Positions 1 through 64,000 of a DNA stretch of 64,000 nucleotides are shown here, piece after piece. A model generated the notes under the pieces. The model was not told the origin of the DNA. It did not search any database and saw only the letters and a list, made by a program, of their open reading frames with translations. The translations under genes and the position numbers were made by a program. Positions within the stretch are counted from its first letter, which is position 1; the number at the start of each line of letters is the position of its first letter. Origin of the DNA: Massilia oculi (GTDB lineage Bacteria; Pseudomonadota; Gammaproteobacteria; Burkholderiales; Burkholderiaceae_D); contig NZ_CP029343.1 of assembly GCF_003143515.1 (NCBI RefSeq), forward strand, positions 1,922,001 through 1,986,000. The letters are read 5' to 3'.

Positions 1-1258
1 TGCGCCGCCCATAGCGGTCCATGAACAGCCCTTCCAGCCCGATCTCGGGCTGGCGCCCCGACAGGATATCGGCCAGCACCCGGCCCGAGCCGCACGACAT
101 GGTCCAGCCCAGCGTGCCATGCCCCGTGTTCAGGAACAGGTTGCGATACGGCGTCGGCCCGATCACCGGCGTGCCGTCCGGCGTCATCGGCCGCAGGCCG
201 CACCAGAACGAGGCCTGGCGCACGTCGCCGCCGTCGGGGAACAGGTTCGTCACCGAATGCTCGAGCGTGTCGCGCCGCGCCTGGTGCAGGCGCAGGTCGT
301 AGCCGCACAGCTCCGCCGTGCCGCCGACGCGGATGCGGTCGCCAAGGCGCGTGATCGCCACCTTGTAGGTCTCGTCCATCACGGTCGATTCGGGCGCGCC
401 CGACGCGTCGGTGATCGGCACCGTGATCGAATAGCCCTTCACCGGATAGACCGGGATGTGGATCCCGATCTGCCTGAGCATCAGCGGAGAGTAGCTGCCC
501 AGCGCCAGCACGAAGGCCTCGGATTTCAGTTCGCCCTTGTTCGTGACGACGCCGGTCACGCGGTCGCCCTCGACGTTCAGGCGCTCGATCCTGACCTCGT
601 GCCGGAACTTGACGCCCAGGCCCTTGGCCAGTTCGGCCAGCGCCTGGGTGAACTTGAAGCAGTCGCCGGTCTCGTCGTTCGGCAGCAGCAGGCCGCCCAC
701 GTAGTTGCCGGGCACGCGCGCCAGCGCCGGTTCGTACCGCGTGCAGCCTTGCCGGTCGAGCAGTTCGTATGGCACGCCGGAACGCTCCAGCACCTCGGTG
801 TCGGTGTGCGCGCCATCGAGCTGCTTCTGGGTGCGGAACAGCTGCAGGGTGCCCTTGCTGCGCTCGTCGTAGGCGATGCCCGTGTCACGCCGCAGCTGGA
901 CCAGCACGTCACGGCTGTACTCGGCCAGGCGCACCATGCGGCCCTTGTTGACCTGATAGCTGCGGGTATTGCAGTTGGCCAGCATCTGCAGGATCCAGCG
1001 CCACTGCTGCGGATCCATCCGCGGCCGGATCACCAGGGGGCTGTGCCGCATCGCCAGCCACCGGATCGCCTTCATCGGCACGCCGGGGCCGGCCCAGGGC
1101 GTCGCATAGCCAGGCGAGATCTCGCCGGCATTGCCGAAACTGGTCTCCATCCCCGCGCCGGGCTGGCGCTCGATCACGGTGACGTCATGCCCGGCCTTGG
1201 CCAGGAAATACGCCGATGCGGTTCCGATGACGCCACTGCCGAGGATGATGACCTTCAC
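1..1258 (-). CDS. dadA: D-amino acid dehydrogenase DadA (3' end cut by window edge)
   Basis: FAD-dependent membrane-associated enzyme that deaminates D-amino acids (classically D-alanine) and passes electrons to the respiratory chain. Visible: an N-terminal dinucleotide-binding motif ILGSGVIGT at residues 4-12, family motifs such as [20 protein letters not shown] near residue 45, and the C-terminal FAD motif [17 protein letters not shown] near 378-394. The start is the GTG at 1258, which has AAGGAG a few bases upstream; no ATG fits. About 419 codons are visible, so only roughly the last 15 residues are missing. It starts 9 bp after the Nudix gene in the same direction, so the two are probably cotranscribed. 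Confidence 0.93.
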
Positions 1259-1267
1259 ACGTGCTCC

Positions 1268-1690
1268 TTAAGATAGACGGTCCGGATAGCGGACCCGGTC
1301 GAGCCACTCGAGCAGCGGGATGGTGGCCGGCAGCAGCGGGCTCACGCCCAAGGCGCCCTGCCAGGCGAAGGCCTGGCCTTCCAGGCTTTGCGGCTCCCCC
1401 AGCCACTCGCGGCAGATGTAGAAATACAGGCGCACATGGGCGTGCTCGTACACGTGCTCGACGCAGCACCAGGCCTCGCCGCTCACCACCTCCACCCCGA
1501 GCTCTTCCATGAACTCGCGTTGCAGCGCGGCGAAGATGTCTTCGCCGGCCTCGACTTTCCCGCCCGGGAATTCCCAGTAGCCGGCATACGGCTTGCCGTC
1601 CGGACGCTGGCCGAGCAGGACGTCGCCGTCGGGCCGCATCAGGATGCCGACGGCGACGTCGACCGGCGCTTTATTGCTTGCTTGAGTCAT
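1268..1690 (-). CDS. mutT: Nudix hydrolase, MutT-like
   Basis: A 140-residue Nudix hydrolase, probably a house-cleaning nucleoside triphosphate pyrophosphatase (8-oxo-dGTP class). The Nudix box is complete at about residues 43-67: GGKVEAGE, then REFMEELG with the metal-binding glutamates. The upstream FPGG motif is also present. I use the ATG at 1690 (MTQASNK); a longer start at 1720 would run further into the preceding gene. Even so it overlaps the 3' end of the DUF815 ATPase gene by 20 bp, a sign of translational coupling. The MutT assignment rests on the box and the size; the real substrate is not visible from sequence. Confidence 0.85.
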   Translation of the reverse strand: MTQASNKAPVDVAVGILMRPDGDVLLGQRPDGKPYAGYWEFPGGKVEAGEDIFAALQREFMEELGVEVVSGEAWCCVEHVYEHAHVRLYFYICREWLGEPQSLEGQAFAWQGALGVSPLLPATIPLLEWLDRVRYPDRLS

Positions 1691-2585
1691 TCGATGCTTG
1701 ATCCGGCAGCTTGCCGGCATAGTCCTTCGCGAATTGCCAGGCCACGCGGCCCGAGCGCGAGCCGCGCTGCAGGGCCCATTGCAGGGCTTCCGGCCGCGCG
1801 TCCTCGATCTGTCGTGGCGTGCAGCCGAAGTCCGTCAACCAGTGGCCGACGATGTCCAGGTAGTCGTCCTGGCGGAACGGGTAGAACGACAGCCACAGGC
1901 CGAACCGCTCGGACAGCGAGATCTTCTCTTCGACCGTCTCACCGGGGTGCAGGTCGCCATCCTCGCCGTGGCGGTAGCTGGCGTTGTCCGACATTTTCTC
2001 GGGCATCAGGTGGCGCCGGTTCGAGGTGGCGTAGATCAGCACATTGTCCGACTGCGCCGTGATGCTGCCGTCGAGCGCCACCTTCAGCGCCTTGTAGCCG
2101 GCCTCGCCTTCTTCGAACGACAGGTCGTCGCAAAAGACCACGAAGCGCTCCGGCCGGCCGGCGACCAGGTCGATGATGTCGGGCAGGTCGGCAAGATCCG
2201 CCTTGTCGACCTCGATCAGGCGCAGGCCCTGGTCGGCGAAGGCGTTGAGGCAGGCCTTGATCAGGGAAGACTTGCCGGTGCCGCGCGCGCCGGTGAGCAG
2301 CACGTTGTTGGCCGGGCGGCGCGCCACGAACTGGCGCGTGTTCTGCTCGATCTGGCGCTTCTGGGCCGCGACGTGGTGCAGGTCTTCGAGCTTGATGCTG
2401 GAGGCGTGCAGCACCGGCTGCAGGTAGTTGCTGCTTCCCTGTAAGGCGCCGGCCGGGCGCCGGCGCCAGCGGAAGGCGAAACTGCGCTTCCAGTCCGGCT
2501 CGCGCGCGGTGGCCGGCGGCAGCACCGCTTCCAGGCGCTCGAGCAAGCCCTCCGCCCGGCGCAGAAACTGATCGAGCGGCGTCAT
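1671..2585 (-). CDS. DUF815 family AAA+ ATPase
   Basis: A 304-residue protein of the DUF815 family, a P-loop ATPase group of unknown function common in proteobacteria. It has Walker A GARGTGKSS at about 99-107 and a Walker B-like FVVFCDDLSF at 148-157, followed by a YATSNRRHL sensor-like segment near residue 205. The first 90 residues are basic and helical. It lies 3 bp after argJ and overlaps the Nudix gene, so argJ-DUF815-mutT-dadA looks like one minus-strand unit. This neighbourhood next to argJ recurs in betaproteobacteria from general knowledge, but the biochemical role is unknown. Confidence 0.85.
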   Translation of the reverse strand: MTPLDQFLRRAEGLLERLEAVLPPATAREPDWKRSFAFRWRRRPAGALQGSSNYLQPVLHASSIKLEDLHHVAAQKRQIEQNTRQFVARRPANNVLLTGARGTGKSSLIKACLNAFADQGLRLIEVDKADLADLPDIIDLVAGRPERFVVFCDDLSFEEGEAGYKALKVALDGSITAQSDNVLIYATSNRRHLMPEKMSDNASYRHGEDGDLHPGETVEEKISLSERFGLWLSFYPFRQDDYLDIVGHWLTDFGCTPRQIEDARPEALQWALQRGSRSGRVAWQFAKDYAGKLPDQASNDSSKQ

Positions 2586-2588
2586 CGA

Positions 2589-3827
2589 TCAGGAACGGTA
2601 GTCGGCGTTGATCGAGACGTAGTCGTGCGACAGGTCGCAGGTCCAGACGGTCGCCGTGGCGTCGCCGCGGGCCAGCTTGACGCGCACCGTGATCTCGGAC
2701 TGCTTCATCACACGCTGGCCGTCTTCCTCCTTGTAGTCCGGATTGCGGCCGCCCGCCTTGGCCACCCAGACGTCGTCCAGGTAGAGGTCAAGCCTGGTCA
2801 CGTCGAGGTCGTCGACGCCGGCGTAGCCGACCGCGGCCAGGATGCGGCCCAGGTTCGGGTCGGACGCGAAGAAGGCGGTCTTGACCAGCGGCGAGTGGGC
2901 GATCGCATAGGCGATCTTGCGGCACTCCGCCACGTCGCGGCCTTCGTCGACCGTGATGGTCATGAACTTGGTCGCGCCTTCGCCGTCGCGGATGATCTGC
3001 TGCGCCAGGTTGCGCGAGATGTCGGTCACGGCATCCTTCAATGCTTCGTACTCAAGGCCGCTGGCGCTGTCGACGTTCAAGCCGCCGGTACCGGTCGCGA
3101 TCACGATGAAGGAATCGTTGGTCGAGGTGTCGCCGTCGATGGTGATGGCGTTGAACGAGTGGTCGGCCGCGTGCTTGACCAGTTCGTCCAGCACCGGCTG
3201 GGCGACCCTGGCGTCGATCGCCAGGTAGCCGAGCATGGTCGCCATATTCGGCTTGATCATGCCGGCGCCCTTGCTGATGCCGGTCATCGTGACCTGGTGG
3301 CCGCCGATGGTGACGGTGCGCGAGGCAGCCTTCGGCTGGGTATCGGTGGTCATGATCGCCTCGGCGGCGTTGAACCAGTTGTCCGCCTTCAGGCTCGTGG
3401 CGGCGGCAGGCAGGCCGGCCAGCAGCTTGGGCATCGGCAGCTGTTCCAGGATCACGCCGGTCGAGAACGGCAGCACCTGGCCGGCCTCGATGCCCAGTAA
3501 CCTGGCCACTTCGGCGCAGGTGGCGTTGGCGTTGGCCAGGCCCTGCTCGCCGGTGCCGGCATTGGCGTTACCGGTGTTGACCACCAGCGCGCGGATCGGC
3601 GCGCCGCCGTTCTTGACGGCCGCCAGGTTGGCCTTGCTCACCTGCACCGGCGCGGCGCAGAAGCGGTTCAGGGTGAACACGCCGGAGACGGTCGCGCCTT
3701 CGGCCAGCTTCATGATCAGGATGTCCTTGCGGTTCGGCTTCTTGATGCCGGCTTCGGCAAAGCCGATCTCGACACCGTTGACGGGCTTCAGGTCGGCGGC
3801 GACTGGCAGGGGGGAATTGACGGCCAT
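2589..3827 (-). CDS. argJ: Bifunctional glutamate N-acetyltransferase / amino-acid acetyltransferase ArgJ
   Basis: Catalyses transacetylation from N-acetylornithine to glutamate in the cyclic arginine pathway, and may also use acetyl-CoA. The 412-residue precursor self-cleaves into alpha and beta chains before the conserved threonine; the cleavage motif MATMLG is at about 195-200, with Thr197 the nucleophile. Other family signatures are [13 protein letters not shown] (84-96) and DGDTSTNDS. The start at 3827 (MAVNS) has a weak GAG upstream; further upstream codons lack family similarity. First gene of the argJ-DUF815-mutT-dadA run, divergent from the amidase gene across about 140 bp. Confidence 0.97.
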
Positions 3828-3966
3828 GGTGATCTCGTTGGAAAAATTGTCGAATTCGTTATTGTAACGCCAGCGACCTGGCCATGCTGCGAGGTTTCTG
3901 CTACACATCAACCCGCGCGTATGCCTTTAGGAAAAACATGGGCGGGCACTGACAGGAAAGACCGCG

Positions 3967-5034
3967 ATGCCGACCGAACTGAATCCCACCGCCCTGCGCC
4001 ACCACCAGATGTTCGACGCCGCCGCGCGCGAATTCGACGTGCCGCGCGCGCTCCTCGAGGCGCTCGCCTGGGCCGAAACGCGCTGGCGTCCGGAGTCGCC
4101 GCAGTTCGGATCGCACCATGGCATGCCGCTGTCCCACGGCATCATGGGATTGCGCGACGATCCCCATTTCGGCCGCTCGCTGCGCCTGGCCGCGGCCCTG
4201 CTCGGCATGCCGTCGCGCCGGCTGGCGCTCGATACGCCCGGCAATATCCGCGGCGCGGCCGCCCTGCTCGCGCTGTATGGTTCGGGACTGACCCGCCAGT
4301 CGCCGCTGGAAGCCTGGGAAGCCGCGCTGGCGCGCCTGTCCGGCATCGCCGGACGCGACATCGCGCAGATCCATACCTATGACATCTACAAGGCGATCCG
4401 CGAAGGACGCCAGGGCCCGGATTTCGCTGTGACCCGGCATCCGGTCGACCTGGCGCGCATCTATGGCCAGGCGCGGCTCGACGTCCTGTCGGCGCGGGTG
4501 CTGACCTTGGCCGACCATCCGGACGCGCTATGGCTGCCGGCGGCCAGCTGCAATTATTCGGTCCGCACGCTGGCGGTCAGCCACGTGACCGTGCACACGA
4601 CCCAGGGTTCGTATGCGGGTGCCATCTCCTGGTTCCGCAACTGCAGCGCCGGCGTGAGCGCCCACTACCTGGTGCGCTCGTCGGATGGGCAGATCACGCA
4701 GATGGTGAGGGAAAGCGACAAGGCCTGGCATGCGGGCAGCGCCAACGGCCATACGGTCGGGATCGAGCACGAAGGCTTCGTCGAGCAGCCGGAGGCCTGG
4801 TATTCGGAGCCGATGCTGCTGGCCTCGAGTGCGCTGGCGCGGGCCATCCTGGCGGCGCGCGGCATCGCGCCGCGCGTGTATGACGGCAGCCGGGGATGGA
4901 ACGCGGTGCTGCCGGATGCCGACTACAACGTGAAGGGGCATGTCAATCACGCCGGGCAGACGCATACCGATCCGGGTGCGGGGTGGGATTGGGCGCGATA
5001 CAAGGAGATGGTGGAATCCCGGGGGTGGCGGTGA
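3967..5034 (+). CDS. N-acetylmuramoyl-L-alanine amidase with transglycosylase-like N-terminal region
   Basis: A 355-residue peptidoglycan amidase. The C-terminal half (about 200-350) is an Amidase_2/PGRP-type zinc domain: VHTTQGSY with candidate zinc ligand His210, the WHAGSANGHTVGIEHEG stretch near 245-260, and HTDPG near 331-336 with the second ligand pair. The N-terminal 140 residues (FDVPRALLEALAWAETRW, then HGIMGLRDD) resemble the small helical fold of lytic transglycosylase-like domains with a possible catalytic Glu37, but that resemblance is weak. I see no signal peptide, so export by a non-Sec route or a cytoplasmic or lysis role is open. SD AGGAA precedes the ATG. Confidence 0.82.
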   Translation: MPTELNPTALRHHQMFDAAAREFDVPRALLEALAWAETRWRPESPQFGSHHGMPLSHGIMGLRDDPHFGRSLRLAAALLGMPSRRLALDTPGNIRGAAALLALYGSGLTRQSPLEAWEAALARLSGIAGRDIAQIHTYDIYKAIREGRQGPDFAVTRHPVDLARIYGQARLDVLSARVLTLADHPDALWLPAASCNYSVRTLAVSHVTVHTTQGSYAGAISWFRNCSAGVSAHYLVRSSDGQITQMVRESDKAWHAGSANGHTVGIEHEGFVEQPEAWYSEPMLLASSALARAILAARGIAPRVYDGSRGWNAVLPDADYNVKGHVNHAGQTHTDPGAGWDWARYKEMVESRGWR

Positions 5035-5145
5035 CGCCCGCGGCGCCAGTGTTTGTCATCGAACCGACTCGTCCTCCCCCGCACGCTAGGCTTGCGATGT
5101 CGGGTGAGGCATGTTGCGGGCGCCCATATCCACCATCCAGGATCC

Positions 5146-6399
5146 ATGCCGAGTCAATTACAATTTTTCCTCGCCCGCCTGCGCGAGAGGCTATGGGTCA
5201 AGCCGCTGCTGGCCTGCTTGCTGTCCGTGCTGGGCGTGCTGCTGGCGCACGTCGTCGACACCATGCCGTTCGATTGGAAAGTGCCGGAAATCGCCCAGGG
5301 CTCGGTCATCGACCTGCTCAAGATCATCGCTTCCAGCATGCTCGGGGTGGCGACCTTCGCAGTCGCTTCGATGGTCGCGGCCTATGTGTCGACCGGACAA
5401 TCGGCCACCGCCCGCGCGTTTCCGCTCGTGGTGGCGGACGACGTGTCGCAGAACGCGCTGTCGATCTTTATCGGCGCCTTCATTTTCAGCATCGTGGCGC
5501 TGAGCGCGTCGACCAACGATTATTTCGGCAAGGCCGGCCGCTTCACCCTGTTCGTGCTGACGCTGCTGGTGCTGGCCACGGTGGTGCTGGTGTTCGTACG
5601 ATGGGTCGACAGCATTGCCCGCCTCGGGCGCCTCGGGGCCGTGATGGCCACCGTCGAAGAAGCCACCCGCCAGTCCATACAGCGGCGCCGGCGGCATCCG
5701 CATCTGGGCGGCATGGCCGCCGACGGACCGCCGTGCGGCCAGGCGTTTCGCGCCACTGAAAGCGGCTACCTGCAGCGCATCGACATGGCCGCGTTACAGC
5801 GCCTGGCCACCCAGGGCGGGTGGCGCATCACCCTGGCAGTGCTGCCGGGGGCGCTGATCACGCCGTCGCGCGCCCTCGGCTACCTGCGTGCGGACGCACC
5901 TTCCGCTGAACCGATCGACCGGCAGGAATTGCTCAAGGCCTTCATGATCGGTCCGCACCGTCACTTCGACGACGATCCCCGTTTCGGACTGGTCGTGCTG
6001 GCCGAGATCGGCGGACGCGCGCTATCGACAGGGATCAACGATCCCGGCACCGGTATCGGGGTGCTTGGCTCCCTGCAACGCCTGTTTGTCCAATGGTCCA
6101 GCCCGGTCGAGCCCGATGAGATCGAATGCGACCGGATCGAAGCGCCGGCCCTGTCGCTGGAAGAGATGTTCGACGATGTCCTGCCCGCCATCGCGCGCGA
6201 CGGCGCCGGCACGCTCGAAGTGGCCGAGCGGCTGCAACGCGTACTGGGAGAACTGGGGGCCTGCGGCGACCCGCAAATGCGCATCCTGGCGCGCCGACAT
6301 GCCGACCTGGCGCTCGCGCGCAGCGTGCAGGCACTCACGTTCGGGCCCGACCTCGAGCGCTTGCGGCGGCGTCACGCCGATTACTGGGACAGCCCATAA
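5146..6399 (+). CDS. DUF2254 family integral membrane protein
   Basis: A 417-residue predicted inner-membrane protein of the DUF2254 family, function unknown. Four membrane segments are visible at roughly 18-38, 61-83, 105-123 and 133-155. A long soluble C-terminal part follows, with conserved-looking RALSTGINDPGTG near 286 and VLPGALITPSRALGY near 228. The ATG at 5146 is preceded by CCAGGATCC (AGGA). It stands alone, 110 bp after the amidase gene in the same direction, and converges on secA with a shared hairpin in between. Confidence 0.8.
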   Translation: MPSQLQFFLARLRERLWVKPLLACLLSVLGVLLAHVVDTMPFDWKVPEIAQGSVIDLLKIIASSMLGVATFAVASMVAAYVSTGQSATARAFPLVVADDVSQNALSIFIGAFIFSIVALSASTNDYFGKAGRFTLFVLTLLVLATVVLVFVRWVDSIARLGRLGAVMATVEEATRQSIQRRRRHPHLGGMAADGPPCGQAFRATESGYLQRIDMAALQRLATQGGWRITLAVLPGALITPSRALGYLRADAPSAEPIDRQELLKAFMIGPHRHFDDDPRFGLVVLAEIGGRALSTGINDPGTGIGVLGSLQRLFVQWSSPVEPDEIECDRIEAPALSLEEMFDDVLPAIARDGAGTLEVAERLQRVLGELGACGDPQMRILARRHADLALARSVQALTFGPDLERLRRRHADYWDSP

Positions 6400-6449
6400 C
6401 CGAAAATTCCGCCGTCGCCATGCGTCGGATCACGCCATCCAGGAAGCAG

Positions 6450-6473
6450 AACGGCCGGGTCGCCCCGGCCGTT
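6450..6473. terminator. Shared hairpin between DUF2254 gene and secA
   Basis: Perfect 10-bp inverted repeat: AACGGCCGGG, loop TCGC, CCCGGCCGTT. It lies between two convergent genes, 50 bp past the DUF2254 stop and 22 bp past the secA stop. The trailing sequence on either strand is only moderately T-rich, so I call it a probable bidirectional terminator. Confidence 0.7.
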
Positions 6474-6495
6474 GTTCATGCTGCGGTTTGCTCGC

Positions 6496-9282
<2,787 letters not shown>

Positions 9283-9529
9283 GCTGTGTTCTAGAAAAAT
9301 ACGCCGCAAAAAGAAGCCAAGATGATATCAAAGCGATAAGCACCGTCGACAGAGTTAGGCAAATAACCACCGATTTTATCATGCGATCCGGCCACACTTG
9401 GGGATCGTAGGTAGGATAACAAGTCCTGCCGAGCCAGAAACGTTATCAAACTGGCTCGATGGCGCTGCCAAGGCGGCAGATCCGCCACCCGTTCCGCCCA
9501 AAGCGCGGGCGCTGTGGTATGTTCCAAGC

Positions 9530-10021
9530 ATGCAGCAATCTCCTTCCAAGCGTCCTTTCCATATTTTCGGGACCAGCACCCGGCAAACCTCGCACGCCGC
9601 CACCGACTTCCTGCGCGCCAACGACCGCATGGCCAGCCTGATGCCGGCCGCGAGCCGCATGGCGCGCCTGCAGGCCGACTGCGCGGCGGCGCTGCCGGCG
9701 ATCTTTCATCACTGCGACGTGCTGTCGTTCCAGGAGGGCGTGCTGACCCTGGCCGTGCCCAGCTCGGCGCTGGCGGCCCGCCTCAAGCAGCTGCTGCCGA
9801 AGCTGCAAGCGACCCTGCTGCAGAAGGGCTGGCAGGTGGAATCGACGCGGATCAAGCTGCAGGTGACGCGCGCCCTGCCCGACCGGCCCGAGATGCGCAC
9901 GCTCGAACTGCCGCCGCGCGCGGTGCAGGCCTTCGAGGAACTGGCGGAATCGCTGCCGGAAACGCAGCAGAACCGCGACCTGGTCGCGGCGCTCAGGGCG
10001 CTGGCGGCGAAGAGGAAATAA
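9530..10021 (+). CDS. dciA: DciA/DUF721 family protein
   Basis: A 163-residue DUF721 protein. Members of this family (DciA) act as the ancestral loader or interactor of the replicative helicase DnaB in bacteria lacking DnaC. The KH-like core with EGVLTLAVPSSALAARLKQLLPKL (about 66-90) matches the pattern, with a basic N-terminus and an extended C-terminus ending ALAAKRK. The start at 9530 (MQQSPSKR) is chosen because upstream residues are low-complexity and not conserved. Position between lpxC and secA is typical of betaproteobacteria. Calling it DciA is by family and context. Confidence 0.75.
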   Translation: MQQSPSKRPFHIFGTSTRQTSHAATDFLRANDRMASLMPAASRMARLQADCAAALPAIFHHCDVLSFQEGVLTLAVPSSALAARLKQLLPKLQATLLQKGWQVESTRIKLQVTRALPDRPEMRTLELPPRAVQAFEELAESLPETQQNRDLVAALRALAAKRK

Positions 10022-10028
10022 AAACAAC

Positions 10029-10057
10029 GGCTGCGGTCCTTTACGGGACCCGCAGCC
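10029..10057 (-). terminator. Probable lpxC terminator
   Basis: GC-rich inverted repeat, GGCTGCGG paired with CCGCAGCC, with a further TCC/GGGA pairing around a short loop and one bulge. On the minus strand it is followed by GTTGTTTTTATTT, a typical U-rich tail, so it mainly ends lpxC transcription. It also sits just past the dciA stop. Confidence 0.75.
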
Positions 10058-10086
10058 ATCGTCGTCATCCGTGCAGGGTCGCAGGC

Positions 10087-11022
10087 TCAGCTCTGCGCCC
10101 ACTCCCGCGTCATCTGCCGCACATAGGACGGCGGCGCCGTGCCCAGGTCGTCGAAGGTGACGATTTCATACGAATCCGGCTGAGACAGCAGCGCGCGCAG
10201 CAGGTCGTTGTTGAGCGCGTGGCCCGATTTGTGCGCGGTATAGCTGGCCAGCAGCGGATGGCCGACCAGGTACAGGTCGCCGATCGCGTCCAGGATCTTG
10301 TGGCGCACGAACTCGTCCTCGTAGCGCAGGCCGTCGGTGTTCAGGATGCGGTATTCGTCCATCACGATCGCGTTCTCGAACGAGCCGCCGCGCGCCAGGC
10401 CCATGCCGCGCAGGCTTTCGACGTCCTGCATGAAACCGAAGGTGCGGGCGCGCGCCACGTCGCGCACATAGGTGATGTCGCCGAAATCGACGCTGGCGCG
10501 CTGCATGGTGCCGTCCACCGCCGGATGGTTGAATTCGATGAAGAAATCGAGCTTGTAGCCATTATGGGGCGACAGGCGCGCCCATTTCTCGTTGGCGCCG
10601 CTGCCCTGGCGCACTTCGACGTCCTTGAGCACGCGGATGAACTTGCGCAGCGGCGCCTGCTCTTCGACGCCGGCCTGCTGCAGCAGGAACACGAAGGACG
10701 ATGCCGAACCGTCCATGATCGGGATTTCCTCGGCCGTGACGTCGATGAACAGGTTGTCCAGCCCCAAGCCGGCGCAGGCCGACATCACGTGCTCGACGGT
10801 CGAGACGCGGGCGTCGTCCTTGATCAGCACCGAGGCCATGCGGGTGTCGCCCACCACGTGGGCCGAGCTCGGGATGGCCACGATCGGGTCCATGTCGACG
10901 CGGCGGAACACGATGCCGGTGTCGGGCGCGGCCGGGCGCAGGGTCAGTTCGACCTTGCGCCCGGAGTGCAGGCCGACACCCGTGGTGCGGACCAGTTCCT
11001 TGATGGTTCGTTGTTTCAGCAT
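10087..11022 (-). CDS. lpxC: UDP-3-O-acyl-N-acetylglucosamine deacetylase LpxC
   Basis: Zinc enzyme for the first committed step of lipid A synthesis. 311 residues, near the usual 305. Zinc ligands visible: His78 in STVEHVMSA, and the [10 protein letters not shown] segment (about 237-246) with His and Asp ligands. The catalytic HKSGH motif is at 264-268. It follows the EamA gene and peroxiredoxin downstream of ftsZ, the position it commonly has at the end of the dcw cluster, and is followed by a terminator hairpin. Confidence 0.98.
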
Positions 11023-11103
11023 GGGCCGATTATAGCCCAGCGTTTACACGCTTGCTGCCGCCTCCCCCGATTGGCCCGGGCGCGGTGGCGCGCGGGCGAC
11101 ACA

Positions 11104-11985
11104 TCATGGATGCTCGGCTTCGGCGTGGTCTTTTTCGTGGCGGATCAGATACAGGCCGCTGCCGATGATGATGGCCGCGCCCACCATGGTCCAGCCGTCG
11201 GGCAGCGCGCGCCACAGCAGCCAGTCCAGGCCCACGCCCCAGGCCAAGGCCGAATACTCGAACGGCGCCACGCTCGAGGCCTCGCCGCGCGAAAACGCCT
11301 CGGTGATCGCCAGCTGGCCGATGAAACCCGACACCGCCAGGCCGCACAGCAGCGGAATCTCGCTGGCGGGAATCGGGACCCAGCCCGGCGCCGCCAGCAG
11401 GCCGGCGCCGACGGCGATCATGACGATCAGCCAGAACACCGTATGCTCGCTACGGTCGCTGCGCGCCAGCACCCGCACCGTGATCGCCGACACCGCGTAG
11501 CAGCTTGCCGCGCCCAGCACCGCCAGGCCGCCGACCGTGAAAAAACCGGCGCCACTCGGGCGCAGCACCACCAGCACGCCGCCCAGGCCCACCGCGATCG
11601 CCAGCCAGCGCGCCAGGTCGACCTGCTCCTTGAGCATGAACACCGACAGCGCCGTGATCAGGGCCGGCGCGATGAAGAAGATCGAATAGGCCTCGGCCAG
11701 CGACAGGCTCTTGAGGCCGAAGGCGAACAGGGCCAGCATCAGGATCCCGAGCACGCCGCGCAGGACGTGCATCGGCCAGCGCACCCGGAAGATGCCCGCG
11801 AACGCGCCGCGCCAGGCCACGTAGGCGGCGATCAGCGGCAGCGAGCAGATGGCGCGCAGCGCCGCCACCTGCAGCGCCGGGTAGCGCGCCGCCAGCAGCT
11901 TCATCGCCGTGTCCATCAGGGCGAACATGAAGACGGCGAGCAGCATCGCGTAGATGCTGTACAGGTTTCCGGATGAGCGCTTCAC
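11104..11985 (-). CDS. EamA/DMT family transporter
   Basis: A 293-residue drug/metabolite-transporter protein with about ten hydrophobic helices arranged as two EamA repeats (roughly 10-140 and 155-285). Substrate unknown; relatives export amino acids, metabolites or S-adenosylmethionine. I choose the GTG at 11985 (VKRSSGNLYS) because AGGAAG precedes it; the first internal ATG would remove the start of helix 1. It sits between the peroxiredoxin and lpxC, an insertion relative to the compact ftsZ-prx-lpxC order seen in many relatives. Confidence 0.85.
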   Translation of the reverse strand: MKRSSGNLYSIYAMLLAVFMFALMDTAMKLLAARYPALQVAALRAICSLPLIAAYVAWRGAFAGIFRVRWPMHVLRGVLGILMLALFAFGLKSLSLAEAYSIFFIAPALITALSVFMLKEQVDLARWLAIAVGLGGVLVVLRPSGAGFFTVGGLAVLGAASCYAVSAITVRVLARSDRSEHTVFWLIVMIAVGAGLLAAPGWVPIPASEIPLLCGLAVSGFIGQLAITEAFSRGEASSVAPFEYSALAWGVGLDWLLWRALPDGWTMVGAAIIIGSGLYLIRHEKDHAEAEHP

Positions 11986-12016
11986 GACTTGCTTCCTGAT
12001 GAGTGATTGAGAACGA

Positions 12017-12038
12017 AAACGGCGCCGCAGCGCCGTTT
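12017..12038 (-). terminator. Terminator after peroxiredoxin gene
   Basis: Perfect 9-bp stem AAACGGCGC / GCGCCGTTT with loop CGCA. On the minus strand the stem ends in TTT followed by TCGTT, fitting an intrinsic terminator 25 bp beyond the peroxiredoxin stop codon. It would separate prx from the EamA gene. Confidence 0.75.
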
Positions 12039-12062
12039 GCCGTTGGCCTGCCTGGCGCAGGA

Positions 12063-12566
12063 TCAGCCGAGTTTCTTCAGCATCGATTCGGCGCTCGAGG
12101 CGTCGACGCCCTTGGCGTCGATGTCCAGGGTCTTGACCACGCCATCCTCGACCAGCATCGAGTAGCGCTTCGAGCGCGTGCCCATGCCGTGGGCCGAGAA
12201 GTCGTTGTCCAGGCCAAGGGCCTTGGTGAAGGTGGCGTAACCGTCGGCCATCATGCGCACGATGCCGGTGGCTTTCTGGTCGCGGCCCCAGGCGCCCATC
12301 ACGAAGGCGTCGTTGACCGAGATGCACCAGATCTCGTCGACGCCCTTGGCGCGGATCTCGTCGGCGTGCTTGACGAAGCCCGGCACGTGCTGCACCGAGC
12401 AGCCTGGCGTGAACGCGCCCGGCAGGCCGAAGATCACGATCTTCTTGCCTTTGACGAGGTCGGCCACCTGGAAGGTGTTCGGGCCCAGGCTGCAGCCCGC
12501 GGTTTCGGTCTCGATGAATTCCGCGAGGGTGCCTTCCGGCAGGCGGTCGCCGATCTGGATGGTCAT
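12063..12566 (-). CDS. Peroxiredoxin (Prx5/AhpC-TSA, redoxin family)
   Basis: A 167-residue thiol peroxidase that reduces hydrogen or organic peroxides. The peroxidatic Cys56 lies in LPGAFTPGCS, the Prx5 signature; a second cysteine (Cys25, AGCSLGP) and one in EIWCISVND may take part in resolution. The start at 12566 has AGGAG in the right place. It lies between ftsZ and lpxC, flanked by its own terminator and that of ftsZ, so it is probably a separate small transcript. Confidence 0.93.
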   Translation of the reverse strand: MTIQIGDRLPEGTLAEFIETETAGCSLGPNTFQVADLVKGKKIVIFGLPGAFTPGCSVQHVPGFVKHADEIRAKGVDEIWCISVNDAFVMGAWGRDQKATGIVRMMADGYATFTKALGLDNDFSAHGMGTRSKRYSMLVEDGVVKTLDIDAKGVDASSAESMLKKLG

Positions 12567-12640
12567 GCTGTTCTCCTGTTGATGTTTTGTGAATCCTGCC
12601 ATTATCGCCGATCCGGATCGGGCGTGCTGGCTGCGGAGGT

Positions 12641-12670
12641 CAAAACAAAAAGGCCAGCTCGCGCTGGCCT
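12641..12670 (-). terminator. ftsZ terminator
   Basis: Stem AGGCCAGC / GCTGGCCT around TCGC, 26 bp beyond the ftsZ stop. On the minus strand the stem runs straight into TTTTTGTTTTG, a strong U-tract. It ends the dcw transcript. Confidence 0.88.
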
Positions 12671-12695
12671 CTTCATTGCAACGACGGAGCCGGGT

Positions 12696-13895
12696 TCAAT
12701 CGGCCTGCTTGCGCAGGAACGCCGGAATGTCGTAGGTCTCGACGCCGTTGCGCTGCATCGCCTGCACCTGTTCCGATGCCTGCTCGCGGCGCCACACGGC
12801 CGGCTGCTTCATGCCGCCCAGGGCGTCGGCGCTGGCCTTGCCCGCGGTCAGGCCGCCGGCAACTGCCGCGGCGCCCTGCATCACCGGCGCATCGTAGGTG
12901 CCGGTGCGCAGCTGCTGCTGCGGCTGCACCAGCTGGATCGACTTCTTGTTCTTGCCCAGGCCCGTCGCGACCACGGTCACGCGGATCTCGTCGCCCATCG
13001 CGTCGTCGTAGGCGATGCCTTGTGCGATCGAAGCGTCAGGCGCCGCGAAGGCGCGCACGGCGGCCATGACTTCCTTGATCTCCTTACCCTTCAGGCCACG
13101 GCTGGCGGTCACGTTGACCAGCACGCCCTTGGCGCCCGACAGGTCGATGCCGTCCAGCAGCGGCGAAGCGACTGCCTGTTCGGCGGCGATGCGCGCGCGG
13201 TCGACGCCGGCGGCGGTCGCGGTGCCCATCATGGCCTTGCCCTGCTCGCCCATGATGGTCTTGACGTCGTTGAAGTCGACGTTGATGTGGCCCGGCACGT
13301 TGATGATCTCGGCGATGCCGGCCACCGCGTTGTTGAGCACGTCGTCGGCGTGCTTCATCCAGTCAAGCATCGATTCGTCTTCGTAGATGTCTTCCAGTTT
13401 TTCATTCAGGATGACGATCAGGGAGTCGACGTGCTTGGTCAGTTCTTCGAGGCCTTCCTCGGCCACGTCCATGCACTTCTGGCCTTCGTACGAGAACGGT
13501 TTGGAGACCACGGCCACGGTCAGGGCGCCCATGGTCTTGGCCACTTCGGCCACGATCGGCGCGGCGCCGGTGCCGGTGCCGCCGCCCATGCCGGCGGCGA
13601 TGAAGACCATGTGGGCGCCGCGCAGGGCATCCTCGATGCGCGAGCGCGACTGCTCGGCCAGCTGGCGGCCGACTTCCGGACGCATCCCCGCGCCCAGGCC
13701 GGAATCGCCGATCTGGATGATGTTGTTGGCGCTGGAAACCGCCAGGGCCTGCGCGTCCGTGTTTGCGGCGATGAACTCGACACCGGACACACCTTTATTG
13801 ATCATGTGCTGAACCGCGTTGCCGCCGGCGCCACCGACGCCTACGACCTTGATCACGGTTCCCAGTGCTGCGTTATCGACCATATCGAACTCCAT
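12696..13895 (-). CDS. ftsZ: Cell division GTPase FtsZ
   Basis: Tubulin homologue that polymerises into the Z ring. 399 residues. The tubulin signature GGGTGTG is at 104-110, the nucleotide-binding GGAGGNAV at 21-28, and the C-terminal FtsA/ZipA-binding tail DIPAFLRKQ closes the protein, with a Gln/Ala-rich linker before it. ATG at 13895 has GGGAGTT upstream. Last gene of the dcw run; the 159-bp gap to ftsA is the largest in the cluster and probably carries an extra ftsZ promoter, although I could not pick a convincing -35/-10 pair. Confidence 0.99.
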   Translation of the reverse strand: MEFDMVDNAALGTVIKVVGVGGAGGNAVQHMINKGVSGVEFIAANTDAQALAVSSANNIIQIGDSGLGAGMRPEVGRQLAEQSRSRIEDALRGAHMVFIAAGMGGGTGTGAAPIVAEVAKTMGALTVAVVSKPFSYEGQKCMDVAEEGLEELTKHVDSLIVILNEKLEDIYEDESMLDWMKHADDVLNNAVAGIAEIINVPGHINVDFNDVKTIMGEQGKAMMGTATAAGVDRARIAAEQAVASPLLDGIDLSGAKGVLVNVTASRGLKGKEIKEVMAAVRAFAAPDASIAQGIAYDDAMGDEIRVTVVATGLGKNKKSIQLVQPQQQLRTGTYDAPVMQGAAAVAGGLTAGKASADALGGMKQPAVWRREQASEQVQAMQRNGVETYDIPAFLRKQAD

Positions 13896-14054
13896 GATGA
13901 ACTCCCTATTCTCAGAATGCGGTTCCAGGGAAGAGGCCTTGGCGTTGCTGGTTCGCTGCCTCAAACCGGTAACTGCGATTGTATGTAAAAACCTGTAACC
14001 CGTGATGAATTTTCGCTACCTAAATTGTTACCAAGTGCTTTATTTGCGCATGAA

Positions 14055-15287
14055 TCAGAAGTTCCCGGCGATCCATTCCTTCATTCGTTGCCAGACTGCC
14101 TTCACCGACCCGTCCTGGCGCGTGACGATGTGTCCGCGCAGGTACTGCTTCTTCGCTTCGAGCAACAGACCGAGCACCGTCGCATAGCGCGGGCTGCGCA
14201 CCACGTCGGCCAGCTGGCCGCGGTAGTCCGGCGTGCCGAGGCGCGCGGGCTTGAGGAAGATGTCTTCCGCCATCTCGATCATGCCCGGCATGATCGAGCT
14301 GCCGCCCGTCAGCACGATGCCCGAGGACAGCACGCCTTCGTAGCCGGATTCGCGCACGGCCTGGTGGACCATGGCGAACAGTTCTTCCACCCGAGGCTCG
14401 ATCACGGCTGCGAGGGCCTGGCGCGACAATGCGCGTGGGCCGCGGTCGCCGAGACCTGGCACTTCGAGTGTCTCGCCCGGGTCGGCCAATACCTGCTTGG
14501 CCACGCCGTAGCGGATCTTGATGTCCTCCGCCTCGCCGGTCGGCGTGCGCAAGGCCATTGCGATGTCACTGGTGATCTGGTCGCCGGCGATCGGGATGAC
14601 CGCCGTATGGCGAATCGCGCCGTCCGAAAACACCGCGATGTCGGTGGTGCCGCCGCCGATGTCGATCAGGACCACGCCCAGTTCTTTTTCGTCGACGGTC
14701 AGCACCGCGTCGGCGGAGGCCATCGGCTGCAGGATCAGGTCCGAGACCTCGAGCCCGCAACGGCGCACGCACTTTACAATATTTTGTACCGCGGACACCG
14801 CACCGGTGACGATGTGCACCCGTACTTCCAGTCGGATGCCGCTCATGCCGATCGGCTCGCGCACGTCTTCCTGGTTGTCGACGATGAATTCCTGCGGCAC
14901 CGTGTGCAGCAGTTGCTGGTCGGTCGGGATGTTGACCGCCTTGGCGGTTTCGATCACGCGCGCCACGTCGGTGGCCGTCACTTCCTTGTCCTTGATCGCC
15001 ACCATCCCGCTCGAGTTGAACGAGCGGATATGGCTGCCGGCGATGCCAGCGTAGACGTTGCGGATCTTGCAGTCCGCCATCAGCTCGGCCTCTTCGAGCG
15101 CGCGCTGGATCGATTCGACCGTGGCCTCGATGTTGACGACCACGCCCTTCTTCAATCCTTTCGACTCGTGCTGACCCAGCCCGATCACCTCGTGGCGTCC
15201 GTCGGACATCACCTCGGCGACCACGGCCACCACCTTGGAGGTGCCGATGTCGAGGCCGACGATCAGGTTTTTCGCGTCTTTTGTCAT
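14055..15287 (-). CDS. ftsA: Cell division protein FtsA
   Basis: Actin-like ATPase that tethers FtsZ filaments to the membrane and recruits later division proteins. 410 residues. Phosphate-1 motif LDIGTSKV (12-19), the GGGTTDIAVF phosphate-2 motif near 211, and LTGGSSIMPG near 343. The C-terminal amphipathic membrane-targeting helix VWQRMKEWIAGNF is intact. Follows ftsQ after 14 bp. Confidence 0.99.
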   Translation of the reverse strand: MTKDAKNLIVGLDIGTSKVVAVVAEVMSDGRHEVIGLGQHESKGLKKGVVVNIEATVESIQRALEEAELMADCKIRNVYAGIAGSHIRSFNSSGMVAIKDKEVTATDVARVIETAKAVNIPTDQQLLHTVPQEFIVDNQEDVREPIGMSGIRLEVRVHIVTGAVSAVQNIVKCVRRCGLEVSDLILQPMASADAVLTVDEKELGVVLIDIGGGTTDIAVFSDGAIRHTAVIPIAGDQITSDIAMALRTPTGEAEDIKIRYGVAKQVLADPGETLEVPGLGDRGPRALSRQALAAVIEPRVEELFAMVHQAVRESGYEGVLSSGIVLTGGSSIMPGMIEMAEDIFLKPARLGTPDYRGQLADVVRSPRYATVLGLLLEAKKQYLRGHIVTRQDGSVKAVWQRMKEWIAGNF

Positions 15288-15301
15288 TGCTGTTCGCCTG
15301 C

Positions 15302-16141
15302 TCAGATTTGCTTGGTTGTTTTATTGGGTGTTGCGGGTTTTGTTGATTCTTTTGGCTTCTTCGCCGCCTTGACCGGCTTGGTCGCATCGAGCGGCACGGT
15401 CAGTGCCGCCGACGACAGGGCCAGTCCGTTCGGATAGCGCATATCGATGGTGTCGATACGGCCCTCCTGCAGCCGGGCCACCAGCTGCGGATAGACGCCG
15501 ACCAGGCGCTGCACGCGTTTTCGTAGCGTGTTGCGGTCCTGCTCGCGTCCCAGTGCGACGCTCATGCCGTTGTCCAGCTTCACGGTCCAGGCATACCGGT
15601 TGGACAGCGACAGCTCCTGCGGCACCAGCTCCACCTGCGCGAATGCCGTGCGCAATTCGTTGAAGCGGGCCAGCACTTCCTTCTCGCTGCCGACCGGACC
15701 GTCGAAAGCCGGCAGCGCCTGTTCATCCTCGGTCTCGGCCACGTTGGCGGTGAAGACGTCGCCCTTCACCGACAGCAGGCGGCCGTCCTCGCCCCAGGTG
15801 CCGAGGGCCTCGTGTTCCTCGACCTCGACCACCAGCGCATTGGGCCACTCGCGGCGCACGGTGGCGCGGCGCACCCAGGGCACGGTCTCGAAGGTCGCGC
15901 GCACCTGTTCCAGGTCGGCGGTGAAGAAGTTGCCGCGGATCTTGCCGAGCACGCCGTTGCGGACGGTGAGTTCGTTCACGTGCTTCAGCTCGATCCCGTA
16001 CATGCTCTCCACCGTCACCGACCCGAGCGAGAACATCGGGCGCTGCGACAGCCACCACACGCCCGAGATCAGGGCGGCGAGCACCGTCACCGCCGTCAGG
16101 AAACTGGCGGTCGCGTTGAGGGCCCGGACGTCATGCCACAT
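15302..16141 (-). CDS. ftsQ: Cell division protein FtsQ
   Basis: Bitopic inner-membrane protein that scaffolds the FtsQLB complex at the septum. 279 residues: short cytoplasmic N-terminus, one membrane helix at about 14-32, then a POTRA domain starting FSLGSVTVE (about 37) and the FtsQ beta domain. The C-terminal 25 residues are Lys/Thr/Pro-rich and look disordered. Six bp after ddl. Confidence 0.96.
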   Translation of the reverse strand: MWHDVRALNATASFLTAVTVLAALISGVWWLSQRPMFSLGSVTVESMYGIELKHVNELTVRNGVLGKIRGNFFTADLEQVRATFETVPWVRRATVRREWPNALVVEVEEHEALGTWGEDGRLLSVKGDVFTANVAETEDEQALPAFDGPVGSEKEVLARFNELRTAFAQVELVPQELSLSNRYAWTVKLDNGMSVALGREQDRNTLRKRVQRLVGVYPQLVARLQEGRIDTIDMRYPNGLALSSAALTVPLDATKPVKAAKKPKESTKPATPNKTTKQI

Positions 16142-16147
16142 CGCGCG

Positions 16148-17137
16148 TTATCCTTTGGCCTTCCGGCCCATCTTGAGCCGCGCCGAACGCAGGATCTCGA
16201 TGCACAGGTCTTCATAGTCGATGCCGACCGCGCGCGCCGCCATCGGCACCAGCGAATGGGTCGTCATGCCGGGCGAGGTATTCACCTCCAGCAGGAAGGG
16301 GCGCATATCGCTCTCGCGCACCAGCACGTCGACCCGGCCCCAGCCTTCGCAGCCCAGGGCGCGGTAGGCGTTCACCGCATGGCGCTGGATCTCGTGGGTC
16401 AGCTGCTCCGGGAGCGGCGCCGGGCAGTGGTACTGGGTGTCGTCGGTGAAGTACTTGTTCTGGTAGTCGTACTTGCCTTCCGGGGCCACGATCTCGACGA
16501 TCGGCAGCGCACGGGCCGCTGCGCCATGTCCCAGCACGGCGACGGTGAACTCGCGGCCGGTGACGAATTCCTCGGCCAGCACCGACTCGTCCATGCTGGT
16601 CACCAGCGCGACCGCTTCCTTCAGCTGGCCGGCTTGCGTGACCTTGGTGATGCCGATGCTCGAGCCTTCGAGCGGCGGCTTGACGATCAGCGGCAGGCCC
16701 AGTTCGGCCACCACCGCATCCAGGTCGGTATCGAGCCCGATCGTCACGTAGCGCGGGGTCGGCACATTCTCTTGCAGCCAGATCTTCTTGGTGGTGATCT
16801 TGTCCATGCCGACGCTGGACGCCATCACGCCGCTGCCGGTGTAGGGAATGCCGAGCAGTTCGAGGGCGCCCTGCAGGCTGCCGTCTTCGCCGTAGCGGCC
16901 GTGCAGCGCGATGAACACGCGGTCGAATGCTTGCGCGGCCAGTTCGGCCAGGCTTTGCGTGCCCGGGTCGAAGGCATGGGCGTCGATACCGCGGCTTTTC
17001 AGGGCCTGCAGCACGCCGTTGCCGGAAATGAGCGAGATCTCGCGCTCGGCGGAACGTCCGCCGAACAGCACGCCGACCTTGCCGAAAGCAACTGCATCAA
17101 GGGTAGGAGTGGTGGTCACGATGTTAGCCTTTTGCAT
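16148..17137 (-). CDS. ddl: D-alanine--D-alanine ligase Ddl
   Basis: ATP-grasp ligase that makes the D-Ala-D-Ala dipeptide for MurF. 329 residues. [16 protein letters not shown] near 22-37 carries the catalytic Glu/Ser segment; [11 protein letters not shown] and the C-terminal [13 protein letters not shown] motif supply ATP and metal ligands. The N-terminus is about 15 residues longer than usual ([14 protein letters not shown]), and it overlaps the murC end by 14 bp; an internal start is possible. Confidence 0.97.
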
Positions 17138-18512
17138 TGGTCAGTTGGTTCGGCACGCCGCTGATCGAGCCGGCGCCCATGGTCAGCACGACGTCGCCGT
17201 CGCGCGCCACATTGAGGATGGCGGCCGGCATATCGGCGATCGCTTCCACGAAAATCGGCTCGAGCTTGCCCGAGGTACGCAGCGCGCGCGCCAGCGCGCG
17301 GCCGTCGGCGGCCACGATCGGCGCCTCGCCGGCCGGATAGACCTCGGCCAGCAGCAGCACGTCGGGCGTGACCAGCACTTTGACGAAGTCTTCGAACAGG
17401 TCGCGCGTGCGGCTGTAGCGGTGCGGCTGGAAGGCCAGCACCAGGCGCCGGCCCGGGTAGGCGGCGCGCGCGGCGGCCAGCGTGACCTCGGTCTCGACCG
17501 GGTGGTGACCGAAATCGTCGACCAGGGTGAAGCTGCCGCCGGCCGCCAGCGGCACTTCGCCATAGCGAGTGAAGCGGCGGCCGACGCCGCGGAATTCCAG
17601 CAGGCCGCGCGCGGTGGCGGCGTCCTCGATGCCGATCTCGCGCGCGATCGCGATCGCCGAGCAGGCGTTCAATACATTGTGCATGCCGGGCTGGTTCAGC
17701 ACGAATTTCGTGTCCGGATAACCTTCCTGGCGCACCGTGAAGTGCATCTGCGTGCCTTCGGCATAGGCGTCCAGCGCGCGCACTTCGGCTTCCTCGCAGA
17801 AGCCGTAGGTGGTAACCGGCTTGGTCACCTGCGGCAGGATCGAGCGCACGTGCTGGTCGTCGATGCACAGCATCGCGCGGCCGTAGAACGGCATGCGGTG
17901 GGTGAAGTTCACGAACGCGGCCTTCAGTTTCTCGAAGTCGTGCTCGTAGGTGTCCATGTGGTCGGCGTCGATGTTCGTGATGACTTCGATCATCGGCGAC
18001 AGGTTCAGGAACGAGGCATCCGACTCGTCGGCTTCGGCCACGATGTATTCGCCGCTGCCCAGGGCCGCGTTGGCGCCGGCCGCCGTCAGGCGTCCGCCGA
18101 TCACGAAAGTCGGGTCCAGGCCGCCGGCGGCCAGCACCGACGCCACCAGGCTGGTGGTGGTGGTCTTGCCATGGGTGCCGGCGATCGCGATGCCGCGCTT
18201 CAGGCGCATCAACTCGCCCAGCATGATCGCGCGCGGCACGATCGGCGTCTTGTTGGCGCGGGCGGCGACCACTTCCGGGTTGGCTTCGTTGACGGCGGTC
18301 GAGGTGACGACCACGTCGGCGCCACTGACGTTCTCGGCCTGGTGGCCGAGGTGGACGGTGACGCCCAGGCCGGCCAGGCGCTGGGTGGCGGCATTGCTGC
18401 CGAGGTCCGAGCCGGACACTTTATAGCCGAGATTGTGCAGCACCTCGGCGATGCCGCTCATGCCGCTGCCGCCGATGCCCACGAAGTGTATGTTCTTGAT
18501 CTTGTGTTTCAT
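17124..18512 (-). CDS. murC: UDP-N-acetylmuramate--L-alanine ligase MurC
   Basis: Adds L-alanine to UDP-MurNAc, the first amino acid of the stem peptide. 462 residues. N-terminal UDP-binding GIGGSGMSG (12-20), ATP-binding GTHGKTTTT (112-120), and the central ligase segment with [10 protein letters not shown] and NIDADHMD. Starts 3 bp after murG and overlaps ddl by 14 bp, in the canonical dcw order. Confidence 0.99.
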
Positions 18513-18515
18513 GCC

Positions 18516-19613
18516 CTATGCCCTGCCCGCTTCTGCCAATTGTTCCAGTTCGCGCGCGATCGCCTCGTTGGCGTCGCGCTTGCCCACGCCACGCGCCGCC
18601 TGCGCCATCGCCAGGCAACGTTCGCGCGTCGTGTCTTGCAGCAGGCTCGCCAGCCGCTGCGGATCCAGTATCCCCTGCGCCAGGTGCACCGCCGCGCCCT
18701 GCTTGTCCATCCACTCCGCGTTGTCGCGCTGGTGGCTGGTGGTGCTGGCGACGAACGGCACCAGCACGCTGGCCACGCCGGCCGCCGTCAGTTCCGACAC
18801 CGTGATCGCGCCGGCGCGGCAGATCACCAGGTCGGCGTTCGCGTAAGCGGCGGCCATGTCATCAATGAAGTCGACCACGTTTGCGTTGACACCTGCCTGC
18901 AAATAAGACGCGCGCAGCGCATCGATATTCTTCTTGCCCGACTGGTGGGTCACGATCGGGCGCAGGGCCGGGTCGATCAGGGCCAGGGCCGCCGGCACGC
19001 TGTCGTTCAGGACTTTCGCGCCCAGGCTGCCGCCCACGACCAGCACGCGCAGCGGACCGCTGCGGCCGGCGAAGCGTTCGCCCGGCACGGGCAGGTCGAG
19101 GATTTGCTGGCGCACCGGGTTGCCGGTGACCACCGCCTTGCCGGCCGCCTTGCCGAAGTCCGCCGGGAAGCCGAACAGCACACGCTGCGCGACCGGCGCC
19201 AGCGTCTTGTTCGACAACAGCAGCGCGGCGTCGGCGTTCACCAGCGCCAGCGGGATGCCGCGCGCACGCGCCATCAATCCGCCCGGAACCGTGACGTAGC
19301 CGCCCATGCCCAGCACCACGTCGGGACGACGGTTGCCGAGATGGCGGCGGCAGGTGATGAAACTGGCCGCCATCTTGAAGGCGCCCTTGACGGTGTGGCC
19401 CAGGCCCTTGCCGCGCAGGCCGGCGAAGTCGATGGTGTCCATCGGGATGCCGGCCTTGGGCACCAGCTCCGTTTCCATGCCGTGGGCCGTGCCCAGCCAG
19501 CTCACTTCCCAGCCGCGCGCGCGCATGGTCTGCGCGATCGCGATGCCGGGGAAGATGTGGCCGCCCGTTCCTGCAGCCATGATCATCAAACGCTTGGTGT
19601 TGCTGATCTTCAT
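18516..19613 (-). CDS. murG: Lipid II synthase MurG (GlcNAc transferase)
   Basis: Membrane-associated glycosyltransferase that adds GlcNAc to lipid I to form lipid II. 365 residues. The glycine-rich loops [11 protein letters not shown] (13-23) and [11 protein letters not shown] are present, as is the C-terminal donor-binding [15 protein letters not shown]. The ATG at 19613 overlaps the ftsW stop by 4 bp (ATGA). Confidence 0.98.
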
Positions 19614-20827
19614 GTGCGGCCTCCGCGCATGCGCACCCGGTTTTCGTAGTCGATCCGCAGCAGGATCGCCAGGCCGATGCAGTTGAACATGACGCCCGAG
19701 CCGCCAAAGCTCATCAGGGGCAAGGTCAGGCCCTTGGTCGGCAACAGGCCCAGGTTCACGCCCATATTGATGAAGGTCTGCACGCCGATCCAGATGCCGA
19801 TGCCCTTCGCGGCCAGGCCGGCGAAGGTCTGGTCCAGGGCGATCGCCTGGCGGCCGATGTCGAAGGCGCGCTTGACCAGCCAGTAGAACATGGCCACCAC
19901 CACCAGCACGCCGACCAGGCCCAGCTCTTCGCCGATCACGGCCATGATGAAGTCGGTGTGCGCTTCCGGCAGGTAGTGCAGCTTCTCGACCGAGGCGCCC
20001 AGGCCCACGCCGAAGAATTCGCCGCGTCCGAAGGCGATCAGGGAGTGCGTCAACTGATATGCCTTGTCCAGCGCATTGCCCTCTTCCCATGGGTCGAGGT
20101 AGGCGAACATGCGCGCGCGGCGGAATGGCGACAGCGCGATGATCGTGCTGAAGATCAGCACCAGCAGCGCGCCGATGCCGCCGAACCAGACGATATTGAT
20201 CCCGCCCAGGAACAGGATGCCCATGGCGATGCAGACGATCACGCCGAAGGCGCCGAGGTCGGGCTCGAGCAGCAGCAAGGCGCCGACCAGGCCGATCGCG
20301 ACCATCATCGGCAAGAAGCCTTTCGTGAGCTTGTGCATGTATTCCTGCTTGCGCACCGTGAAGTCGGCCGCGTACAGCACCACCGCGATCTTCATGATCT
20401 CGGACGGCTGCAGGTTCATCACTTTCAGCGACAGCCAGCGCCGCGCGCCGTTGACCGACACGCCCAGGCCCGGGATCAGCACCAGCACCAGCATGACCAG
20501 GGTGCCGATGAACAGCATCGGCGCGTACTTCTGCCACACCGCGATCGGGATCCGGAACACCACCGCGGCCGCGACCATCGAGACGATGATGTACATCGCC
20601 TGGCGGTACAGGAAGTATTCGTTGCGGTCTTCCAAGTAGCGGAACTTGGGCGAGTCGGGCAGCGCGATCGAGGCCGAATACACCATCACCATCCCGAGCA
20701 GCATCAGGAGCAGGGTGACCCAGACCAGCGGCTGGTCGTAGTCCATCATCTTCGACGGCTTGCTGCGGCCGTCGACGGTGGCGTCGGAGGCAAGGCCGGA
20801 GAACTTGAACGGAATCTGGAAGGCCAT
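19610..20827 (-). CDS. ftsW: Septal peptidoglycan polymerase FtsW
   Basis: SEDS-family glycosyltransferase that polymerises lipid II at the septum with FtsI. 405 residues with about ten membrane helices. SEDS motifs visible: LLEPDLGA near 171, the [29 protein letters not shown] stretch in the large periplasmic loop, and the C-terminal [12 protein letters not shown] segment. Overlaps murD by one base and murG by four. Confidence 0.98.
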
Positions 20828-22338
20828 CAGATCTCCTGTCCCTTGTCCAGTGCGATCTCGCGCACCGTGTCGACGAACACCTGCGCGCGGTGCGCGTAAT
20901 TGGTGAACATGTCGAGGCTGGCGCAGGCCGGCGACAGCAGCACGGCATCGCCGGCGCGCGCCAGGCCGGCGGCGCGGCGCACCGCCTGCGGCAAGTCGTC
21001 CAGGTCGAAGGCCGGCACGCCGGTCGGCTCGATGGCGGCCCGCACGCCTGGTGCGTCGCGGCCGATCAGCAGCACGGCGCGCACATGATCCGCGACCGGC
21101 TGCGCCAGTGGAGCGAAGTCCTGGCCCTTGCCGTCGCCGCCGGCGATGAGCAGGATCTGCTGGTCCGCGCCGGTGAAAGCCTTGCCCAGGCCGGTCAAGG
21201 CGGCCACGGTGGCGCCCACATTGGTGCCCTTGCTGTCGTCGTAGTAGTCGACGCCGTCGATGGTGGCGACCAGTTCAACGCGATGCGGCTCGCCCGCGTA
21301 TTCGCGCAGGCCATGCAGCAGCGGCGCCAGCGGCAGGCCGCAGGCGCGGCACAGGGCCAGCGCCGCCAGCGCGTTCGAGGCATTGTGCAGGCCACGGATT
21401 TTCAGGGCGTCGGCCGGCATCAGGCGGTTGACGATGGCGTCGACCGGCTCGGGCACTTCACCTTTCTTGCGTTTCTTCTCGATCTCTTCGCCCGGCACGG
21501 CATTGGCCAGCCACAGCACGCCGCGCTCTTCGAGCAGGCCGAAGCTGTCGGCCTCGAGCGGTTCATCGGTGCCGAAGGTATAAGCAGGGGTATCGACCGC
21601 CGTCATGCGCATCACGCGCGCATCGTCGCGGTTGAGCACGCGGACGGTGCCGGCGCCGAAGATGCGTGCCTTGTCCGCCGCATAGGCGTCCATGCTGCCG
21701 TGCCAGTCCAGGTGGTCCTGGCTCAGGTTCAGCACCGTGGCGGCGTCGGCCTGCAGGCTGAAGGTGGTGTGCAGCTGGAAGCTGGACAGTTCCAGCACCC
21801 AGGCCTGCGGCAAGTCATTCGCATCGATCGTTTCACGCAGCACGTCCAGCGCGGCCGGGCTGATGTTGCCGGCCACGCGCGTGGCAAGGCCCGCGCGGCG
21901 GCACAGCAGGCCGGTCAGGCTGGTCACCGTGGTCTTGCCGTTGGTGCCGGTGATCGCGATGACCTTGGGCGTGTAGCCGCTCGTCTCGCGCAGGTGCGCC
22001 AGCGCCTGGGCGAACAGCTCGATCTCGCCCCACACCGGAATGCGGCGCTCGGCGGCGGCGGGCACGATCTCGGCCAGCTCGCGATTGGGCGCCAGGCCCG
22101 GGCTGACGGCGACGAAGTCGACGCCGTCGAGCAGCGCGGCATTGAATACGCCTTGAACTGCGTCGCCCGCGACGAATTCGGCGTCAGGCACGGCCGCGCG
22201 CAGCGCCGCCAGGCGCTGGGGTGCATCGCGTGTATCGGCCACGCGCACGCGTGCGCCGGCCCGCGCCAGCCATTGCGCCATCGCCAGCCCGGATTCGCCC
22301 AGGCCCAGTACCAATGCGTGTTTGCCGTCGTAGTTCAT
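20827..22338 (-). CDS. murD: UDP-N-acetylmuramoylalanine--D-glutamate ligase MurD
   Basis: Adds D-glutamate to UDP-MurNAc-L-Ala. 503 residues, longer than the about 440 of E. coli. ATP motif GTNGKTT is at 131-137; [12 protein letters not shown] and the DDSKGTN motif of the C-terminal domain are present. The extra length includes a lysine- and acid-rich insertion ([17 protein letters not shown]) in the central domain near residue 290, plausibly a lineage-specific surface loop. Overlaps mraY and ftsW by one base each. Confidence 0.97.
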
Positions 22339-23507
22339 CAGCGCAGTTTCAGCGTCGAGAGGCCGACCAGGATCAGCACCATGGTCACGATCCAGAAGCG
22401 GACCACGACCTTGGTCTCCTTCCAGCCCTTTTGTTCGAAATGGTGGTGCAGCGGCGCCATCAGGAAGACGCGGCGTCCGGTGCCGTAGCGTTTCTTCGTA
22501 TATTTGAAATAGCTGACCTGGATGATCACCGACAGGGTCTCGGCCACGAAGATGCCGCCCATGATGAACAGCACGATTTCCTGGCGCACGATGACGGCGA
22601 TGGTGCCGAGCGCGCCGCCCAGCGCCAGCGCGCCGACGTCGCCCATGAACATCTGGGCCGGGTGCGCGTTAAACCACAGGAAGGCCAGGCCTGCGCCGGC
22701 CATCGCGCCGCAGAAGATCAACAGTTCGCCCGCGCCCGGGATGTACGGGATCAGCAGGTATTTGGAGAACGTCACGCTGCCGGTCAGGTAGGCGAACAGG
22801 CCCAGGGCGCCGCCCACCATCACGGTCGGCATGATGGCCAGGCCATCGAGGCCGTCGGTGAAGTTCACGGCGTTGGACGAGCCGACGATCACGCAATACG
22901 TCAAGGCGATGAAGCCCCACACGCCCAGCGGGTAGCTGATGCTCTTGAAGAACGGGACGATCAGGTCGGCCTTGGGCGGTAGGTCCATCGAGAAGCCCGA
23001 CTGCACCCATGCATAGAACAGCCCCATCGCTTCCCATGGCGAAGCGGCCGACAGCGCGAACGCCAGGTACAGCGCCGACGTGATGCCGACCAGCGACATC
23101 CAGAAGTATTTCTCGCCCGAGCGCATGCCTTCCGGGTCTTTATAGACGACCTTGCGGTAGTCGTCGACCCAGCCCACGGCGCCGAAGCCGAAGGTCACCA
23201 CCAGCACCGGCCAGATCAGGCGGTTCGACAGGTCGCACCACAGCAGGGTCGAGATGCCGATCGCGATCAGCACCAGCACGCCGCCCATGGTCGGGGTGCC
23301 GTGCTTGGTCAGGTGGCTTTGCGGACCATAGGTGCGCACCGCCTGGCCGACCTTCAGTTCGGTCAGCTTGCGGATGACGACAGGGCCGGCGACCAGGCCG
23401 ATCGTGATGGCGGTGATGGTGGCGAACACCGCGCGGAACGTGATGTAGTTGAACACGCGCAGAGGACCGATATAGTCCTGGAAGTATTGTGCGAGCCAGA
23501 GAAGCAT
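22338..23507 (-). CDS. mraY: Phospho-MurNAc-pentapeptide translocase MraY
   Basis: Integral membrane enzyme that transfers phospho-MurNAc-pentapeptide to undecaprenyl phosphate, making lipid I. 389 residues and about ten helices. Signature motifs: WVDDYRKVV with the Mg-binding Asp pair, [10 protein letters not shown], and the loop with [11 protein letters not shown]. The ATG at 23507 (MLLWLAQYF) is chosen over a start seven codons upstream because it gives the standard family N-terminus. Confidence 0.98.
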
Positions 23508-23508
23508 A

Positions 23509-24882
23509 TTAGTGGGCGCCCTTGCCAATGGTGGTTGATCCGGTCAGGTGCTGGACTACGCGCTCCATCTTCATGAAGCGCGAGCCCTTCACCAGCACAG
23601 TCGAATTGGTATTGCCGCCCAGTTTTTCATCCAGTGCTGCCAATAATTCGTCGAACTGCTCGTAATGCCGCGCTCCCGACACGACCAGGTGGCGCGCCAG
23701 CTCGCCCGTCGCGAGCACGGTCTCGATGCCACGCGTAGCTGCGTAAGCACCGATTTCTTCGTGAAACTCTTTTCCTTGCGCGCCGACTTCGCCCATATCG
23801 CCCACCACCAGGATGCGCGGCGCCGGGCAGGCAGCCAGCACGTCGATCGCGGCCCGCATCGAATCGGGGTTCGCGTTATAGGTGTCGTCGATGACGGTCG
23901 CGCCGTTTGCAGCGGTCTTGCGCTGCAAGCGGCCGCCGACCGGTGCGAAGCTCTCCAGGCCGCGCACGATGGCGGCCTGGTCGATGCCGGCGCCGAGCGC
24001 GCAGGCGATCGCCGCCAACGCGTTGCGTACATTGTGTTCGCCGGCGGCTGCCAGCTTGATGCTAAATTGCGCACCGCGCGCCGTCACCTGCAGGTCGCTG
24101 CCGAAACCATTGCTGGTGTAGCTGGCGCGCACATCGCAGGCGTCCGACAGGCCGAAGGTGATGACCTCGCAGGCGGCCAGGCCGCGCCACAGGTCGGTGT
24201 AGGTATCGTCGCCCGGGAACACCGCCACGCCGTCGTTCGACAGCGCCTGCAGCACCGCGCCGTTCTCGCGCGCCACCGCTTCCACGGTGTGCATGAATTC
24301 CTGGTGCTCGCGCTGGGCGTTGTTCACCAGGCCGACGGTCGGCGTCGCGATCGCGCTCAGCCGGCCGATCTCGCCCGGATGGTTCATGCCCAGCTCCACC
24401 ACCGCGGCGCGGTGAGAAGCGTCGAGACGGAACAGGGTCAACGGCACGCCGATCTCGTTGTTCAGGTTGCCCTGGGTCGCCAGCCGCGCATCTTCGCCGA
24501 CGGCGGCCGCCAGGATGGCCGCGATCATTTCCTTGACCGTCGTCTTGCCATTGCTGCCGGTGACGCCGATCACGGGAATCTGGAACTGCGCACGCCAGGC
24601 GTGGGCGATGCGGCCCAGCGCCACCAGCGTGTCCGGCACGATGATCGCCGGCAGGGTCCAGCCTTCCGGCAGGCGCGACACGACGACCGCGGCGACATTG
24701 CGCGCAACGACCTGGTCCAGGAAATCATGGGCGTCGAAGGTCTCGCCGACCAACGCGACGAACAGCGCGCCCGCTTCCACCTTGCGGGAATCAAGCGATA
24801 TGCCCTCGAAGGACGCGTCCGTGCCGACCAGGCGCGCACCCGGAATCGCCTCGACCAGTTGTTGCAACGATCCTCGCATCAA
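23509..24882 (-). CDS. murF: UDP-MurNAc-tripeptide--D-Ala-D-Ala ligase MurF
   Basis: Completes the UDP-MurNAc-pentapeptide by adding the dipeptide made by Ddl. 457 residues. [14 protein letters not shown] near 104-117 is the ATP site; [20 protein letters not shown] and [11 protein letters not shown] are family landmarks. Starts with ATG overlapping the murE stop by 4 bp, ends one base before mraY. Confidence 0.98.
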
Positions 24883-26408
24883 TGCGTCCTCAACATGGTG
24901 AGCCGCGCCGTCAATGCCAGCGAGGCGTGGTCCGCATCCGAGAACGGCATCTTGCGACCCTTGATTTCCTGATAGGGCTCATGGCCCTTCCCTGCCAGCA
25001 GGATCACGTCCTGCTTGGCGGCCTGCTTGACGGCCAGCAGGATGGCGGCCGCGCGGTCTTCGACCGTCTGCACGCGCGCAGCCTGCGACGTGTCCATGCC
25101 GGCCACGATCTGGGCGATGATGCTTGCCGGTTCCTCGCTGCGCGGGTTGTCGCTCGTGACCAGCACCTGGTCGGCGCCTTGCGCGATGCGGCCCATCTGC
25201 GGGCGCTTGCCCGGATCGCGGTCGCCGCCGCAGCCGAACACGCACCACAGTTGGCCACCGCGATCCGTCGCCACCTGGCGCAGGGCGTCGAGGGTTTTTT
25301 CCAGCGCGTCCGGCGTGTGCGCATAATCGATCACGACCATCGGCGCATCCGAGCCGCCCATCTGCTGCATGCGGCCCGGCGCCGGGACCAGGGTCTCGAT
25401 CGCATCGACCGCCGCCTTGAGAACCACGCCTTTCGCCAGCAGCGCGCCCAGCACCGCCAGCGTATTGCTGACGTTGTAGTTGCCCACCAGCTGGGTGCGC
25501 ACGGTCGCGTTGCCCTGCGGCGTCTCGACCTGGAATTCGGTGCCGGCGTTCTTGCTGCGCATGCCGCCGGCGCGCAGCACGGCCACGCCATCGGGCGCCT
25601 CGGCGGCGGCGATCGTGTAGCCGGTGACGGCCAGGTCAGGGAACTTCGTGCGCAAGTGCGCCACCAGCCGCTGTCCGGCCGGATCGTCGAGGTTGACCAC
25701 GGCCTGCTTCAGGCCATCCCACTCGAACAGCTTGATCTTGGCCGCCTCGTAGCTTTCCATGTCGCCGTGGAAGTCGAGGTGGTCGCGCGTTAGGTTGGTG
25801 AAGATCGCGACGTCGACGTGCATGCCGGCCGTGCGCTCCTGCACCAGCCCGATCGACGAGGCTTCGATGGCGAGCGCGCTGGCGCCCGCTTTCTTCAGCT
25901 CGGCCAGCTTCTGGGCCAGCAGCACCGCGTCCGGCGTGGTGTAGCCGGTGACGTCGAATTGCGGCTCGCTGGAAGACTTGCCCTTGATCAGGCCCACGCC
26001 CAGCGTGCCGATCATGGCGGCCGCTTCGCCCAGGCGCGCCAGGGTTTGCGCGGTCCACAGCGCGCACGAGGTCTTGCCGTTGGTGCCTGTGACGGCCACG
26101 GTGAACATGGCGCGGTCCGGATAGTCCAGCACCGCGTGCGCGATCGGGCCGGCGTTCCTTTTCAGGTCGCCCACGGCCAGGTGCGGCACGGTGAATGCGG
26201 CGTCCCAGGTGAAACCTTCGGCTTCGTGCACCACGGCGGCGGCGCCGGCTTCGATGGCGGCTTCGATGTAGCGACGACCGTCAGCGGCCTCGCCCGGATA
26301 GGCGAAGAACACGTCGCCGGGCTTGACGCGGCGCGAGTCGGAAACGAGACGGCCGCCTGGGGCGGCGGCGCGAATCCATTCGATGGTGTCGTGCAGGCTC
26401 GGGGCCAT
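24879..26408 (-). CDS. murE: UDP-MurNAc-tripeptide synthetase MurE (meso-DAP type)
   Basis: Adds the third residue of the stem peptide. 509 residues. TGTNGKTS near residue 110 binds ATP, and NLTRDHLDFHGDMESY is the ligase core. The DNPRSEEP motif in the C-terminal domain is the meso-diaminopimelate specificity signature, so the wall is Gram-negative A1-gamma type. The ATG at 26408 shares one base with the ftsI stop (TGATG). Confidence 0.98.
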   Translation of the reverse strand: MAPSLHDTIEWIRAAAPGGRLVSDSRRVKPGDVFFAYPGEAADGRRYIEAAIEAGAAAVVHEAEGFTWDAAFTVPHLAVGDLKRNAGPIAHAVLDYPDRAMFTVAVTGTNGKTSCALWTAQTLARLGEAAAMIGTLGVGLIKGKSSSEPQFDVTGYTTPDAVLLAQKLAELKKAGASALAIEASSIGLVQERTAGMHVDVAIFTNLTRDHLDFHGDMESYEAAKIKLFEWDGLKQAVVNLDDPAGQRLVAHLRTKFPDLAVTGYTIAAAEAPDGVAVLRAGGMRSKNAGTEFQVETPQGNATVRTQLVGNYNVSNTLAVLGALLAKGVVLKAAVDAIETLVPAPGRMQQMGGSDAPMVVIDYAHTPDALEKTLDALRQVATDRGGQLWCVFGCGGDRDPGKRPQMGRIAQGADQVLVTSDNPRSEEPASIIAQIVAGMDTSQAARVQTVEDRAAAILLAVKQAAKQDVILLAGKGHEPYQEIKGRKMPFSDADHASLALTARLTMLRTH

Positions 26409-28186
26409 CACATGCTCTCCTCTAGAGGAACTTCCGGAATGATGATGTCCGTGATCGATGAATCGGGCGGCACGTTGGCGGCCCGCAGCGCATTGGCAAA
26501 CAGGTCGGCCGCGGTCGGCGCGGCGACGAAGCCGCCGGTGCGCAGGGGACCGCTCGGATCGTCGACCATCACCGCGATGATGAAGCGCGGCTTGGACATC
26601 GGCCCGATGCCGGCGAAGTAACCGATATTGTTGGTGCGCGAGTAGCGGCCGTTGACGATCTTCTCGGCGGTGCCGGTCTTGCCGCCGATGCGGTAGCCGG
26701 CGACCTGGGCGCGCGAGGCGGTGCCGCCCGGACCCACCACCGATTCGAGCATGGTGCGCACCTGGGCCGCGGTCTTGGCCGAGATCACCTGCTGACCCAC
26801 CGGCTGCTCGTCCACCTTCACGAACGACAGCGGGATGATGTCGCCGTTGCGGGCGAAGATCATGTAGGAGCGCGCCATCTGCAGCAGCGACACCGACAGG
26901 CCGTGGCCGAAGGCCATGTTGGCGTATTCCACCGGCTTCCAGGTCTTGTAGGGACGCACGCGGCCGGCGGCGGCGCCGGGAAAGCCGAAGCGCGGCGCCT
27001 GGCCGTAGCCGACCTTGGTGTACAGCTCCCACATTTCCTGCTGCGGGATCATCTGGGCGATCTTGACCACGCCGAGGTTCGACGATTTCTGGATGATGCC
27101 GCTGACGGTCTGCACGCCATAGTTATGGAAGTCGCGGATGCGGCGGCCGGTCACCATCATGTAGCCCGGATTGTTGTCGAACACGGTGTCGGGCGTGATG
27201 CGGCCGGTCTCCAGGCCGAGCGCCACGGTGAGCGGCTTGATCGTCGAACCCGGCTCGAAGGTGTCGGTGATGACGCGGTTGCGCAGCTGCTCGCCGGTCA
27301 GCTTGGAGCGGTCGTTCGGGTTATAGGTCGGGTAGTTGGCCAGAGCAAGGACTTCCCCCGTTTGAACGTCCAGCACCACCGCGGCGCCGGCCTTGGCATT
27401 GAACTTCTCGACCGCGTTCTTGATGCTGGTGAAAGCGATGTATTGCAGCTTGCTGTCGACCGACAGGGTCAGGTCGCGGCCCTGGTGCGGCTCGCGGAAC
27501 ATGCCCAGGTCTTCGGCGATGTGGCCGAGGCGGTCCTTGATCACGCGGCGGCTGCCCGGCACGCCCATCAGGGTCTTCTGGTGCTGCAGCTCCATCCCTT
27601 CCTGGCCCTTGTCCTCGACGTTGGTGAAGCCCACCACGTGGGTCATCACTTCGCCCTGCGGATAGAAGCGCTTGTATTCCTTGCGCGTGTCGATGCCGTC
27701 GATCTTGAGCGCCAGGATCTGGTCGACGATCGGCATCTCGACCTGGCGCTTCAGGTAGACAAAGGTACGGTCGGAATCGAGCTTCTTGCGCAGCTCGGCT
27801 TCCGGCATCTCGAGCAGGTTCGCCAGCGCGTGCAGCTTTTCCGGCGGCGCCTGCAGCACGTCTTCGGGGATGCCCCAGATCGCGCGCACCGGCAGCGAGG
27901 TGGCCAGCACGGCGCCGTTGCGGTCGAGGATGCGGCCGCGCGTGGCCGGCAACTCGAGCGTGCGCTCGTAGCGGCTCTTGCCCTGCTTTTGCAGGAACTG
28001 GTTCGACACGCCCTGGAGCCAGACCGCGCGCACGGCCAGCGCGGCGAAGGCCGCGAACAGGACGAACAGCACGAGGCGCGAACGCCAGTCGGGCAGGCGC
28101 ACCGCCAGGACCGGGCTCTTCGAGAAAGCCACGCCCTTGGACGCGGCGACCCGCGCGTTACTATTACGAACGGCGCCGCGCGTCAT
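26408..28186 (-). CDS. ftsI: Septal transpeptidase FtsI (PBP3)
   Basis: Class B penicillin-binding protein that crosslinks septal peptidoglycan. 592 residues. One membrane helix at about 37-54, a pedestal domain, then the transpeptidase with active-site Ser314 in STIK (314-317), SSN at 368-370 and KTGT at 503-506. The start at 28186 overlaps ftsL by 4 bp (ATGA). Confidence 0.98.
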   Translation of the reverse strand: MTRGAVRNSNARVAASKGVAFSKSPVLAVRLPDWRSRLVLFVLFAAFAALAVRAVWLQGVSNQFLQKQGKSRYERTLELPATRGRILDRNGAVLATSLPVRAIWGIPEDVLQAPPEKLHALANLLEMPEAELRKKLDSDRTFVYLKRQVEMPIVDQILALKIDGIDTRKEYKRFYPQGEVMTHVVGFTNVEDKGQEGMELQHQKTLMGVPGSRRVIKDRLGHIAEDLGMFREPHQGRDLTLSVDSKLQYIAFTSIKNAVEKFNAKAGAAVVLDVQTGEVLALANYPTYNPNDRSKLTGEQLRNRVITDTFEPGSTIKPLTVALGLETGRITPDTVFDNNPGYMMVTGRRIRDFHNYGVQTVSGIIQKSSNLGVVKIAQMIPQQEMWELYTKVGYGQAPRFGFPGAAAGRVRPYKTWKPVEYANMAFGHGLSVSLLQMARSYMIFARNGDIIPLSFVKVDEQPVGQQVISAKTAAQVRTMLESVVGPGGTASRAQVAGYRIGGKTGTAEKIVNGRYSRTNNIGYFAGIGPMSKPRFIIAVMVDDPSGPLRTGGFVAAPTAADLFANALRAANVPPDSSITDIIIPEVPLEESM

Positions 28187-28455
28187 GGGGCGCCCTCCGT
28201 CAGGTATTGGGTTCGGGCCGGGCTCAGGGGCGCCATGTCCAGCTGAGAACGCGCGATCTGCTCGATGCGCTCGTTCTTGGCCAGGCGCGACTGGTCGAGC
28301 TGGAGCTGGTCCCAGTCGACGTCGAGCTGGCGCGCGTGCTGCTGCAGGCGCTCGAGCTCGATGAGCAGGTGGCGCGCCTGGTAGCGGGCGTTGACGACCG
28401 ATAGCGCGCACCCCACCAGCAGGGCGGTGAGCAGGACGTTCAGCTTGACGCTCAT
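28183..28455 (-). CDS. ftsL: Cell division protein FtsL
   Basis: Small bitopic protein of the FtsQLB complex that activates FtsWI. 90 residues: membrane helix at about 7-22, then a heptad-patterned coiled coil ([22 protein letters not shown]). Overlaps rsmH by 4 bp at its start and ftsI by 4 bp at its end, so the three are translationally coupled. Confidence 0.95.
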
Positions 28456-29411
28456 GCAGCCGTCCCCAGGCGTTCGGCCACGCGCAGCACCGCCGAGCGG
28501 GCGCGCGGGTTCTCCTGCACCTCGGATTCGCTCGGCTTGATCTTGTCGATCAGCCGCATCTCGGGCTGCGGCAGGTCGACGGCGCGGATCGGCAGGCGGC
28601 GGTCGGGTTGTTCGACCTTGGCCTTGGAGGCGAGGAACTGCTTGACCATGCGATCTTCCAGCGAATGGAAGGAAATCACGGACATGCGCGCGCCCGGCGC
28701 CAGCATGCGGTAGGCCGCCGTCAGTCCTGCCTCGAGGTCCTCAAGCTCCTTATTGATGAAAATCCGGATAGCCTGAAAGGTCCTGGTTGCCGGATCCTTG
28801 CCTTTTTCGCGGCCCTTGACCGCGCTTGCCACGATTGCGGCAAGCTGTCGTGTGCCTGAAATCGGTTCGACTGCGCGGCGAGCAACAATCGCCTTTGCAA
28901 TCTGAAAAGCATACCGCTCTTCTCCATAATCGCGTATCACCTTTTCCAATTGAAGTTGCTCCGCGGTCGCAATCCACTCGGCAGCCGACATGCCGCGCGT
29001 GGTGTCCATGCGCATGTCGAGCGGGCCATCGTTGCGGAAGCTGAAGCCGCGGCTGGCGTCGTCCACCTGGGGCGACGAGATACCCAGGTCGAGCAGGATG
29101 CCGTCGACCCGGGGGATGCCGCGCGCGGCCAGCGCGTCGTGCATCGTTGCAAAGCTGTCGTGGACGATCGTGAAGCGTGGATCGTCGATCTGTTCTGCAG
29201 TGGCAATCGCTTGCGGATCTTTGTCGAACGCGATCAGGCGGCCTTGCGGGCCCAGGCGCGACAACAACAGGCGGCTGTGGCCGCCCCGTCCGAAAGTGCC
29301 ATCTATATAGATACCGTCAGCGCGTGCGCCCCCGAGGTTGAGCGCATCGACCGCTTCGTCAAGCAGCACCGTTCGATGCTGGTACATAGGCACCGTCAAG
29401 GAATCCGTCAT
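28452..29411 (-). CDS. rsmH: 16S rRNA (cytosine1402-N4)-methyltransferase RsmH (MraW)
   Basis: SAM-dependent methyltransferase acting on C1402 of 16S rRNA in the P site. 319 residues. The SAM motif [10 protein letters not shown] lies near residue 35-44, with [28 protein letters not shown] and [12 protein letters not shown] as family signatures. The ATG at 29411 is the start that leaves a short leader before the catalytic domain; GAGG lies upstream. Seven bp after mraZ. Confidence 0.97.
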
Positions 29412-29418
29412 CGGCGCC

Positions 29419-29847
29419 TCAGAAAGAGAAATTGGAAAGAACATCGGGCATGCCACCGGCGACGGCCTCGGCCTCGTCCTCGGCCAGCTTGGCGGCATTC
29501 CAGATTTCGAAGTGGGTGCCCATGCCGAGCATCATCACTTCCTTCTCGAGCCCGACCGCGGCGCGCAGTTCGGGCGAGATCAGCACGCGGCCGGCGCTGT
29601 CGAGCTCGACATCGACGGCGTTGCCGAGGAAAATGCGCTGCCACGCACGGGCCGACATGGGCCAGGCAGCAATTTGCTGGCGGTGCTGTTCCCATACCGG
29701 GCGCGGGAAGAACAGGAGGCAGCCATGGGGGTGTTTGGTCAGGGTCATGCGGCCCTCGCACTGAAGCGTAAGGGCGTCACGGTGCTTGGCCGGAATCGAC
29801 ATTCGGCCTTTTGCATCGAGATTGATCGCGGACGCGCCCTGGAACAC
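29419..29847 (-). CDS. mraZ: Transcriptional regulator MraZ
   Basis: SpoVT/AbrB-fold DNA-binding protein that in E. coli represses its own dcw operon. 142 residues with two MraZ half domains: [23 protein letters not shown] at the start and [18 protein letters not shown] near 80-97. Both DxxGR signatures are intact. The start is the GTG at 29847 (reads VFQGAS, the family N-terminus) with AGGTAAATAC before it; no ATG is available. First gene of the dcw operon. Confidence 0.95.
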
Positions 29848-29912
29848 GTATTTACCTAGCTTTGGAGAGTTGTTTGTCGTTGTTTGCCGGACGCCGGGAG
29901 CCGAAGGAATTA

Positions 29913-29959
29913 CCCCACAACCCTCCCACAAATCGACACTTTTTCACACCGTTTCCCAC
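29913..29959 (-). promoter_or_regulatory. Ladder of five MraZ boxes upstream of mraZ
   Basis: Read on the minus strand, GTGGGA (29954-29959), GTGTGA (29944-29949), GTGTCG (29934-29939), GTGGGA (29924-29929) and GTGGGG (29913-29918). Starts are spaced 10, 10, 10 and 11 bp, one helical turn each. This matches the known MraZ site architecture (TGGGA-type repeats with 5-bp spacers). The most distal box overlaps the -10 element of the candidate promoter. Confidence 0.88.
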
Positions 29960-29986
29960 TTTAGTGGAAGCAATGTTGACGGTCAA
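29958..29986 (-). promoter_or_regulatory. Candidate sigma-70 promoter of the dcw operon
   Basis: Minus strand: -35 TTGACC (29981-29986), 17-bp spacer, -10 TAAAGT (29958-29963). Initiation near 29951 would give an mRNA leader of about 100 nt to the mraZ GTG. The -10 is imperfect, but spacing is ideal and it adjoins the MraZ boxes. Confidence 0.6.
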
Positions 29987-30366
29987 GCGAATTCACGATT
30001 GACGAAATCGACTTTTTCCAATGAAACCAAGGACTTAGGCGCAGGTGCGCGGCACCCGGCCCAACAAAATGTTCCTTAAAATTAGGGACTTAGCTGTAGG
30101 AGTGAAAGAAAGCCATGAGTTGTACAGACGATGTTTACGTTTGAGCAACGTCAATCGGACGCAAAATATTGACGTAAAGAAACAACTATTGTGTCTACCA
30201 GACTACTGTACAGGCATCCAGCCCCTTCGATGAACCCAGCGCGGTTCAGTTCATGCCCGCCTGTGTCAGCAGAAGCGCTGGCGGGACGCCCCACCGCGGC
30301 GCGCCACTTGCTTATGCAAGATGCTTACAACTGTGGCGCACCACGCACTACCCTCAGTTATCTATT
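29987..30366. other. Long AT-richer intergenic region between mraZ and the HTH-REC regulator
   Basis: About 380 bp without a convincing gene, and clearly lower in GC than its surroundings. It contains two copies of GGACTTAG (30031-30038 and 30086-30093) and a perfect 6-bp hairpin TGAACC/GGTTCA (30231-30248). A second GC-rich inverted repeat (CCCGCC/GGCGGG) follows near 30258-30286. It separates the divergent dcw operon and the regulator gene. Confidence 0.5.
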
Positions 30367-30395
30367 TTGACTTTAGGAAACTAAAAACGTAATAT
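30367..30395 (+). promoter_or_regulatory. Near-consensus promoter of the HTH-REC regulator
   Basis: -35 TTGACT (30367-30372), 17-bp spacer, -10 TAATAT (30390-30395). Transcription would begin near 30402, right at the ATG at 30404, so the mRNA would be leaderless or nearly so. Confidence 0.65.
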
Positions 30396-30403
30396 CGGAA
30401 AAT

Positions 30404-31030
30404 ATGAACACCCCAACAGACCTGCAGCCGGCATCCGCTTACAATGCCGCGGACTATTGCTCGACCAAGGAGGCCGCGGCCAGTCTGGGCGTCTCGCACC
30501 GCACGGTGCAGCTGTGGGTGGAGAACGGCACGCTGCAGGCCTGGCGCACTGCCGGCGGCCATCGCCGCATCACGGTGGAGTCGGTGAACCGCCTGGTCGA
30601 CGGCCGCCGCATCGCCATCGGCGCGCCCCCTGCGCAAGCCAGCGCGCCGGCACCGGGCAAGCCGCGGGTGCTGGTGGTGGACGACGATCCCCTGATGCTG
30701 CGCCTGTACGAACTCGAGATGGCGGGCTGGGGCCTGGACCTCGAGGTGGTCAAGGCAAACAACGGCTTCGAAGCCCTGATCCGCATCGGCGAACAACGCC
30801 CCGACCTCCTGGTGAGCGACTTGAACATGCCGGGGATGGACGGTTTCCGCATGATCCGCACCCTGCGCGAAGACAGCGGCACGGCCGGCATGAACATGAT
30901 CGTCGTCAGCGGCCTGGACCGTGCGACGATCAAGGCCATGGGCCTGCCCACCGACATTCCGGTCTTCCCCAAGCCGGTGCCTTTCGGCGAACTGCGCGGC
31001 GCCGTCGAGAACGGCCTGGTGCGCGCGTAA
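30404..31030 (+). CDS. Response regulator with N-terminal MerR/excisionase-type HTH and C-terminal REC domain
   Basis: A 208-residue two-domain regulator in unusual order. Residues 18-68 form a helix-turn-helix of the MerR/excisionase class (CSTKEAAASLGVSHRTVQLWVENG, then TAGGHRRI). After an Ala/Pro linker (70-86), residues 88-205 form a complete receiver: DDD at 93-95, phosphoacceptor Asp139 in VSDLNMPGMDG, Ser169 and Lys190. It should bind DNA under control of a kinase encoded elsewhere. No clear Shine-Dalgarno precedes the ATG, and the promoter lies so close that translation may be leaderless. Confidence 0.85.
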   Translation: MNTPTDLQPASAYNAADYCSTKEAAASLGVSHRTVQLWVENGTLQAWRTAGGHRRITVESVNRLVDGRRIAIGAPPAQASAPAPGKPRVLVVDDDPLMLRLYELEMAGWGLDLEVVKANNGFEALIRIGEQRPDLLVSDLNMPGMDGFRMIRTLREDSGTAGMNMIVVSGLDRATIKAMGLPTDIPVFPKPVPFGELRGAVENGLVRA

Positions 31031-31084
31031 GCTGCTATGCTTACCCACCGGCGCAACGCGCGTCCGGCCCATCAGGGAGCTGTC

Positions 31085-31147
31085 ATGTCCGCATTCCCAT
31101 CACAGCAAGCAGGCCTGCCGCCATGCGCGTCGCGGACGACGCCATGA
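31085..31147 (+). CDS. Possible 20-codon leader ORF coupled to the REC gene
   Basis: ATG at 31085 with a good SD (AGGGAG, 5-nt spacing). It encodes 20 residues beginning MSAFPSQQAG and ends at TGA 31145-31147. That stop overlaps the ATG (31144) of the REC protein in an ATGA arrangement, and the REC ATG itself lacks an SD. The natural reading is a leader peptide that couples translation. The peptide itself shows no recognisable feature. Confidence 0.45.
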   Translation: MSAFPSQQAGLPPCASRTTP

Positions 31148-31509
31148 CCAGGACGATCCTCGTCGTCGATGACCAGGATGAACTGCGCCTGCTGATCTCG
31201 CTCACCCTGCAATCGCTGGGACGCATCGTCGAAGCCGCCAATGCCGAGCAGGCCCTCGCCCGGCTTGCCGACGATCATCCCGACCTGGTCGTGCTCGACA
31301 TCTGGCTCGGCCCCGGCCCAAGCGGCCTCGACGTGTGCGCCGAACTGCGGCGCGATCCGCGCCATGCGGCGACCAAGGTCATCCTGCTGTCGGCCTGCGG
31401 CCAGCAAAGCGATATCGCGGCCGGCATGGCGGCCGGCGCCGACCTCTACGTCGTCAAACCATTCAGCCCGCTGGAACTGCTCGATGCGGTCCACGGACTG
31501 CTGGGCTAA
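31144..31509 (+). CDS. Single-domain response regulator (CheY-like REC)
   Basis: A 121-residue stand-alone receiver: DD at 9-10, phosphoacceptor Asp52 in VVLDIWLG, Ser83, Lys105 in VVKPF. No output domain, so it acts by protein contact or in a phosphorelay. I use ATG 31144 (MTRTILVVDD); an in-frame ATG at 31123 is possible but also lacks an SD. It follows the HTH-REC gene by about 110 bp, and the two may share a kinase. Confidence 0.85.
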   Translation: MTRTILVVDDQDELRLLISLTLQSLGRIVEAANAEQALARLADDHPDLVVLDIWLGPGPSGLDVCAELRRDPRHAATKVILLSACGQQSDIAAGMAAGADLYVVKPFSPLELLDAVHGLLG

Positions 31510-31794
31510 ATTGTTGTACTTAAGAAACAAATATTTCTCTTAGAGACACTTCTCTAATTCTCGCGCCAATTCCGTAAATCCGGACAGTATCGTAATCGTA
31601 CAACAACGAAAAGCGCGTGTCCGCGCCACCGGCTTCTTCCGGCAGCGCCGATCTGTCGAACAATCCCGCAAAAGCAAAATCACAAGGTCGATACCGGTCG
31701 CGCCGGCGCCGGCGCAGCCGCGCGCAAGCCGCCGACAAAGCCGTTATGATGGGTTCATCGTATATTTACCCGGCAATCTTCGGCTTCGACCATC
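31510..31794. other. Intergenic region with a 9-bp inverted repeat
   Basis: No gene supported. The first 100 bp are AT-rich and bounded by TTGTTGTAC (31511-31519) and its perfect inverse GTACAACAA (31598-31606); a short AGAG/CTCT hairpin lies inside. The rest is GC-rich and leads to the small secreted-protein gene. Confidence 0.5.
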
Positions 31795-32052
31795 ATGTTG
31801 CGCGCATCCCGTCTCCTCTCGGCCAGCCTGGCCGCCGCCACCCTGGCCCTGCCGGCCGTGGCGGACGCGCGCGTCGTGTCGGCCAGCTTCGAGGCGCGCT
31901 TCGAGATCGTCGCCACCTGCTCGGTCAGCGTCGCCCGCTCGGTGGACGTCGCCTGCGCCAGCCCGGCCACGCCCTACCTGCTCGATGCCAGCGCCGCACC
32001 TTCCCAGCGCAGCACCGACGTGGACGCACGCCGCGTCACCGTCTACTTCTAG
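31795..32052 (+). CDS. Small secreted spore-coat-U-like protein
   Basis: An 85-residue protein with a signal peptide (about 1-25, ending VADA). The rest looks like a shortened spore coat U (SCPU/Csu pilin) fold: FEARFEIVATCSVSV corresponds to the first strands, VACASPATPYLLDA to the cysteine strand, and RRVTVYF to the characteristic C-terminal donor-like strand. The middle of a normal 150-residue SCPU domain is missing. The gene ends exactly at the boundary of an IS remnant: TAG at 32050-32052 uses the first base of the element, and restoring the flank gives TAA, so the C-terminus is natural. Confidence 0.6.
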   Translation: MLRASRLLSASLAAATLALPAVADARVVSASFEARFEIVATCSVSVARSVDVACASPATPYLLDASAAPSQRSTDVDARRVTVYF

Positions 32053-32515
32053 GCGCTGTCATCGTTATCTGTTGATGACCTTGAATGCGATATGCAGCGA
32101 AGGCGCGACAGGCGGCGTTGGCGTCGGTGACCAGCAGCGCTTGCGAATCGGGTTTCGGCAGCAAGTGTTTGATCAGTTGGGTCACCGTCAAGGCGCCGCG
32201 GCCGGTGACGGCATCGATGGTCTGTCCGCTGCGGTCGCGCGCTGCCAGGATGCAGTCGAGGTGACGTGAGCTGCCGCGCAGGGCGGCCCTGCCACCGCGT
32301 TTGCGCGGAGGGCGATCACTCGGTCGAGCCCGGCTGCCGGATGCAGGGCGGCGAGCACCTGCTGGCGCCGCGGCTGGTTCAGCAGCGGCAACCGGGTGAA
32401 CAGCTTCGCAAACTCCGGCGCTTTCATTGCGCGCTCCCGATCGATGACGACCGGGGTTGGACCGCGGGTCAGCTCAGCAGTTCAACACTCATCCATATCC
32501 AACGGGTACAGCGCC
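32052..32515 (-). mobile_element. Deleted IS1595-type insertion sequence remnant with inverted repeats and 8-bp target duplication
   Basis: 464 bp bounded by GGCGCTGT (32052-32059) and its inverse ACAGCGCC (32508-32515); about 19 of 27 terminal positions match between ends. It is flanked by TACTTCTA (32044-32051) and TGCTTCTA (32516-32523), a 7/8 direct repeat of the 8-bp length expected for the IS1595 family. It encloses the broken transposase gene and cannot move by itself. Confidence 0.8.
32075..32427 (-). pseudogene. IS1595-family transposase pseudogene (internal deletion and frameshift)
   Basis: The N-terminus reads MKAPEFAKLFTRLPLLNQPR through AAGLDRVIAL. It then jumps, with a frame change, to RPPRKRGGRAALRGSSRHLDC and on to ILAARDRSGQTIDAVTGRGALTVTQLIKHLLPK and LLVTDANAACRAF. 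Those are the N-terminal and DDE-core regions of IS1595 transposases as I know them. The CxxC zinc ribbon and first catalytic Asp (DEMY-type) are lost by deletion; the second Asp (TDANAA) remains; the C-terminal catalytic part is absent. Confidence 0.8.
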
Positions 32516-32594
32516 TGCTTCTAAGACGTTTTCCTTATTTGCATATCAGCATTTCTTCGTAGGCGCCCCGGCAGGCGCCGTCGATAATGGCCGA

Positions 32595-33626
32595 GTGAAT
32601 CATTCCGCCCAACCTCCCGACGCCCAGGCAAGCGCGGACAATGCCGACCGCCTGGTGCACTGGCTGATCGACAGCGTGCAGCTGGAAGCGACCGTGTTCC
32701 ACCTCGGCCAGTACTGCGGCCGCTGGCAGGCGTCCACCGCCGGCCGTGGCCTGGGCAGCTTCCACCTGGTGCTGCATGGCGCGTGCTATCTGCACGCCGA
32801 GGGCCGCGCGCCGGTCCATTTGCGCGCGCGCGACGGCGTGTTCATGCTGCGCGACACGCCGCACTTCCTCAGTCCCGACCCCGACCCGGCCAGCGCCCGT
32901 CCCGGCCTGCCGATGCAGCAGCTCGGCCAGGCCGCGCCCGACGCCACCGCCCTGGCCTGCGGCTTCTTCCACTTTCGCAGCGCGCTCAGTACGCTGATCG
33001 CCGACTCCTTCCCGGACAGCCTGGTGCTGCGCGCCGACGACCCGTCGCTGCAGGCCCTGAATGCGCTGTTCGAACTGATCCTGCTGGAGCCACCGCGCGA
33101 CCCCGATGCTCCGTCGCCGCTGGTGGCGCGCCTGGCCGAGCTGATGTTCTTCTATGTCATCCGCCACGTGGCGCGCCAGCAGGACATCGCCACCGGCCTC
33201 TTGGCCGTGGCCAGCCGCCCCGAGTTCTCGCCCCTGCTCGACCGCATGATGCAGGAGCCCGGCCAGGACTGGTCGACCGGGAACATGGCGCGCGCCGCCC
33301 ATATGTCGCGCTCGAGCTTCTACAAGCACTTCAGCGAGGCCAGCGGCCAGGCGCCGGCGCAGTTCCTGCTGCTGCTGCGCATGAAGATCGCGGCCCAGCG
33401 CCTGCACGGCGGCGAGACGGTCGAGCGCACCGCCGGCCACGTCGGCTACAACTCGTATGCCGCCTTTTCGCGCGCCTTCCACAAGGTGATGGGCGAGCAT
33501 CCGGGCACCTTCCGGCGCGGCCGGCACGTCCACGTCAAGACGCCTGCGAGTGGGCCGATTCGGACGATCGAGCAGAAAACAAGGACGGCTGTGTCCGAAC
33601 GTGTTTTTCATTCGCCGCTAAAATGA
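32595..33626 (+). CDS. AraC-family transcriptional regulator with cupin-type sensor domain
   Basis: A 343-residue regulator. The N-terminal half (about 20-200) is a cupin_6-type ligand-binding domain (LGSFHLVLHGACYLH, RDGVFMLRDTPHFL). The C-terminal 240-330 contains both AraC helix-turn-helix units (MARAAHMSRSSFYKHFSEASG and VERTAGHVGYNSYAAFSRAF). I choose the GTG at 32595 (VNHSAQPP); upstream codons run into the IS remnant and are not plausible. The SD is weak. It sits 31 bp upstream of the AhpD-ACAD-ABC genes in the same direction and is their likely regulator. Confidence 0.87.
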   Translation: MNHSAQPPDAQASADNADRLVHWLIDSVQLEATVFHLGQYCGRWQASTAGRGLGSFHLVLHGACYLHAEGRAPVHLRARDGVFMLRDTPHFLSPDPDPASARPGLPMQQLGQAAPDATALACGFFHFRSALSTLIADSFPDSLVLRADDPSLQALNALFELILLEPPRDPDAPSPLVARLAELMFFYVIRHVARQQDIATGLLAVASRPEFSPLLDRMMQEPGQDWSTGNMARAAHMSRSSFYKHFSEASGQAPAQFLLLLRMKIAAQRLHGGETVERTAGHVGYNSYAAFSRAFHKVMGEHPGTFRRGRHVHVKTPASGPIRTIEQKTRTAVSERVFHSPLK

Positions 33627-33657
33627 CGAACCCAACGCTTCAATAGAGAGAGCCGCC

Positions 33658-34212
33658 ATGTCCCGCCTGACCCTGCATACCCAAGAAACCGCCCCTGAAG
33701 GCAGCCGTCCCTTCGTGGACAAGGCCGTCGCCAACAACGGCTTCCTGCCGAACCTGATCGGCGTGCTGGCCAATTCGCCGCAGGCGCTGCAGACCTATAT
33801 GACGGTGTCGGGCATCAATGCCGAGACCAGCCTCCCCCTGCCGGAACGCGAAGTCGTGCAGATCACCGCGGCCCGCATCCACGGCTGCGACTTCTGCATC
33901 GCCGGCCACACCGCCATCGCCCTCAAGAAGGCTCAGCTGCCGGTCGAGACCGTCCGCGCCATGCAGCAAGGCCAGGACACCGGCGACGCCAGGCTCGACG
34001 CCGTGCGCCGGTTCTCGGAAGCCGTCATCGCCACCCGCGGCGGCGTGAGCGACGACGCCCTGGCCGCCTTCAAGGCCGCCGGCTACAACGACCAGCAGGC
34101 GCTGGAAGTCGTGCTGGGCATCAGCCTGGCCACCCTGTGCAACTTCGCCAACACCCTGGCCGGCAGCGCGATCAACCCGCAGCTGCAACCCTACGCCAGC
34201 GGAGCCATCTGA
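33658..34212 (+). CDS. AhpD/carboxymuconolactone decarboxylase family protein with CxxC
   Basis: A 184-residue AhpD-like protein of the CMD superfamily. The redox motif is complete: HGCDFCIAGHTAIA with Cys77, Cys80 and His84, as in alkylhydroperoxidase D-type enzymes that reduce peroxides or disulfides. SD-like AGAGAG precedes the ATG. Its stop overlaps the ATG of the flavoenzyme gene (TGATG). In this context it probably deals with peroxide or a reactive intermediate made by that flavoenzyme; this is inference. Confidence 0.85.
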   Translation: MSRLTLHTQETAPEGSRPFVDKAVANNGFLPNLIGVLANSPQALQTYMTVSGINAETSLPLPEREVVQITAARIHGCDFCIAGHTAIALKKAQLPVETVRAMQQGQDTGDARLDAVRRFSEAVIATRGGVSDDALAAFKAAGYNDQQALEVVLGISLATLCNFANTLAGSAINPQLQPYASGAI

Positions 34213-35294
34213 TGTCGAACGGCGAACAAACGACGCTGCCGCCGGCCCTGGCCGAGTGGCTGCAGGCTAACGCCGACCAGCTCGACAGCACGCCCGCGCT
34301 GGCGTCCGAGGTCGTGCCGCGCCTGGCCGGCGCCGGCCTGTTCGCCGTCGGCGTGCCGCAGGAACTGGGCGGCAGCGGCGGCGCCACGATCGATGCGATC
34401 GACGCCATCGCGGCCGTGGCCGAGCATTCGGTCACCGCCGCCTTCGTGTTCTGGGGCCAGCGCACCTTCATCGAATACCTGCTGCAAAGCCCGAACGAGG
34501 CCATGCGCGCGCGCTGGCTCGGGCCGCTCGTGCGCGGCGAATTCGCCGGCGCCACCGGCCTGTCGAACGCGATGAAATTCCTGTCCGGGATCGAGTCGCT
34601 GCAGATCACGGCCACCCCGAACGACGCCGGCTGGCAGCTCGACGGTTCGCTGGCCTGGATCACCAACCTGCGCAAGCAAGGCTTCATCGCCGCCGCCGCC
34701 GTCAATTCGGCCGGCGACCTGCCGCCCGCGGTGGTCGCCTTCATCAGCGACAGCGCCGGCGTCACGCGCAGCCCCGACCTCGAACTGATGGCCCTGCGCG
34801 GCAGCAATACCGCCGCCGTCAGGATCGAGGGCGTGCAGATCGGCGAAGGCGAAGTGCTGCATCCGAACGCGCGCGCCTGGCTGCCGGGCGTGCGTCCGTC
34901 CTTCCTGGGCCTGCAGTGCGGCCTGTCGATCGGCCTGGCGCGCGCCAGCCTGCGCGCGGCGCATGCGCTGTCGACCGCCATGCGCGGCCCGCTGCTCGAA
35001 CGCATCGCGGCCCAGCAGCTGGCGCTCGAAGACCTGGTGACGCAGCTGAAGGATGGCGTGCACGATGGCCGCTTCAAGACCGCCGCGGCCCCGATGTTCC
35101 GCCTGCGCATCGCGCTGGCCGAAAGCGTCCAGCAAGCCGTCATGCTCGAGCTGCAGGCCAGCGGCGGCCGCGCCTACCTGGTCGACCGCGACCGCAGCTT
35201 CGCGCGCCGCTGGCGCGAATCGGCCTTCATCCCGATCGTCACCCCGAGCCTGACCCAGCTGCAGGTCGAACTCGCGAAGCACGCCGCGGCATGA
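34212..35294 (+). CDS. Acyl-CoA dehydrogenase-like flavoprotein
   Basis: A 360-residue protein of the acyl-CoA dehydrogenase fold. The N-terminal helical domain includes GLFAVGVPQELGGSGG near 40-55; the middle beta domain carries the FAD/substrate segment ATGLSNAMKFLSG near 117-129; then a C-terminal helical bundle. I do not see the canonical catalytic glutamate loop of true acyl-CoA dehydrogenases, and the neighbours encode a NitT/TauT importer. A flavin-dependent monooxygenase or desulfurase-like role (DszC/SfnB branch) is therefore as likely as beta-oxidation. It overlaps genes on both sides. Confidence 0.78.
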   Translation: MSNGEQTTLPPALAEWLQANADQLDSTPALASEVVPRLAGAGLFAVGVPQELGGSGGATIDAIDAIAAVAEHSVTAAFVFWGQRTFIEYLLQSPNEAMRARWLGPLVRGEFAGATGLSNAMKFLSGIESLQITATPNDAGWQLDGSLAWITNLRKQGFIAAAAVNSAGDLPPAVVAFISDSAGVTRSPDLELMALRGSNTAAVRIEGVQIGEGEVLHPNARAWLPGVRPSFLGLQCGLSIGLARASLRAAHALSTAMRGPLLERIAAQQLALEDLVTQLKDGVHDGRFKTAAAPMFRLRIALAESVQQAVMLELQASGGRAYLVDRDRSFARRWRESAFIPIVTPSLTQLQVELAKHAAA

Positions 35295-36073
35295 CGGCGC
35301 AGGCGATCGAACGAGGCGCGACCGCGCTGTCGGCGTCCAGCCTGCGCATCGGCTACGGCGGCAAGACCGTGGTCGACGACATCTCCCTCACCATCGACAG
35401 GCGCGAGATCGTCTGCCTGCTGGGCGGCAGCGGCTGCGGCAAGTCGACCCTGCTGCGCGGCCTGGCCGGCCTCAGCCCGGCCCAGGCCGGCCAGGTCAGC
35501 TTCCTGGGCGAGCCGCTGCTCGAACCACACCCGCGCGCGGCGCTGGTTTTCCAGCAACCGAGCCTGCTGCCGTGGCTGAACGTCGAAGGCAATGTCGGCT
35601 TCGGCCTGGACTTCGCGCGCCAGCCGGCGATCGCCCGCGACGCCCGCAAGCAGCGGGTGGTCGAGGCCATCGAGGCGGTCGGCCTGGCGGCGCGCGCGCA
35701 TGCCTATCCGGCCCAGCTGTCCGGTGGCCAGGCGCAGCGCGTGGCGCTGGCGCGCGCTCTCGCCCGCCAGCCCGAGCTATTGTTCGCCGACGAGCCGTTC
35801 TCGGCGCTGGACGCGATCACGCGCGCCGAGATGCAGACCCTGCTGGTCGACCTGGTGCACCGCTGGCATACGGCGGCGCTGCTGGTGACCCATGACATCG
35901 ACGAAGCGATCCTGGTCGCCGACCGCATCCTGCTGATGGCCGGCCAGCCGGGCCAGCCAGGCAAACTCGTGCGCGAATGGAGGGTCGACCTGCCGCGGCC
36001 GCGCCACGAGCACGCCGAGGGCGTGGTCGGGCTGCGCCTGGACATCATCAAGGCCCTGCGCGAAGGCGCCTGA
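35291..36073 (+). CDS. ABC transporter ATP-binding protein, NitT/TauT (SsuB/TauB-like)
   Basis: A 260-residue ATPase of an anion or sulfonate type importer. Walker A GGSGCGKST at 45-53, Q-loop FQQPSLLPWLNV, signature LSGGQAQR at 143-150, Walker B LLFADEP at 163-169 and H-loop VTHDIDEA. The ATG at 35291 overlaps the flavoprotein stop by four bases (ATGA). It pairs with the binding protein and permease that follow. The family covers nitrate, taurine, alkanesulfonate and thiamine precursors, so the substrate cannot be named. Confidence 0.92.
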   Translation: MTAQAIERGATALSASSLRIGYGGKTVVDDISLTIDRREIVCLLGGSGCGKSTLLRGLAGLSPAQAGQVSFLGEPLLEPHPRAALVFQQPSLLPWLNVEGNVGFGLDFARQPAIARDARKQRVVEAIEAVGLAARAHAYPAQLSGGQAQRVALARALARQPELLFADEPFSALDAITRAEMQTLLVDLVHRWHTAALLVTHDIDEAILVADRILLMAGQPGQPGKLVREWRVDLPRPRHEHAEGVVGLRLDIIKALREGA

Positions 36074-36116
36074 ACGCCGCTTCCAGAACCACGAATACGA
36101 ACAACAAGGAAAACCC

Positions 36117-37343
36117 ATGAACGACCCGATCCACATCTGCGCTTCTTCCGACTGCGATTGCGGCATGACCCGGCGCGACTTCCTGCGCATGTCGGCGCTG
36201 ACCGGCGCCGCGGCCGCGTCGCCGCTGCTGTTCGCGGGCGACGCGATGGCGCAGAATTTCAGGGGTGACGACCAGCCGGTGAGAATCGGCTACCTGCCGA
36301 TCACCGACGCCGCGCCGTTGCTGGTGGCGCATGGCCGCAAGCTGTTCGAGCAGCAGGGCCTGAAGGTCGAGACGCCGCGCCTGTTCCGCAGCTGGGCCCA
36401 GATCATCGAGGCTTTCGTGGCCGGCCAGGTCAACGTGATCCACATGCTGTCGCCGGCGACCCTGTGGGTGCGCTACGGTTCGAAATTCCCGGCCAAGGTG
36501 GTGGCCTGGAACCACATCAACGGTTCCGCCCTCACGGTGCAGAACGAGATCAACTCGGTGCTCGAGCTGGGCGGCAAGACGATCGCGATCCCGTTCTGGT
36601 ACTCGATCCACAATATCCTGCTGCAGAAGATCCTGACCGCCAACAAGCTGAGCGTGGTCACCCGCGCACGCGGCGCCGCGCTCAAGCCCAACGAGGTCAA
36701 CCTGATCGTGCTGGCGCCGTCCGAAATGGTATCGGCGCTGGCGACCAAGTCGATCGCCGGCTACATCGTGGCCGAGCCGTTCAATGCGGTGGCCGAGAAT
36801 GCGAAGATCGGCAAGGTGCTGCGCTTCTCGGGCGACGTCTGGAAGAACCATGCCTGCTGCGTGACCTTCCTGGCCGAGCGCGACCTGAACGACAAGCCGG
36901 AATGGTCGCAGCGCGTGACCAATGCCATCGTCAACGCCCAGCTGTGGTCGCGTTCGAACCAGGTCGAAACGGCCAAGCTGCTGGCCGCGACCGGCCCCAA
37001 CAAGTACACCCCGCACAATCTGCAGGCGCTGACCAAGGTGCTGGCCACCACCGATTACTCGGACTACGAAAAGCGCGGCATCGTGGCCCATCCGGCCTGG
37101 CAGCAGCGCCGCATCGACTTCCAGCCGTTCCCGTTCGCCTCGTACACCGAGGAGCTGGTGCGCGCCATCGGCCAGACCAGGGTCGAGGGCGACACCGGCT
37201 TCCTGGCCAAGCTCGATCCGAAGTTCGTCGCGAAAGACCTGGTCGACGACCGCTTCGTGCGCAAGTCGATCCAGGCCGTGGGCGGCCCCGCCAAGTTCGG
37301 ATTGCCGGCCAACCTGCTGCGCACCGAGACGATCGCGGTCTGA
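36117..37343 (+). CDS. NitT/TauT-type ABC substrate-binding protein with Tat signal
   Basis: A 408-residue periplasmic binding protein of the NrtA/SsuA-like class (VRIGYLPITDAAPLLVAHG at the mature start). It has a twin-arginine signal: TRRDFLRM at 18-25 followed by a hydrophobic Ala-rich stretch and AMA cleavage near residue 45. Export in folded form suggests a bound cofactor or ligand. The n-region is unusual: three cysteines and clustered acids (HICASSDCDCG, residues 7-16) precede the RR. No lipobox. Forty-three bp after the ATPase gene. Confidence 0.88.
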   Translation: MNDPIHICASSDCDCGMTRRDFLRMSALTGAAAASPLLFAGDAMAQNFRGDDQPVRIGYLPITDAAPLLVAHGRKLFEQQGLKVETPRLFRSWAQIIEAFVAGQVNVIHMLSPATLWVRYGSKFPAKVVAWNHINGSALTVQNEINSVLELGGKTIAIPFWYSIHNILLQKILTANKLSVVTRARGAALKPNEVNLIVLAPSEMVSALATKSIAGYIVAEPFNAVAENAKIGKVLRFSGDVWKNHACCVTFLAERDLNDKPEWSQRVTNAIVNAQLWSRSNQVETAKLLAATGPNKYTPHNLQALTKVLATTDYSDYEKRGIVAHPAWQQRRIDFQPFPFASYTEELVRAIGQTRVEGDTGFLAKLDPKFVAKDLVDDRFVRKSIQAVGGPAKFGLPANLLRTETIAV

Positions 37344-37345
37344 TC

Positions 37346-38113
37346 ATGCTGGGACGTTTCTTGTGGCCGGTCGCCGGCTTTGCGATCGCGCTGCTGCTGT
37401 GGGCCTGGGGCGCCAAGGGACTCGAAGAGAGCACGCCGATCGCGGCGATGTTCGCGCCGATGGAGACCTTCGAGGCCTTGCGCGTGATGGTGCTGGGGCC
37501 GGACATCTGGGTGCACGTGGCCACCAGCCTCAAGCGCGTGGCCGTGGGCCTGGGCTTCGCGATCCTGTTCGGCGTGCCGCTCGGGATCCTGGTGGGCATG
37601 TCGAAAGCCTTCAGCCAGGCCAGCACGCCGCTGTTCCAGCTGCTGCGCATGGTCTCGCCGCTGTCGTGGATGCCGCTGGCGGTGATGGTGCTGGGCGTCG
37701 GCGATGCGCCAGTCTACTTCCTGCTGGCCTTCGCCGCCGTGTGGCCGCTGATGCTCAGCACCGCCGCCGGCGTGGCCCAGCTCGACCCGAACTGGATGCT
37801 GCTGGCGCGCTCGCTGTCGGCCACCAGATGGGAAGTGATCTGGCGCCTGGTGCTGCCGGGGATCACGGCGCAAATCCTGACCGGCGTGCGCCTCGCGATC
37901 GGCATCATCTGGATCGTGCTGGTGCCGGCCGAGATGCTGGGCGTGTCCGCCGGCCTCGGTTACTTCATCCTCGACACGCGCGACCGCCTGGCGTATTCGG
38001 AACTGACGGCCGCCATCATCCTGATCGGCCTGCTCGGTTATGCGCTCGACTATGCGGCGCGCTGCGTGCACGCGCGCTGGCTGCACTCGGTGCCTTCCGA
38101 TCCGCTGCGCTGA
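37346..38113 (+). CDS. ABC transporter permease, NitT/TauT type
   Basis: A 255-residue membrane component with about six helices. The cytoplasmic EAA-type loop carries LARSLSATRWEVIWRLVLPGI near 150-170, the contact point for the ATPase. The N-terminal helix (WPVAGFAIALLLWAWGA) directly follows the start. ATG at 37346 comes two bases after the binding-protein stop. Last gene of the AraC-AhpD-ACAD-ABC unit, closed by a strong terminator. Confidence 0.92.
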   Translation: MLGRFLWPVAGFAIALLLWAWGAKGLEESTPIAAMFAPMETFEALRVMVLGPDIWVHVATSLKRVAVGLGFAILFGVPLGILVGMSKAFSQASTPLFQLLRMVSPLSWMPLAVMVLGVGDAPVYFLLAFAAVWPLMLSTAAGVAQLDPNWMLLARSLSATRWEVIWRLVLPGITAQILTGVRLAIGIIWIVLVPAEMLGVSAGLGYFILDTRDRLAYSELTAAIILIGLLGYALDYAARCVHARWLHSVPSDPLR

Positions 38114-38122
38114 TCGCCTCTG

Positions 38123-38145
38123 CTCCCCGCCTCGCGGGGAGTTTT
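38123..38145 (+). terminator. Terminator of the ABC importer operon
   Basis: Stem CTCCCCGC / GCGGGGAG with CTC loop, followed directly by TTTT. It lies 10 bp after the permease stop, in the gap before the convergent pilus operon. Confidence 0.9.
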
Positions 38146-38153
38146 CCATCGCA

Positions 38154-39167
38154 TCAAAACGTCAGCTGCACCGTGATCGTATCGCGGTAATTGCCCGGCG
38201 TCGGCGCGCGCTGGCGCGGCACCAGGCCGTGCATCATGACGTTCTGCGTCGCGCCGTTCCCGGTGCCGGTGTACATCACGGTGCCGCCGGTGCCGTCGCC
38301 CCAGATCGCGCCGTCCGGCGTCGACGAGATCCGGTAGCCCACGGTTTCGCCGGTCAGGCTGTTCTTCATGGTGCGCGCCGCCGGATTGCCGGACAGGCCG
38401 CCGTTCATCGAAATCTGGTAGCTGCTGTTGGCGGTGCAGGTCACGCTCAGCGGCGCGCTGGCGCGCCGCTCGCTCAAGGGGCTGCCCGCGCCGAACGTCA
38501 GGTTGCTGGCGCTGATCAGGCAGTTGTTGGTCACGGTGGCGCGCGCCTGGAAGGCGAAGGATTCGGTGGCGCCGGCGGTGCACGACTTGCCGGCCCCGAA
38601 CGAATACTGCAGCGTGCCGTGGCCGGCGAAACCGGCCGTATACAAGGTGTCGGTATTGCCCGAGGTACCGACTCCGGACAGGCTGGACGCGGGGATGCGT
38701 CCATAAATCGTGACGCTCTGGGTCACCCCGCCCAGCGACAGCAGGCCGACCATGGTGCCGGTGATCGGCTTGGCGCCGATGGTGCTGGTATTGCTGCCCC
38801 ACAGCGATGCCGCCGAATAGGAAGGATCGGCATACAGGTTGAAGCCGAGGCGCCGCGCACCGCTGGTCATGTAGCGCGGATCGCCGGTGCCGCCGCCGCT
38901 GCCCGGGCCCAGGTTGACGCAGACATTGGCGGCCGGCAGCAGCAGCGGCGACTGGCCCAGCAGCAGGGTCCAGTAGCAGGTCACGTTCAGGGTGCCGCGC
39001 GCCGTGTAATCGGTGTTGGCGATCGGACTGACCACACCGAAGTCGACGTCGGTCATGGTGACGGTGCAGTTGTCGGCGCGCGCGCCGGGAATGGCCAGCA
39101 GCCACAGCAGCGCCGCCGCAAGCAACGCCCGCAGCAGCCGGACATTCATCGTCGTCATCTTCATCAT
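38154..39167 (-). CDS. Two-domain spore coat U protein, probable Csu-type pilus tip adhesin (CsuE-like)
   Basis: A 337-residue secreted protein with a signal peptide (about 7-32, LLWLLAIPGARA) and two SCPU domains in tandem. The first starts DNCTVTMTDVDFG and the second NNCLISASNLTFG; the C-terminal strand YRDTITVQLTF closes the second. Two-domain members in Csu operons are tip adhesins. The start at 39167 has AAGGAA upstream and overlaps the usher stop by four bases; several in-frame ATGs follow, so the exact start is uncertain. Confidence 0.8.
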   Translation of the reverse strand: MMKMTTMNVRLLRALLAAALLWLLAIPGARADNCTVTMTDVDFGVVSPIANTDYTARGTLNVTCYWTLLLGQSPLLLPAANVCVNLGPGSGGGTGDPRYMTSGARRLGFNLYADPSYSAASLWGSNTSTIGAKPITGTMVGLLSLGGVTQSVTIYGRIPASSLSGVGTSGNTDTLYTAGFAGHGTLQYSFGAGKSCTAGATESFAFQARATVTNNCLISASNLTFGAGSPLSERRASAPLSVTCTANSSYQISMNGGLSGNPAARTMKNSLTGETVGYRISSTPDGAIWGDGTGGTVMYTGTGNGATQNVMMHGLVPRQRAPTPGNYRDTITVQLTF

Positions 39168-41596
39168 GGTCGTTTTCCTTGCACGGGCTGGCATGCCAGC
39201 GGTCCGATGGTCGGCAGCTCGCCATCCACCGGTTTGTAGTCGAAGCGCACCTCGCAGGCATCCGCGCCGGTCCCGACCGTCACCCGGTTCCGGGCGCGCA
39301 GGCCTTCCACGAACAGCACGCCATCGTAACCGACGACCGCGCCGGTTGCAGCACCTTCGAGCCGTGCGGGAGTGCCGGCTTCCGGCGGCCGGCCGTCGGG
39401 CCTGAGCACCATCAGCGTCGCCGCCGCATAGCGCTCGATCTCGAAGCGCGCCACCACGCCGGCATACTCGCGCGGCACCACGTCCTGGCTGCTGCCGGCG
39501 ATGCGGGTGTCGGGCGGCAGCGACGATGGATCGATCGCGATCCGGTTGGCGGCATACGGCTGCAGGTCCGGCACCAAGAGGCGGCCCTTGCTGTCGGTGC
39601 GGCCGATCACGCGGTTGTCCTGCAATACCGGCAGGTCCGGCGCGCCGGCCGAGACCAGCGCGAAACCGTTGCCGACTTGGCGCGCGGCGACCAGCGCGCC
39701 ATCCATGGCCACCAGCGCGCCGCTGAAGTCCATGCTGGTATTGCTGACGCCATTCACGTGTTGCGTGGCGATGGCGGCGCGGCCGTGGGAGCCGAGGTAC
39801 TGGACCTGCGCCTGGTGGTAGCGCTGGGCGCCGGCCATGCCGGACTGCAGCGCCCAGCCCAGGCCGCCCTCGAAGTCCGGCGCCCGGCCCAGCGACACCG
39901 TGGCCGCCGTGTCGCCGCGCTGGCGACCGGCGTTGCTGTTGAACGAGAGGCGCGAATCGAAGGCCATGCTGAAGGCGAAGGTGATGCCGCGGTCGGCGCG
40001 CCGCTTCAGGTCCTGGAAGGCGCTGACGCTCAGGTTGCCGCGCCGCCCGACGCTGCGCGACCAGGCCAGCGACAGGTTGCGCGTGACGCCCGGCGTCTCT
40101 TCGACCGGGCCGACCGGGGCGCCGCCGCCGGCGCCGGGGCCGAGCGGGTCGGGCGCCAGCCCCAGGCCGTTCCCGGACGGCAGGCGCAACCCGATCAGGC
40201 TGACGCTCAAGCCATTGCCGCGGTACGAGGTGCTCAGCGTCGCGCGATCGAGCGCACGCGATACCGGCACGCCTTCGAGCACGCCCAGGTCGCCGTAGTT
40301 GCGGCTGGCGCGCACCGACTGCACGTCGAAGGCGAAGCGCGGCGACACGTATTGATAGCCGAGGCTGGCCTGGCCGCCGCGATGGCGGCCGCCGCTCGCG
40401 GCCAGCGCGGCGCTGAACACGCCCGCGCCCGGGATGCGTTTCAACACCCCGGCGCCGGCCAGCACCAGGCCGCTGCCGGCCTCGGCATGCCCCTCAAGCG
40501 TCATGGTGTCGCTCCATCCGTGGCGCCAGGATGCGAGCGCCGACGCGCTGCCGTAGCGGAAGGAATGCAGGCCGTAGTCGCGCCGCAGCGCGCCAACCGA
40601 GACCGCGAAATCGCTCAGCCCGCGCGCCAGCAGGCGGGTATCGACGTACAGCGGCAAGGTGGTGGCCACTTCGCGTCCGAGGGCGTCGCGGGTGACGACG
40701 GTGGCCTGGCCGGCGCCGTTCAGGCCCGTCACCTGGTCGACCACGAAAGGGCCGGTGGGCACGGCGGCGCTGAACTGGCGCACCCCGTTCACGTACAGGT
40801 CGACGCTGCTGGGCACCACGGCGGAACCTGCGACCGAGGCCACCGGATAGGTCACGAGGTCGGGCCGCAGTTCGAAATTGCGGCGCCATTCGACGCCGCC
40901 CAGGCGCATGGCGCGTGTCCAGCTCAGCGCCGGGGCGACGGTGTCCCCCACCTGCCAGGTCGAGAGATTGTCCTGCGACGAGCGCACCCAGCTGGTGTCG
41001 TAGCGGGTGTAGCCCTGCCCCGGCCCACGCAGGATGGCTGCGCCGGTGCTGTTCAGCGTTCCATGGCGGTCGAAATAGCGCAGGTCGAGGGTGCCGGCCA
41101 TCGAGCGCGAGCTGGTCTGGCCGAACAGGTTGTAGTTGAGCAGCATGCCGCGGCTGGCCTGGGCCGGTCCGGCCTGGCGCACCGTGCGCGCGCTCAGCAC
41201 ACGCTGCTCGCGCAGGGCGTCGGTCAGGGTCAGGGACAATGCCTGCTTCGCGGTGTCGTAGGCCCAGCGCATGCCGCTCACCTCGTCCAGCGAAAAATCG
41301 CTGCGCGCGGCCACGCCGAAGCGGGCCGGGTCCAGGCCCAGTTCGCGCAGGGTCTCGACCGTCATGCGCAAGGTGGCGCCGATCTGGATGACGGACACGA
41401 TCTGGCCGGTCGGCTGGCCGTCGATGCTGGTGTCGAGGAAGAGTTCGACCGCTTGGTCGGCCACTGCGGATGCGGACGCGGCCTGGGCCACCCCGGCCAC
41501 TTGCGCCGTCGCGGCGGCGATCGGCGTCAGGCTCAGGACCAGCAGGCACGACGAGCGCAGCGCCCGCCATGGCCGGCGGCCGGTCAGTGGCTGCAC
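39164..41596 (-). CDS. Fimbrial outer-membrane usher (CsuD-like)
   Basis: An 810-residue outer-membrane usher that assembles and secretes pilus subunits. Signal peptide about 1-32; N-terminal chaperone-binding domain (ELFLDTSIDGQPTGQI), the beta-barrel with SSVDLYVNGVRQFSAAVPTGPF plug-proximal motif, and C-terminal domains ending ACQPVQGKRP. It starts with GTG at 41596, six bp after the chaperone gene, and overlaps the adhesin gene. Confidence 0.92.
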   Translation of the reverse strand: MQPLTGRRPWRALRSSCLLVLSLTPIAAATAQVAGVAQAASASAVADQAVELFLDTSIDGQPTGQIVSVIQIGATLRMTVETLRELGLDPARFGVAARSDFSLDEVSGMRWAYDTAKQALSLTLTDALREQRVLSARTVRQAGPAQASRGMLLNYNLFGQTSSRSMAGTLDLRYFDRHGTLNSTGAAILRGPGQGYTRYDTSWVRSSQDNLSTWQVGDTVAPALSWTRAMRLGGVEWRRNFELRPDLVTYPVASVAGSAVVPSSVDLYVNGVRQFSAAVPTGPFVVDQVTGLNGAGQATVVTRDALGREVATTLPLYVDTRLLARGLSDFAVSVGALRRDYGLHSFRYGSASALASWRHGWSDTMTLEGHAEAGSGLVLAGAGVLKRIPGAGVFSAALAASGGRHRGGQASLGYQYVSPRFAFDVQSVRASRNYGDLGVLEGVPVSRALDRATLSTSYRGNGLSVSLIGLRLPSGNGLGLAPDPLGPGAGGGAPVGPVEETPGVTRNLSLAWSRSVGRRGNLSVSAFQDLKRRADRGITFAFSMAFDSRLSFNSNAGRQRGDTAATVSLGRAPDFEGGLGWALQSGMAGAQRYHQAQVQYLGSHGRAAIATQHVNGVSNTSMDFSGALVAMDGALVAARQVGNGFALVSAGAPDLPVLQDNRVIGRTDSKGRLLVPDLQPYAANRIAIDPSSLPPDTRIAGSSQDVVPREYAGVVARFEIERYAAATLMVLRPDGRPPEAGTPARLEGAATGAVVGYDGVLFVEGLRARNRVTVGTGADACEVRFDYKPVDGELPTIGPLACQPVQGKRP

Positions 41597-41602
41597 GGGA
41601 AC

Positions 41603-42358
41603 TCAGTCCCTGGCGACGGCGGCGCTGGCGGACTGGGGCCGGGTATTCACCGTGGCCTGGATCGCCAGGGATGCCGGCATGGCGGCCGCGACGTCGGGCG
41701 GCAACGCCCACTCGCGGGCGCGGCCCGGCAGCGCATAACCCAGCAGGCCCTTGGAGAGCTCGACGTCGCGCGCGCCGATGCGCACGCTGGTGGCGCCGAT
41801 CTGGGCGTGCAGGGTGCCGGCGTTGAAGGCCCGCAGGTGCCAGGCGCCGCCGCGCTGGAAGGTGCTCCATTCGAGCCTGGGCGCGGCCTGGCCGTCGGCC
41901 GGCAGCACGAAGGCCGGCACCGAATACTGGAGGCGGATGGCGACGTTGCCCTGCTGGCTGTCGCCACGCGGGAGTTCGTCGATGAGGATGCGGTAGGTTT
42001 GTTCGGCGGCGCCCGTGGCGGCCACCCCTTGCGCGCCGGGGCGGCGCACCAGGCGGATGGTCTGGGTGCTGTTGGGGGCGACTTCGATCACCGGCGGGCT
42101 GGCCACCAGCTGGGTGGTCGGGGTCAGGTCGTCGACGCCGTTACGCTGGTCCCATGCGTACACCCTCACCTGGCCGTACAGGGGCGTATCGCCATTGTTC
42201 TGGAGCTGGATGCCGGCCGCGTTCTGGCCCGGCTGGAAACTGATCGAGACCGGCGAAATCTGCAGGTTGGCGCCGTGCGCCAGCGGGCCGGCCGCCAGGA
42301 CCATGGACAAGGCTGTAAAGCGGGCCGCAGCGATTGCGGCGCAGCGAAGACTCCGCAT
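41603..42358 (-). CDS. Periplasmic pilus chaperone (CsuC-like)
   Basis: A 251-residue chaperone with two immunoglobulin-like domains. Signal peptide about 1-28; first domain ANLQISPVSISFQPGQNAAGIQLQN, the VIEVAPNSTQTIRLVR strand G1-like segment, then YRILIDELPR. It donates a strand to nascent subunits before usher delivery. I use ATG 42358 because GGAG lies five bases upstream; a GTG two codons earlier is less well placed. Confidence 0.92.
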   Translation of the reverse strand: MRSLRCAAIAAARFTALSMVLAAGPLAHGANLQISPVSISFQPGQNAAGIQLQNNGDTPLYGQVRVYAWDQRNGVDDLTPTTQLVASPPVIEVAPNSTQTIRLVRRPGAQGVAATGAAEQTYRILIDELPRGDSQQGNVAIRLQYSVPAFVLPADGQAAPRLEWSTFQRGGAWHLRAFNAGTLHAQIGATSVRIGARDVELSKGLLGYALPGRAREWALPPDVAAAMPASLAIQATVNTRPQSASAAVARD

Positions 42359-42370
42359 GCACACTCCAGT

Positions 42371-42892
42371 TTAGAAATACACGGATGCCGTGATCGACGA
42401 TTTGTAGTTGTCCGGCGTCGGCGCGTTCTGCACCGGGATCTCGCCATACACGGTGAGGGTCTGCTTGTCGCCGTTTCCAGTTCCGGCGAGCGTGTCGGTG
42501 CCCTGGGTATTGCCCCACAGGCCCGCGCCCGGCGCACGGTACAGGTTGAACTTCACGGTGTCGGTGTTGGCGCCGCTGCTGCCCGACAGGTAACGCGTCG
42601 TGCCGCTCGAGCCGGCGCCGGTGCCGGCATCCAGGCCCACATTGTAAGGTGTAGTGTTGGTGCATGTCACAGTCAAGTTCGATTGACCGTTCCTTGCCGT
42701 GGTGATCAGGCCGGTCTGACCGAAATCGAGGCTGGTCGCGGTGACGGTGCAGTCGGCAACGACGCTCATCGTCACGTCGAATTTGGCGGTGGCCGGGCTG
42801 GCGGCATGCACGCTAGTGAAAGGCATGACGGCAGCCAGGACAGCAGCCATGACACGGGTCACTGAGCGGTTACGGTTCGAGGTCGACATCAT
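42371..42892 (-). CDS. Csu-type major pilin / spore coat U domain protein
   Basis: A 173-residue secreted subunit with a signal peptide (about 1-30, ending SVHA). One SCPU domain follows: FDVTMSVVADCTVTATSLDFG, NLTVTCTNTTPYNVGLDAG with the paired cysteine, QTLTVYGEIP, and the C-terminal strand KSSITASVYF. First gene of the pilus operon and the likely shaft subunit. ATG 42892 has GGAG upstream; the next codon is also ATG. Confidence 0.87.
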   Translation of the reverse strand: MMSTSNRNRSVTRVMAAVLAAVMPFTSVHAASPATAKFDVTMSVVADCTVTATSLDFGQTGLITTARNGQSNLTVTCTNTTPYNVGLDAGTGAGSSGTTRYLSGSSGANTDTVKFNLYRAPGAGLWGNTQGTDTLAGTGNGDKQTLTVYGEIPVQNAPTPDNYKSSITASVYF

Positions 42893-42959
42893 TTTCCATT
42901 CTCCAGTCGTTGAGGGCGCGATCACCATGACGCACACGAAATTGCTCAACTCGGAAAAT

Positions 42960-42987
42960 ATGATACCTCGTTTCCGTGTGGAATCAA
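42960..42987 (-). promoter_or_regulatory. Candidate promoter of the Csu pilus operon
   Basis: Minus strand: -35 TTGATT (42982-42987), 16-bp spacer, -10 TATCAT (42960-42965), about 70 bp upstream of the pilin ATG. It lies directly downstream of the tandem 12-bp repeats. Confidence 0.55.
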
Positions 42988-42997
42988 ATGCTTTTCA

Positions 42998-43027
42998 TCA
43001 ATTTTGCTGACTATTTCAATTTTGCTG
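42998..43027 (-). repeat. Tandem 12-bp direct repeat upstream of pilus promoter
   Basis: CAGCAAAATTGA occurs twice on the minus strand (43016-43027 and 42998-43009), identical copies starting 18 bp apart. Position just upstream of the -35 element suggests an activator site. A TGTCG-N8-CGACA inverted repeat (43042-43059) lies further upstream. Confidence 0.7.
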
Positions 43028-43066
43028 GTTTTACGCAACAATGTCGTGAAATTGCGACAAACCACC

Positions 43067-44557
43067 TCATTCTGGCGCGGCCCAGGAACGCGCGTGTGCG
43101 ACCGCCCGCCCCCAGCGCGCCAGCAGATCCGCGCGGCGGCCGGCGTCCATCGTCGGTTCGTAGCGGCGTTCGACCCGCCATTGCGCCTCGATCGCCTCCA
43201 GCGATTCCCAGTAGCCGCAAGCCAGGCCGGCCAGGTAGGCGGCGCCCAGGGCCGTGGTCTCGGTGACGCGCGGGCGCACCACCTCGACGCCGAGCAGGTC
43301 GGCCTGGAACTGCATCAGCAGGTCGTTGCGGGCGGCGCCGCCGTCGGCGCGCAGTTCGGTGACGGCGCAGGCGGCGTCCTTCTGCATCGCCGCCAGCAGC
43401 TCGGCGCTCTGGTAGGCGATGGCCTCGACCGCGGCGCGCGCGACATGGGCGGCGCTCGTGCCGCGCGTCATGCCGAGAATGGCGCCGCGCGCATACGGGT
43501 CCCAGTGCGGCGCGCCGAGACCGGTGAAGGCCGGCACCAGCATCACGCCGCCACTGTCAGGCACGCTGGTGGCGAGGGCCTCCACTTCATGCGAGTGGCG
43601 GATGATGCCCAGGCCGTCGCGCAGCCATTGCACGGTGGCGCCGCCCATGAACACGCTGCCCTCGAGCAGGTAATCGGTGCGGCCCCCTACCGTCCAGCCG
43701 ACCGTCGCCAGCAGGCGGTTGCGCGAGATGGGTGGACTGTCGCCGGCATGCATCAGCATGAAGCAGCCGGTGCCGTAGGTATTCTTGACCAGTCCCTTGC
43801 GGTGGCAGGCCTGCCCGAAGGTGGCGGCCTGCTGGTCGCCGGCGATGCCGGCGATCGGGATCGGATGGCCGAACCACTCCTCGGCCGCCAGTCCGACGGC
43901 GCCGGCGCTGGGCACGACCTCGGGCAGCAGCGCGCGCGGGATGTCGAACAGCGCCAGCAAGTCGTCGTCCCAGGCCAGCGTATGGATGTTGAACAGCATC
44001 GTGCGCGCGGCATTGCTGGTGTCGGTGACGTGGCGGCCGCACAGGCGATACACCAGCCAGCTATCGACGGTGCCGAAGGCCAGCTCGCCCTTGTCGGCCC
44101 GGCTGCGCGCGCCGGGGACGTGGTCGAGAAGCCATTGCAATTTGGTGGCGGCGAAATAGGCGTCGAGCTCGGGGCCGGAGCGTTCCTGGATGAAGGCGGC
44201 CTTGCCCGCTTCGCGCAAACGGTCGCACACGCCGGCGGTGCGCCGGTCCTGCCACACGATGGCCCTGGCCACCGGTTCGCCGGTGGCGCGGTCCCACACG
44301 AGCGTGGTCTCGCGCTGGTTGGCGATGCCGATCGCGGCGACCTGGGCGGCCTGGACGCCGCCTTGCGCCAGCGCTTCGCGCGCGCAGGCGAGCTGGCTGT
44401 GCCAGATGTCGAGCGGGTCGTGCTCGACCCAGCCGGGCTGGGGAAAATATTGGGGGTACTCTCGCTGGCAGCTGGACACCGGCAGGCCGGCGCGGTCGAA
44501 CAGGATGGCGCGCGAGCTGGTCGTGCCCTGGTCGAGGGCGAGGATGTAGTGGGTCAA
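43067..44557 (-). CDS. glpK: Glycerol kinase GlpK
   Basis: Phosphorylates glycerol to glycerol 3-phosphate. 496 residues, close to the usual 500. FGGY-family signatures: [15 protein letters not shown] near the start, [12 protein letters not shown] near 264, the [18 protein letters not shown] motif near 400. The start is most likely TTG at 44557 (reads [10 protein letters not shown]): GGAG stands seven bases upstream, and upstream residues (MPWRAAP) are not family-like. No glpF or glpD is adjacent, so it is an isolated copy here. Confidence 0.95.
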
Positions 44558-44661
44558 TGGCGTCTCCGGTCTCTGCGCGGCGACCGGCGCGGCACGCCAG
44601 GGCACAGCGGTCCGGGACGACCGTCGACAAGGCGTCGTGGATCACGCGCCTCGGGAATTAT

Positions 44662-45013
44662 AAGTAAAGCAGGCCGATAGGCCGGATTCTGTATAGCGCC
44701 ACCTTGCGGCGGCGCATGGACAGCCATTCCTCTAGGCGCTGGATTACTCCAGCGCTCAAGCTTCCTACCCGCACGCTCCGCGAGCAACATCAACGCGTGC
44801 CTATTTGGAATTGCTCCAGGTGGAGGTTACCGCGTTTCACCGTAACTGAATACGCTCGTCTCTGTGGCCCTATTCCTCGCCTTATACCGCTGGCTTGCGC
44901 CAGACGGCTTTCAGCGGACGGCCGTTAACCGTCACCCCGCTCTGTGGAGTCCGGACCTTCCTCCCGTCCACGACCTTGCGGCGTGGACCAGCGACTGTCT
45001 GGCCTGCTTCACG
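44662..45013 (-). ncRNA. rnpB: RNase P RNA (bacterial class A)
   Basis: Catalytic RNA that removes 5' leaders from pre-tRNA. Minus-strand 5' end begins near GAAGCAGGCCAGACAGTCGC. The universally conserved GGAGGAAAGTCCGG-like core is present as GGGAGGAAGGTCCGGACTCC with the following CACAGAGCGGGGTGACGG. The 3' end carries AGGCCTATCGGCC-type pairing and the conserved GAATCCGGCC. About 350 nt. Ends are estimated to within a few bases. Confidence 0.96.
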
Positions 45014-45152
45014 GGCGGTATTGTACCCGATGCGTGATCGCACCGGGCGTCGCGCTGCCATGGCCTTGCCGTTTCTGTAATTTGATGTCGCCATTTCAAA
45101 AGCCGTTCCCGGGCAGCTCACCTAGAATGCCCGGAAAGCCTCTTTGACAAGG

Positions 45153-46877
45153 ATGACACACCCCATGCCCTCCACTTCCCCGCACCCTTCCCGCACCGGC
45201 GGCCAGCTCCTGGTCGATGCGCTCCACGTCCACGGCGTCGACACCGCCTTCGGTGTGCCCGGAGAAAGCTACCTGGACGTGCTCGATGCGCTGCACGACT
45301 CGAACATCCGCTTCGTGATCAACCGCCAGGAAGGGGGCGCGGCATTCATGGCCGAGGCCTACGGCAAGATGACGGGCAAGCCCGGCATCTGCTTCGTCAC
45401 CCGCGGCCCCGGCGCCACCAATGCCTCGATCGGGGTGCACACCGCATTCCAGGACTCCACGCCGATGATCCTGTTCATCGGCCAGGTCGGCAACGACTTC
45501 GTCGACCGCGAGGCCTTCCAGGAAATCGACTACCGTCGCATGTATGGCCAGATGGCGAAATGGGTGGCCCAGATCGATCGCGCCGACCGCATTCCCGAAT
45601 ACATGGCGCGCGCGTTCCAGGTGGCCACCAGCGGCCGCCCCGGTCCGGTGGTGCTGGCGCTGCCGGAAGACATGCTGGTCTCGACGGCGGAAGTGCTTGA
45701 CACCCGCCCCTACCAGCCGTCGCACGGCGCACCGATGGGCGAACAGATCGCCCGCCTGCGCGCCATGCTGCAGGAAGCCCAACGGCCGATCGTGCTGCTG
45801 GGCGGCGGCACCTGGAACGCGCAGGCCTGCGCCGACCTGGCCCGCTTCGCCGAAGCCAACCGCTTGCCGGTGGGCTGCACCTTCCGCTTCCAGGACCTGC
45901 TCGACAACGCGCATCCGAACTACGTCGGCGACGTCGGCATCGGCATCAACCCCAAACTGGCGGCGCGCGTCAAAGAGGCCGACCTGGTGATCGCCATCGG
46001 CCCGCGCCTGGGCGAGATGACGACCGGCGGCTACACGCTGCTCGACTCGCCGGTGCCGCGCCAGCGCCTGGTCCACATCCACCCGGACCCGGAAGAGCTG
46101 GGCAGCGTCTACCAGGCCGAACTGATGATCGCCAGCGGCATGCCGCAAGCCTGCGCCATGCTGGCCGCGATGGCGCCGGTCGACGCCACCGCCTGGCAAG
46201 ACAGCGTGGCCGGGGCCAAGGCGGAACTGGCCGCCTGGCAGGCGCAGCCGGCGCTGCTCAAGGAAGGCGTGCCGCTCGACCTGTGGCAGGTGGTGCAGGA
46301 CTTGATGGACCAGCTCCCGCACGACGCCATCATCACCAACGGCGCCGGCAACTACGCCTCGTGGGCCCACCGCTTCTATCGCTACGGCGGCATGCGCACC
46401 CAGCTGGCGCCGACCAATGGCGCGATGGGATACTCCGTGCCGGCCGGCGTGGCCGCCAAGATCGTGTGGCCGGAGCGCGCCGTGGTCACCTTCGCCGGCG
46501 ACGGCGAATTCATGATGACGGGCCAGGAACTGGCCACCGCCGTCCAGTACGGCGCCGGCGTCGTGATCCTGGTCTTCAACAACAATATGTTCGGCACCAT
46601 CCGCATGCACCAGGAGCGCAGCTACCCGGGCCGCGTGTCGGGCACCGGCCTGCACAATCCGGACTTCGCCGCCCTCGCCCGCGCCTACGGCGGCCATGGG
46701 GAAGTCGTCGACCGGACCGCCGATTTCGCGCCGGCCCTGCGCCGCGCGCTCGACCACGCCGAGCAAAAGAAACTGCCGGCCGTGATCGAGCTGCGCTACG
46801 ACGGCAACCTGATCACGCCGAATGCCACGCTGGAGACGATCCGCAAGCAGGCGGAAAGCGCGAGGGCCGGCAGCTGA
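45153..46877 (+). CDS. Thiamine-diphosphate-dependent enzyme, acetolactate-synthase-like
   Basis: A 574-residue ThDP enzyme of the acetolactate synthase / benzoylformate decarboxylase superfamily. Activating glutamate near residue 60 (NRQEGGAAFMAEAYG), ThDP-binding GDGEFMM near 449 with the downstream NNN in VFNNNMFGTIRM. No small subunit gene adjoins, so it is probably not the biosynthetic IlvB; relatives include oxalyl-CoA or sulfopyruvate-type decarboxylases and many of unknown substrate. Starts at 45144 (TTG) or 45165 (ATG) are alternatives. Confidence 0.8.
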   Translation: MTHPMPSTSPHPSRTGGQLLVDALHVHGVDTAFGVPGESYLDVLDALHDSNIRFVINRQEGGAAFMAEAYGKMTGKPGICFVTRGPGATNASIGVHTAFQDSTPMILFIGQVGNDFVDREAFQEIDYRRMYGQMAKWVAQIDRADRIPEYMARAFQVATSGRPGPVVLALPEDMLVSTAEVLDTRPYQPSHGAPMGEQIARLRAMLQEAQRPIVLLGGGTWNAQACADLARFAEANRLPVGCTFRFQDLLDNAHPNYVGDVGIGINPKLAARVKEADLVIAIGPRLGEMTTGGYTLLDSPVPRQRLVHIHPDPEELGSVYQAELMIASGMPQACAMLAAMAPVDATAWQDSVAGAKAELAAWQAQPALLKEGVPLDLWQVVQDLMDQLPHDAIITNGAGNYASWAHRFYRYGGMRTQLAPTNGAMGYSVPAGVAAKIVWPERAVVTFAGDGEFMMTGQELATAVQYGAGVVILVFNNNMFGTIRMHQERSYPGRVSGTGLHNPDFAALARAYGGHGEVVDRTADFAPALRRALDHAEQKKLPAVIELRYDGNLITPNATLETIRKQAESARAGS

Positions 46878-46912
46878 ACGCTTGTGTGCAATCGGGTTGC
46901 GTATTGCTGCTC

Positions 46913-46921
46913 TGGTAAAAT
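46913..46921 (+). promoter_or_regulatory. Candidate extended -10 promoter of ftsY
   Basis: TGG-TAAAAT, an extended -10 motif (TGn then TAAAAT), 64 bp upstream of the ftsY ATG. No good -35 is present at normal spacing, which extended -10 promoters tolerate. Confidence 0.35.
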
Positions 46922-46984
46922 ATTCGCTAGTTTTTTCGTCGCCGGCCATGCCGGCGTCCGCACGCAGTCCCGCCACCAGACACT

Positions 46985-48085
46985 ATGTTTAGCTTCTTCA
47001 AGAGAAAAAAAGCGCCCGAAACGCCGGCGCCGGAACCGGTCATGCCGGCCGCGACGCCTGCCCCGGCGCCCGTCCCTGCACCGGCGCCCGCCCCGGTCAT
47101 CGCCGACGCCGCCGTCCCCAGCGTCCTGCACGAAGGCGCCAACCTGTTCCCCGAAACCGCCGAACGCCCGACCACCGAGCTTGAGAAGAAGACCTCGTGG
47201 ATGGCGCGCCTGAAGGCCGGCCTGTCCAAGACCTCGAGCAACCTGTCCCTGCTGTTCGTCGGCGCCCGCATCGACGAAGACCTGTACGAGGAACTCGAGG
47301 CGGCGCTGCTGATGTCGGACGCCGGCATGGACGCCACCGAGCACCTGCTGGGCGAGCTGCGGCGCAAGGTCAAGGAAGACAAGCTGCTAGACGCCGCCGC
47401 CGTCAAGGCCGCGCTCAAGGAGCTGATGATCGACCTGCTGCTGCCCCTGCAGAAGCCGCTGGAACTGGGCCGCCACGAACCGCTGGTGATGATGATCTCG
47501 GGCGTCAACGGCGCCGGCAAGACCACCACCATCGGCAAGCTGGCCAAGCATATGCAAAGCTTCGACCAGTCGGTGCTGCTGGCCGCCGGCGACACCTTCC
47601 GCGCCGCCGCGCGCGAGCAATTGATGGTCTGGGGCCAGCGCAACAACGTCACCGTGATCTCGCAGCAGTCGGGCGATCCGGCCGCCGTCGCCTTCGACGC
47701 GGTACAGTCGGGCAAGGCGCGCGGCACCGACGTCGTGATGGTCGACACCGCCGGCCGCCTGCCGACCCAGCTGCACCTGATGGAAGAGCTCAAGAAGATC
47801 AAGCGCGTGATCGGCAAGGGCATGGACGGCGCGCCGCACGAGACCCTGCTCGTCATCGACGGCAATACCGGCCAGAACGCGCTGGCCCAGGTGAAGGCCT
47901 TCGACGACGCCCTGCAGCTGACCGGCCTCGTCGTGACCAAGCTGGACGGCACCGCCAAGGGCGGCGTGCTGGCGGCGATCGCGCGTACCCGTCCGATCCC
48001 CGTCTACTTCATCGGCGTCGGCGAGAAGCTGGAAGACCTGCAGCCGTTCAACGCCGAAGAATTCGTCGAAGCGCTGCTCGGCTGA
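46985..48085 (+). CDS. ftsY: Signal recognition particle receptor FtsY
   Basis: SRP receptor GTPase that docks translating ribosomes at the membrane. 366 residues. An Ala/Pro-rich, probably disordered N-terminal region (8-45) follows the basic MFSFFKRKK start; the NG domain has G1 SGVNGAGKTTT near 171-181, DTAGR near 254, TKLDG near 318. First gene of ftsY-ftsE-ftsX, the usual grouping. Confidence 0.98.
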   Translation: MFSFFKRKKAPETPAPEPVMPAATPAPAPVPAPAPAPVIADAAVPSVLHEGANLFPETAERPTTELEKKTSWMARLKAGLSKTSSNLSLLFVGARIDEDLYEELEAALLMSDAGMDATEHLLGELRRKVKEDKLLDAAAVKAALKELMIDLLLPLQKPLELGRHEPLVMMISGVNGAGKTTTIGKLAKHMQSFDQSVLLAAGDTFRAAAREQLMVWGQRNNVTVISQQSGDPAAVAFDAVQSGKARGTDVVMVDTAGRLPTQLHLMEELKKIKRVIGKGMDGAPHETLLVIDGNTGQNALAQVKAFDDALQLTGLVVTKLDGTAKGGVLAAIARTRPIPVYFIGVGEKLEDLQPFNAEEFVEALLG

Positions 48086-48099
48086 CGGAACGGGGACCC

Positions 48100-48771
48100 A
48101 TGATCGCATTCCAGTCGGTATCCAAACAGTACACCCACGGCGATGCGCGCGGCGCGTATGCGCTGCACGACGTCTCGCTCGACATCGCCAAGGGCGAGCT
48201 GGTCTACCTGGCCGGCCCGTCGGGCGCCGGCAAGTCGACCCTCATGAAGATGGTGGCGGCGGTCGAGCGTCCCAGCAGCGGCAAGGTGATCGTCAACGGC
48301 CAGGACATCGGCCGCATCAAGCCGGCCGGGATTCCCTTCCTGCGCCGGAACATCGGCATCATTTTCCAGCAGCAGCGCCTGCTCAACGACCGCAACATCC
48401 TGGCCAACACCATGCTGCCCCTGCTGGTGACGGGTGCCCGCACCGCGGACGCCGCGCAGCGCGCCCGCGCCGCGCTCGACCGGGTGGGCCTGCTCGACCG
48501 CGCCAGGGCGATGCCGCTCGAACTGTCGGGAGGCGAACAGCAGCGGGTGGCGGTCGCGCGCGCGATCGTCAACCGGCCGCAGATCATCCTGGCCGACGAA
48601 CCGACCGCCAATCTCGACCGCGTGGCGGCCGACAAGGTGCTGGACGCGCTGCGCGCCTTCCACGCCGCCGGCGTCACCTGCGTCATCTCCACCCACGACG
48701 AACAGGTGCTGGACAGCGCCGCGCGGGTGATCCGCCTCGAGCAGGGCCAGCTGGTCGGAGGTGCGGCATGA
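48100..48771 (+). CDS. ftsE: Cell division ATP-binding protein FtsE
   Basis: ABC-type ATPase that, with FtsX, controls periplasmic amidase activation at the septum. 223 residues. Walker A GPSGAGKST at 38-46, signature LSGGEQQR near 142-149, Walker B IILADEPTANLD, and H-loop STHD. ATG at 48100 with GGGGA upstream, 14 bp after ftsY; overlaps ftsX by four bases. Confidence 0.97.
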   Translation: MIAFQSVSKQYTHGDARGAYALHDVSLDIAKGELVYLAGPSGAGKSTLMKMVAAVERPSSGKVIVNGQDIGRIKPAGIPFLRRNIGIIFQQQRLLNDRNILANTMLPLLVTGARTADAAQRARAALDRVGLLDRARAMPLELSGGEQQRVAVARAIVNRPQIILADEPTANLDRVAADKVLDALRAFHAAGVTCVISTHDEQVLDSAARVIRLEQGQLVGGAA

Positions 48772-49697
48772 GCCCGTGGCTGCGCCAGCACCGCTTCGCC
48801 CTCGGGGCCGCGCTGTCGACGGTGCGCAAGTCGCCCGGCAGCTTCCTGTTCAACGTACTGGTGGTCGCGCTTGCGCTGACCCTGCCGTTCGCGGGCATCA
48901 CCCTGCTCGACAATGTGCGTCCGCTGTCCGAGCAGTTGTCGGTCGATCCCGAAATCAGCCTGTTCATGCGCGACGACGCCAGCCGCGCCGATGCCGAAGC
49001 GCTGGCGCCGCGGATCCGCCAGATCGTCGCGCCGCAGGGTGGGCAAGGGGCCGAAATCGCCTTCGTGCCGCGCGAGCAGGCGCTTGCTGCGCTCAAGGAA
49101 CGCAGCGGCCTGGGCGACGTGCTGGACACCCTGGGCGACAACCCCTTGCCTGACAGCTATGTGATGAAGCTGGAAGGCTTCGCCAGCGCCGGCGCCGCCG
49201 GCCAGGTGGACCTGATCACCGAGCGCCTGGGCGAACTGCCGGGCGTGGAGACGGTGCAGGTCGATTCGGCCTGGGTAAAGCGCCTGGCCGCGATGCTGGC
49301 CATCCTGCGCCTGGCGCTGCTGCTGCTGGCGGCTACCCTGGGCATCGTCGTGATCGCGGTCGTGTTCAATACGATCCGCCTGCAGGTGCTGACCCAGAAA
49401 GAAGAAATCTCCGTGTCGCAACTGCTGGGCGCGACCAACGATTTCATCCACCGCCCGTTCTTCTACACCGGCGCCCTGCTCGGCCTGTGCGCCGGCGCGG
49501 TGGCACTGGGCGCGGTAACCCTGGCCCTGCGCCCGCTGAACGGCGCGATCGGGGAATTCGCGCGGCTGTACGGTTCGAATTTCCAGCTGACAGCGCTGGG
49601 GGGACTGGAAATCGCCGGCCTGCTGGCGGTCAGTGCCGGGCTGGGGCTGGTCGGCGCCCTCCTGTCGGTGCGGCGTCACCTTGCACGCCAGCGTTGA
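48768..49697 (+). CDS. ftsX: Cell division permease-like protein FtsX
   Basis: Membrane partner of FtsE; its periplasmic loop recruits amidase activators. 309 residues: a first helix at about 25-46, a periplasmic domain (47-175) and three more helices in the C-terminal half (about 180-205, 230-255, 275-300). Starts in an ATGA overlap with ftsE. Confidence 0.96.
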   Translation: MSPWLRQHRFALGAALSTVRKSPGSFLFNVLVVALALTLPFAGITLLDNVRPLSEQLSVDPEISLFMRDDASRADAEALAPRIRQIVAPQGGQGAEIAFVPREQALAALKERSGLGDVLDTLGDNPLPDSYVMKLEGFASAGAAGQVDLITERLGELPGVETVQVDSAWVKRLAAMLAILRLALLLLAATLGIVVIAVVFNTIRLQVLTQKEEISVSQLLGATNDFIHRPFFYTGALLGLCAGAVALGAVTLALRPLNGAIGEFARLYGSNFQLTALGGLEIAGLLAVSAGLGLVGALLSVRRHLARQR

Positions 49698-50102
49698 ACG
49701 GCGCTCCTACAGAGTTGCAGTGAAAAAAATAGTCGAGATGGTATTGAAAACGCAATAAGCATCACCATCTCTGCTGACAGGGCGAGGCGGCCCTCCCTGC
49801 GGCTGCCTGCTCATTACTGGAAACACCACGTCGCCTGCTATCGCAATGAATCCTACGGCCTAGCTGCCACCCCCTACGCTTCCACGCGCAAATGTCCTAC
49901 ACGCTGCGCGGTAGCTACGTGCGCCATCCAACAGAATACGAGCCACGCCGCCCGTAAGCTGTGTCTAACGATATTCCAGTCTTTCTCTGCTCACTTTTGA
50001 GCCGGATCAACTGGGCACGCAATGCCTGCTCTACAGTGGAACCGTCGGCAATTTGATTCCCAAGAGCAATACTTTGAACAATCTTAAGCGCCGGGACCAC
50101 TT
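49698..50102. other. Intergenic region between ftsX and rpoH
   Basis: About 400 bp with lower GC. A minus-strand reading frame of 64 codons (49915-50109, GTG start inside the CIRCE element, no SD) is open but matches nothing I recognise and is not called. No terminator hairpin was found after ftsX. Confidence 0.4.
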
Positions 50103-50129
50103 CTAGCACTCACCTCGGGGGAGTGCTAA
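50103..50129 (+). promoter_or_regulatory. CIRCE element (HrcA operator) upstream of rpoH
   Basis: Inverted repeat CTAGCACTC - 9 bp - GAGTGCTAA. This is the HrcA operator consensus (TTAGCACTC-N9-GAGTGCTAA) with one mismatch at the first base. The 3' half overlaps a possible -10, TAATAT (50127-50132). It is about 125 bp upstream of the rpoH ATG. Confidence 0.92.
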
Positions 50130-50254
50130 TATATGGTCCAAGGCAATCGAAATTCAAGTCACGCATCCAGGTAACAAGCCGCAACAGACGTGCCGCAAGG
50201 CAATAAGTTATGGCACAGTGAGGATGCAGCAAGATTACTACGAGGGAAATGAAT

Positions 50255-51145
50255 ATGTCCGCACAATCCGCATTGGTTCCGACCGGCAGTCGTGCTCTGG
50301 GACTGGGTTTCACCGGCAATCTGGGCAATATCGACGCCTATATCTCGGCCGTCAACCGCCTGCCGATGCTCACGCACGAAGAAGAGGTATCGCTGGCAAA
50401 GCGGCTGCGCGACGACCACGATCTCGACGCGGCGCAAAAGCTGGTGCTGTCGCACCTGCGCCTGGTGGTATCGATCGCGCGCGGCTATCTGGGCTATGGC
50501 CTGCCGCACGCTGACCTGATCCAGGAAGGCAATATCGGCCTGATGAAGGCAGTCAAGCGCTTCGACCCGAACCAGGGCGTGCGCCTGGTGTCGTACGCCA
50601 TGCACTGGATCAAGGCCGAGATGCATGAATACATTCTCAAGAACTGGCGCTTGGTAAAGGTTGCCACGACCAAGGCCCAGCGCAAGCTGTTCTTCAACCT
50701 GCGCAGCAACAAGACCGGCCTGGACGCGATGTCGCCGGGCCAGGTCGACGACCTTGCCAAGCTGCTGGGCGTCAAGCGCGAAGAAGTGATCGAGATGGAA
50801 ACCCGTCTGTCGGGCCGCGACATCGCACTGGAATCGCCGACCGACGACGAAGACGACAAGTTCTCGCCGATCGCCTACCTGTCGTCGGACCAGCAGGAGC
50901 CGACCAAGGTGCTCGAGGCCGAGCAGGTCACCCGCCTGCAGTCCGAGGGCCTGGAAACGGCGCTGGGCAAGCTCGATCCGCGTTCGCGCCGCATCATCGA
51001 GGCGCGCTGGCTGGCCAACGACGACGGCTCGGGCGCCACGCTGCATACGCTGGCCGAAGAGTTCAGCGTATCGGCCGAGCGCATCCGCCAGATCGAATCG
51101 GCCGCGCTCAAGAAGATGAAAGGCGCGCTGGCGGCGTTCGTGTAA
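50255..51145 (+). CDS. rpoH: RNA polymerase heat-shock sigma factor RpoH (sigma-32)
   Basis: Directs transcription of heat-shock genes. 296 residues. Region 2 has LVLSHLRLVVSIARGY and DLIQEGNIGLMKAVKRFDP; the RpoH box QRKLFFNLRS is present, which separates it from other group 2 sigmas; region 4.2 carries FSVSAERIRQIESAALKKMK. Start is ATG 50255 rather than 50249: GAGGG lies eight bases before the former but only two before the latter. Its leader carries a CIRCE element. Confidence 0.97.
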   Translation: MSAQSALVPTGSRALGLGFTGNLGNIDAYISAVNRLPMLTHEEEVSLAKRLRDDHDLDAAQKLVLSHLRLVVSIARGYLGYGLPHADLIQEGNIGLMKAVKRFDPNQGVRLVSYAMHWIKAEMHEYILKNWRLVKVATTKAQRKLFFNLRSNKTGLDAMSPGQVDDLAKLLGVKREEVIEMETRLSGRDIALESPTDDEDDKFSPIAYLSSDQQEPTKVLEAEQVTRLQSEGLETALGKLDPRSRRIIEARWLANDDGSGATLHTLAEEFSVSAERIRQIESAALKKMKGALAAFV

Positions 51146-51169
51146 GCCGGTCCTCGCGCTGCTCCAAAA

Positions 51170-51191
51170 AAACCCGCTTCGGCGGGTTTTT
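51170..51191 (+). terminator. rpoH terminator
   Basis: Stem CCCGC / GCGGG with TTCG tetraloop, extended by AAA/TTT pairing and followed by TTTTTCCTTTT. It lies about 27 bp after the rpoH stop; textbook intrinsic terminator. Confidence 0.95.
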
Positions 51192-51326
51192 CCTTTTCTG
51201 ATGCACCGGCATCCGGCTCAACCTGCTCCTGGCCAGTCCACCCGGTGTACTTCAAGGGCGGCGCGGACGCGTTTGCCCGCCTTTGGCTAGAATGATCCTT
51301 TGTCACCGCAAGTCAAAGGAGAACCC

Positions 51327-52169
51327 ATGGCCGACCAAGCATCCTACGTCCCACCGACAGTCTGGACCCCGCCCGCCTCGTCGGGCGGCGCCTTCGCCAG
51401 CATCAACCGCCCGGTCGCGGGCCCGACCCACGACAAGGAACTCCCGGTCGGCAAGCATCCGCTGCAGCTGTATTCGCTGGCCACGCCGAATGGCGTGAAG
51501 GTGACGATCCTGCTGGAAGAATTGCTGGCCGCCGGCCACACCGGAGCCGAGTACGATGCCTGGCTCATCAAGATCAACGAAGGCATGCAGTTCTCGAGCG
51601 GTTTCGTCGGGGCCAATCCCAATTCGAAGATCCCTGCCCTGGTCGACCGCAGTGGCGCCGCACCGGTGCGCGTGTTCGAATCCGGCGCGATCCTGGTCTA
51701 CCTGGCGGAAAAATTCGGCGCCTTCCTGCCGAAGGACGGCGTGGCGCGCACCGAAACCATGAACTGGCTGTTCTGGCAGATGGGTTCGGCTCCCTTCGTG
51801 GGCGGCGGTTTCGGCCACTTCTATGCTTATGCGCCGGAAAAGCTGCAGTACCCGATCGACCGTTATGCGATGGAGACCAAACGCCAGCTCGACGTGCTCG
51901 ACCGCCACCTGGCGGACAAGCGCTTCGTCGCGGGCGAGGAATACACGATCGCCGACATGGCGATCTGGCCATGGTATGGCGGCCTGGTGCTGGGCCAGCT
52001 GTATGAGGCCGCGCAATTCCTGTCGGTGCACGAATACAGGCACGTGAAACGCTGGGCCGACGAGATCGCCGCACGGCCGGCCGTCATCCGCGGACGCAAG
52101 GTCAACCGCTCGTTCGGCCCCGAGCAGGACCAGGTACACGAGCGGCACGCCGCGGCCGATCTCGACTGA
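51327..52169 (+). CDS. yghU: Glutathione S-transferase family protein, YghU-type disulfide-bond reductase
   Basis: A 280-residue Nu-class GST. The N-terminal thioredoxin-like domain carries ATPNGVKVTILLEEL near 52-66, the TPNG glutathione-contact motif of YghU/YfcG, and ESGAILVYLAEKFG; the helical domain has WQMGSAPFVGGGFGHF, typical of YghU. These enzymes reduce disulfides and peroxides with two glutathione molecules. ATG 51327 has AAAGGAGAA upstream. Stand-alone gene, convergent with the EEP hydrolase five bp away. Confidence 0.9.
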   Translation: MADQASYVPPTVWTPPASSGGAFASINRPVAGPTHDKELPVGKHPLQLYSLATPNGVKVTILLEELLAAGHTGAEYDAWLIKINEGMQFSSGFVGANPNSKIPALVDRSGAAPVRVFESGAILVYLAEKFGAFLPKDGVARTETMNWLFWQMGSAPFVGGGFGHFYAYAPEKLQYPIDRYAMETKRQLDVLDRHLADKRFVAGEEYTIADMAIWPWYGGLVLGQLYEAAQFLSVHEYRHVKRWADEIAARPAVIRGRKVNRSFGPEQDQVHERHAAADLD

Positions 52170-52174
52170 CCGCC

Positions 52175-53017
52175 TTACCGGAATTCGACGCGCGCGACCA
52201 CCGGATGGTGGTCCGACGGGAAGCGTCCGTGGAGCGAATCGCTCAGGGCCGCATAGCCAAGCACGTCGAAATGCCGGTCGACATAGACGTAGTCGATGCG
52301 GTCCCGCATGGGCGCGTCGAAGCGAAAGCCGTGGTAGGTGCCGACCGGGCCGTATGGCGGCGTCCGGCTTACCTGGAAAGCGTCGCGCATGGCTTTCGCC
52401 ATCGCCTGCATCTGGGGCGTCTCGGGCGTCGAATTGAAGTCGCCCACACAGATGGCCGGTTCGCCGCGGCTGATTTCCGCGATCTTGCGCAGCAGCAGGT
52501 CGCTTGATGCACGGCGGGCGACGACGCCCTCGTGGTCGAAGTGCGCCGAAAAGACGTAGAACACGCGGCCATTGTCGCGCTCGCGCAGCTTCGCCCATGA
52601 CACGATGCGGTTGCAGCAGGTGGCGTCCCAGCCCAGCGATGGGCGGTCCGGCGTTTCGCTGAGCCAGAAGTCGCCCTTGTCCAGCAGCGCGAAGCGGCCC
52701 TTGCGATAGAAGATGGCCGAATGCTCGCCGGCCTGCCTGCCATCGTCGCGGCCGACGCCGACGTGGTCGAATTCTTCCATCTGCGCCAGATCCGCGACCT
52801 GGCCGGCGAGTCCCTCCTGCGTGCCGACGATGTCGAATGCATGATGGCGGATCAGCGCCTTGACCAGCTCCTTGCGCGCCGGCCAGGCATTGGGGCCATC
52901 CTGGGGATTGTTGTAGCGCAGGTTGAAGCTGGCGACGTTCATCGGCGCGGCAGCGGCGTTGCTCGTGATGCCGGACAGGATGGCGAGCGCGGTGACAAGT
53001 GACAAGACGATCTTCAT
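52175..53017 (-). CDS. Endonuclease/exonuclease/phosphatase family protein, secreted
   Basis: A 280-residue EEP-superfamily hydrolase with a signal peptide (about 1-24, SNAAAA). Catalytic motifs: ASFNLRY (metal Asn), GTQE near residue 66, VGDFNSTPE near 193 and the C-terminal SDHHPVVARV with the catalytic His. Substrate may be nucleic acid, phospholipid or phosphoester; not decidable here. Start at 53017 (MKIVLSLV) places the signal peptide correctly. Confidence 0.85.
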   Translation of the reverse strand: MKIVLSLVTALAILSGITSNAAAAPMNVASFNLRYNNPQDGPNAWPARKELVKALIRHHAFDIVGTQEGLAGQVADLAQMEEFDHVGVGRDDGRQAGEHSAIFYRKGRFALLDKGDFWLSETPDRPSLGWDATCCNRIVSWAKLRERDNGRVFYVFSAHFDHEGVVARRASSDLLLRKIAEISRGEPAICVGDFNSTPETPQMQAMAKAMRDAFQVSRTPPYGPVGTYHGFRFDAPMRDRIDYVYVDRHFDVLGYAALSDSLHGRFPSDHHPVVARVEFR

Positions 53018-53128
53018 GGTCCAGGTTAGCGAAAGTGGATACCGTAACAAGTTAACCATAATCCGCCTGCGGCATCGCGCCGACAGGCCGAAAAGCGGCG
53101 CAGTTTAGGTGCTTTAGTAAACGGCGCG

Positions 53129-55828
53129 CTACGCCACCGCGGCATCGAGCAGATAACGCCGTTCCATCATCGCCGCCATCTCCTCGGCCGGCACCGGACG
53201 CGCGATGTAGTAACCCTGCACCTCGTTGCAATCGAGGTGGCGCAATATCGCCAGCTGCTCCTCGGTCTCGACACCCTCGGCCACCACCGACATGCCCAGC
53301 GCATGCGCCATCGACACGATGGCCTGGAAGAACACCTTGCCCTCCTTCGAATTGGCCAGCTCGGTGGTGAACGCGCGGTCGACCTTCAGCACGTCCATCT
53401 TCAAGCGCTGCAGCTGCGACAGCGACGAGTAGCCGGTGCCGAAATCGTCCACATGCAGTTTCACGCCAAGCGCGCGCAGGGCCGCCAGTTCGGCCAGGAT
53501 GTCGTCCTGGTCGCCCATCATCGCCGACTCGGTGATCTCGACCTCGATCAGGCTGGCCGGCACCCGGTGCTTCACCAACGCCGCGCTCAGCTGGCGCTGC
53601 ACGCCGCCGCGCAGGAACTGCTTGGGCGAGACGTTGATCGATACCGGCACCAGCGCCGCGCCGGCCTCACGCCAGGCGGCCAGCTGCGCGCAGGCCTTGT
53701 CGATCACGGTCTCACCGATGCGCACGATCAGCCCGGTGGCTTCGGCCAGCGGGATGAATTCGCCCGGCGCCACCATGCCCAGGGTCGGATGCCGCCAGCG
53801 CACCAGCGCTTCCATGCTCAGCAATTCTCCGCTGCGCGCATCCACGCGCGGCTGGTAGTGCAGCACGAACTGGTCGGCCTCCAACGCTTCGAGCATGTTC
53901 TGCTTCAGGCGCGCCCGCGAATTGAGGGTCGACGACAGGGACGGATCGAAGAAGCGGTATTGCCCCTTGCCTTCGTTCTTGCCGACGTACATGGCGATGT
54001 CGCTGTGCTTGACCAGGGTCTCGGCATCCAGCCCGTCGCGCGGGTACATGCTGATGCCGATCGAGGAACCCACGGCGTGCAGCTCGTCGCCGATCAGGAA
54101 CGGCACCCCGAAGGCTTCCACGATGCGCGAGGCCACCGAGGCGGCCTGGCGCTCGCCGTCGCAGGGCGATAGCAGGACCACGAATTCGTCGCCGCCGAAG
54201 CGCGCCACCCCGTCGCTCGGACGCAGCAGCGACAGCAGGCGGCCGGCGGCGGCCTTCAGCAGCTGGTCGCCGGTGGCGTGGCCGTGGGTGTCGTTCACAT
54301 ACTTGAATTCATCGAGGTCGATGAACAGCAGCGCGGCGCTGGTGTTTGCTTCCTGGGCCTGGACCAGCATGGCCGGCATGCGTTCCAGGAAGGCGTGGCG
54401 GGTGGCCAGGCCGGTCAGCGAATCTTCATTGGCCAGGCGCTCGAGCTGGTCCTCGTGGGCCTTGCGCTCGCTGATGTCCTGCAGGGTCACCGCCAGGCCA
54501 TTGCCGACCCTTACGAGGCGCCGGCGGCCCCAGCTGATGTTCAGACGGTTATCGCTCGGCATCCTGCGGTCGTCTTCATGAAAGCCGCTGTCCATGGCCT
54601 TGCGGTAGGTGTCCAGCAGGTCTTCGCCGAACAGGCCGCTGTCGATCCCGGTCAGGCTTTTTCCGACCAGCTCGTCGCGCGTCACGCCGTAGAAGAAGGC
54701 GCCGCGCTCGTTGCAGTCGACGATGCGGAAATCCATGATCTGCCCGTCGCGTGCGCGCACCGCCGAGGCCATGTAGAAGCCGTCGTTGCCGCTCTCGGTG
54801 GCGGTGCGGTAGGCGCGCCGCACTTCGTCCTGTTCCCTGGCGCGCGCCACCGCGCGGCGTGCCAGCACCGCGCCCACCGCGCCCAGCAGCAGCAGGCACA
54901 GGGTGGCGACGATCGCGCGGTCGCGGCTCTCGATCCAGTAGCCGTTGCTGGCCGCCAGCGCATCGTGCTGCGGCAGGCCGACCAGGGCCACCAGTGGATA
55001 GACGGGCGACTGGCGCCAGCCCAGCACGCGCGACTGCCCGTCGGCGAAGCCGCCCTCGCCCTCGACCAGGCGCACGCCCTGCTCGCCCGACCAGGCGGCG
55101 CCGCGGCGCGGCAGCGCGACCGCATCCGTGAACGATGCGCCATTGCTGCGCTGCTCGACCCGCAACCGCCCTTCGCTGCCGGCCAGCGCCACGATGCCGC
55201 CGGCGCCGATGGTGGCCGGGCTGACGAAGGACGTGAAGTAGCGGGCGTCGATCGCCATCAGCACCACGCCGTCGAATTCCTCCTCGCGTGTTTCCAGGCG
55301 GCGCGTGAACAGCACCACGTCGTCGGCGCTGCCGAACTGCGTCGGCGCGGTGCCGACCCGCAGGGCGGTCGAGTTGTTGTCGCGGTGATGGTTGAAATAA
55401 GCGCCCGAGGCCAGGTCGGCGCCGATCAGGCCGGCGCGCGTGCTGGAGCGCACGGTGCCGGCGCGGTCGAGCACCGCCACCAGGTGGAAGGCGCTGTCGG
55501 TGAACATGCCGTCGCGCCGCATCTCGTCGAGCAGGCCAGGCTGGCGCGAATTCTCCCAGCTGAACTTCAGCTGCATCGTGATCTGGTCCATCTGCGCCAC
55601 CGAGCGCGTGATGTACTGCTCGTAGGCTTCGGCGTAGGCCGCCACCTCCTTGCGCGCCTGGCTGGCCACGCGCTCCTGCTCGGCCTCGACCCGCAGCAGG
55701 GTCGCCGCCCACAGCGCGCAGCACACCAGCACGGCCAGCAGCGGCCACAGCAGGACCAGGAAACGGTTGCTGCGCGCCGGATCCAGATAGGGCGCCAGGT
55801 AGGGGGCGAGGCCGGGGTGTTTGCTCAT
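53129..55828 (-). CDS. Membrane GGDEF-EAL cyclic-di-GMP enzyme with periplasmic sensor and PAS domain
   Basis: An 899-residue protein. Helix at about 24-44, a periplasmic dCache-like sensor (45-305), second helix (306-326), PAS domain (345-465), GGDEF domain with intact FGGDEF near 543-549, and EAL domain with intact MEALVRW near 670 and DDFGTGYSSL. Both motifs are complete, so it could make and break c-di-GMP. An I-site RxxD five residues before GGDEF is not obvious. A TGTCA-N6-TGACA palindrome stands about 45 bp upstream. Confidence 0.92.
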   Translation of the reverse strand: MSKHPGLAPYLAPYLDPARSNRFLVLLWPLLAVLVCCALWAATLLRVEAEQERVASQARKEVAAYAEAYEQYITRSVAQMDQITMQLKFSWENSRQPGLLDEMRRDGMFTDSAFHLVAVLDRAGTVRSSTRAGLIGADLASGAYFNHHRDNNSTALRVGTAPTQFGSADDVVLFTRRLETREEEFDGVVLMAIDARYFTSFVSPATIGAGGIVALAGSEGRLRVEQRSNGASFTDAVALPRRGAAWSGEQGVRLVEGEGGFADGQSRVLGWRQSPVYPLVALVGLPQHDALAASNGYWIESRDRAIVATLCLLLLGAVGAVLARRAVARAREQDEVRRAYRTATESGNDGFYMASAVRARDGQIMDFRIVDCNERGAFFYGVTRDELVGKSLTGIDSGLFGEDLLDTYRKAMDSGFHEDDRRMPSDNRLNISWGRRRLVRVGNGLAVTLQDISERKAHEDQLERLANEDSLTGLATRHAFLERMPAMLVQAQEANTSAALLFIDLDEFKYVNDTHGHATGDQLLKAAAGRLLSLLRPSDGVARFGGDEFVVLLSPCDGERQAASVASRIVEAFGVPFLIGDELHAVGSSIGISMYPRDGLDAETLVKHSDIAMYVGKNEGKGQYRFFDPSLSSTLNSRARLKQNMLEALEADQFVLHYQPRVDARSGELLSMEALVRWRHPTLGMVAPGEFIPLAEATGLIVRIGETVIDKACAQLAAWREAGAALVPVSINVSPKQFLRGGVQRQLSAALVKHRVPASLIEVEITESAMMGDQDDILAELAALRALGVKLHVDDFGTGYSSLSQLQRLKMDVLKVDRAFTTELANSKEGKVFFQAIVSMAHALGMSVVAEGVETEEQLAILRHLDCNEVQGYYIARPVPAEEMAAMMERRYLLDAAVA

Positions 55829-55870
55829 TGCGGACGATCAGGACTAGTTGCCGCAAGTCTAGATAGCAAA

Positions 55871-55890
55871 CATGTCAGCGTTGTGACATG
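55871..55890. promoter_or_regulatory. Palindrome upstream of the GGDEF-EAL gene
   Basis: CATGTCA - GCGTTG - TGACATG, a perfect 7-bp inverted repeat with 6-bp spacer, 43-62 bp upstream of the gene start. Size and spacing suit a dimeric regulator. It lies between that gene and the end of the PhoB-like gene. Confidence 0.5.
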
Positions 55891-55905
55891 CGAAATTTTT
55901 CTGAA

Positions 55906-55921
55906 GCCCGCTACAGCGGGC
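55906..55921 (-). terminator. Weak hairpin after the PhoB-like gene
   Basis: Stem GCCCGC / GCGGGC with TACA loop, 12 bp beyond the stop codon; on the minus strand the trail is TTCAGAAAAATTT, so the U-tract is poor. Confidence 0.4.
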
Positions 55922-55932
55922 CCCGGCGCCCC

Positions 55933-56595
55933 TCAGGTGGGCGACAGCATGTAGCCAGCGCCGCGCACGGTCTTGATCAGCGACTTGGCCCGCCCCAGCG
56001 CCTTGCGCAGGCGCAGCACGTGCACGTCCACCGTGCGCTGGTCGAGCGACGCGTGGGCTTCCCACAGCTGCTCCAGCAGCTGGGTACGGGTAAACACCTG
56101 GCCTGGATGGCATAGCAGGAAGCGCAGCAGCCGGTATTCGGCGTGCCTGACCTCGACCTTGTGGTTGCCGACCCGTACGCTGCAGCTGAGCGGATCGAGC
56201 ACCAGGCGGCCCGAGCGCAACAGACGCGATTCGGGCGACAGTTCGCGCACCTGGTCGGCCGGGGCCTGGGGAATGAATTCGGGATGGGGGACGGGCGCCG
56301 GGAGGCTGGCGGGACGCTCGCCTTCCGCGCATTGCGCCGCCAGCAGGATCACCGGCTGCTCGCGCAGGCGGCGGTCGCCGCGCAGGCGCGCCAGCAGGCG
56401 CATGCCGCCTTCGTTGCGCAGCATCGATTCCTGCAGCAACAGTTCCGGGCGCTCGCGCCCGATGAAGTCCCAGGCTTGCGCCAGGCTCGGCACGTCATGC
56501 CAGACCCACTCGTCCTCGTGCAGCGAGAACTTGAGCAGCTCGGCAATGGCCGGCTTGTCGTCGATCACCAGGACGATCGTGTTCGCCGTTGTCAT
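55933..56595 (-). CDS. PhoB-like OmpR-family regulator with degenerate receiver
   Basis: A 220-residue OmpR/PhoB-type protein. The C-terminal winged helix (about 125-220: VEVRHAEYRLLRFLLCHPGQVFTRTQLLEQLW, then RTVDVHVLRLRKAL) is well preserved. The receiver keeps the acidic pair (IDD, 11-13), but the phosphoacceptor aligned with PhoB Asp is Glu56 (LLLQESML), the conserved Thr is Ala (VILLAA, about 86) and the Lys is Gln (FIPQAP, Gln110). It therefore cannot be phosphorylated in the normal way; Glu may mimic phospho-Asp. It follows pstS by about 105 bp in the same direction. Confidence 0.85.
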   Translation of the reverse strand: MTTANTIVLVIDDKPAIAELLKFSLHEDEWVWHDVPSLAQAWDFIGRERPELLLQESMLRNEGGMRLLARLRGDRRLREQPVILLAAQCAEGERPASLPAPVPHPEFIPQAPADQVRELSPESRLLRSGRLVLDPLSCSVRVGNHKVEVRHAEYRLLRFLLCHPGQVFTRTQLLEQLWEAHASLDQRTVDVHVLRLRKALGRAKSLIKTVRGAGYMLSPT

Positions 56596-56699
56596 GGGAT
56601 GCCCAAAAAGAGAGGAACTGCATCGGTGCGCCCGGCGATGCGAGCGCACCAACGAAAATCCGGCAGCCTGGCTGCCGGATTGGTCGCCACGGAGGCGTA

Positions 56700-57728
56700 T
56701 TACATGATGGCCTTGCCCGAAGCGTCCTTCAGGTTGGCTTTCCAGGCGTCCTGCACCTGCTTGACGACGCTGGCCGGCATCGGCACGTAGTCCAGTTCGG
56801 CGGCTGCCGGGGCACCGTTCTTGAACGACCAGTCGAAGAATTTCACGACTTCCTGGCCTTTCTTGGCGTCGGCCTGGGTCTTGTGCATCAGGATGTACGA
56901 CACGCCGGTGATCGGCCAGCTCTGCTTGCCGGCGCCGTCGGTCAGCACCACGCCGAAGCCTGGGGCCTTGGTCCATTCCGCGCTGGCGGCAGCGGCCTTG
57001 AACACGTCGTCCGACGGTTGCAGGTCGACGCCTTCCTTGTTGCGCAGCTGGGTGTGCGACAGCTTGTTCTTCTTGGCGTAGGCCCACTCGACGTAGCCGA
57101 TCGCGCCTTTGATGCGCTGCACGTTGGCGGCAACGCCTTCGTTGCCCTTGCCGCCCACGCCAACGGCCCACTTCACGGTGGTGCCCGAGCCGATCGACTC
57201 TTTCCATGCCGGGCTGGTCTTGGCCAGGAAGTCGGTGAACAGGAACGAGGTGCCCGAGCTGTCGGCGCGGTGCACGACGGTGATGTCGGCGGCCGGCAGT
57301 TTCACGCCTGGGTTGACAGCGGCGATCTCCGGAGCGTTCCACTTGGTGATCTTGCCCATGTAGATGTCGGCCAGCAGCGGACCGGTCATCTTCAGCTGGC
57401 CTGGGGTCACGCCGTCGACGTTGACCACGGCGACCACGCCGCCCATGATGGCCGGGAACTGCATCAGGCCTTCCTTGTCCAGCTCTTCCGCTTTCAGCGG
57501 CATGTCCGACGCGCCGAAGTCCACGGTCTTCGCCTTGATCTGCTTGATGCCGGCGCCCGAGCCGACCGACTGGTAGTTCAGGCCGGTGCCGGTGGCGGCC
57601 TTGTAGCTCTCAGCCCACTTGGCGTAGATCGGGTACGGGAACGTAGCGCCCGCGCCGGTAATGTCGGCGGCGAACGAGGTCGTCATCACGAGCGTGGCGG
57701 CAGCGCCGGCGAGGATCTTCTTGAACAT
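56700..57728 (-). CDS. pstS: Phosphate ABC transporter substrate-binding protein PstS
   Basis: Periplasmic high-affinity phosphate-binding protein. 342 residues, signal peptide about 1-21. Phosphate-contact motifs: ITGAGATFPYPIYAKWAE at the mature start, VGSGAGIKQIKAKTVDFGASDMPL, and the HRADSSGTSFLFTDFL loop. No pstCAB follows; a PhoB-like regulator does. Preceded by a Pho box. Confidence 0.97.
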   Translation of the reverse strand: MFKKILAGAAATLVMTTSFAADITGAGATFPYPIYAKWAESYKAATGTGLNYQSVGSGAGIKQIKAKTVDFGASDMPLKAEELDKEGLMQFPAIMGGVVAVVNVDGVTPGQLKMTGPLLADIYMGKITKWNAPEIAAVNPGVKLPAADITVVHRADSSGTSFLFTDFLAKTSPAWKESIGSGTTVKWAVGVGGKGNEGVAANVQRIKGAIGYVEWAYAKKNKLSHTQLRNKEGVDLQPSDDVFKAAAASAEWTKAPGFGVVLTDGAGKQSWPITGVSYILMHKTQADAKKGQEVVKFFDWSFKNGAPAAAELDYVPMPASVVKQVQDAWKANLKDASGKAIM

Positions 57729-57792
57729 TGTTATTCCTAACTCTGGTTAAGGGGTATGTTTTGGACTACAGGAAAAAGAATAGCTGCCGAAT

Positions 57793-57810
57793 ATGACCTG
57801 TTTATGACTT
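57793..57810 (-). promoter_or_regulatory. Pho box upstream of pstS
   Basis: Minus strand AAGTCATAAACAGGTCAT, two direct TCAT repeats 11 bp apart. It matches the 18-bp PhoB box at about 13 positions. A -10-like TATTCT lies 10 bp downstream, the spacing of PhoB-activated promoters where the box replaces the -35. About 65 bp upstream of the pstS ATG. Confidence 0.8.
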
Positions 57811-57897
57811 GACCATTCCTTGTCTTTTCGCTGTCACGCGACCGACTGCTTGCGGTTTTGCTATCATGGGTTTCCCGTCAAACCCTGGATGACACCG

Positions 57898-58311
57898 ATG
57901 CGCACCCTGCCCTGCGTCCTCTCCATCGCCGCCGCCGGCCTGCTGTCGGCCTGCGCCACGCCCGACCACCTGCCCGACGCCCAGTACACGCTGAGCGAGC
58001 GCCAGACCCTGACCCTGCCGCCGGTGCCAAGGGATGCGCGCCTGACCCTCACCTACGAGGGCGCCGACGACAGCCGCTGCCCCGACAATGCGCGCTGCAT
58101 GTGGGCCGGCCAGCTGGCCTACCGCTTCACCCTGCGCACCAACAATATGGCGCAGGGCTTCTGGCTGGTGCAGGGCAAACCCGGCTTTACCTCGCCCGGG
58201 CTGCGCGGCGCGCGCATCGAACTCGATCCCTCGTTCGTGCCGCCGCCGCGCGGCATGGCGCAAGAAAAACCGGCGTCGTATCCGGTGGTCTTCAATATGT
58301 ACGGCACCTGA
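57898..58311 (+). CDS. Small outer-membrane-type lipoprotein of unknown function
   Basis: A 137-residue lipoprotein: lipobox LLSAC with Cys19 after a hydrophobic signal. The mature part has DSRCPDNARCMWAGQLAYRFTL near 58-80, a two-cysteine RCP...CMWAG pattern found in a family of short lipoproteins of unknown role. Start 57898 gives the cleanest signal peptide; ATG 57889 is possible. Its TGA overlaps the ATG of the gamma-glutamyltransferase gene (TGATG), so the two are coupled. Confidence 0.7.
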   Translation: MRTLPCVLSIAAAGLLSACATPDHLPDAQYTLSERQTLTLPPVPRDARLTLTYEGADDSRCPDNARCMWAGQLAYRFTLRTNNMAQGFWLVQGKPGFTSPGLRGARIELDPSFVPPPRGMAQEKPASYPVVFNMYGT

Positions 58312-60083
58312 TGGCACCTGGACGACTGCCGCCGACCGCACTGGCGTGCGGCCTGGTCCTTGCTGTTTCACTCCATGGCGTCGCGGCTGCGCCGGTCGCG
58401 ACCGGCACCGGCGGCGCCGTCGCCACGATCAGCCTGCATGCCTCGCAGTCGGCGCTGGCCATCCTGAACGCAGGCGGCAATGCGGTCGACGCCGCAGTGG
58501 CCGCGGCCGCCACGCTGGGCGTCACCGATCCCTTCAGCTGCGGCATCGGCGGCGGCGGCTTCATGGTGATTTATCTGGCCAGGGACAAGCGCGTGATCAC
58601 CATCGACCACCGCGAAACGGCCCCTGGCAGCGTGGGCCCGCAACTGTTCCAGCACGACGGCAAGCCGCTCGACGTCGAGACCGCGGTGGCCAGCGGCGCG
58701 GCGGTCGGCGTGCCGGGCACCGTGCGCGGCTGGCACGAGGCGCTCGAGCGCTACGGCAGCATGCGCTTTTCCCAGGTGCTGGCGCCGGCGATCGCGGTGG
58801 CCGACAAGGGTTTCCGCATCAACGCCAACTTCAGCCAGCTGGTGGGACAGAACGAAAAGAAATTCCTTCAGTTCGCGCCGACGCGCGAGCTGTATCTGCA
58901 CAAGGGCAAGGCCCTCCCCGCCGGCACGCTGCTGCGCAATCCCGGCATGGCGCGCGCCTACCGCGAGATCGCGCAAGGCGGCGTGAAAGCGTTCTATGAA
59001 GGGCCGATCGCGCGCGCCATCGTCGACAGCGTCAACCGGCCGCCGGTCGCGAAAGGGTATGCCGTACGACCAGGCGCGATGACGATGGCGGATCTCGCCA
59101 ACTACGAGGCGCGCATCCGTCCCGCCCTGCGCAGCAGCTATCGTGGCTACGAGCTCCATGGCATGCCCCTGCCCAGCAGCGGCGGCCCGACGGTGGCGCA
59201 TGCGCTCAACATCCTCGAAGGCTATGACCTGGCATCGCTGCCGCGCGCGCGGGCCGAGCATCTCTATATCGAAGCCAGCCGCCTGGCATTCGCCGACCGC
59301 AACGCCTACCTGGCCGATCCGGAATACGTCGATGCGCCGCTCGCCGGACTGCTCTCGAAAAAATATGCGGCCGAGCGCCGCGCGCTGATCGATCCGCGAA
59401 AATCCGCGCCAGGCGCGGTGGCGGCGGGCGACCCCTACCGCTACCAGGACGACCCGAGCATTCCCCTGCGCACCCAGCCGGCCGCCGCCATCAAGCTGGC
59501 GCCCGAGAGCGCGCATACCACCCACCTGACGGTGTCGGACAAGGACGGCAACGTGGTGGCGTACACCTTCACCATCGAATCCTGGGGCGGCAGCGGAATC
59601 GTCGTGCCGGGCTACGGCTTCCTGCTCAATAACGAACTCACCGACTTCGATTTCGACGCCACCGGCCCGCACCCGAACGTGCCCGAAGCCGGCAAGCGCC
59701 CGCGCTCGAGCATGGCGCCCACCATCGCGCTCAAGGACGGCAAGCCGGCCTTCAGCATCGGCAGCCCCGGCGGCTCGACCATCATCACCACCGTGCTGCA
59801 GACCATCGTCAACCACGTCGACTTCGGCATGCCGATGGACCAGGCGCTCGATGCGCCGCGCATCAGCCAGCGCAATGCGGCAGAAACGTCGGTCGAGCCG
59901 GGTTTCGCGGGCAGTGCGCAGGCGCGCGCCCTGGAGGGTTTCGGCCAGCGCTGGGAAAGCCCGGCCGAGGAAATCGGCGCGGCCAACGCCCTGGTGTTCA
60001 ATCCGGACGGCACCGTCACCGCCGTCAGCGAGGGCAAGCGCCACGGCGTCGGCACGGCGCTGGTCCAGCGCCGCGGGCACTAG
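58311..60083 (+). CDS. ggt: Gamma-glutamyltransferase (glutathione hydrolase)
   Basis: Periplasmic enzyme that cleaves the gamma-glutamyl bond of glutathione. 590 residues, made as a precursor that self-cleaves before the catalytic Thr, here Thr403 in SAHTTHLTVSDKDGN. Substrate-binding SSGGPTVAHALN (residues near 288-299) and the GSPGGSTIITTVLQ oxyanion segment near 484 are intact. Signal peptide about 1-28. Coupled with the lipoprotein gene upstream. Confidence 0.95.
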   Translation: MAPGRLPPTALACGLVLAVSLHGVAAAPVATGTGGAVATISLHASQSALAILNAGGNAVDAAVAAAATLGVTDPFSCGIGGGGFMVIYLARDKRVITIDHRETAPGSVGPQLFQHDGKPLDVETAVASGAAVGVPGTVRGWHEALERYGSMRFSQVLAPAIAVADKGFRINANFSQLVGQNEKKFLQFAPTRELYLHKGKALPAGTLLRNPGMARAYREIAQGGVKAFYEGPIARAIVDSVNRPPVAKGYAVRPGAMTMADLANYEARIRPALRSSYRGYELHGMPLPSSGGPTVAHALNILEGYDLASLPRARAEHLYIEASRLAFADRNAYLADPEYVDAPLAGLLSKKYAAERRALIDPRKSAPGAVAAGDPYRYQDDPSIPLRTQPAAAIKLAPESAHTTHLTVSDKDGNVVAYTFTIESWGGSGIVVPGYGFLLNNELTDFDFDATGPHPNVPEAGKRPRSSMAPTIALKDGKPAFSIGSPGGSTIITTVLQTIVNHVDFGMPMDQALDAPRISQRNAAETSVEPGFAGSAQARALEGFGQRWESPAEEIGAANALVFNPDGTVTAVSEGKRHGVGTALVQRRGH

Positions 60084-60425
60084 CTTGCACCGCGGCGGCG
60101 AGCCACTCCTCGCTCCTGGCCCGCAGTGCGCCGGCCCAGTCGAGGCCGAGCGCATACGAACGCACGCCATCGGCGAACGGGTCCGGCAGATCGTTGACCG
60201 GCGGCAGGCCGGCGTCGCTGCGCCTTGCCGGCGGTCTCGAACAAGCCTCGCAGCAGTTCGGGCGCCAGGTGGCGCGCCAAGTCGGTCATGCTGTTGCCCG
60301 GCATGACTGCCGTGGCGCGCACGCTCTGCAGCGCACGCGCCGTCTCCAGTCCGATGCCCGACGCCGCGCCGGTGACCAGGAAACGCTTGCCCTTCAGGTC
60401 GCCCCCGGCCACTGCCTCATCGGCG
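60084..60425 (-). pseudogene. Short-chain dehydrogenase pseudogene
   Basis: Minus-strand remains of an SDR gene. One frame reads GGDLKGKRFLVTGAASGIGLETARALQS (NAD-binding N-terminus). It jumps without the middle to VRATAVMPGNSMTDLARHLAPELLRGLFE, a C-terminal segment, and a second frame continues DLPDPFADGVRSYALGLDW and ALRARSEEWLAAA, the end of such proteins. The catalytic YxxxK region is deleted. It lies downstream of an intact SDR gene in the same direction. Confidence 0.75.
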
Positions 60426-60471
60426 TCGTTTGTGCTCCGAATCGTGTGCTCATGTCTTTTCCTGTCGAATG

Positions 60472-61233
60472 TCAGATGCCGAGCCCGCCCGCCACGTCGA
60501 TGACGCCGCCGGTGATGTAGCCGCCGTTCTGGCCGGCCAGGAAGTTGACCAGCGCCGCCACCTCCTCGAGCGTCGCGATGCGGCGGATCGGGTGCATGTC
60601 GAGGAAGGCGTCGGGCGCCGTCGTGCTGCCCAGGGCCTCGACCATCATGTCGGTCGGCATGGCGCCGGGCTGGACCACGTTGACGGTGATGTTGCGCGGA
60701 CCCAGATCGCGCGCCACGCCCTTGGCATAGCCGATCAGGGCGGCCTTGGTGCCGGCGTAGTCGGCCACGCCCGGGATCAGGGCCAGCGTGCCGTTGAGCG
60801 AGCCGATGAAGATGATCCGGCCGCCATCGGACAGGGCCGGCGCCGCCGCGCGCGTGGTCGCGATCGTTCCCATGACGTTGACCTGCCATTGATGGTCCAG
60901 TTTGGCGGTGTCGAGCGCGGGATTGTCGACCTGCTGGCCCTTGGCCACGACCGCCGCATTATTGACGAGGATGTCGAGGCGGCCGAAATGCGCCACCACC
61001 GCGTCGACCAGCGGCCTGGCCGCCGCCAGGTCGGCCTGGTCGCTCCGGATGGCCAGCGCGCGCACACCCTTCGCCTTCAGTTTTTGCACCACCGCCTCGG
61101 CCTTGGCGCTCGAGGCCACATAGGTGATCGCCACGTCGGCGCCCTCCGCGGCGAGCGCCTCGGCGATCGCCGCACCCAGCCCGCGCGAGCCCCCGGTCAC
61201 CAGCGCAACCTTGCCTTTCAAACCATTCGACAT
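60472..61233 (-). CDS. Short-chain dehydrogenase/reductase (FabG-like)
   Basis: A 253-residue classical SDR. Cofactor loop TGGSRGLG (13-20), NNAA at about 91-94, catalytic Ser in GSLNG and YxxxK in DYAGTKAALIG. Ends GGVIDVAGGLGI. The Arg after Gly-Ser suggests NADP preference. Substrate unknown. Divergent from a TetR gene, with twin operators and its own strong promoter, so it is the probable target of that repressor. Confidence 0.88.
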   Translation of the reverse strand: MSNGLKGKVALVTGGSRGLGAAIAEALAAEGADVAITYVASSAKAEAVVQKLKAKGVRALAIRSDQADLAAARPLVDAVVAHFGRLDILVNNAAVVAKGQQVDNPALDTAKLDHQWQVNVMGTIATTRAAAPALSDGGRIIFIGSLNGTLALIPGVADYAGTKAALIGYAKGVARDLGPRNITVNVVQPGAMPTDMMVEALGSTTAPDAFLDMHPIRRIATLEEVAALVNFLAGQNGGYITGGVIDVAGGLGI

Positions 61234-61261
61234 ACAGTCTCTCCAGATCAGCGTTTATTTC

Positions 61262-61275
61262 GTAACGACCGTTAC
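61262..61275. promoter_or_regulatory. Operator 1 (GTAACG-AC-CGTTAC)
   Basis: Perfect 6-2-6 inverted repeat GTAACG AC CGTTAC. It lies just beyond the start point of the SDR promoter, between that promoter and the SDR ATG at 61233, where a repressor would block transcription. Confidence 0.7.
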
Positions 61276-61285
61276 GATAACGATG

Positions 61286-61313
61286 AGTATATAATTCGCG
61301 AATGGACTGTCAA
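61286..61313 (-). promoter_or_regulatory. Promoter of the SDR gene
   Basis: Minus strand: -35 TTGACA (61308-61313, consensus), 16-bp spacer, -10 TATACT (61286-61291). Operators flank it on both sides. Confidence 0.75.
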
Positions 61314-61322
61314 GCATTTTTT

Positions 61323-61336
61323 GTAATGACCGTTAT
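61323..61336. promoter_or_regulatory. Operator 2 (GTAATG-AC-CGTTAT)
   Basis: Near copy of operator 1 with the same core (GTAAYGACCGTTAY), about 20 bp before the TetR start. Its position suggests autoregulation. Confidence 0.65.
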
Positions 61337-61357
61337 TGAAAAAGCGGAGGTATGCTG

Positions 61358-61942
61358 ATGGGTCGCCATCGCGAATACGACGCCGACAAGGTGCTGGATG
61401 CCGCGCTGTGCGTGTTCTGGCGCAAGGGCTACGAGGGCGCCTCGTATGCCGACCTGACCGAGGCGGCCGGCGTCGAGCGGCCGGCGCTGTACTCGGCCTT
61501 CGGCAACAAGGAAGCGCTGTTCAAGCGCGTGCTGGAGCGCTACCACGAACGCTTCATGACCCACATCCCCGAAGGGCTGGCCAAGCCGACCTCGCGCGAA
61601 GTGGCCGCCCACATCTTGTACAGCTCGGTGGAGCTGAATACGCGCTATCCCGACCGCACCGGTTGCCTCGGCATCAACGGCGCGGTAGCCGGCGCGGACG
61701 AGTCGGAGCCGGTGCGCCAGGCCCTGATCGGTTTCCGCGCGCTCGGAGAAGCACAACTGCGCGAACGCTTCGAACGGGCACAGGCCGAAGGCGACCTGCC
61801 TGCCTCGGCCCGTCCCGCCGCCCTGGCGGCCTATGTGATGGCGCTGCTGCACGGCATGGCCATCCAGGCCAAGGCCGGCTTCGAGCGCGAGATGCTCGAT
61901 GCGGTGGTGGAGCAGGCGCTGTCGAACTGGCCCGGCGCCTGA
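61358..61942 (+). CDS. TetR-family transcriptional regulator
   Basis: A 194-residue repressor. N-terminal HTH: DADKVLDAALCVFWRKGYEGASYADLTEAAGVERPALYSAFGNKEALF (about 8-56). The C-terminal ligand domain includes YPDRTGCLGINGAVAG. Start ATG 61358: the GGAGG lies seven bases upstream, whereas the ATG at 61352 would be only one base away. Divergent from the SDR gene and flanked by matching operators. Confidence 0.9.
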   Translation: MGRHREYDADKVLDAALCVFWRKGYEGASYADLTEAAGVERPALYSAFGNKEALFKRVLERYHERFMTHIPEGLAKPTSREVAAHILYSSVELNTRYPDRTGCLGINGAVAGADESEPVRQALIGFRALGEAQLRERFERAQAEGDLPASARPAALAAYVMALLHGMAIQAKAGFEREMLDAVVEQALSNWPGA

Positions 61943-61971
61943 GCCGCTTCCGGTCCGATTCCAGGCCGATT

Positions 61972-64000
61972 CTAGCGCGCGACCAGTTCGCGCACCCGCT
62001 GCGCCATCGCGTCGATCGAGAACGGCTTGGTCAGCACCGACATGCCGGGCGCGAGCTGCCCGTGGTCGAGCAAGGCGGTTTCGGCGTAGCCGGTGATGAA
62101 CAAGACCTTCAGCAGGGGACGCTTGATGCGCGCCGCATCCGCCATCTGGCGTCCATTCATCATGCCCGGCAGGCCGACGTCCGAGATCACGAGGTCGATG
62201 CGCGCGTCCGATTGCAGCAGCGCCAGGCCGCCGGCGCCATCCTCGGCCTGGAGCACCGTGTAGCCCAGCTCCTCGAGCACGTCGACCACCAGCATGCGCA
62301 CGCTCGGCTCGTCGTCCACCAACAGGATCGTCTCGCCCCGGCCGGCCGGCGGCGCGGCGTCGGCGGCCGGCGCCGCATCGCGCTCATCGGCCTCACCGCG
62401 GTGGCGCGGCAGGAAGATGCTGACCGTGGTGCCCTGGCCCAGCTGCGAATCGATCGCCACCTGCCCGCCCGATTGCTTGGCGAAGCCGTAGATCATCGAC
62501 AGGCCCAGTCCCGTGCCCTGGCCCAGCGGCTTGGTAGTGAAGAAGGGTTCGAAGGCCTTGGCCAGCACGTCCGGGGCCATGCCGGTGCCGCTGTCGGCAA
62601 CCGACAGCACGAGATAGTCGCCTGGCGGCAGCTCATGGCCGCGCGCGGCGTCGGCGTCGAGCACGCGGTTGGTGGTGGCGATCGCGATGCGGCCGCCTTC
62701 CGGCATCGCGTCGCGCGCATTGATGCACAGGTTCAGCAGCGCATTCTCGAGCTGCGACTGGTCGACCAGCGCCGTCCACGGCTCGCCGCTGTAGTCCGGC
62801 TCCACCCGCACGCCGGGGCCCACCGTGCGCCGGATCATGTCCAGCAGGCCGTCGACCATCGTGTTGACGCAGATGGCGCGCGGCGCCAGCGTCTGGCGCC
62901 GCGAGAACGCCAGCAGCCGGTGGGTGAGCGCGGCGGCCCGCCTGGTCGCGCCTTGCGCCACCGCGACGTAGCGCTCGATCTCGTCCACGCGACCCTGCCT
63001 GAGGCGCAGCTTGACCAGGTCCAGGCTGCCCGAGATGCCGGCCAGCAGGTTGTTGAAGTCGTGCGCCAGCCCGCCGGTGAGCTGGCCGACCGCCTCCATC
63101 TTTTGCGAATGACGCAGCTGTTCGTGCGCACGCTCCAGCTCGGCCTGGCGTTCGCGCTCGACGCTGATGTCGCGCGCCGCGCAGTACACCTTGCCGTCGT
63201 CCGGCACCGCCGCCCACGACAGCCAGCGCCAGCCCCCGCCCCGGTGCCGGTAGCGGTTCTCGAAGCGCAAGGCGGGGGTGCCGTGCTCCAGCGCATTGCG
63301 CCAGATGTCCTCGGTGCCGTCGCGGTCGTCCGGATGGATGAAGTCGAGGAAAGGCGTGCCCGCGACCTCTTCCTCGGTCCAGCCCAGCGTGGCCTGCCAG
63401 GCCGGGTTCGAGGTCTCCATGAAGCCGTCGGCATTGAGCACGCCCAGGACGTCGGGGCTGAGCTGCCAGGTTCGTCCGCGCGCCCGCGCCTGGGCCACGA
63501 CCTTTTGCTCCAGCTCCTCGTTCAATGCCCGCAGCTTGAGGATGGCCAGGTCGCGCTCGGCCTCGACCGCGCGCCTGCCCTCGACGTCGATCAGCACGCC
63601 GGGGAAGCGCAGCCCGGTGCCATCCGGCGCCAGGTCGACCCGGCCGTTGGCTTCGATCCAGTAATAATTGCCGTCGGCGCGCCGCACCCGGTACTGGTGG
63701 GCGTAATGGCCGCCGCGCGCGATCACCGAGTTGATGGCCTGGGCCAGGCCGGCTTGGTCGTCCGGGTGCACCGTGGCCACGATCTGGGACAGGGACAGGC
63801 CGGTGCGCCCGATGGCGGGGTCGAGGCCGAAGGCGCGCGCAAAGGCTTCGTCGACGGTGAAGCGGTCGGTCGGCAGGTGCCAGAACCAGGTGCCGATGAT
63901 GGCGCCGGCCTCCAGCGCCAACTGGACCCGCTCGGCATCGACGCGCGACGCCGATTCGTGCTCCCGCAACACGGCTTCGTCGGCCGCCTGGCGCCGCTGG
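61972..64000 (-). CDS. Hybrid sensor histidine kinase (PAS-PAS-HisKA-HATPase-REC), 5' end cut by window edge
   Basis: Minus-strand gene whose start lies beyond the window; the frame is open to base 64000. Order in the visible part: coiled coil (RRQAADEAVLRE), PAS (about 63.9-63.5 kb), second coiled-coil linker, PAS with SNPAWQATLGWTEEEVAG, HisKA with AHDFNNLL (His in HDFNN), HATPase with LLNLCINARDAMP and GTGLGLSMIYG, and a C-terminal REC (ILLVDDEPSVR, phosphoacceptor Asp in VISDVGLPG). All catalytic residues look intact. Target regulator unknown. Confidence 0.9.
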   Translation of the reverse strand, partial: QRRQAADEAVLREHESASRVDAERVQLALEAGAIIGTWFWHLPTDRFTVDEAFARAFGLDPAIGRTGLSLSQIVATVHPDDQAGLAQAINSVIARGGHYAHQYRVRRADGNYYWIEANGRVDLAPDGTGLRFPGVLIDVEGRRAVEAERDLAILKLRALNEELEQKVVAQARARGRTWQLSPDVLGVLNADGFMETSNPAWQATLGWTEEEVAGTPFLDFIHPDDRDGTEDIWRNALEHGTPALRFENRYRHRGGGWRWLSWAAVPDDGKVYCAARDISVERERQAELERAHEQLRHSQKMEAVGQLTGGLAHDFNNLLAGISGSLDLVKLRLRQGRVDEIERYVAVAQGATRRAAALTHRLLAFSRRQTLAPRAICVNTMVDGLLDMIRRTVGPGVRVEPDYSGEPWTALVDQSQLENALLNLCINARDAMPEGGRIAIATTNRVLDADAARGHELPPGDYLVLSVADSGTGMAPDVLAKAFEPFFTTKPLGQGTGLGLSMIYGFAKQSGGQVAIDSQLGQGTTVSIFLPRHRGEADERDAAPAADAAPPAGRGETILLVDDEPSVRMLVVDVLEELGYTVLQAEDGAGGLALLQSDARIDLVISDVGLPGMMNGRQMADAARIKRPLLKVLFITGYAETALLDHGQLAPGMSVLTKPFSIDAMAQRVRELVAR

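Follow-up and report, generated by a model that had tools for sequence, protein, structure and literature searches.

What does an operon take up and transform when it encodes an ACAD-fold flavoprotein and a small thiol protein together with an ABC importer? The question is raised by six genes of Massilia oculi that lie within a stretch of 64,000 nucleotides (the window, meaning the whole stretch that was analysed). Our preferred reading, to which we assign a probability of about 0.38, is uptake of an inorganic anion that is small, soft and carries sulfur, thiocyanate (SCN−) being the likeliest, followed by removal of that sulfur. The features are as follows:

32595..33626, + strand: AraC-family regulator with Cupin_6 sensor domain (GTG start; domain match 8.5e-30)
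33658..34212, + strand: AhpD/carboxymuconolactone-decarboxylase (CMD)-family thiol protein (CxxC plus Glu and His)
34212..35294, + strand: ACAD-fold flavoprotein with a non-Glu residue (Thr344) at the MCAD-type catalytic site (domain, model, alignment)
35291..36073, + strand: ATPase of a NitT/TauT-type ABC importer (family and domain models)
36117..37343, + strand: NrtA/CmpA-like periplasmic substrate-binding protein (SBP) with Tat signal (domain, structure, alignment)
37346..38113, + strand: ABC importer permease (best models SaoP and NtrB, both below cut-off)
38122..38145, + strand: probable terminator, 9-pair hairpin, loop of 3, then TTTT (fold z −2.95)

The genes follow each other closely, with a 31-bp gap between AraC and AhpD, a TGATG overlap between AhpD and the ACAD gene, an ATGA overlap between the latter and the ATPase gene, a 43-bp gap before the SBP gene and a 2-bp gap before the permease gene. 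Boundaries, spacings and families all agree with the first-pass annotation, whose AraC head, CxxC protein, ACAD fold and NitT/TauT importer were each borne out by domain or family models. The strong terminator that it described exists as a hairpin (one G-U among the stem pairs) with a 3′ T-run, but is absent from the list of a terminator scan that needs five T in eight bases; promoter and terminator scanning of the window gave nothing useful for the module.

The gene set is a real, conserved unit, which favours the thiocyanate reading. A single scan yielded 403 confirmed stretches, the best 80 of which are the named loci, and in 75 of these 80 the order AhpD-ACAD-ATPase-SBP-permease is kept on one strand; the co-conservation that was to be checked by gene neighbourhood is thus present, and a chance gene cluster is ruled out. 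AraC accompanies the module in 71 of the best 80, on the same strand in 38 and divergently in 33 that are all titled Pseudomonas, and of the nine exceptions three (L084, L114, L115) are on contigs 5–8 kb long. Besides module genes and overlapping frames, no neighbour family recurs in more than 27 of the best 80 of 403 loci, a count judged by position and strand in which single-linkage clusters might conceal a family. Within Massilia the module is patchy, with a flavoprotein homologue at ≥68% in 8 of 61 genomes, its own genome counted. Recent arrival together with an IS remnant was also considered and is ruled out by synteny: L049, L050, L051, L052 and L054 share synteny over the module and one or both flanks, and the remnant is missing from the corresponding place in the first three.

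Judged from its alignment, the flavoprotein is not an ordinary dehydrogenase. The first-pass annotation had held that a retained catalytic Glu would count against its reading; at the MCAD-type position the 59 family rows carry Thr (57), Ala (1) or Ser (1) and never Glu (0/59). Nine generic ACADs in the same alignment have Glu (2) or Ala (7) there, and the seven Ala-type sequences carry Glu earlier, in a YER/FER stretch that is gapped in the flavoprotein family, with Glu in none of the 8 rows displayed. The GSD loop of generic ACADs is aligned with SN-x-MK in the family, which with TP[SA] makes up its signatures, and Trp149 presumably has a flavin-side role. It is very improbable that an ordinary acyl-CoA dehydrogenase or beta-oxidation enzyme has ended up by chance among importer genes, AhpD serving as a general antioxidant: this is contradicted by the missing Glu, and also has against it the altered loop, the scores across 398 genomes (those of the family stop at 314 bits and those of generic ACADs start at 117) and the gene order kept with the importer in the best 80 of 403 loci. 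A beta-oxidation enzyme as such is ruled out by the absence of the catalytic-site Glu in 59/59 rows.

The flavoprotein model (pLDDT 91.9) has the ACAD fold. The structural comparison proposed earlier did place DszC among the matches, but the fold does not separate the classes, since true dehydrogenases are mixed with the monooxygenases DszC (3x0x) and KijD3 (3m9v). In SfnB and DszC the dehydrogenase Glu is lost; the window's flavoprotein shares with them the ACAD fold and a sulfur context, but has other signature motifs, and its operon adds a thiol-protein partner and an importer. Desulfurisation of an organosulfur compound (sulfonate or sulfone) in the manner of SfnB and DszC, with import, C–S cleavage by a reduced-flavin ACAD-fold monooxygenase and passage of sulfite to cysteine, is accordingly a rival that we consider unlikely, if not markedly so. 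The DszC match fits it, as do the top named models, SfnB for the flavoprotein (TIGR04022, 48 bits) and SsuA_fam for the SBP (101.1 bits), but both scores are far under the curated cut-offs (430.9 and 163.5) and the six genes include no flavin reductase. For NF043015 the flavoprotein scores 21.6 bits against a cut-off of 850.

Two features of the flavoprotein's relatives bear on the thiocyanate reading in opposite directions. It is favoured, along with the missing Glu, by electron-donor genes beside relatives: a rubredoxin fused to a NorW-like reductase (L137), an HcaD-like ferredoxin reductase with a 2Fe-2S ferredoxin (L189), and a small rubredoxin gene in L142 and L193 and, by similarity only, in L196. 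Importer-less copies count against it, namely those of L182, L196 and L116 (none of the module's own), and Massilia homologues at about 46% (n=13) had no importer nearby in 10/10 fetched, with nothing informative among their neighbours.

The importer itself is of the NitT/TauT type, with an NMT1_2 binding protein, a BPD_transp_1 permease and an ABC ATPase together. Narrower models fall short of their cut-offs, including taurine (34.6 vs 304.25 bits), ntrCD for the nitrate importer NrtABC (196.5 vs 291.8), ntrB for the permease (142.6 vs 209.05) and the Sao importer models SaoX (61.7 vs 300), SaoP (157 vs 295) and SaoA (180 vs 360). The earlier view of an import-then-oxidise module stands in part, with sulfonate now a rival substrate. 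VIA-align places NrtA and CmpA structurally closest to the SBP, nearer than SsuA and TauA, which favours the thiocyanate reading and speaks against organosulfur import. On the other side, the SBP model reaches a moderate pLDDT of 70.7, with low values around the HxCC loop, and in the Foldseek ranking 3un6 comes top, with SsuA close behind NrtA.

The HxCC loop holds the motif H245-x-C247-C248, invariant in 22/22 aligned relatives; unlike the window's SBP, the displayed NrtC and CmpC sequences of the nitrate importer NrtABCD and the bicarbonate importer CmpABCD are without the Cys pair. SAO is an organometal system, and the SBP might by analogy deliver a thiophilic metal or organometal complex, whose freed ligand would be processed by the flavoprotein and thiol protein. 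The invariant motif would suit such a complex, as would SaoP as best named permease model (157 bits), a score for SaoX as well (61.7 bits) and the zinc bound in the solved structure of the S. aureus relative 3un6; set against these are the sub-cut-off scores of all three Sao models, the neighbour families that never exceed 27 of the best 80 of 403 loci as judged by position, and a sister-branch cyanase and rhodanese linkage left unexplained, so that we regard metal import as quite improbable.

The AhpD protein has a CMD domain with E65, C77, C80 and H84, in the Glu-CxxC-His spacing of AhpD/CMD thiol proteins; its closest solved relatives are 3lvy and 6e8l, and it scores 61.4 bits against the 81.8 cut-off of TIGR01926 (peroxid_rel). 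For the AraC regulator the best named NCBIfam model is RclR (NF040475; 81.6 bits, cut-off 400), and across the window and 20 chosen loci Cys41 and Cys122 are present in 21/21 and Cys64 in 20/21. Among relatives the thiol-protein slot is filled by one of three small proteins, AhpD, OsmC or DUF4242 (CxC), an exchange that favours the thiocyanate reading.

Further support comes from the OsmC branch, which has the same flavoprotein family as the window but replaces AhpD by OsmC and often AraC by a sigma-54 regulator, and has its own dedicated rhodanese and/or cyanase. In the 398-genome sample OsmC is adjacent in 13/13 loci, a rhodanese stands beside it in 9/13 and a cyanase lies within 10.5 kb in 9/13; after extension, cyanase is linked in 7/10 loci of the family sample. 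Locus L189 is a nine-gene run (ATPase-SBP-permease-OsmC-ACAD-rhodanese-cyanase-reductase-ferredoxin), whose SBP groups with that of the window, split 100/100 from cyanate/nitrate-type SBPs; those of L135-L137, L188 and L197 fall on the same side of the tree. Cyanase occurs in 17/24 family-bearing genomes versus 53/374 others (Fisher 3e-9, uncorrected for kinship). This linkage, the L189 run and the enrichment favour the thiocyanate reading; organosulfur desulfurisation leaves the cyanase and rhodanese linkage unexplained.

Against the thiocyanate reading, a single genus supplies five of the nine OsmC loci with linked cyanase, and the AhpD branch is without linked cyanase and has next to no rhodanese, as organosulfur desulfurisation would have it. 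None of 11 fetched AhpD-branch loci of the 398-genome sample has a linked cyanase or good rhodanese (best rhodanese-like match 29%), nor does the 64-kb window; in the best 80 of 403 loci, cyanase, OsmC, DUF4242 or the reductase is found in 0/80 and a weak rhodanese match in 1/80. In the window's host, cynS is paired with a carbonic anhydrase gene at a distance of 55 kb from the operon.

Cyanase linkage (9/13 OsmC loci and 7/10 of the extended family sample) might also point to a cyanide/cyanate module, in which the flavoprotein would produce cyanate by oxidising cyanide (or a cyano compound), while an NrtA-like cyanate importer would feed cyanase. CynABD is a cyanate importer. Such a module would account for the HxCC motif in the cyanase-adjacent OsmC-branch SBPs of L028 and L033 and for induction of the Pseudomonas aeruginosa genes by HCN (see below); HCN, however, requires no importer, the sulfur-plasmid context and linked rhodaneses (9/13) need a separate reason, and the AhpD branch, including the best 80 of 403 loci, has no linked cyanase, which together make it distinctly unlikely.

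The module genes of the Synechococcus elongatus plasmid pANL are, we take it, srpJ-M. In the accessible part of its source, this copy on the sulfur plasmid lies near cysK, serine acetyltransferase and srpI (PMC8049743), a context that suits both the thiocyanate and the organosulfur readings. By sequence similarity, PA2327-PA2332 of P. aeruginosa looks like the orthologous locus: a P. aeruginosa SBP (P0213) shares 58% identity with that of the window, and the first 36 residues of P0213 match the printed PA2328 signal at 34/36. PA2331 is presumably the AhpD gene and PA2332 the AraC gene, which is divergent in Pseudomonas and same-strand in the window. The accessible parts of the papers annotate PA2327-2330 as permease, SBP, ATPase and acyl-CoA dehydrogenase, in agreement with the window's gene set, and describe PA2327-PA2332 as quorum-sensing-activated. 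In the same partial view, HCN induces PA2328-31 (PMC10687435, citing Frangipani 2014), and in one mutant PA2328-30 and sulfur genes go down together (PMC8466066). Both observations favour the thiocyanate reading, and the latter organosulfur desulfurisation too; yet the response to HCN could stem from stress on copper supply or respiration, no hypochlorite phenotype is described for PA2328-31 mutants in the portion of PMC10687435 available, and the co-regulation is weak (−0.7 to −0.9), all of which weigh against thiocyanate.

If thiocyanate is the substrate, the NrtA/CmpA-like SBP would pass the anion to the importer, its H-x-C-C perhaps touching the ligand. The ACAD-fold protein would then carry reduced flavin and react with O2, and the resulting flavin hydroperoxide would oxygenate the sulfur, converting SCN− to OSCN−. 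AhpD (elsewhere OsmC or DUF4242) would capture this electrophilic sulfur, giving a sulfenyl thiocyanate that would be resolved into cyanate and a persulfide. Where the genes are linked, rhodanese would relay the sulfur and cyanase remove the cyanate, roles that general cell enzymes would fill in the window's host. The Cys-bearing AraC may sense the substrate or an oxidant, and the benefit would be sulfur (plus nitrogen in the OsmC branch) and detoxification. The full route, comprising an H-x-C-C importer, an ACAD-fold S-monooxygenase forming intracellular hypothiocyanite, an exchangeable thiol protein yielding cyanate and persulfide, and an oxidant-sensing AraC, is a tentative proposal that we hold to be doubtful in its entirety.

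Thiocyanate dehydrogenase and thiocyanate hydrolase are metal enzymes. The proposed route resembles them in its end products, cyanate and sulfur (the dehydrogenase), or in the use of SCN− as an N or S source, but relies on a flavoprotein and a thiol protein. Literature searches returned no thiocyanate monooxygenase or importer (one search was weak, since common phrases gave zero as well), no results on ligand binding, growth or enzyme activity for module proteins, and nothing relevant for thiocyanate with cyanase, OsmC or ACAD, for the S. aureus locus tags or for SAO.

The hundreds of genes in the 403 confirmed stretches of the scan, currently labelled acyl-CoA dehydrogenase, nitrate transporter or carboxymuconolactone decarboxylase, are brought together as one conserved unit for which a shared substrate can be tested, and the way AhpD, OsmC and DUF4242 replace each other in one slot gives a clue to the role of those thiol proteins. 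PA2327-2331, which stand without explanation in the accessible parts of quorum-sensing and cyanide transcriptome reports, gain a candidate function. A flavin-based thiocyanate route would be common to Pseudomonas as a maker of cyanide, to cyanobacteria starved of sulfur and to mucosal Neisseria, in which the stretch seen contains no importer. If the thiocyanate reading is true, it would mean a new pathway for an anion that is common as a pollutant and in body fluids, and would give the ACAD fold a new reaction.

The first-pass annotation had described six genes in one direction, and this layout was borne out, with every gene at the same position and on the forward strand:

32595-33626, +, AraC regulator (Pfam Cupin_6 plus HTH_18)
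33658-34212, +, AhpD (Pfam CMD)
34212-35294, +, flavoprotein of the acyl-CoA dehydrogenase (ACAD) type (Pfam Acyl-CoA_dh_N)
35291-36073, +, ABC ATPase (Pfam ABC_tran)
36117-37343, +, substrate-binding protein, SBP (Pfam NMT1_2, with TAT signal)
37346-38113, +, permease (Pfam BPD_transp_1)

A fold of the downstream sequence gives a 9-pair hairpin plus TTTT that closes the set; the hairpin is absent from the terminator scan output for the window. Among the matches listed (for the ATPase, the best 25 of 187), no equivalog or subfamily NCBIfam model reached its cut-off, which was met only by generic AhpD core-domain and TAT-signal domain models. The stretch 32052-32508 is a truncated element that stops 86 bp short of the AraC start and may have altered the operon promoter; the element is multi-copy, with 35 matching pieces in the host genome, this one counted. 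The related loci L049, L050 and L051 are without a copy at the corresponding place; in L051, matching pieces instead follow directly after the module. Convergent with the module is a chaperone-usher-type cluster (SCPU-domain protein, usher, PapD-like chaperone) at 38157-42364 on the minus strand.

The flavoprotein is found at 60% or more in 19 of 195 genomes of the family, its own genome counted, and the six genes keep the same order in all 10 loci examined from the 18 others. Scanning named genomes yielded 403 confirmed stretches, and locus counts rest on the best 80. Among these, the five-gene order from AhpD to permease is kept in 75 and AraC adjoins this core in 71 (38 on the same strand, 33 divergent), while no extra recurrent neighbour family, judged by position, occurs in more than 27. 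The genera represented in the best 80 include Massilia, Janthinobacterium, Pseudoduganella, Oxalicibacterium, Herbaspirillum, Zoogloea, Azoarcus, Thauera, Variovorax, Ottowia and many Pseudomonas. Plasmid records extend the spread to Variovorax, Burkholderia, Roseomonas, Agrobacterium, Bartonella and Deinococcus, the annotated regions being examined for the last four. Within the window's genus, a close flavoprotein homologue (at least 68%) occurs in 8 of 61 genomes and one of about 46% in 13 more; the 10 examined of these 13 had no importer or thiol-protein gene of the module's kinds alongside. Such solo versions (L217-L226, at 44-48%, L182 and L116) come from further Massilia and from a small number of other Burkholderiales.

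The slot held by AhpD, whose alignment retains Glu, CxxC and His, is occupied elsewhere by two other thiol proteins. A DUF4242 protein with an identical CxC takes it in Synechococcus (plasmid pANL), Thermomicrobium and Pseudonocardia, and an OsmC-like protein in Methylocystis, Pseudosulfitobacter, Marinobacter and Corynebacterium. Downstream of the DUF4242-type module on the Pseudonocardia plasmid pBCI1-2 (L134) come genes for hydroxyethylthiazole kinase, an LLM-class flavin oxidoreductase and a rhodanese. A single Cys is invariant across nine aligned OsmC-like proteins, including those of L135, L137 and L189. The position of the second, resolving Cys usual in OsmC/Ohr reads Ser in these three and others, so that they are unlikely to act as ordinary two-Cys peroxidases. 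The flavoprotein tree places most OsmC loci apart from most AhpD and DUF4242 loci. The exceptions are AhpD loci L193, L196 and L141, which fall with OsmC flavoproteins, and OsmC locus L139, which falls with DUF4242 flavoproteins; therefore either the thiol partner would have been exchanged more than once, or long branches mislead the tree. In the SBP tree (midpoint root, with a long-branch warning from the tool), OsmC loci L135-L137, L188, L189 and L197 side with AhpD and DUF4242 SBPs against cyanate/nitrate-type SBPs with support of 100/100.

The 398-genome sample gave 28 matches: 13 OsmC loci, 12 AhpD loci in which the five-gene core is complete (11 examined relatives and the window) and three mixed or solitary (L193, L196, L182). 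OsmC adjoins the flavoprotein in all 13 OsmC loci; nine encode a rhodanese-type sulfurtransferase (64-71% to a reference) and nine have cyanase within 10.5 kb, five of the latter nine from one genus. In L189, a single run comprises ATPase, SBP, permease, OsmC, ACAD, rhodanese, cyanase, ferredoxin reductase and 2Fe-2S ferredoxin. Ten further loci from the family sample (L028-L037; 25-32% to the window's flavoprotein) all have OsmC and a sigma-54 regulator, with cyanase in 7 after extension and rhodanese in 2. The OsmC-branch flavoprotein match of L198 (about 6768-7850) has one in-frame TGA, which may reflect a pseudogene, a sequencing error or recoding. Cyanase occurs in 17/24 genomes bearing the flavoprotein family versus 53/374 others (p 3e-9) and in 5/9 carrying the AhpD branch only (p 0.005), both without kinship correction. 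A small anion oxidised to sulfane sulfur (for rhodanese) and cyanate (for cyanase) would be thiocyanate. We put at about 0.38 the probability that the module imports and oxidises such a small sulfur anion.

For the window's branch, this reading is carried over by inference from the OsmC sister branch. Cyanase is missing from the 11 examined AhpD loci, in which no rhodanese match exceeds 29%, and neither gene was found within the 64-kb window. In the best 80 of the 403 stretches, cyanase, OsmC, DUF4242 and reductase each occur in 0 loci, and rhodanese gives one weak match. The host cynS adjoins a beta-carbonic anhydrase gene (G000:C1:2011950-2013113), 55 kb from the module. This missing linkage is the main gap of the thiocyanate argument.

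Electron-donor genes adjoin the flavoprotein in several relatives: a rubredoxin fused to a NorW-like reductase in L137, ferredoxin reductase and ferredoxin in L189, and a small rubredoxin in the Neisseria locus L142, in L193 and, by similarity, in L196. These neighbours suggest that the flavoprotein may be reduced by an iron protein and then react with O2; no donor gene of these kinds is among the window's six operon genes. In L142 (a Neisseria gonorrhoeae record), AhpD, flavoprotein and rubredoxin are adjacent at 4807-6866, with no importer found within the 13-kb stretch, and L196 has a similar trio.

Judged by sequence, PA2328 is the Pseudomonas orthologue of the window SBP, because it shares 58% identity with an SBP from P. 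aeruginosa whose first 36 residues agree at 34 positions with the PA2328 signal peptide printed in PMC6085387 (32/36 for the L076 copy). According to PMC10687435, which cites a 2014 study, endogenous HCN induces 12 genes, PA2328-31 among them, and PA2328-31 mutants show no hypochlorite sensitivity. Other papers describe PA2330 and PA2331 as core quorum-sensing genes (PMC8863103) and PA2327-2331 as activated by quorum sensing (PMC3315558). Mutation of PA2504 slightly lowers the expression of PA2328-30 along with that of sulfur genes (PMC8466066). The cyanobacterial copy, carried on the annotated plasmid pANL, has srpI, serine acetyltransferase and cysK at a distance of 10-15 kb and a second cysK at 2-3 kb; srpI is a sulfur-starvation gene, and the plasmid carries sulfur-related genes (PMC8049743).

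Several features fit the thiocyanate reading: the SBP is of the anion type, Glu is missing from the flavoprotein's MCAD-type catalytic site, the thiol partner can be exchanged, the putative donors are iron proteins, the pANL copy lies on a sulfur plasmid, and the P. aeruginosa genes respond to cyanide. A flavin hydroperoxide on the flavoprotein would attack SCN- to give hypothiocyanite, which the thiol protein would trap as a sulfenyl thiocyanate that could decay to cyanate and a persulfide. This full pathway, from import through flavin S-oxidation and trapping to cyanate and persulfide, is rather unlikely on the present comparisons. Literature searches found no function for gene sets of the PA2327-2332 type. 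The gene order is already present in annotated genomes and as PA2327-2332, and hence is not an unseen object; the module would be a variation on an NrtA-type importer plus an ACAD-fold oxidase.
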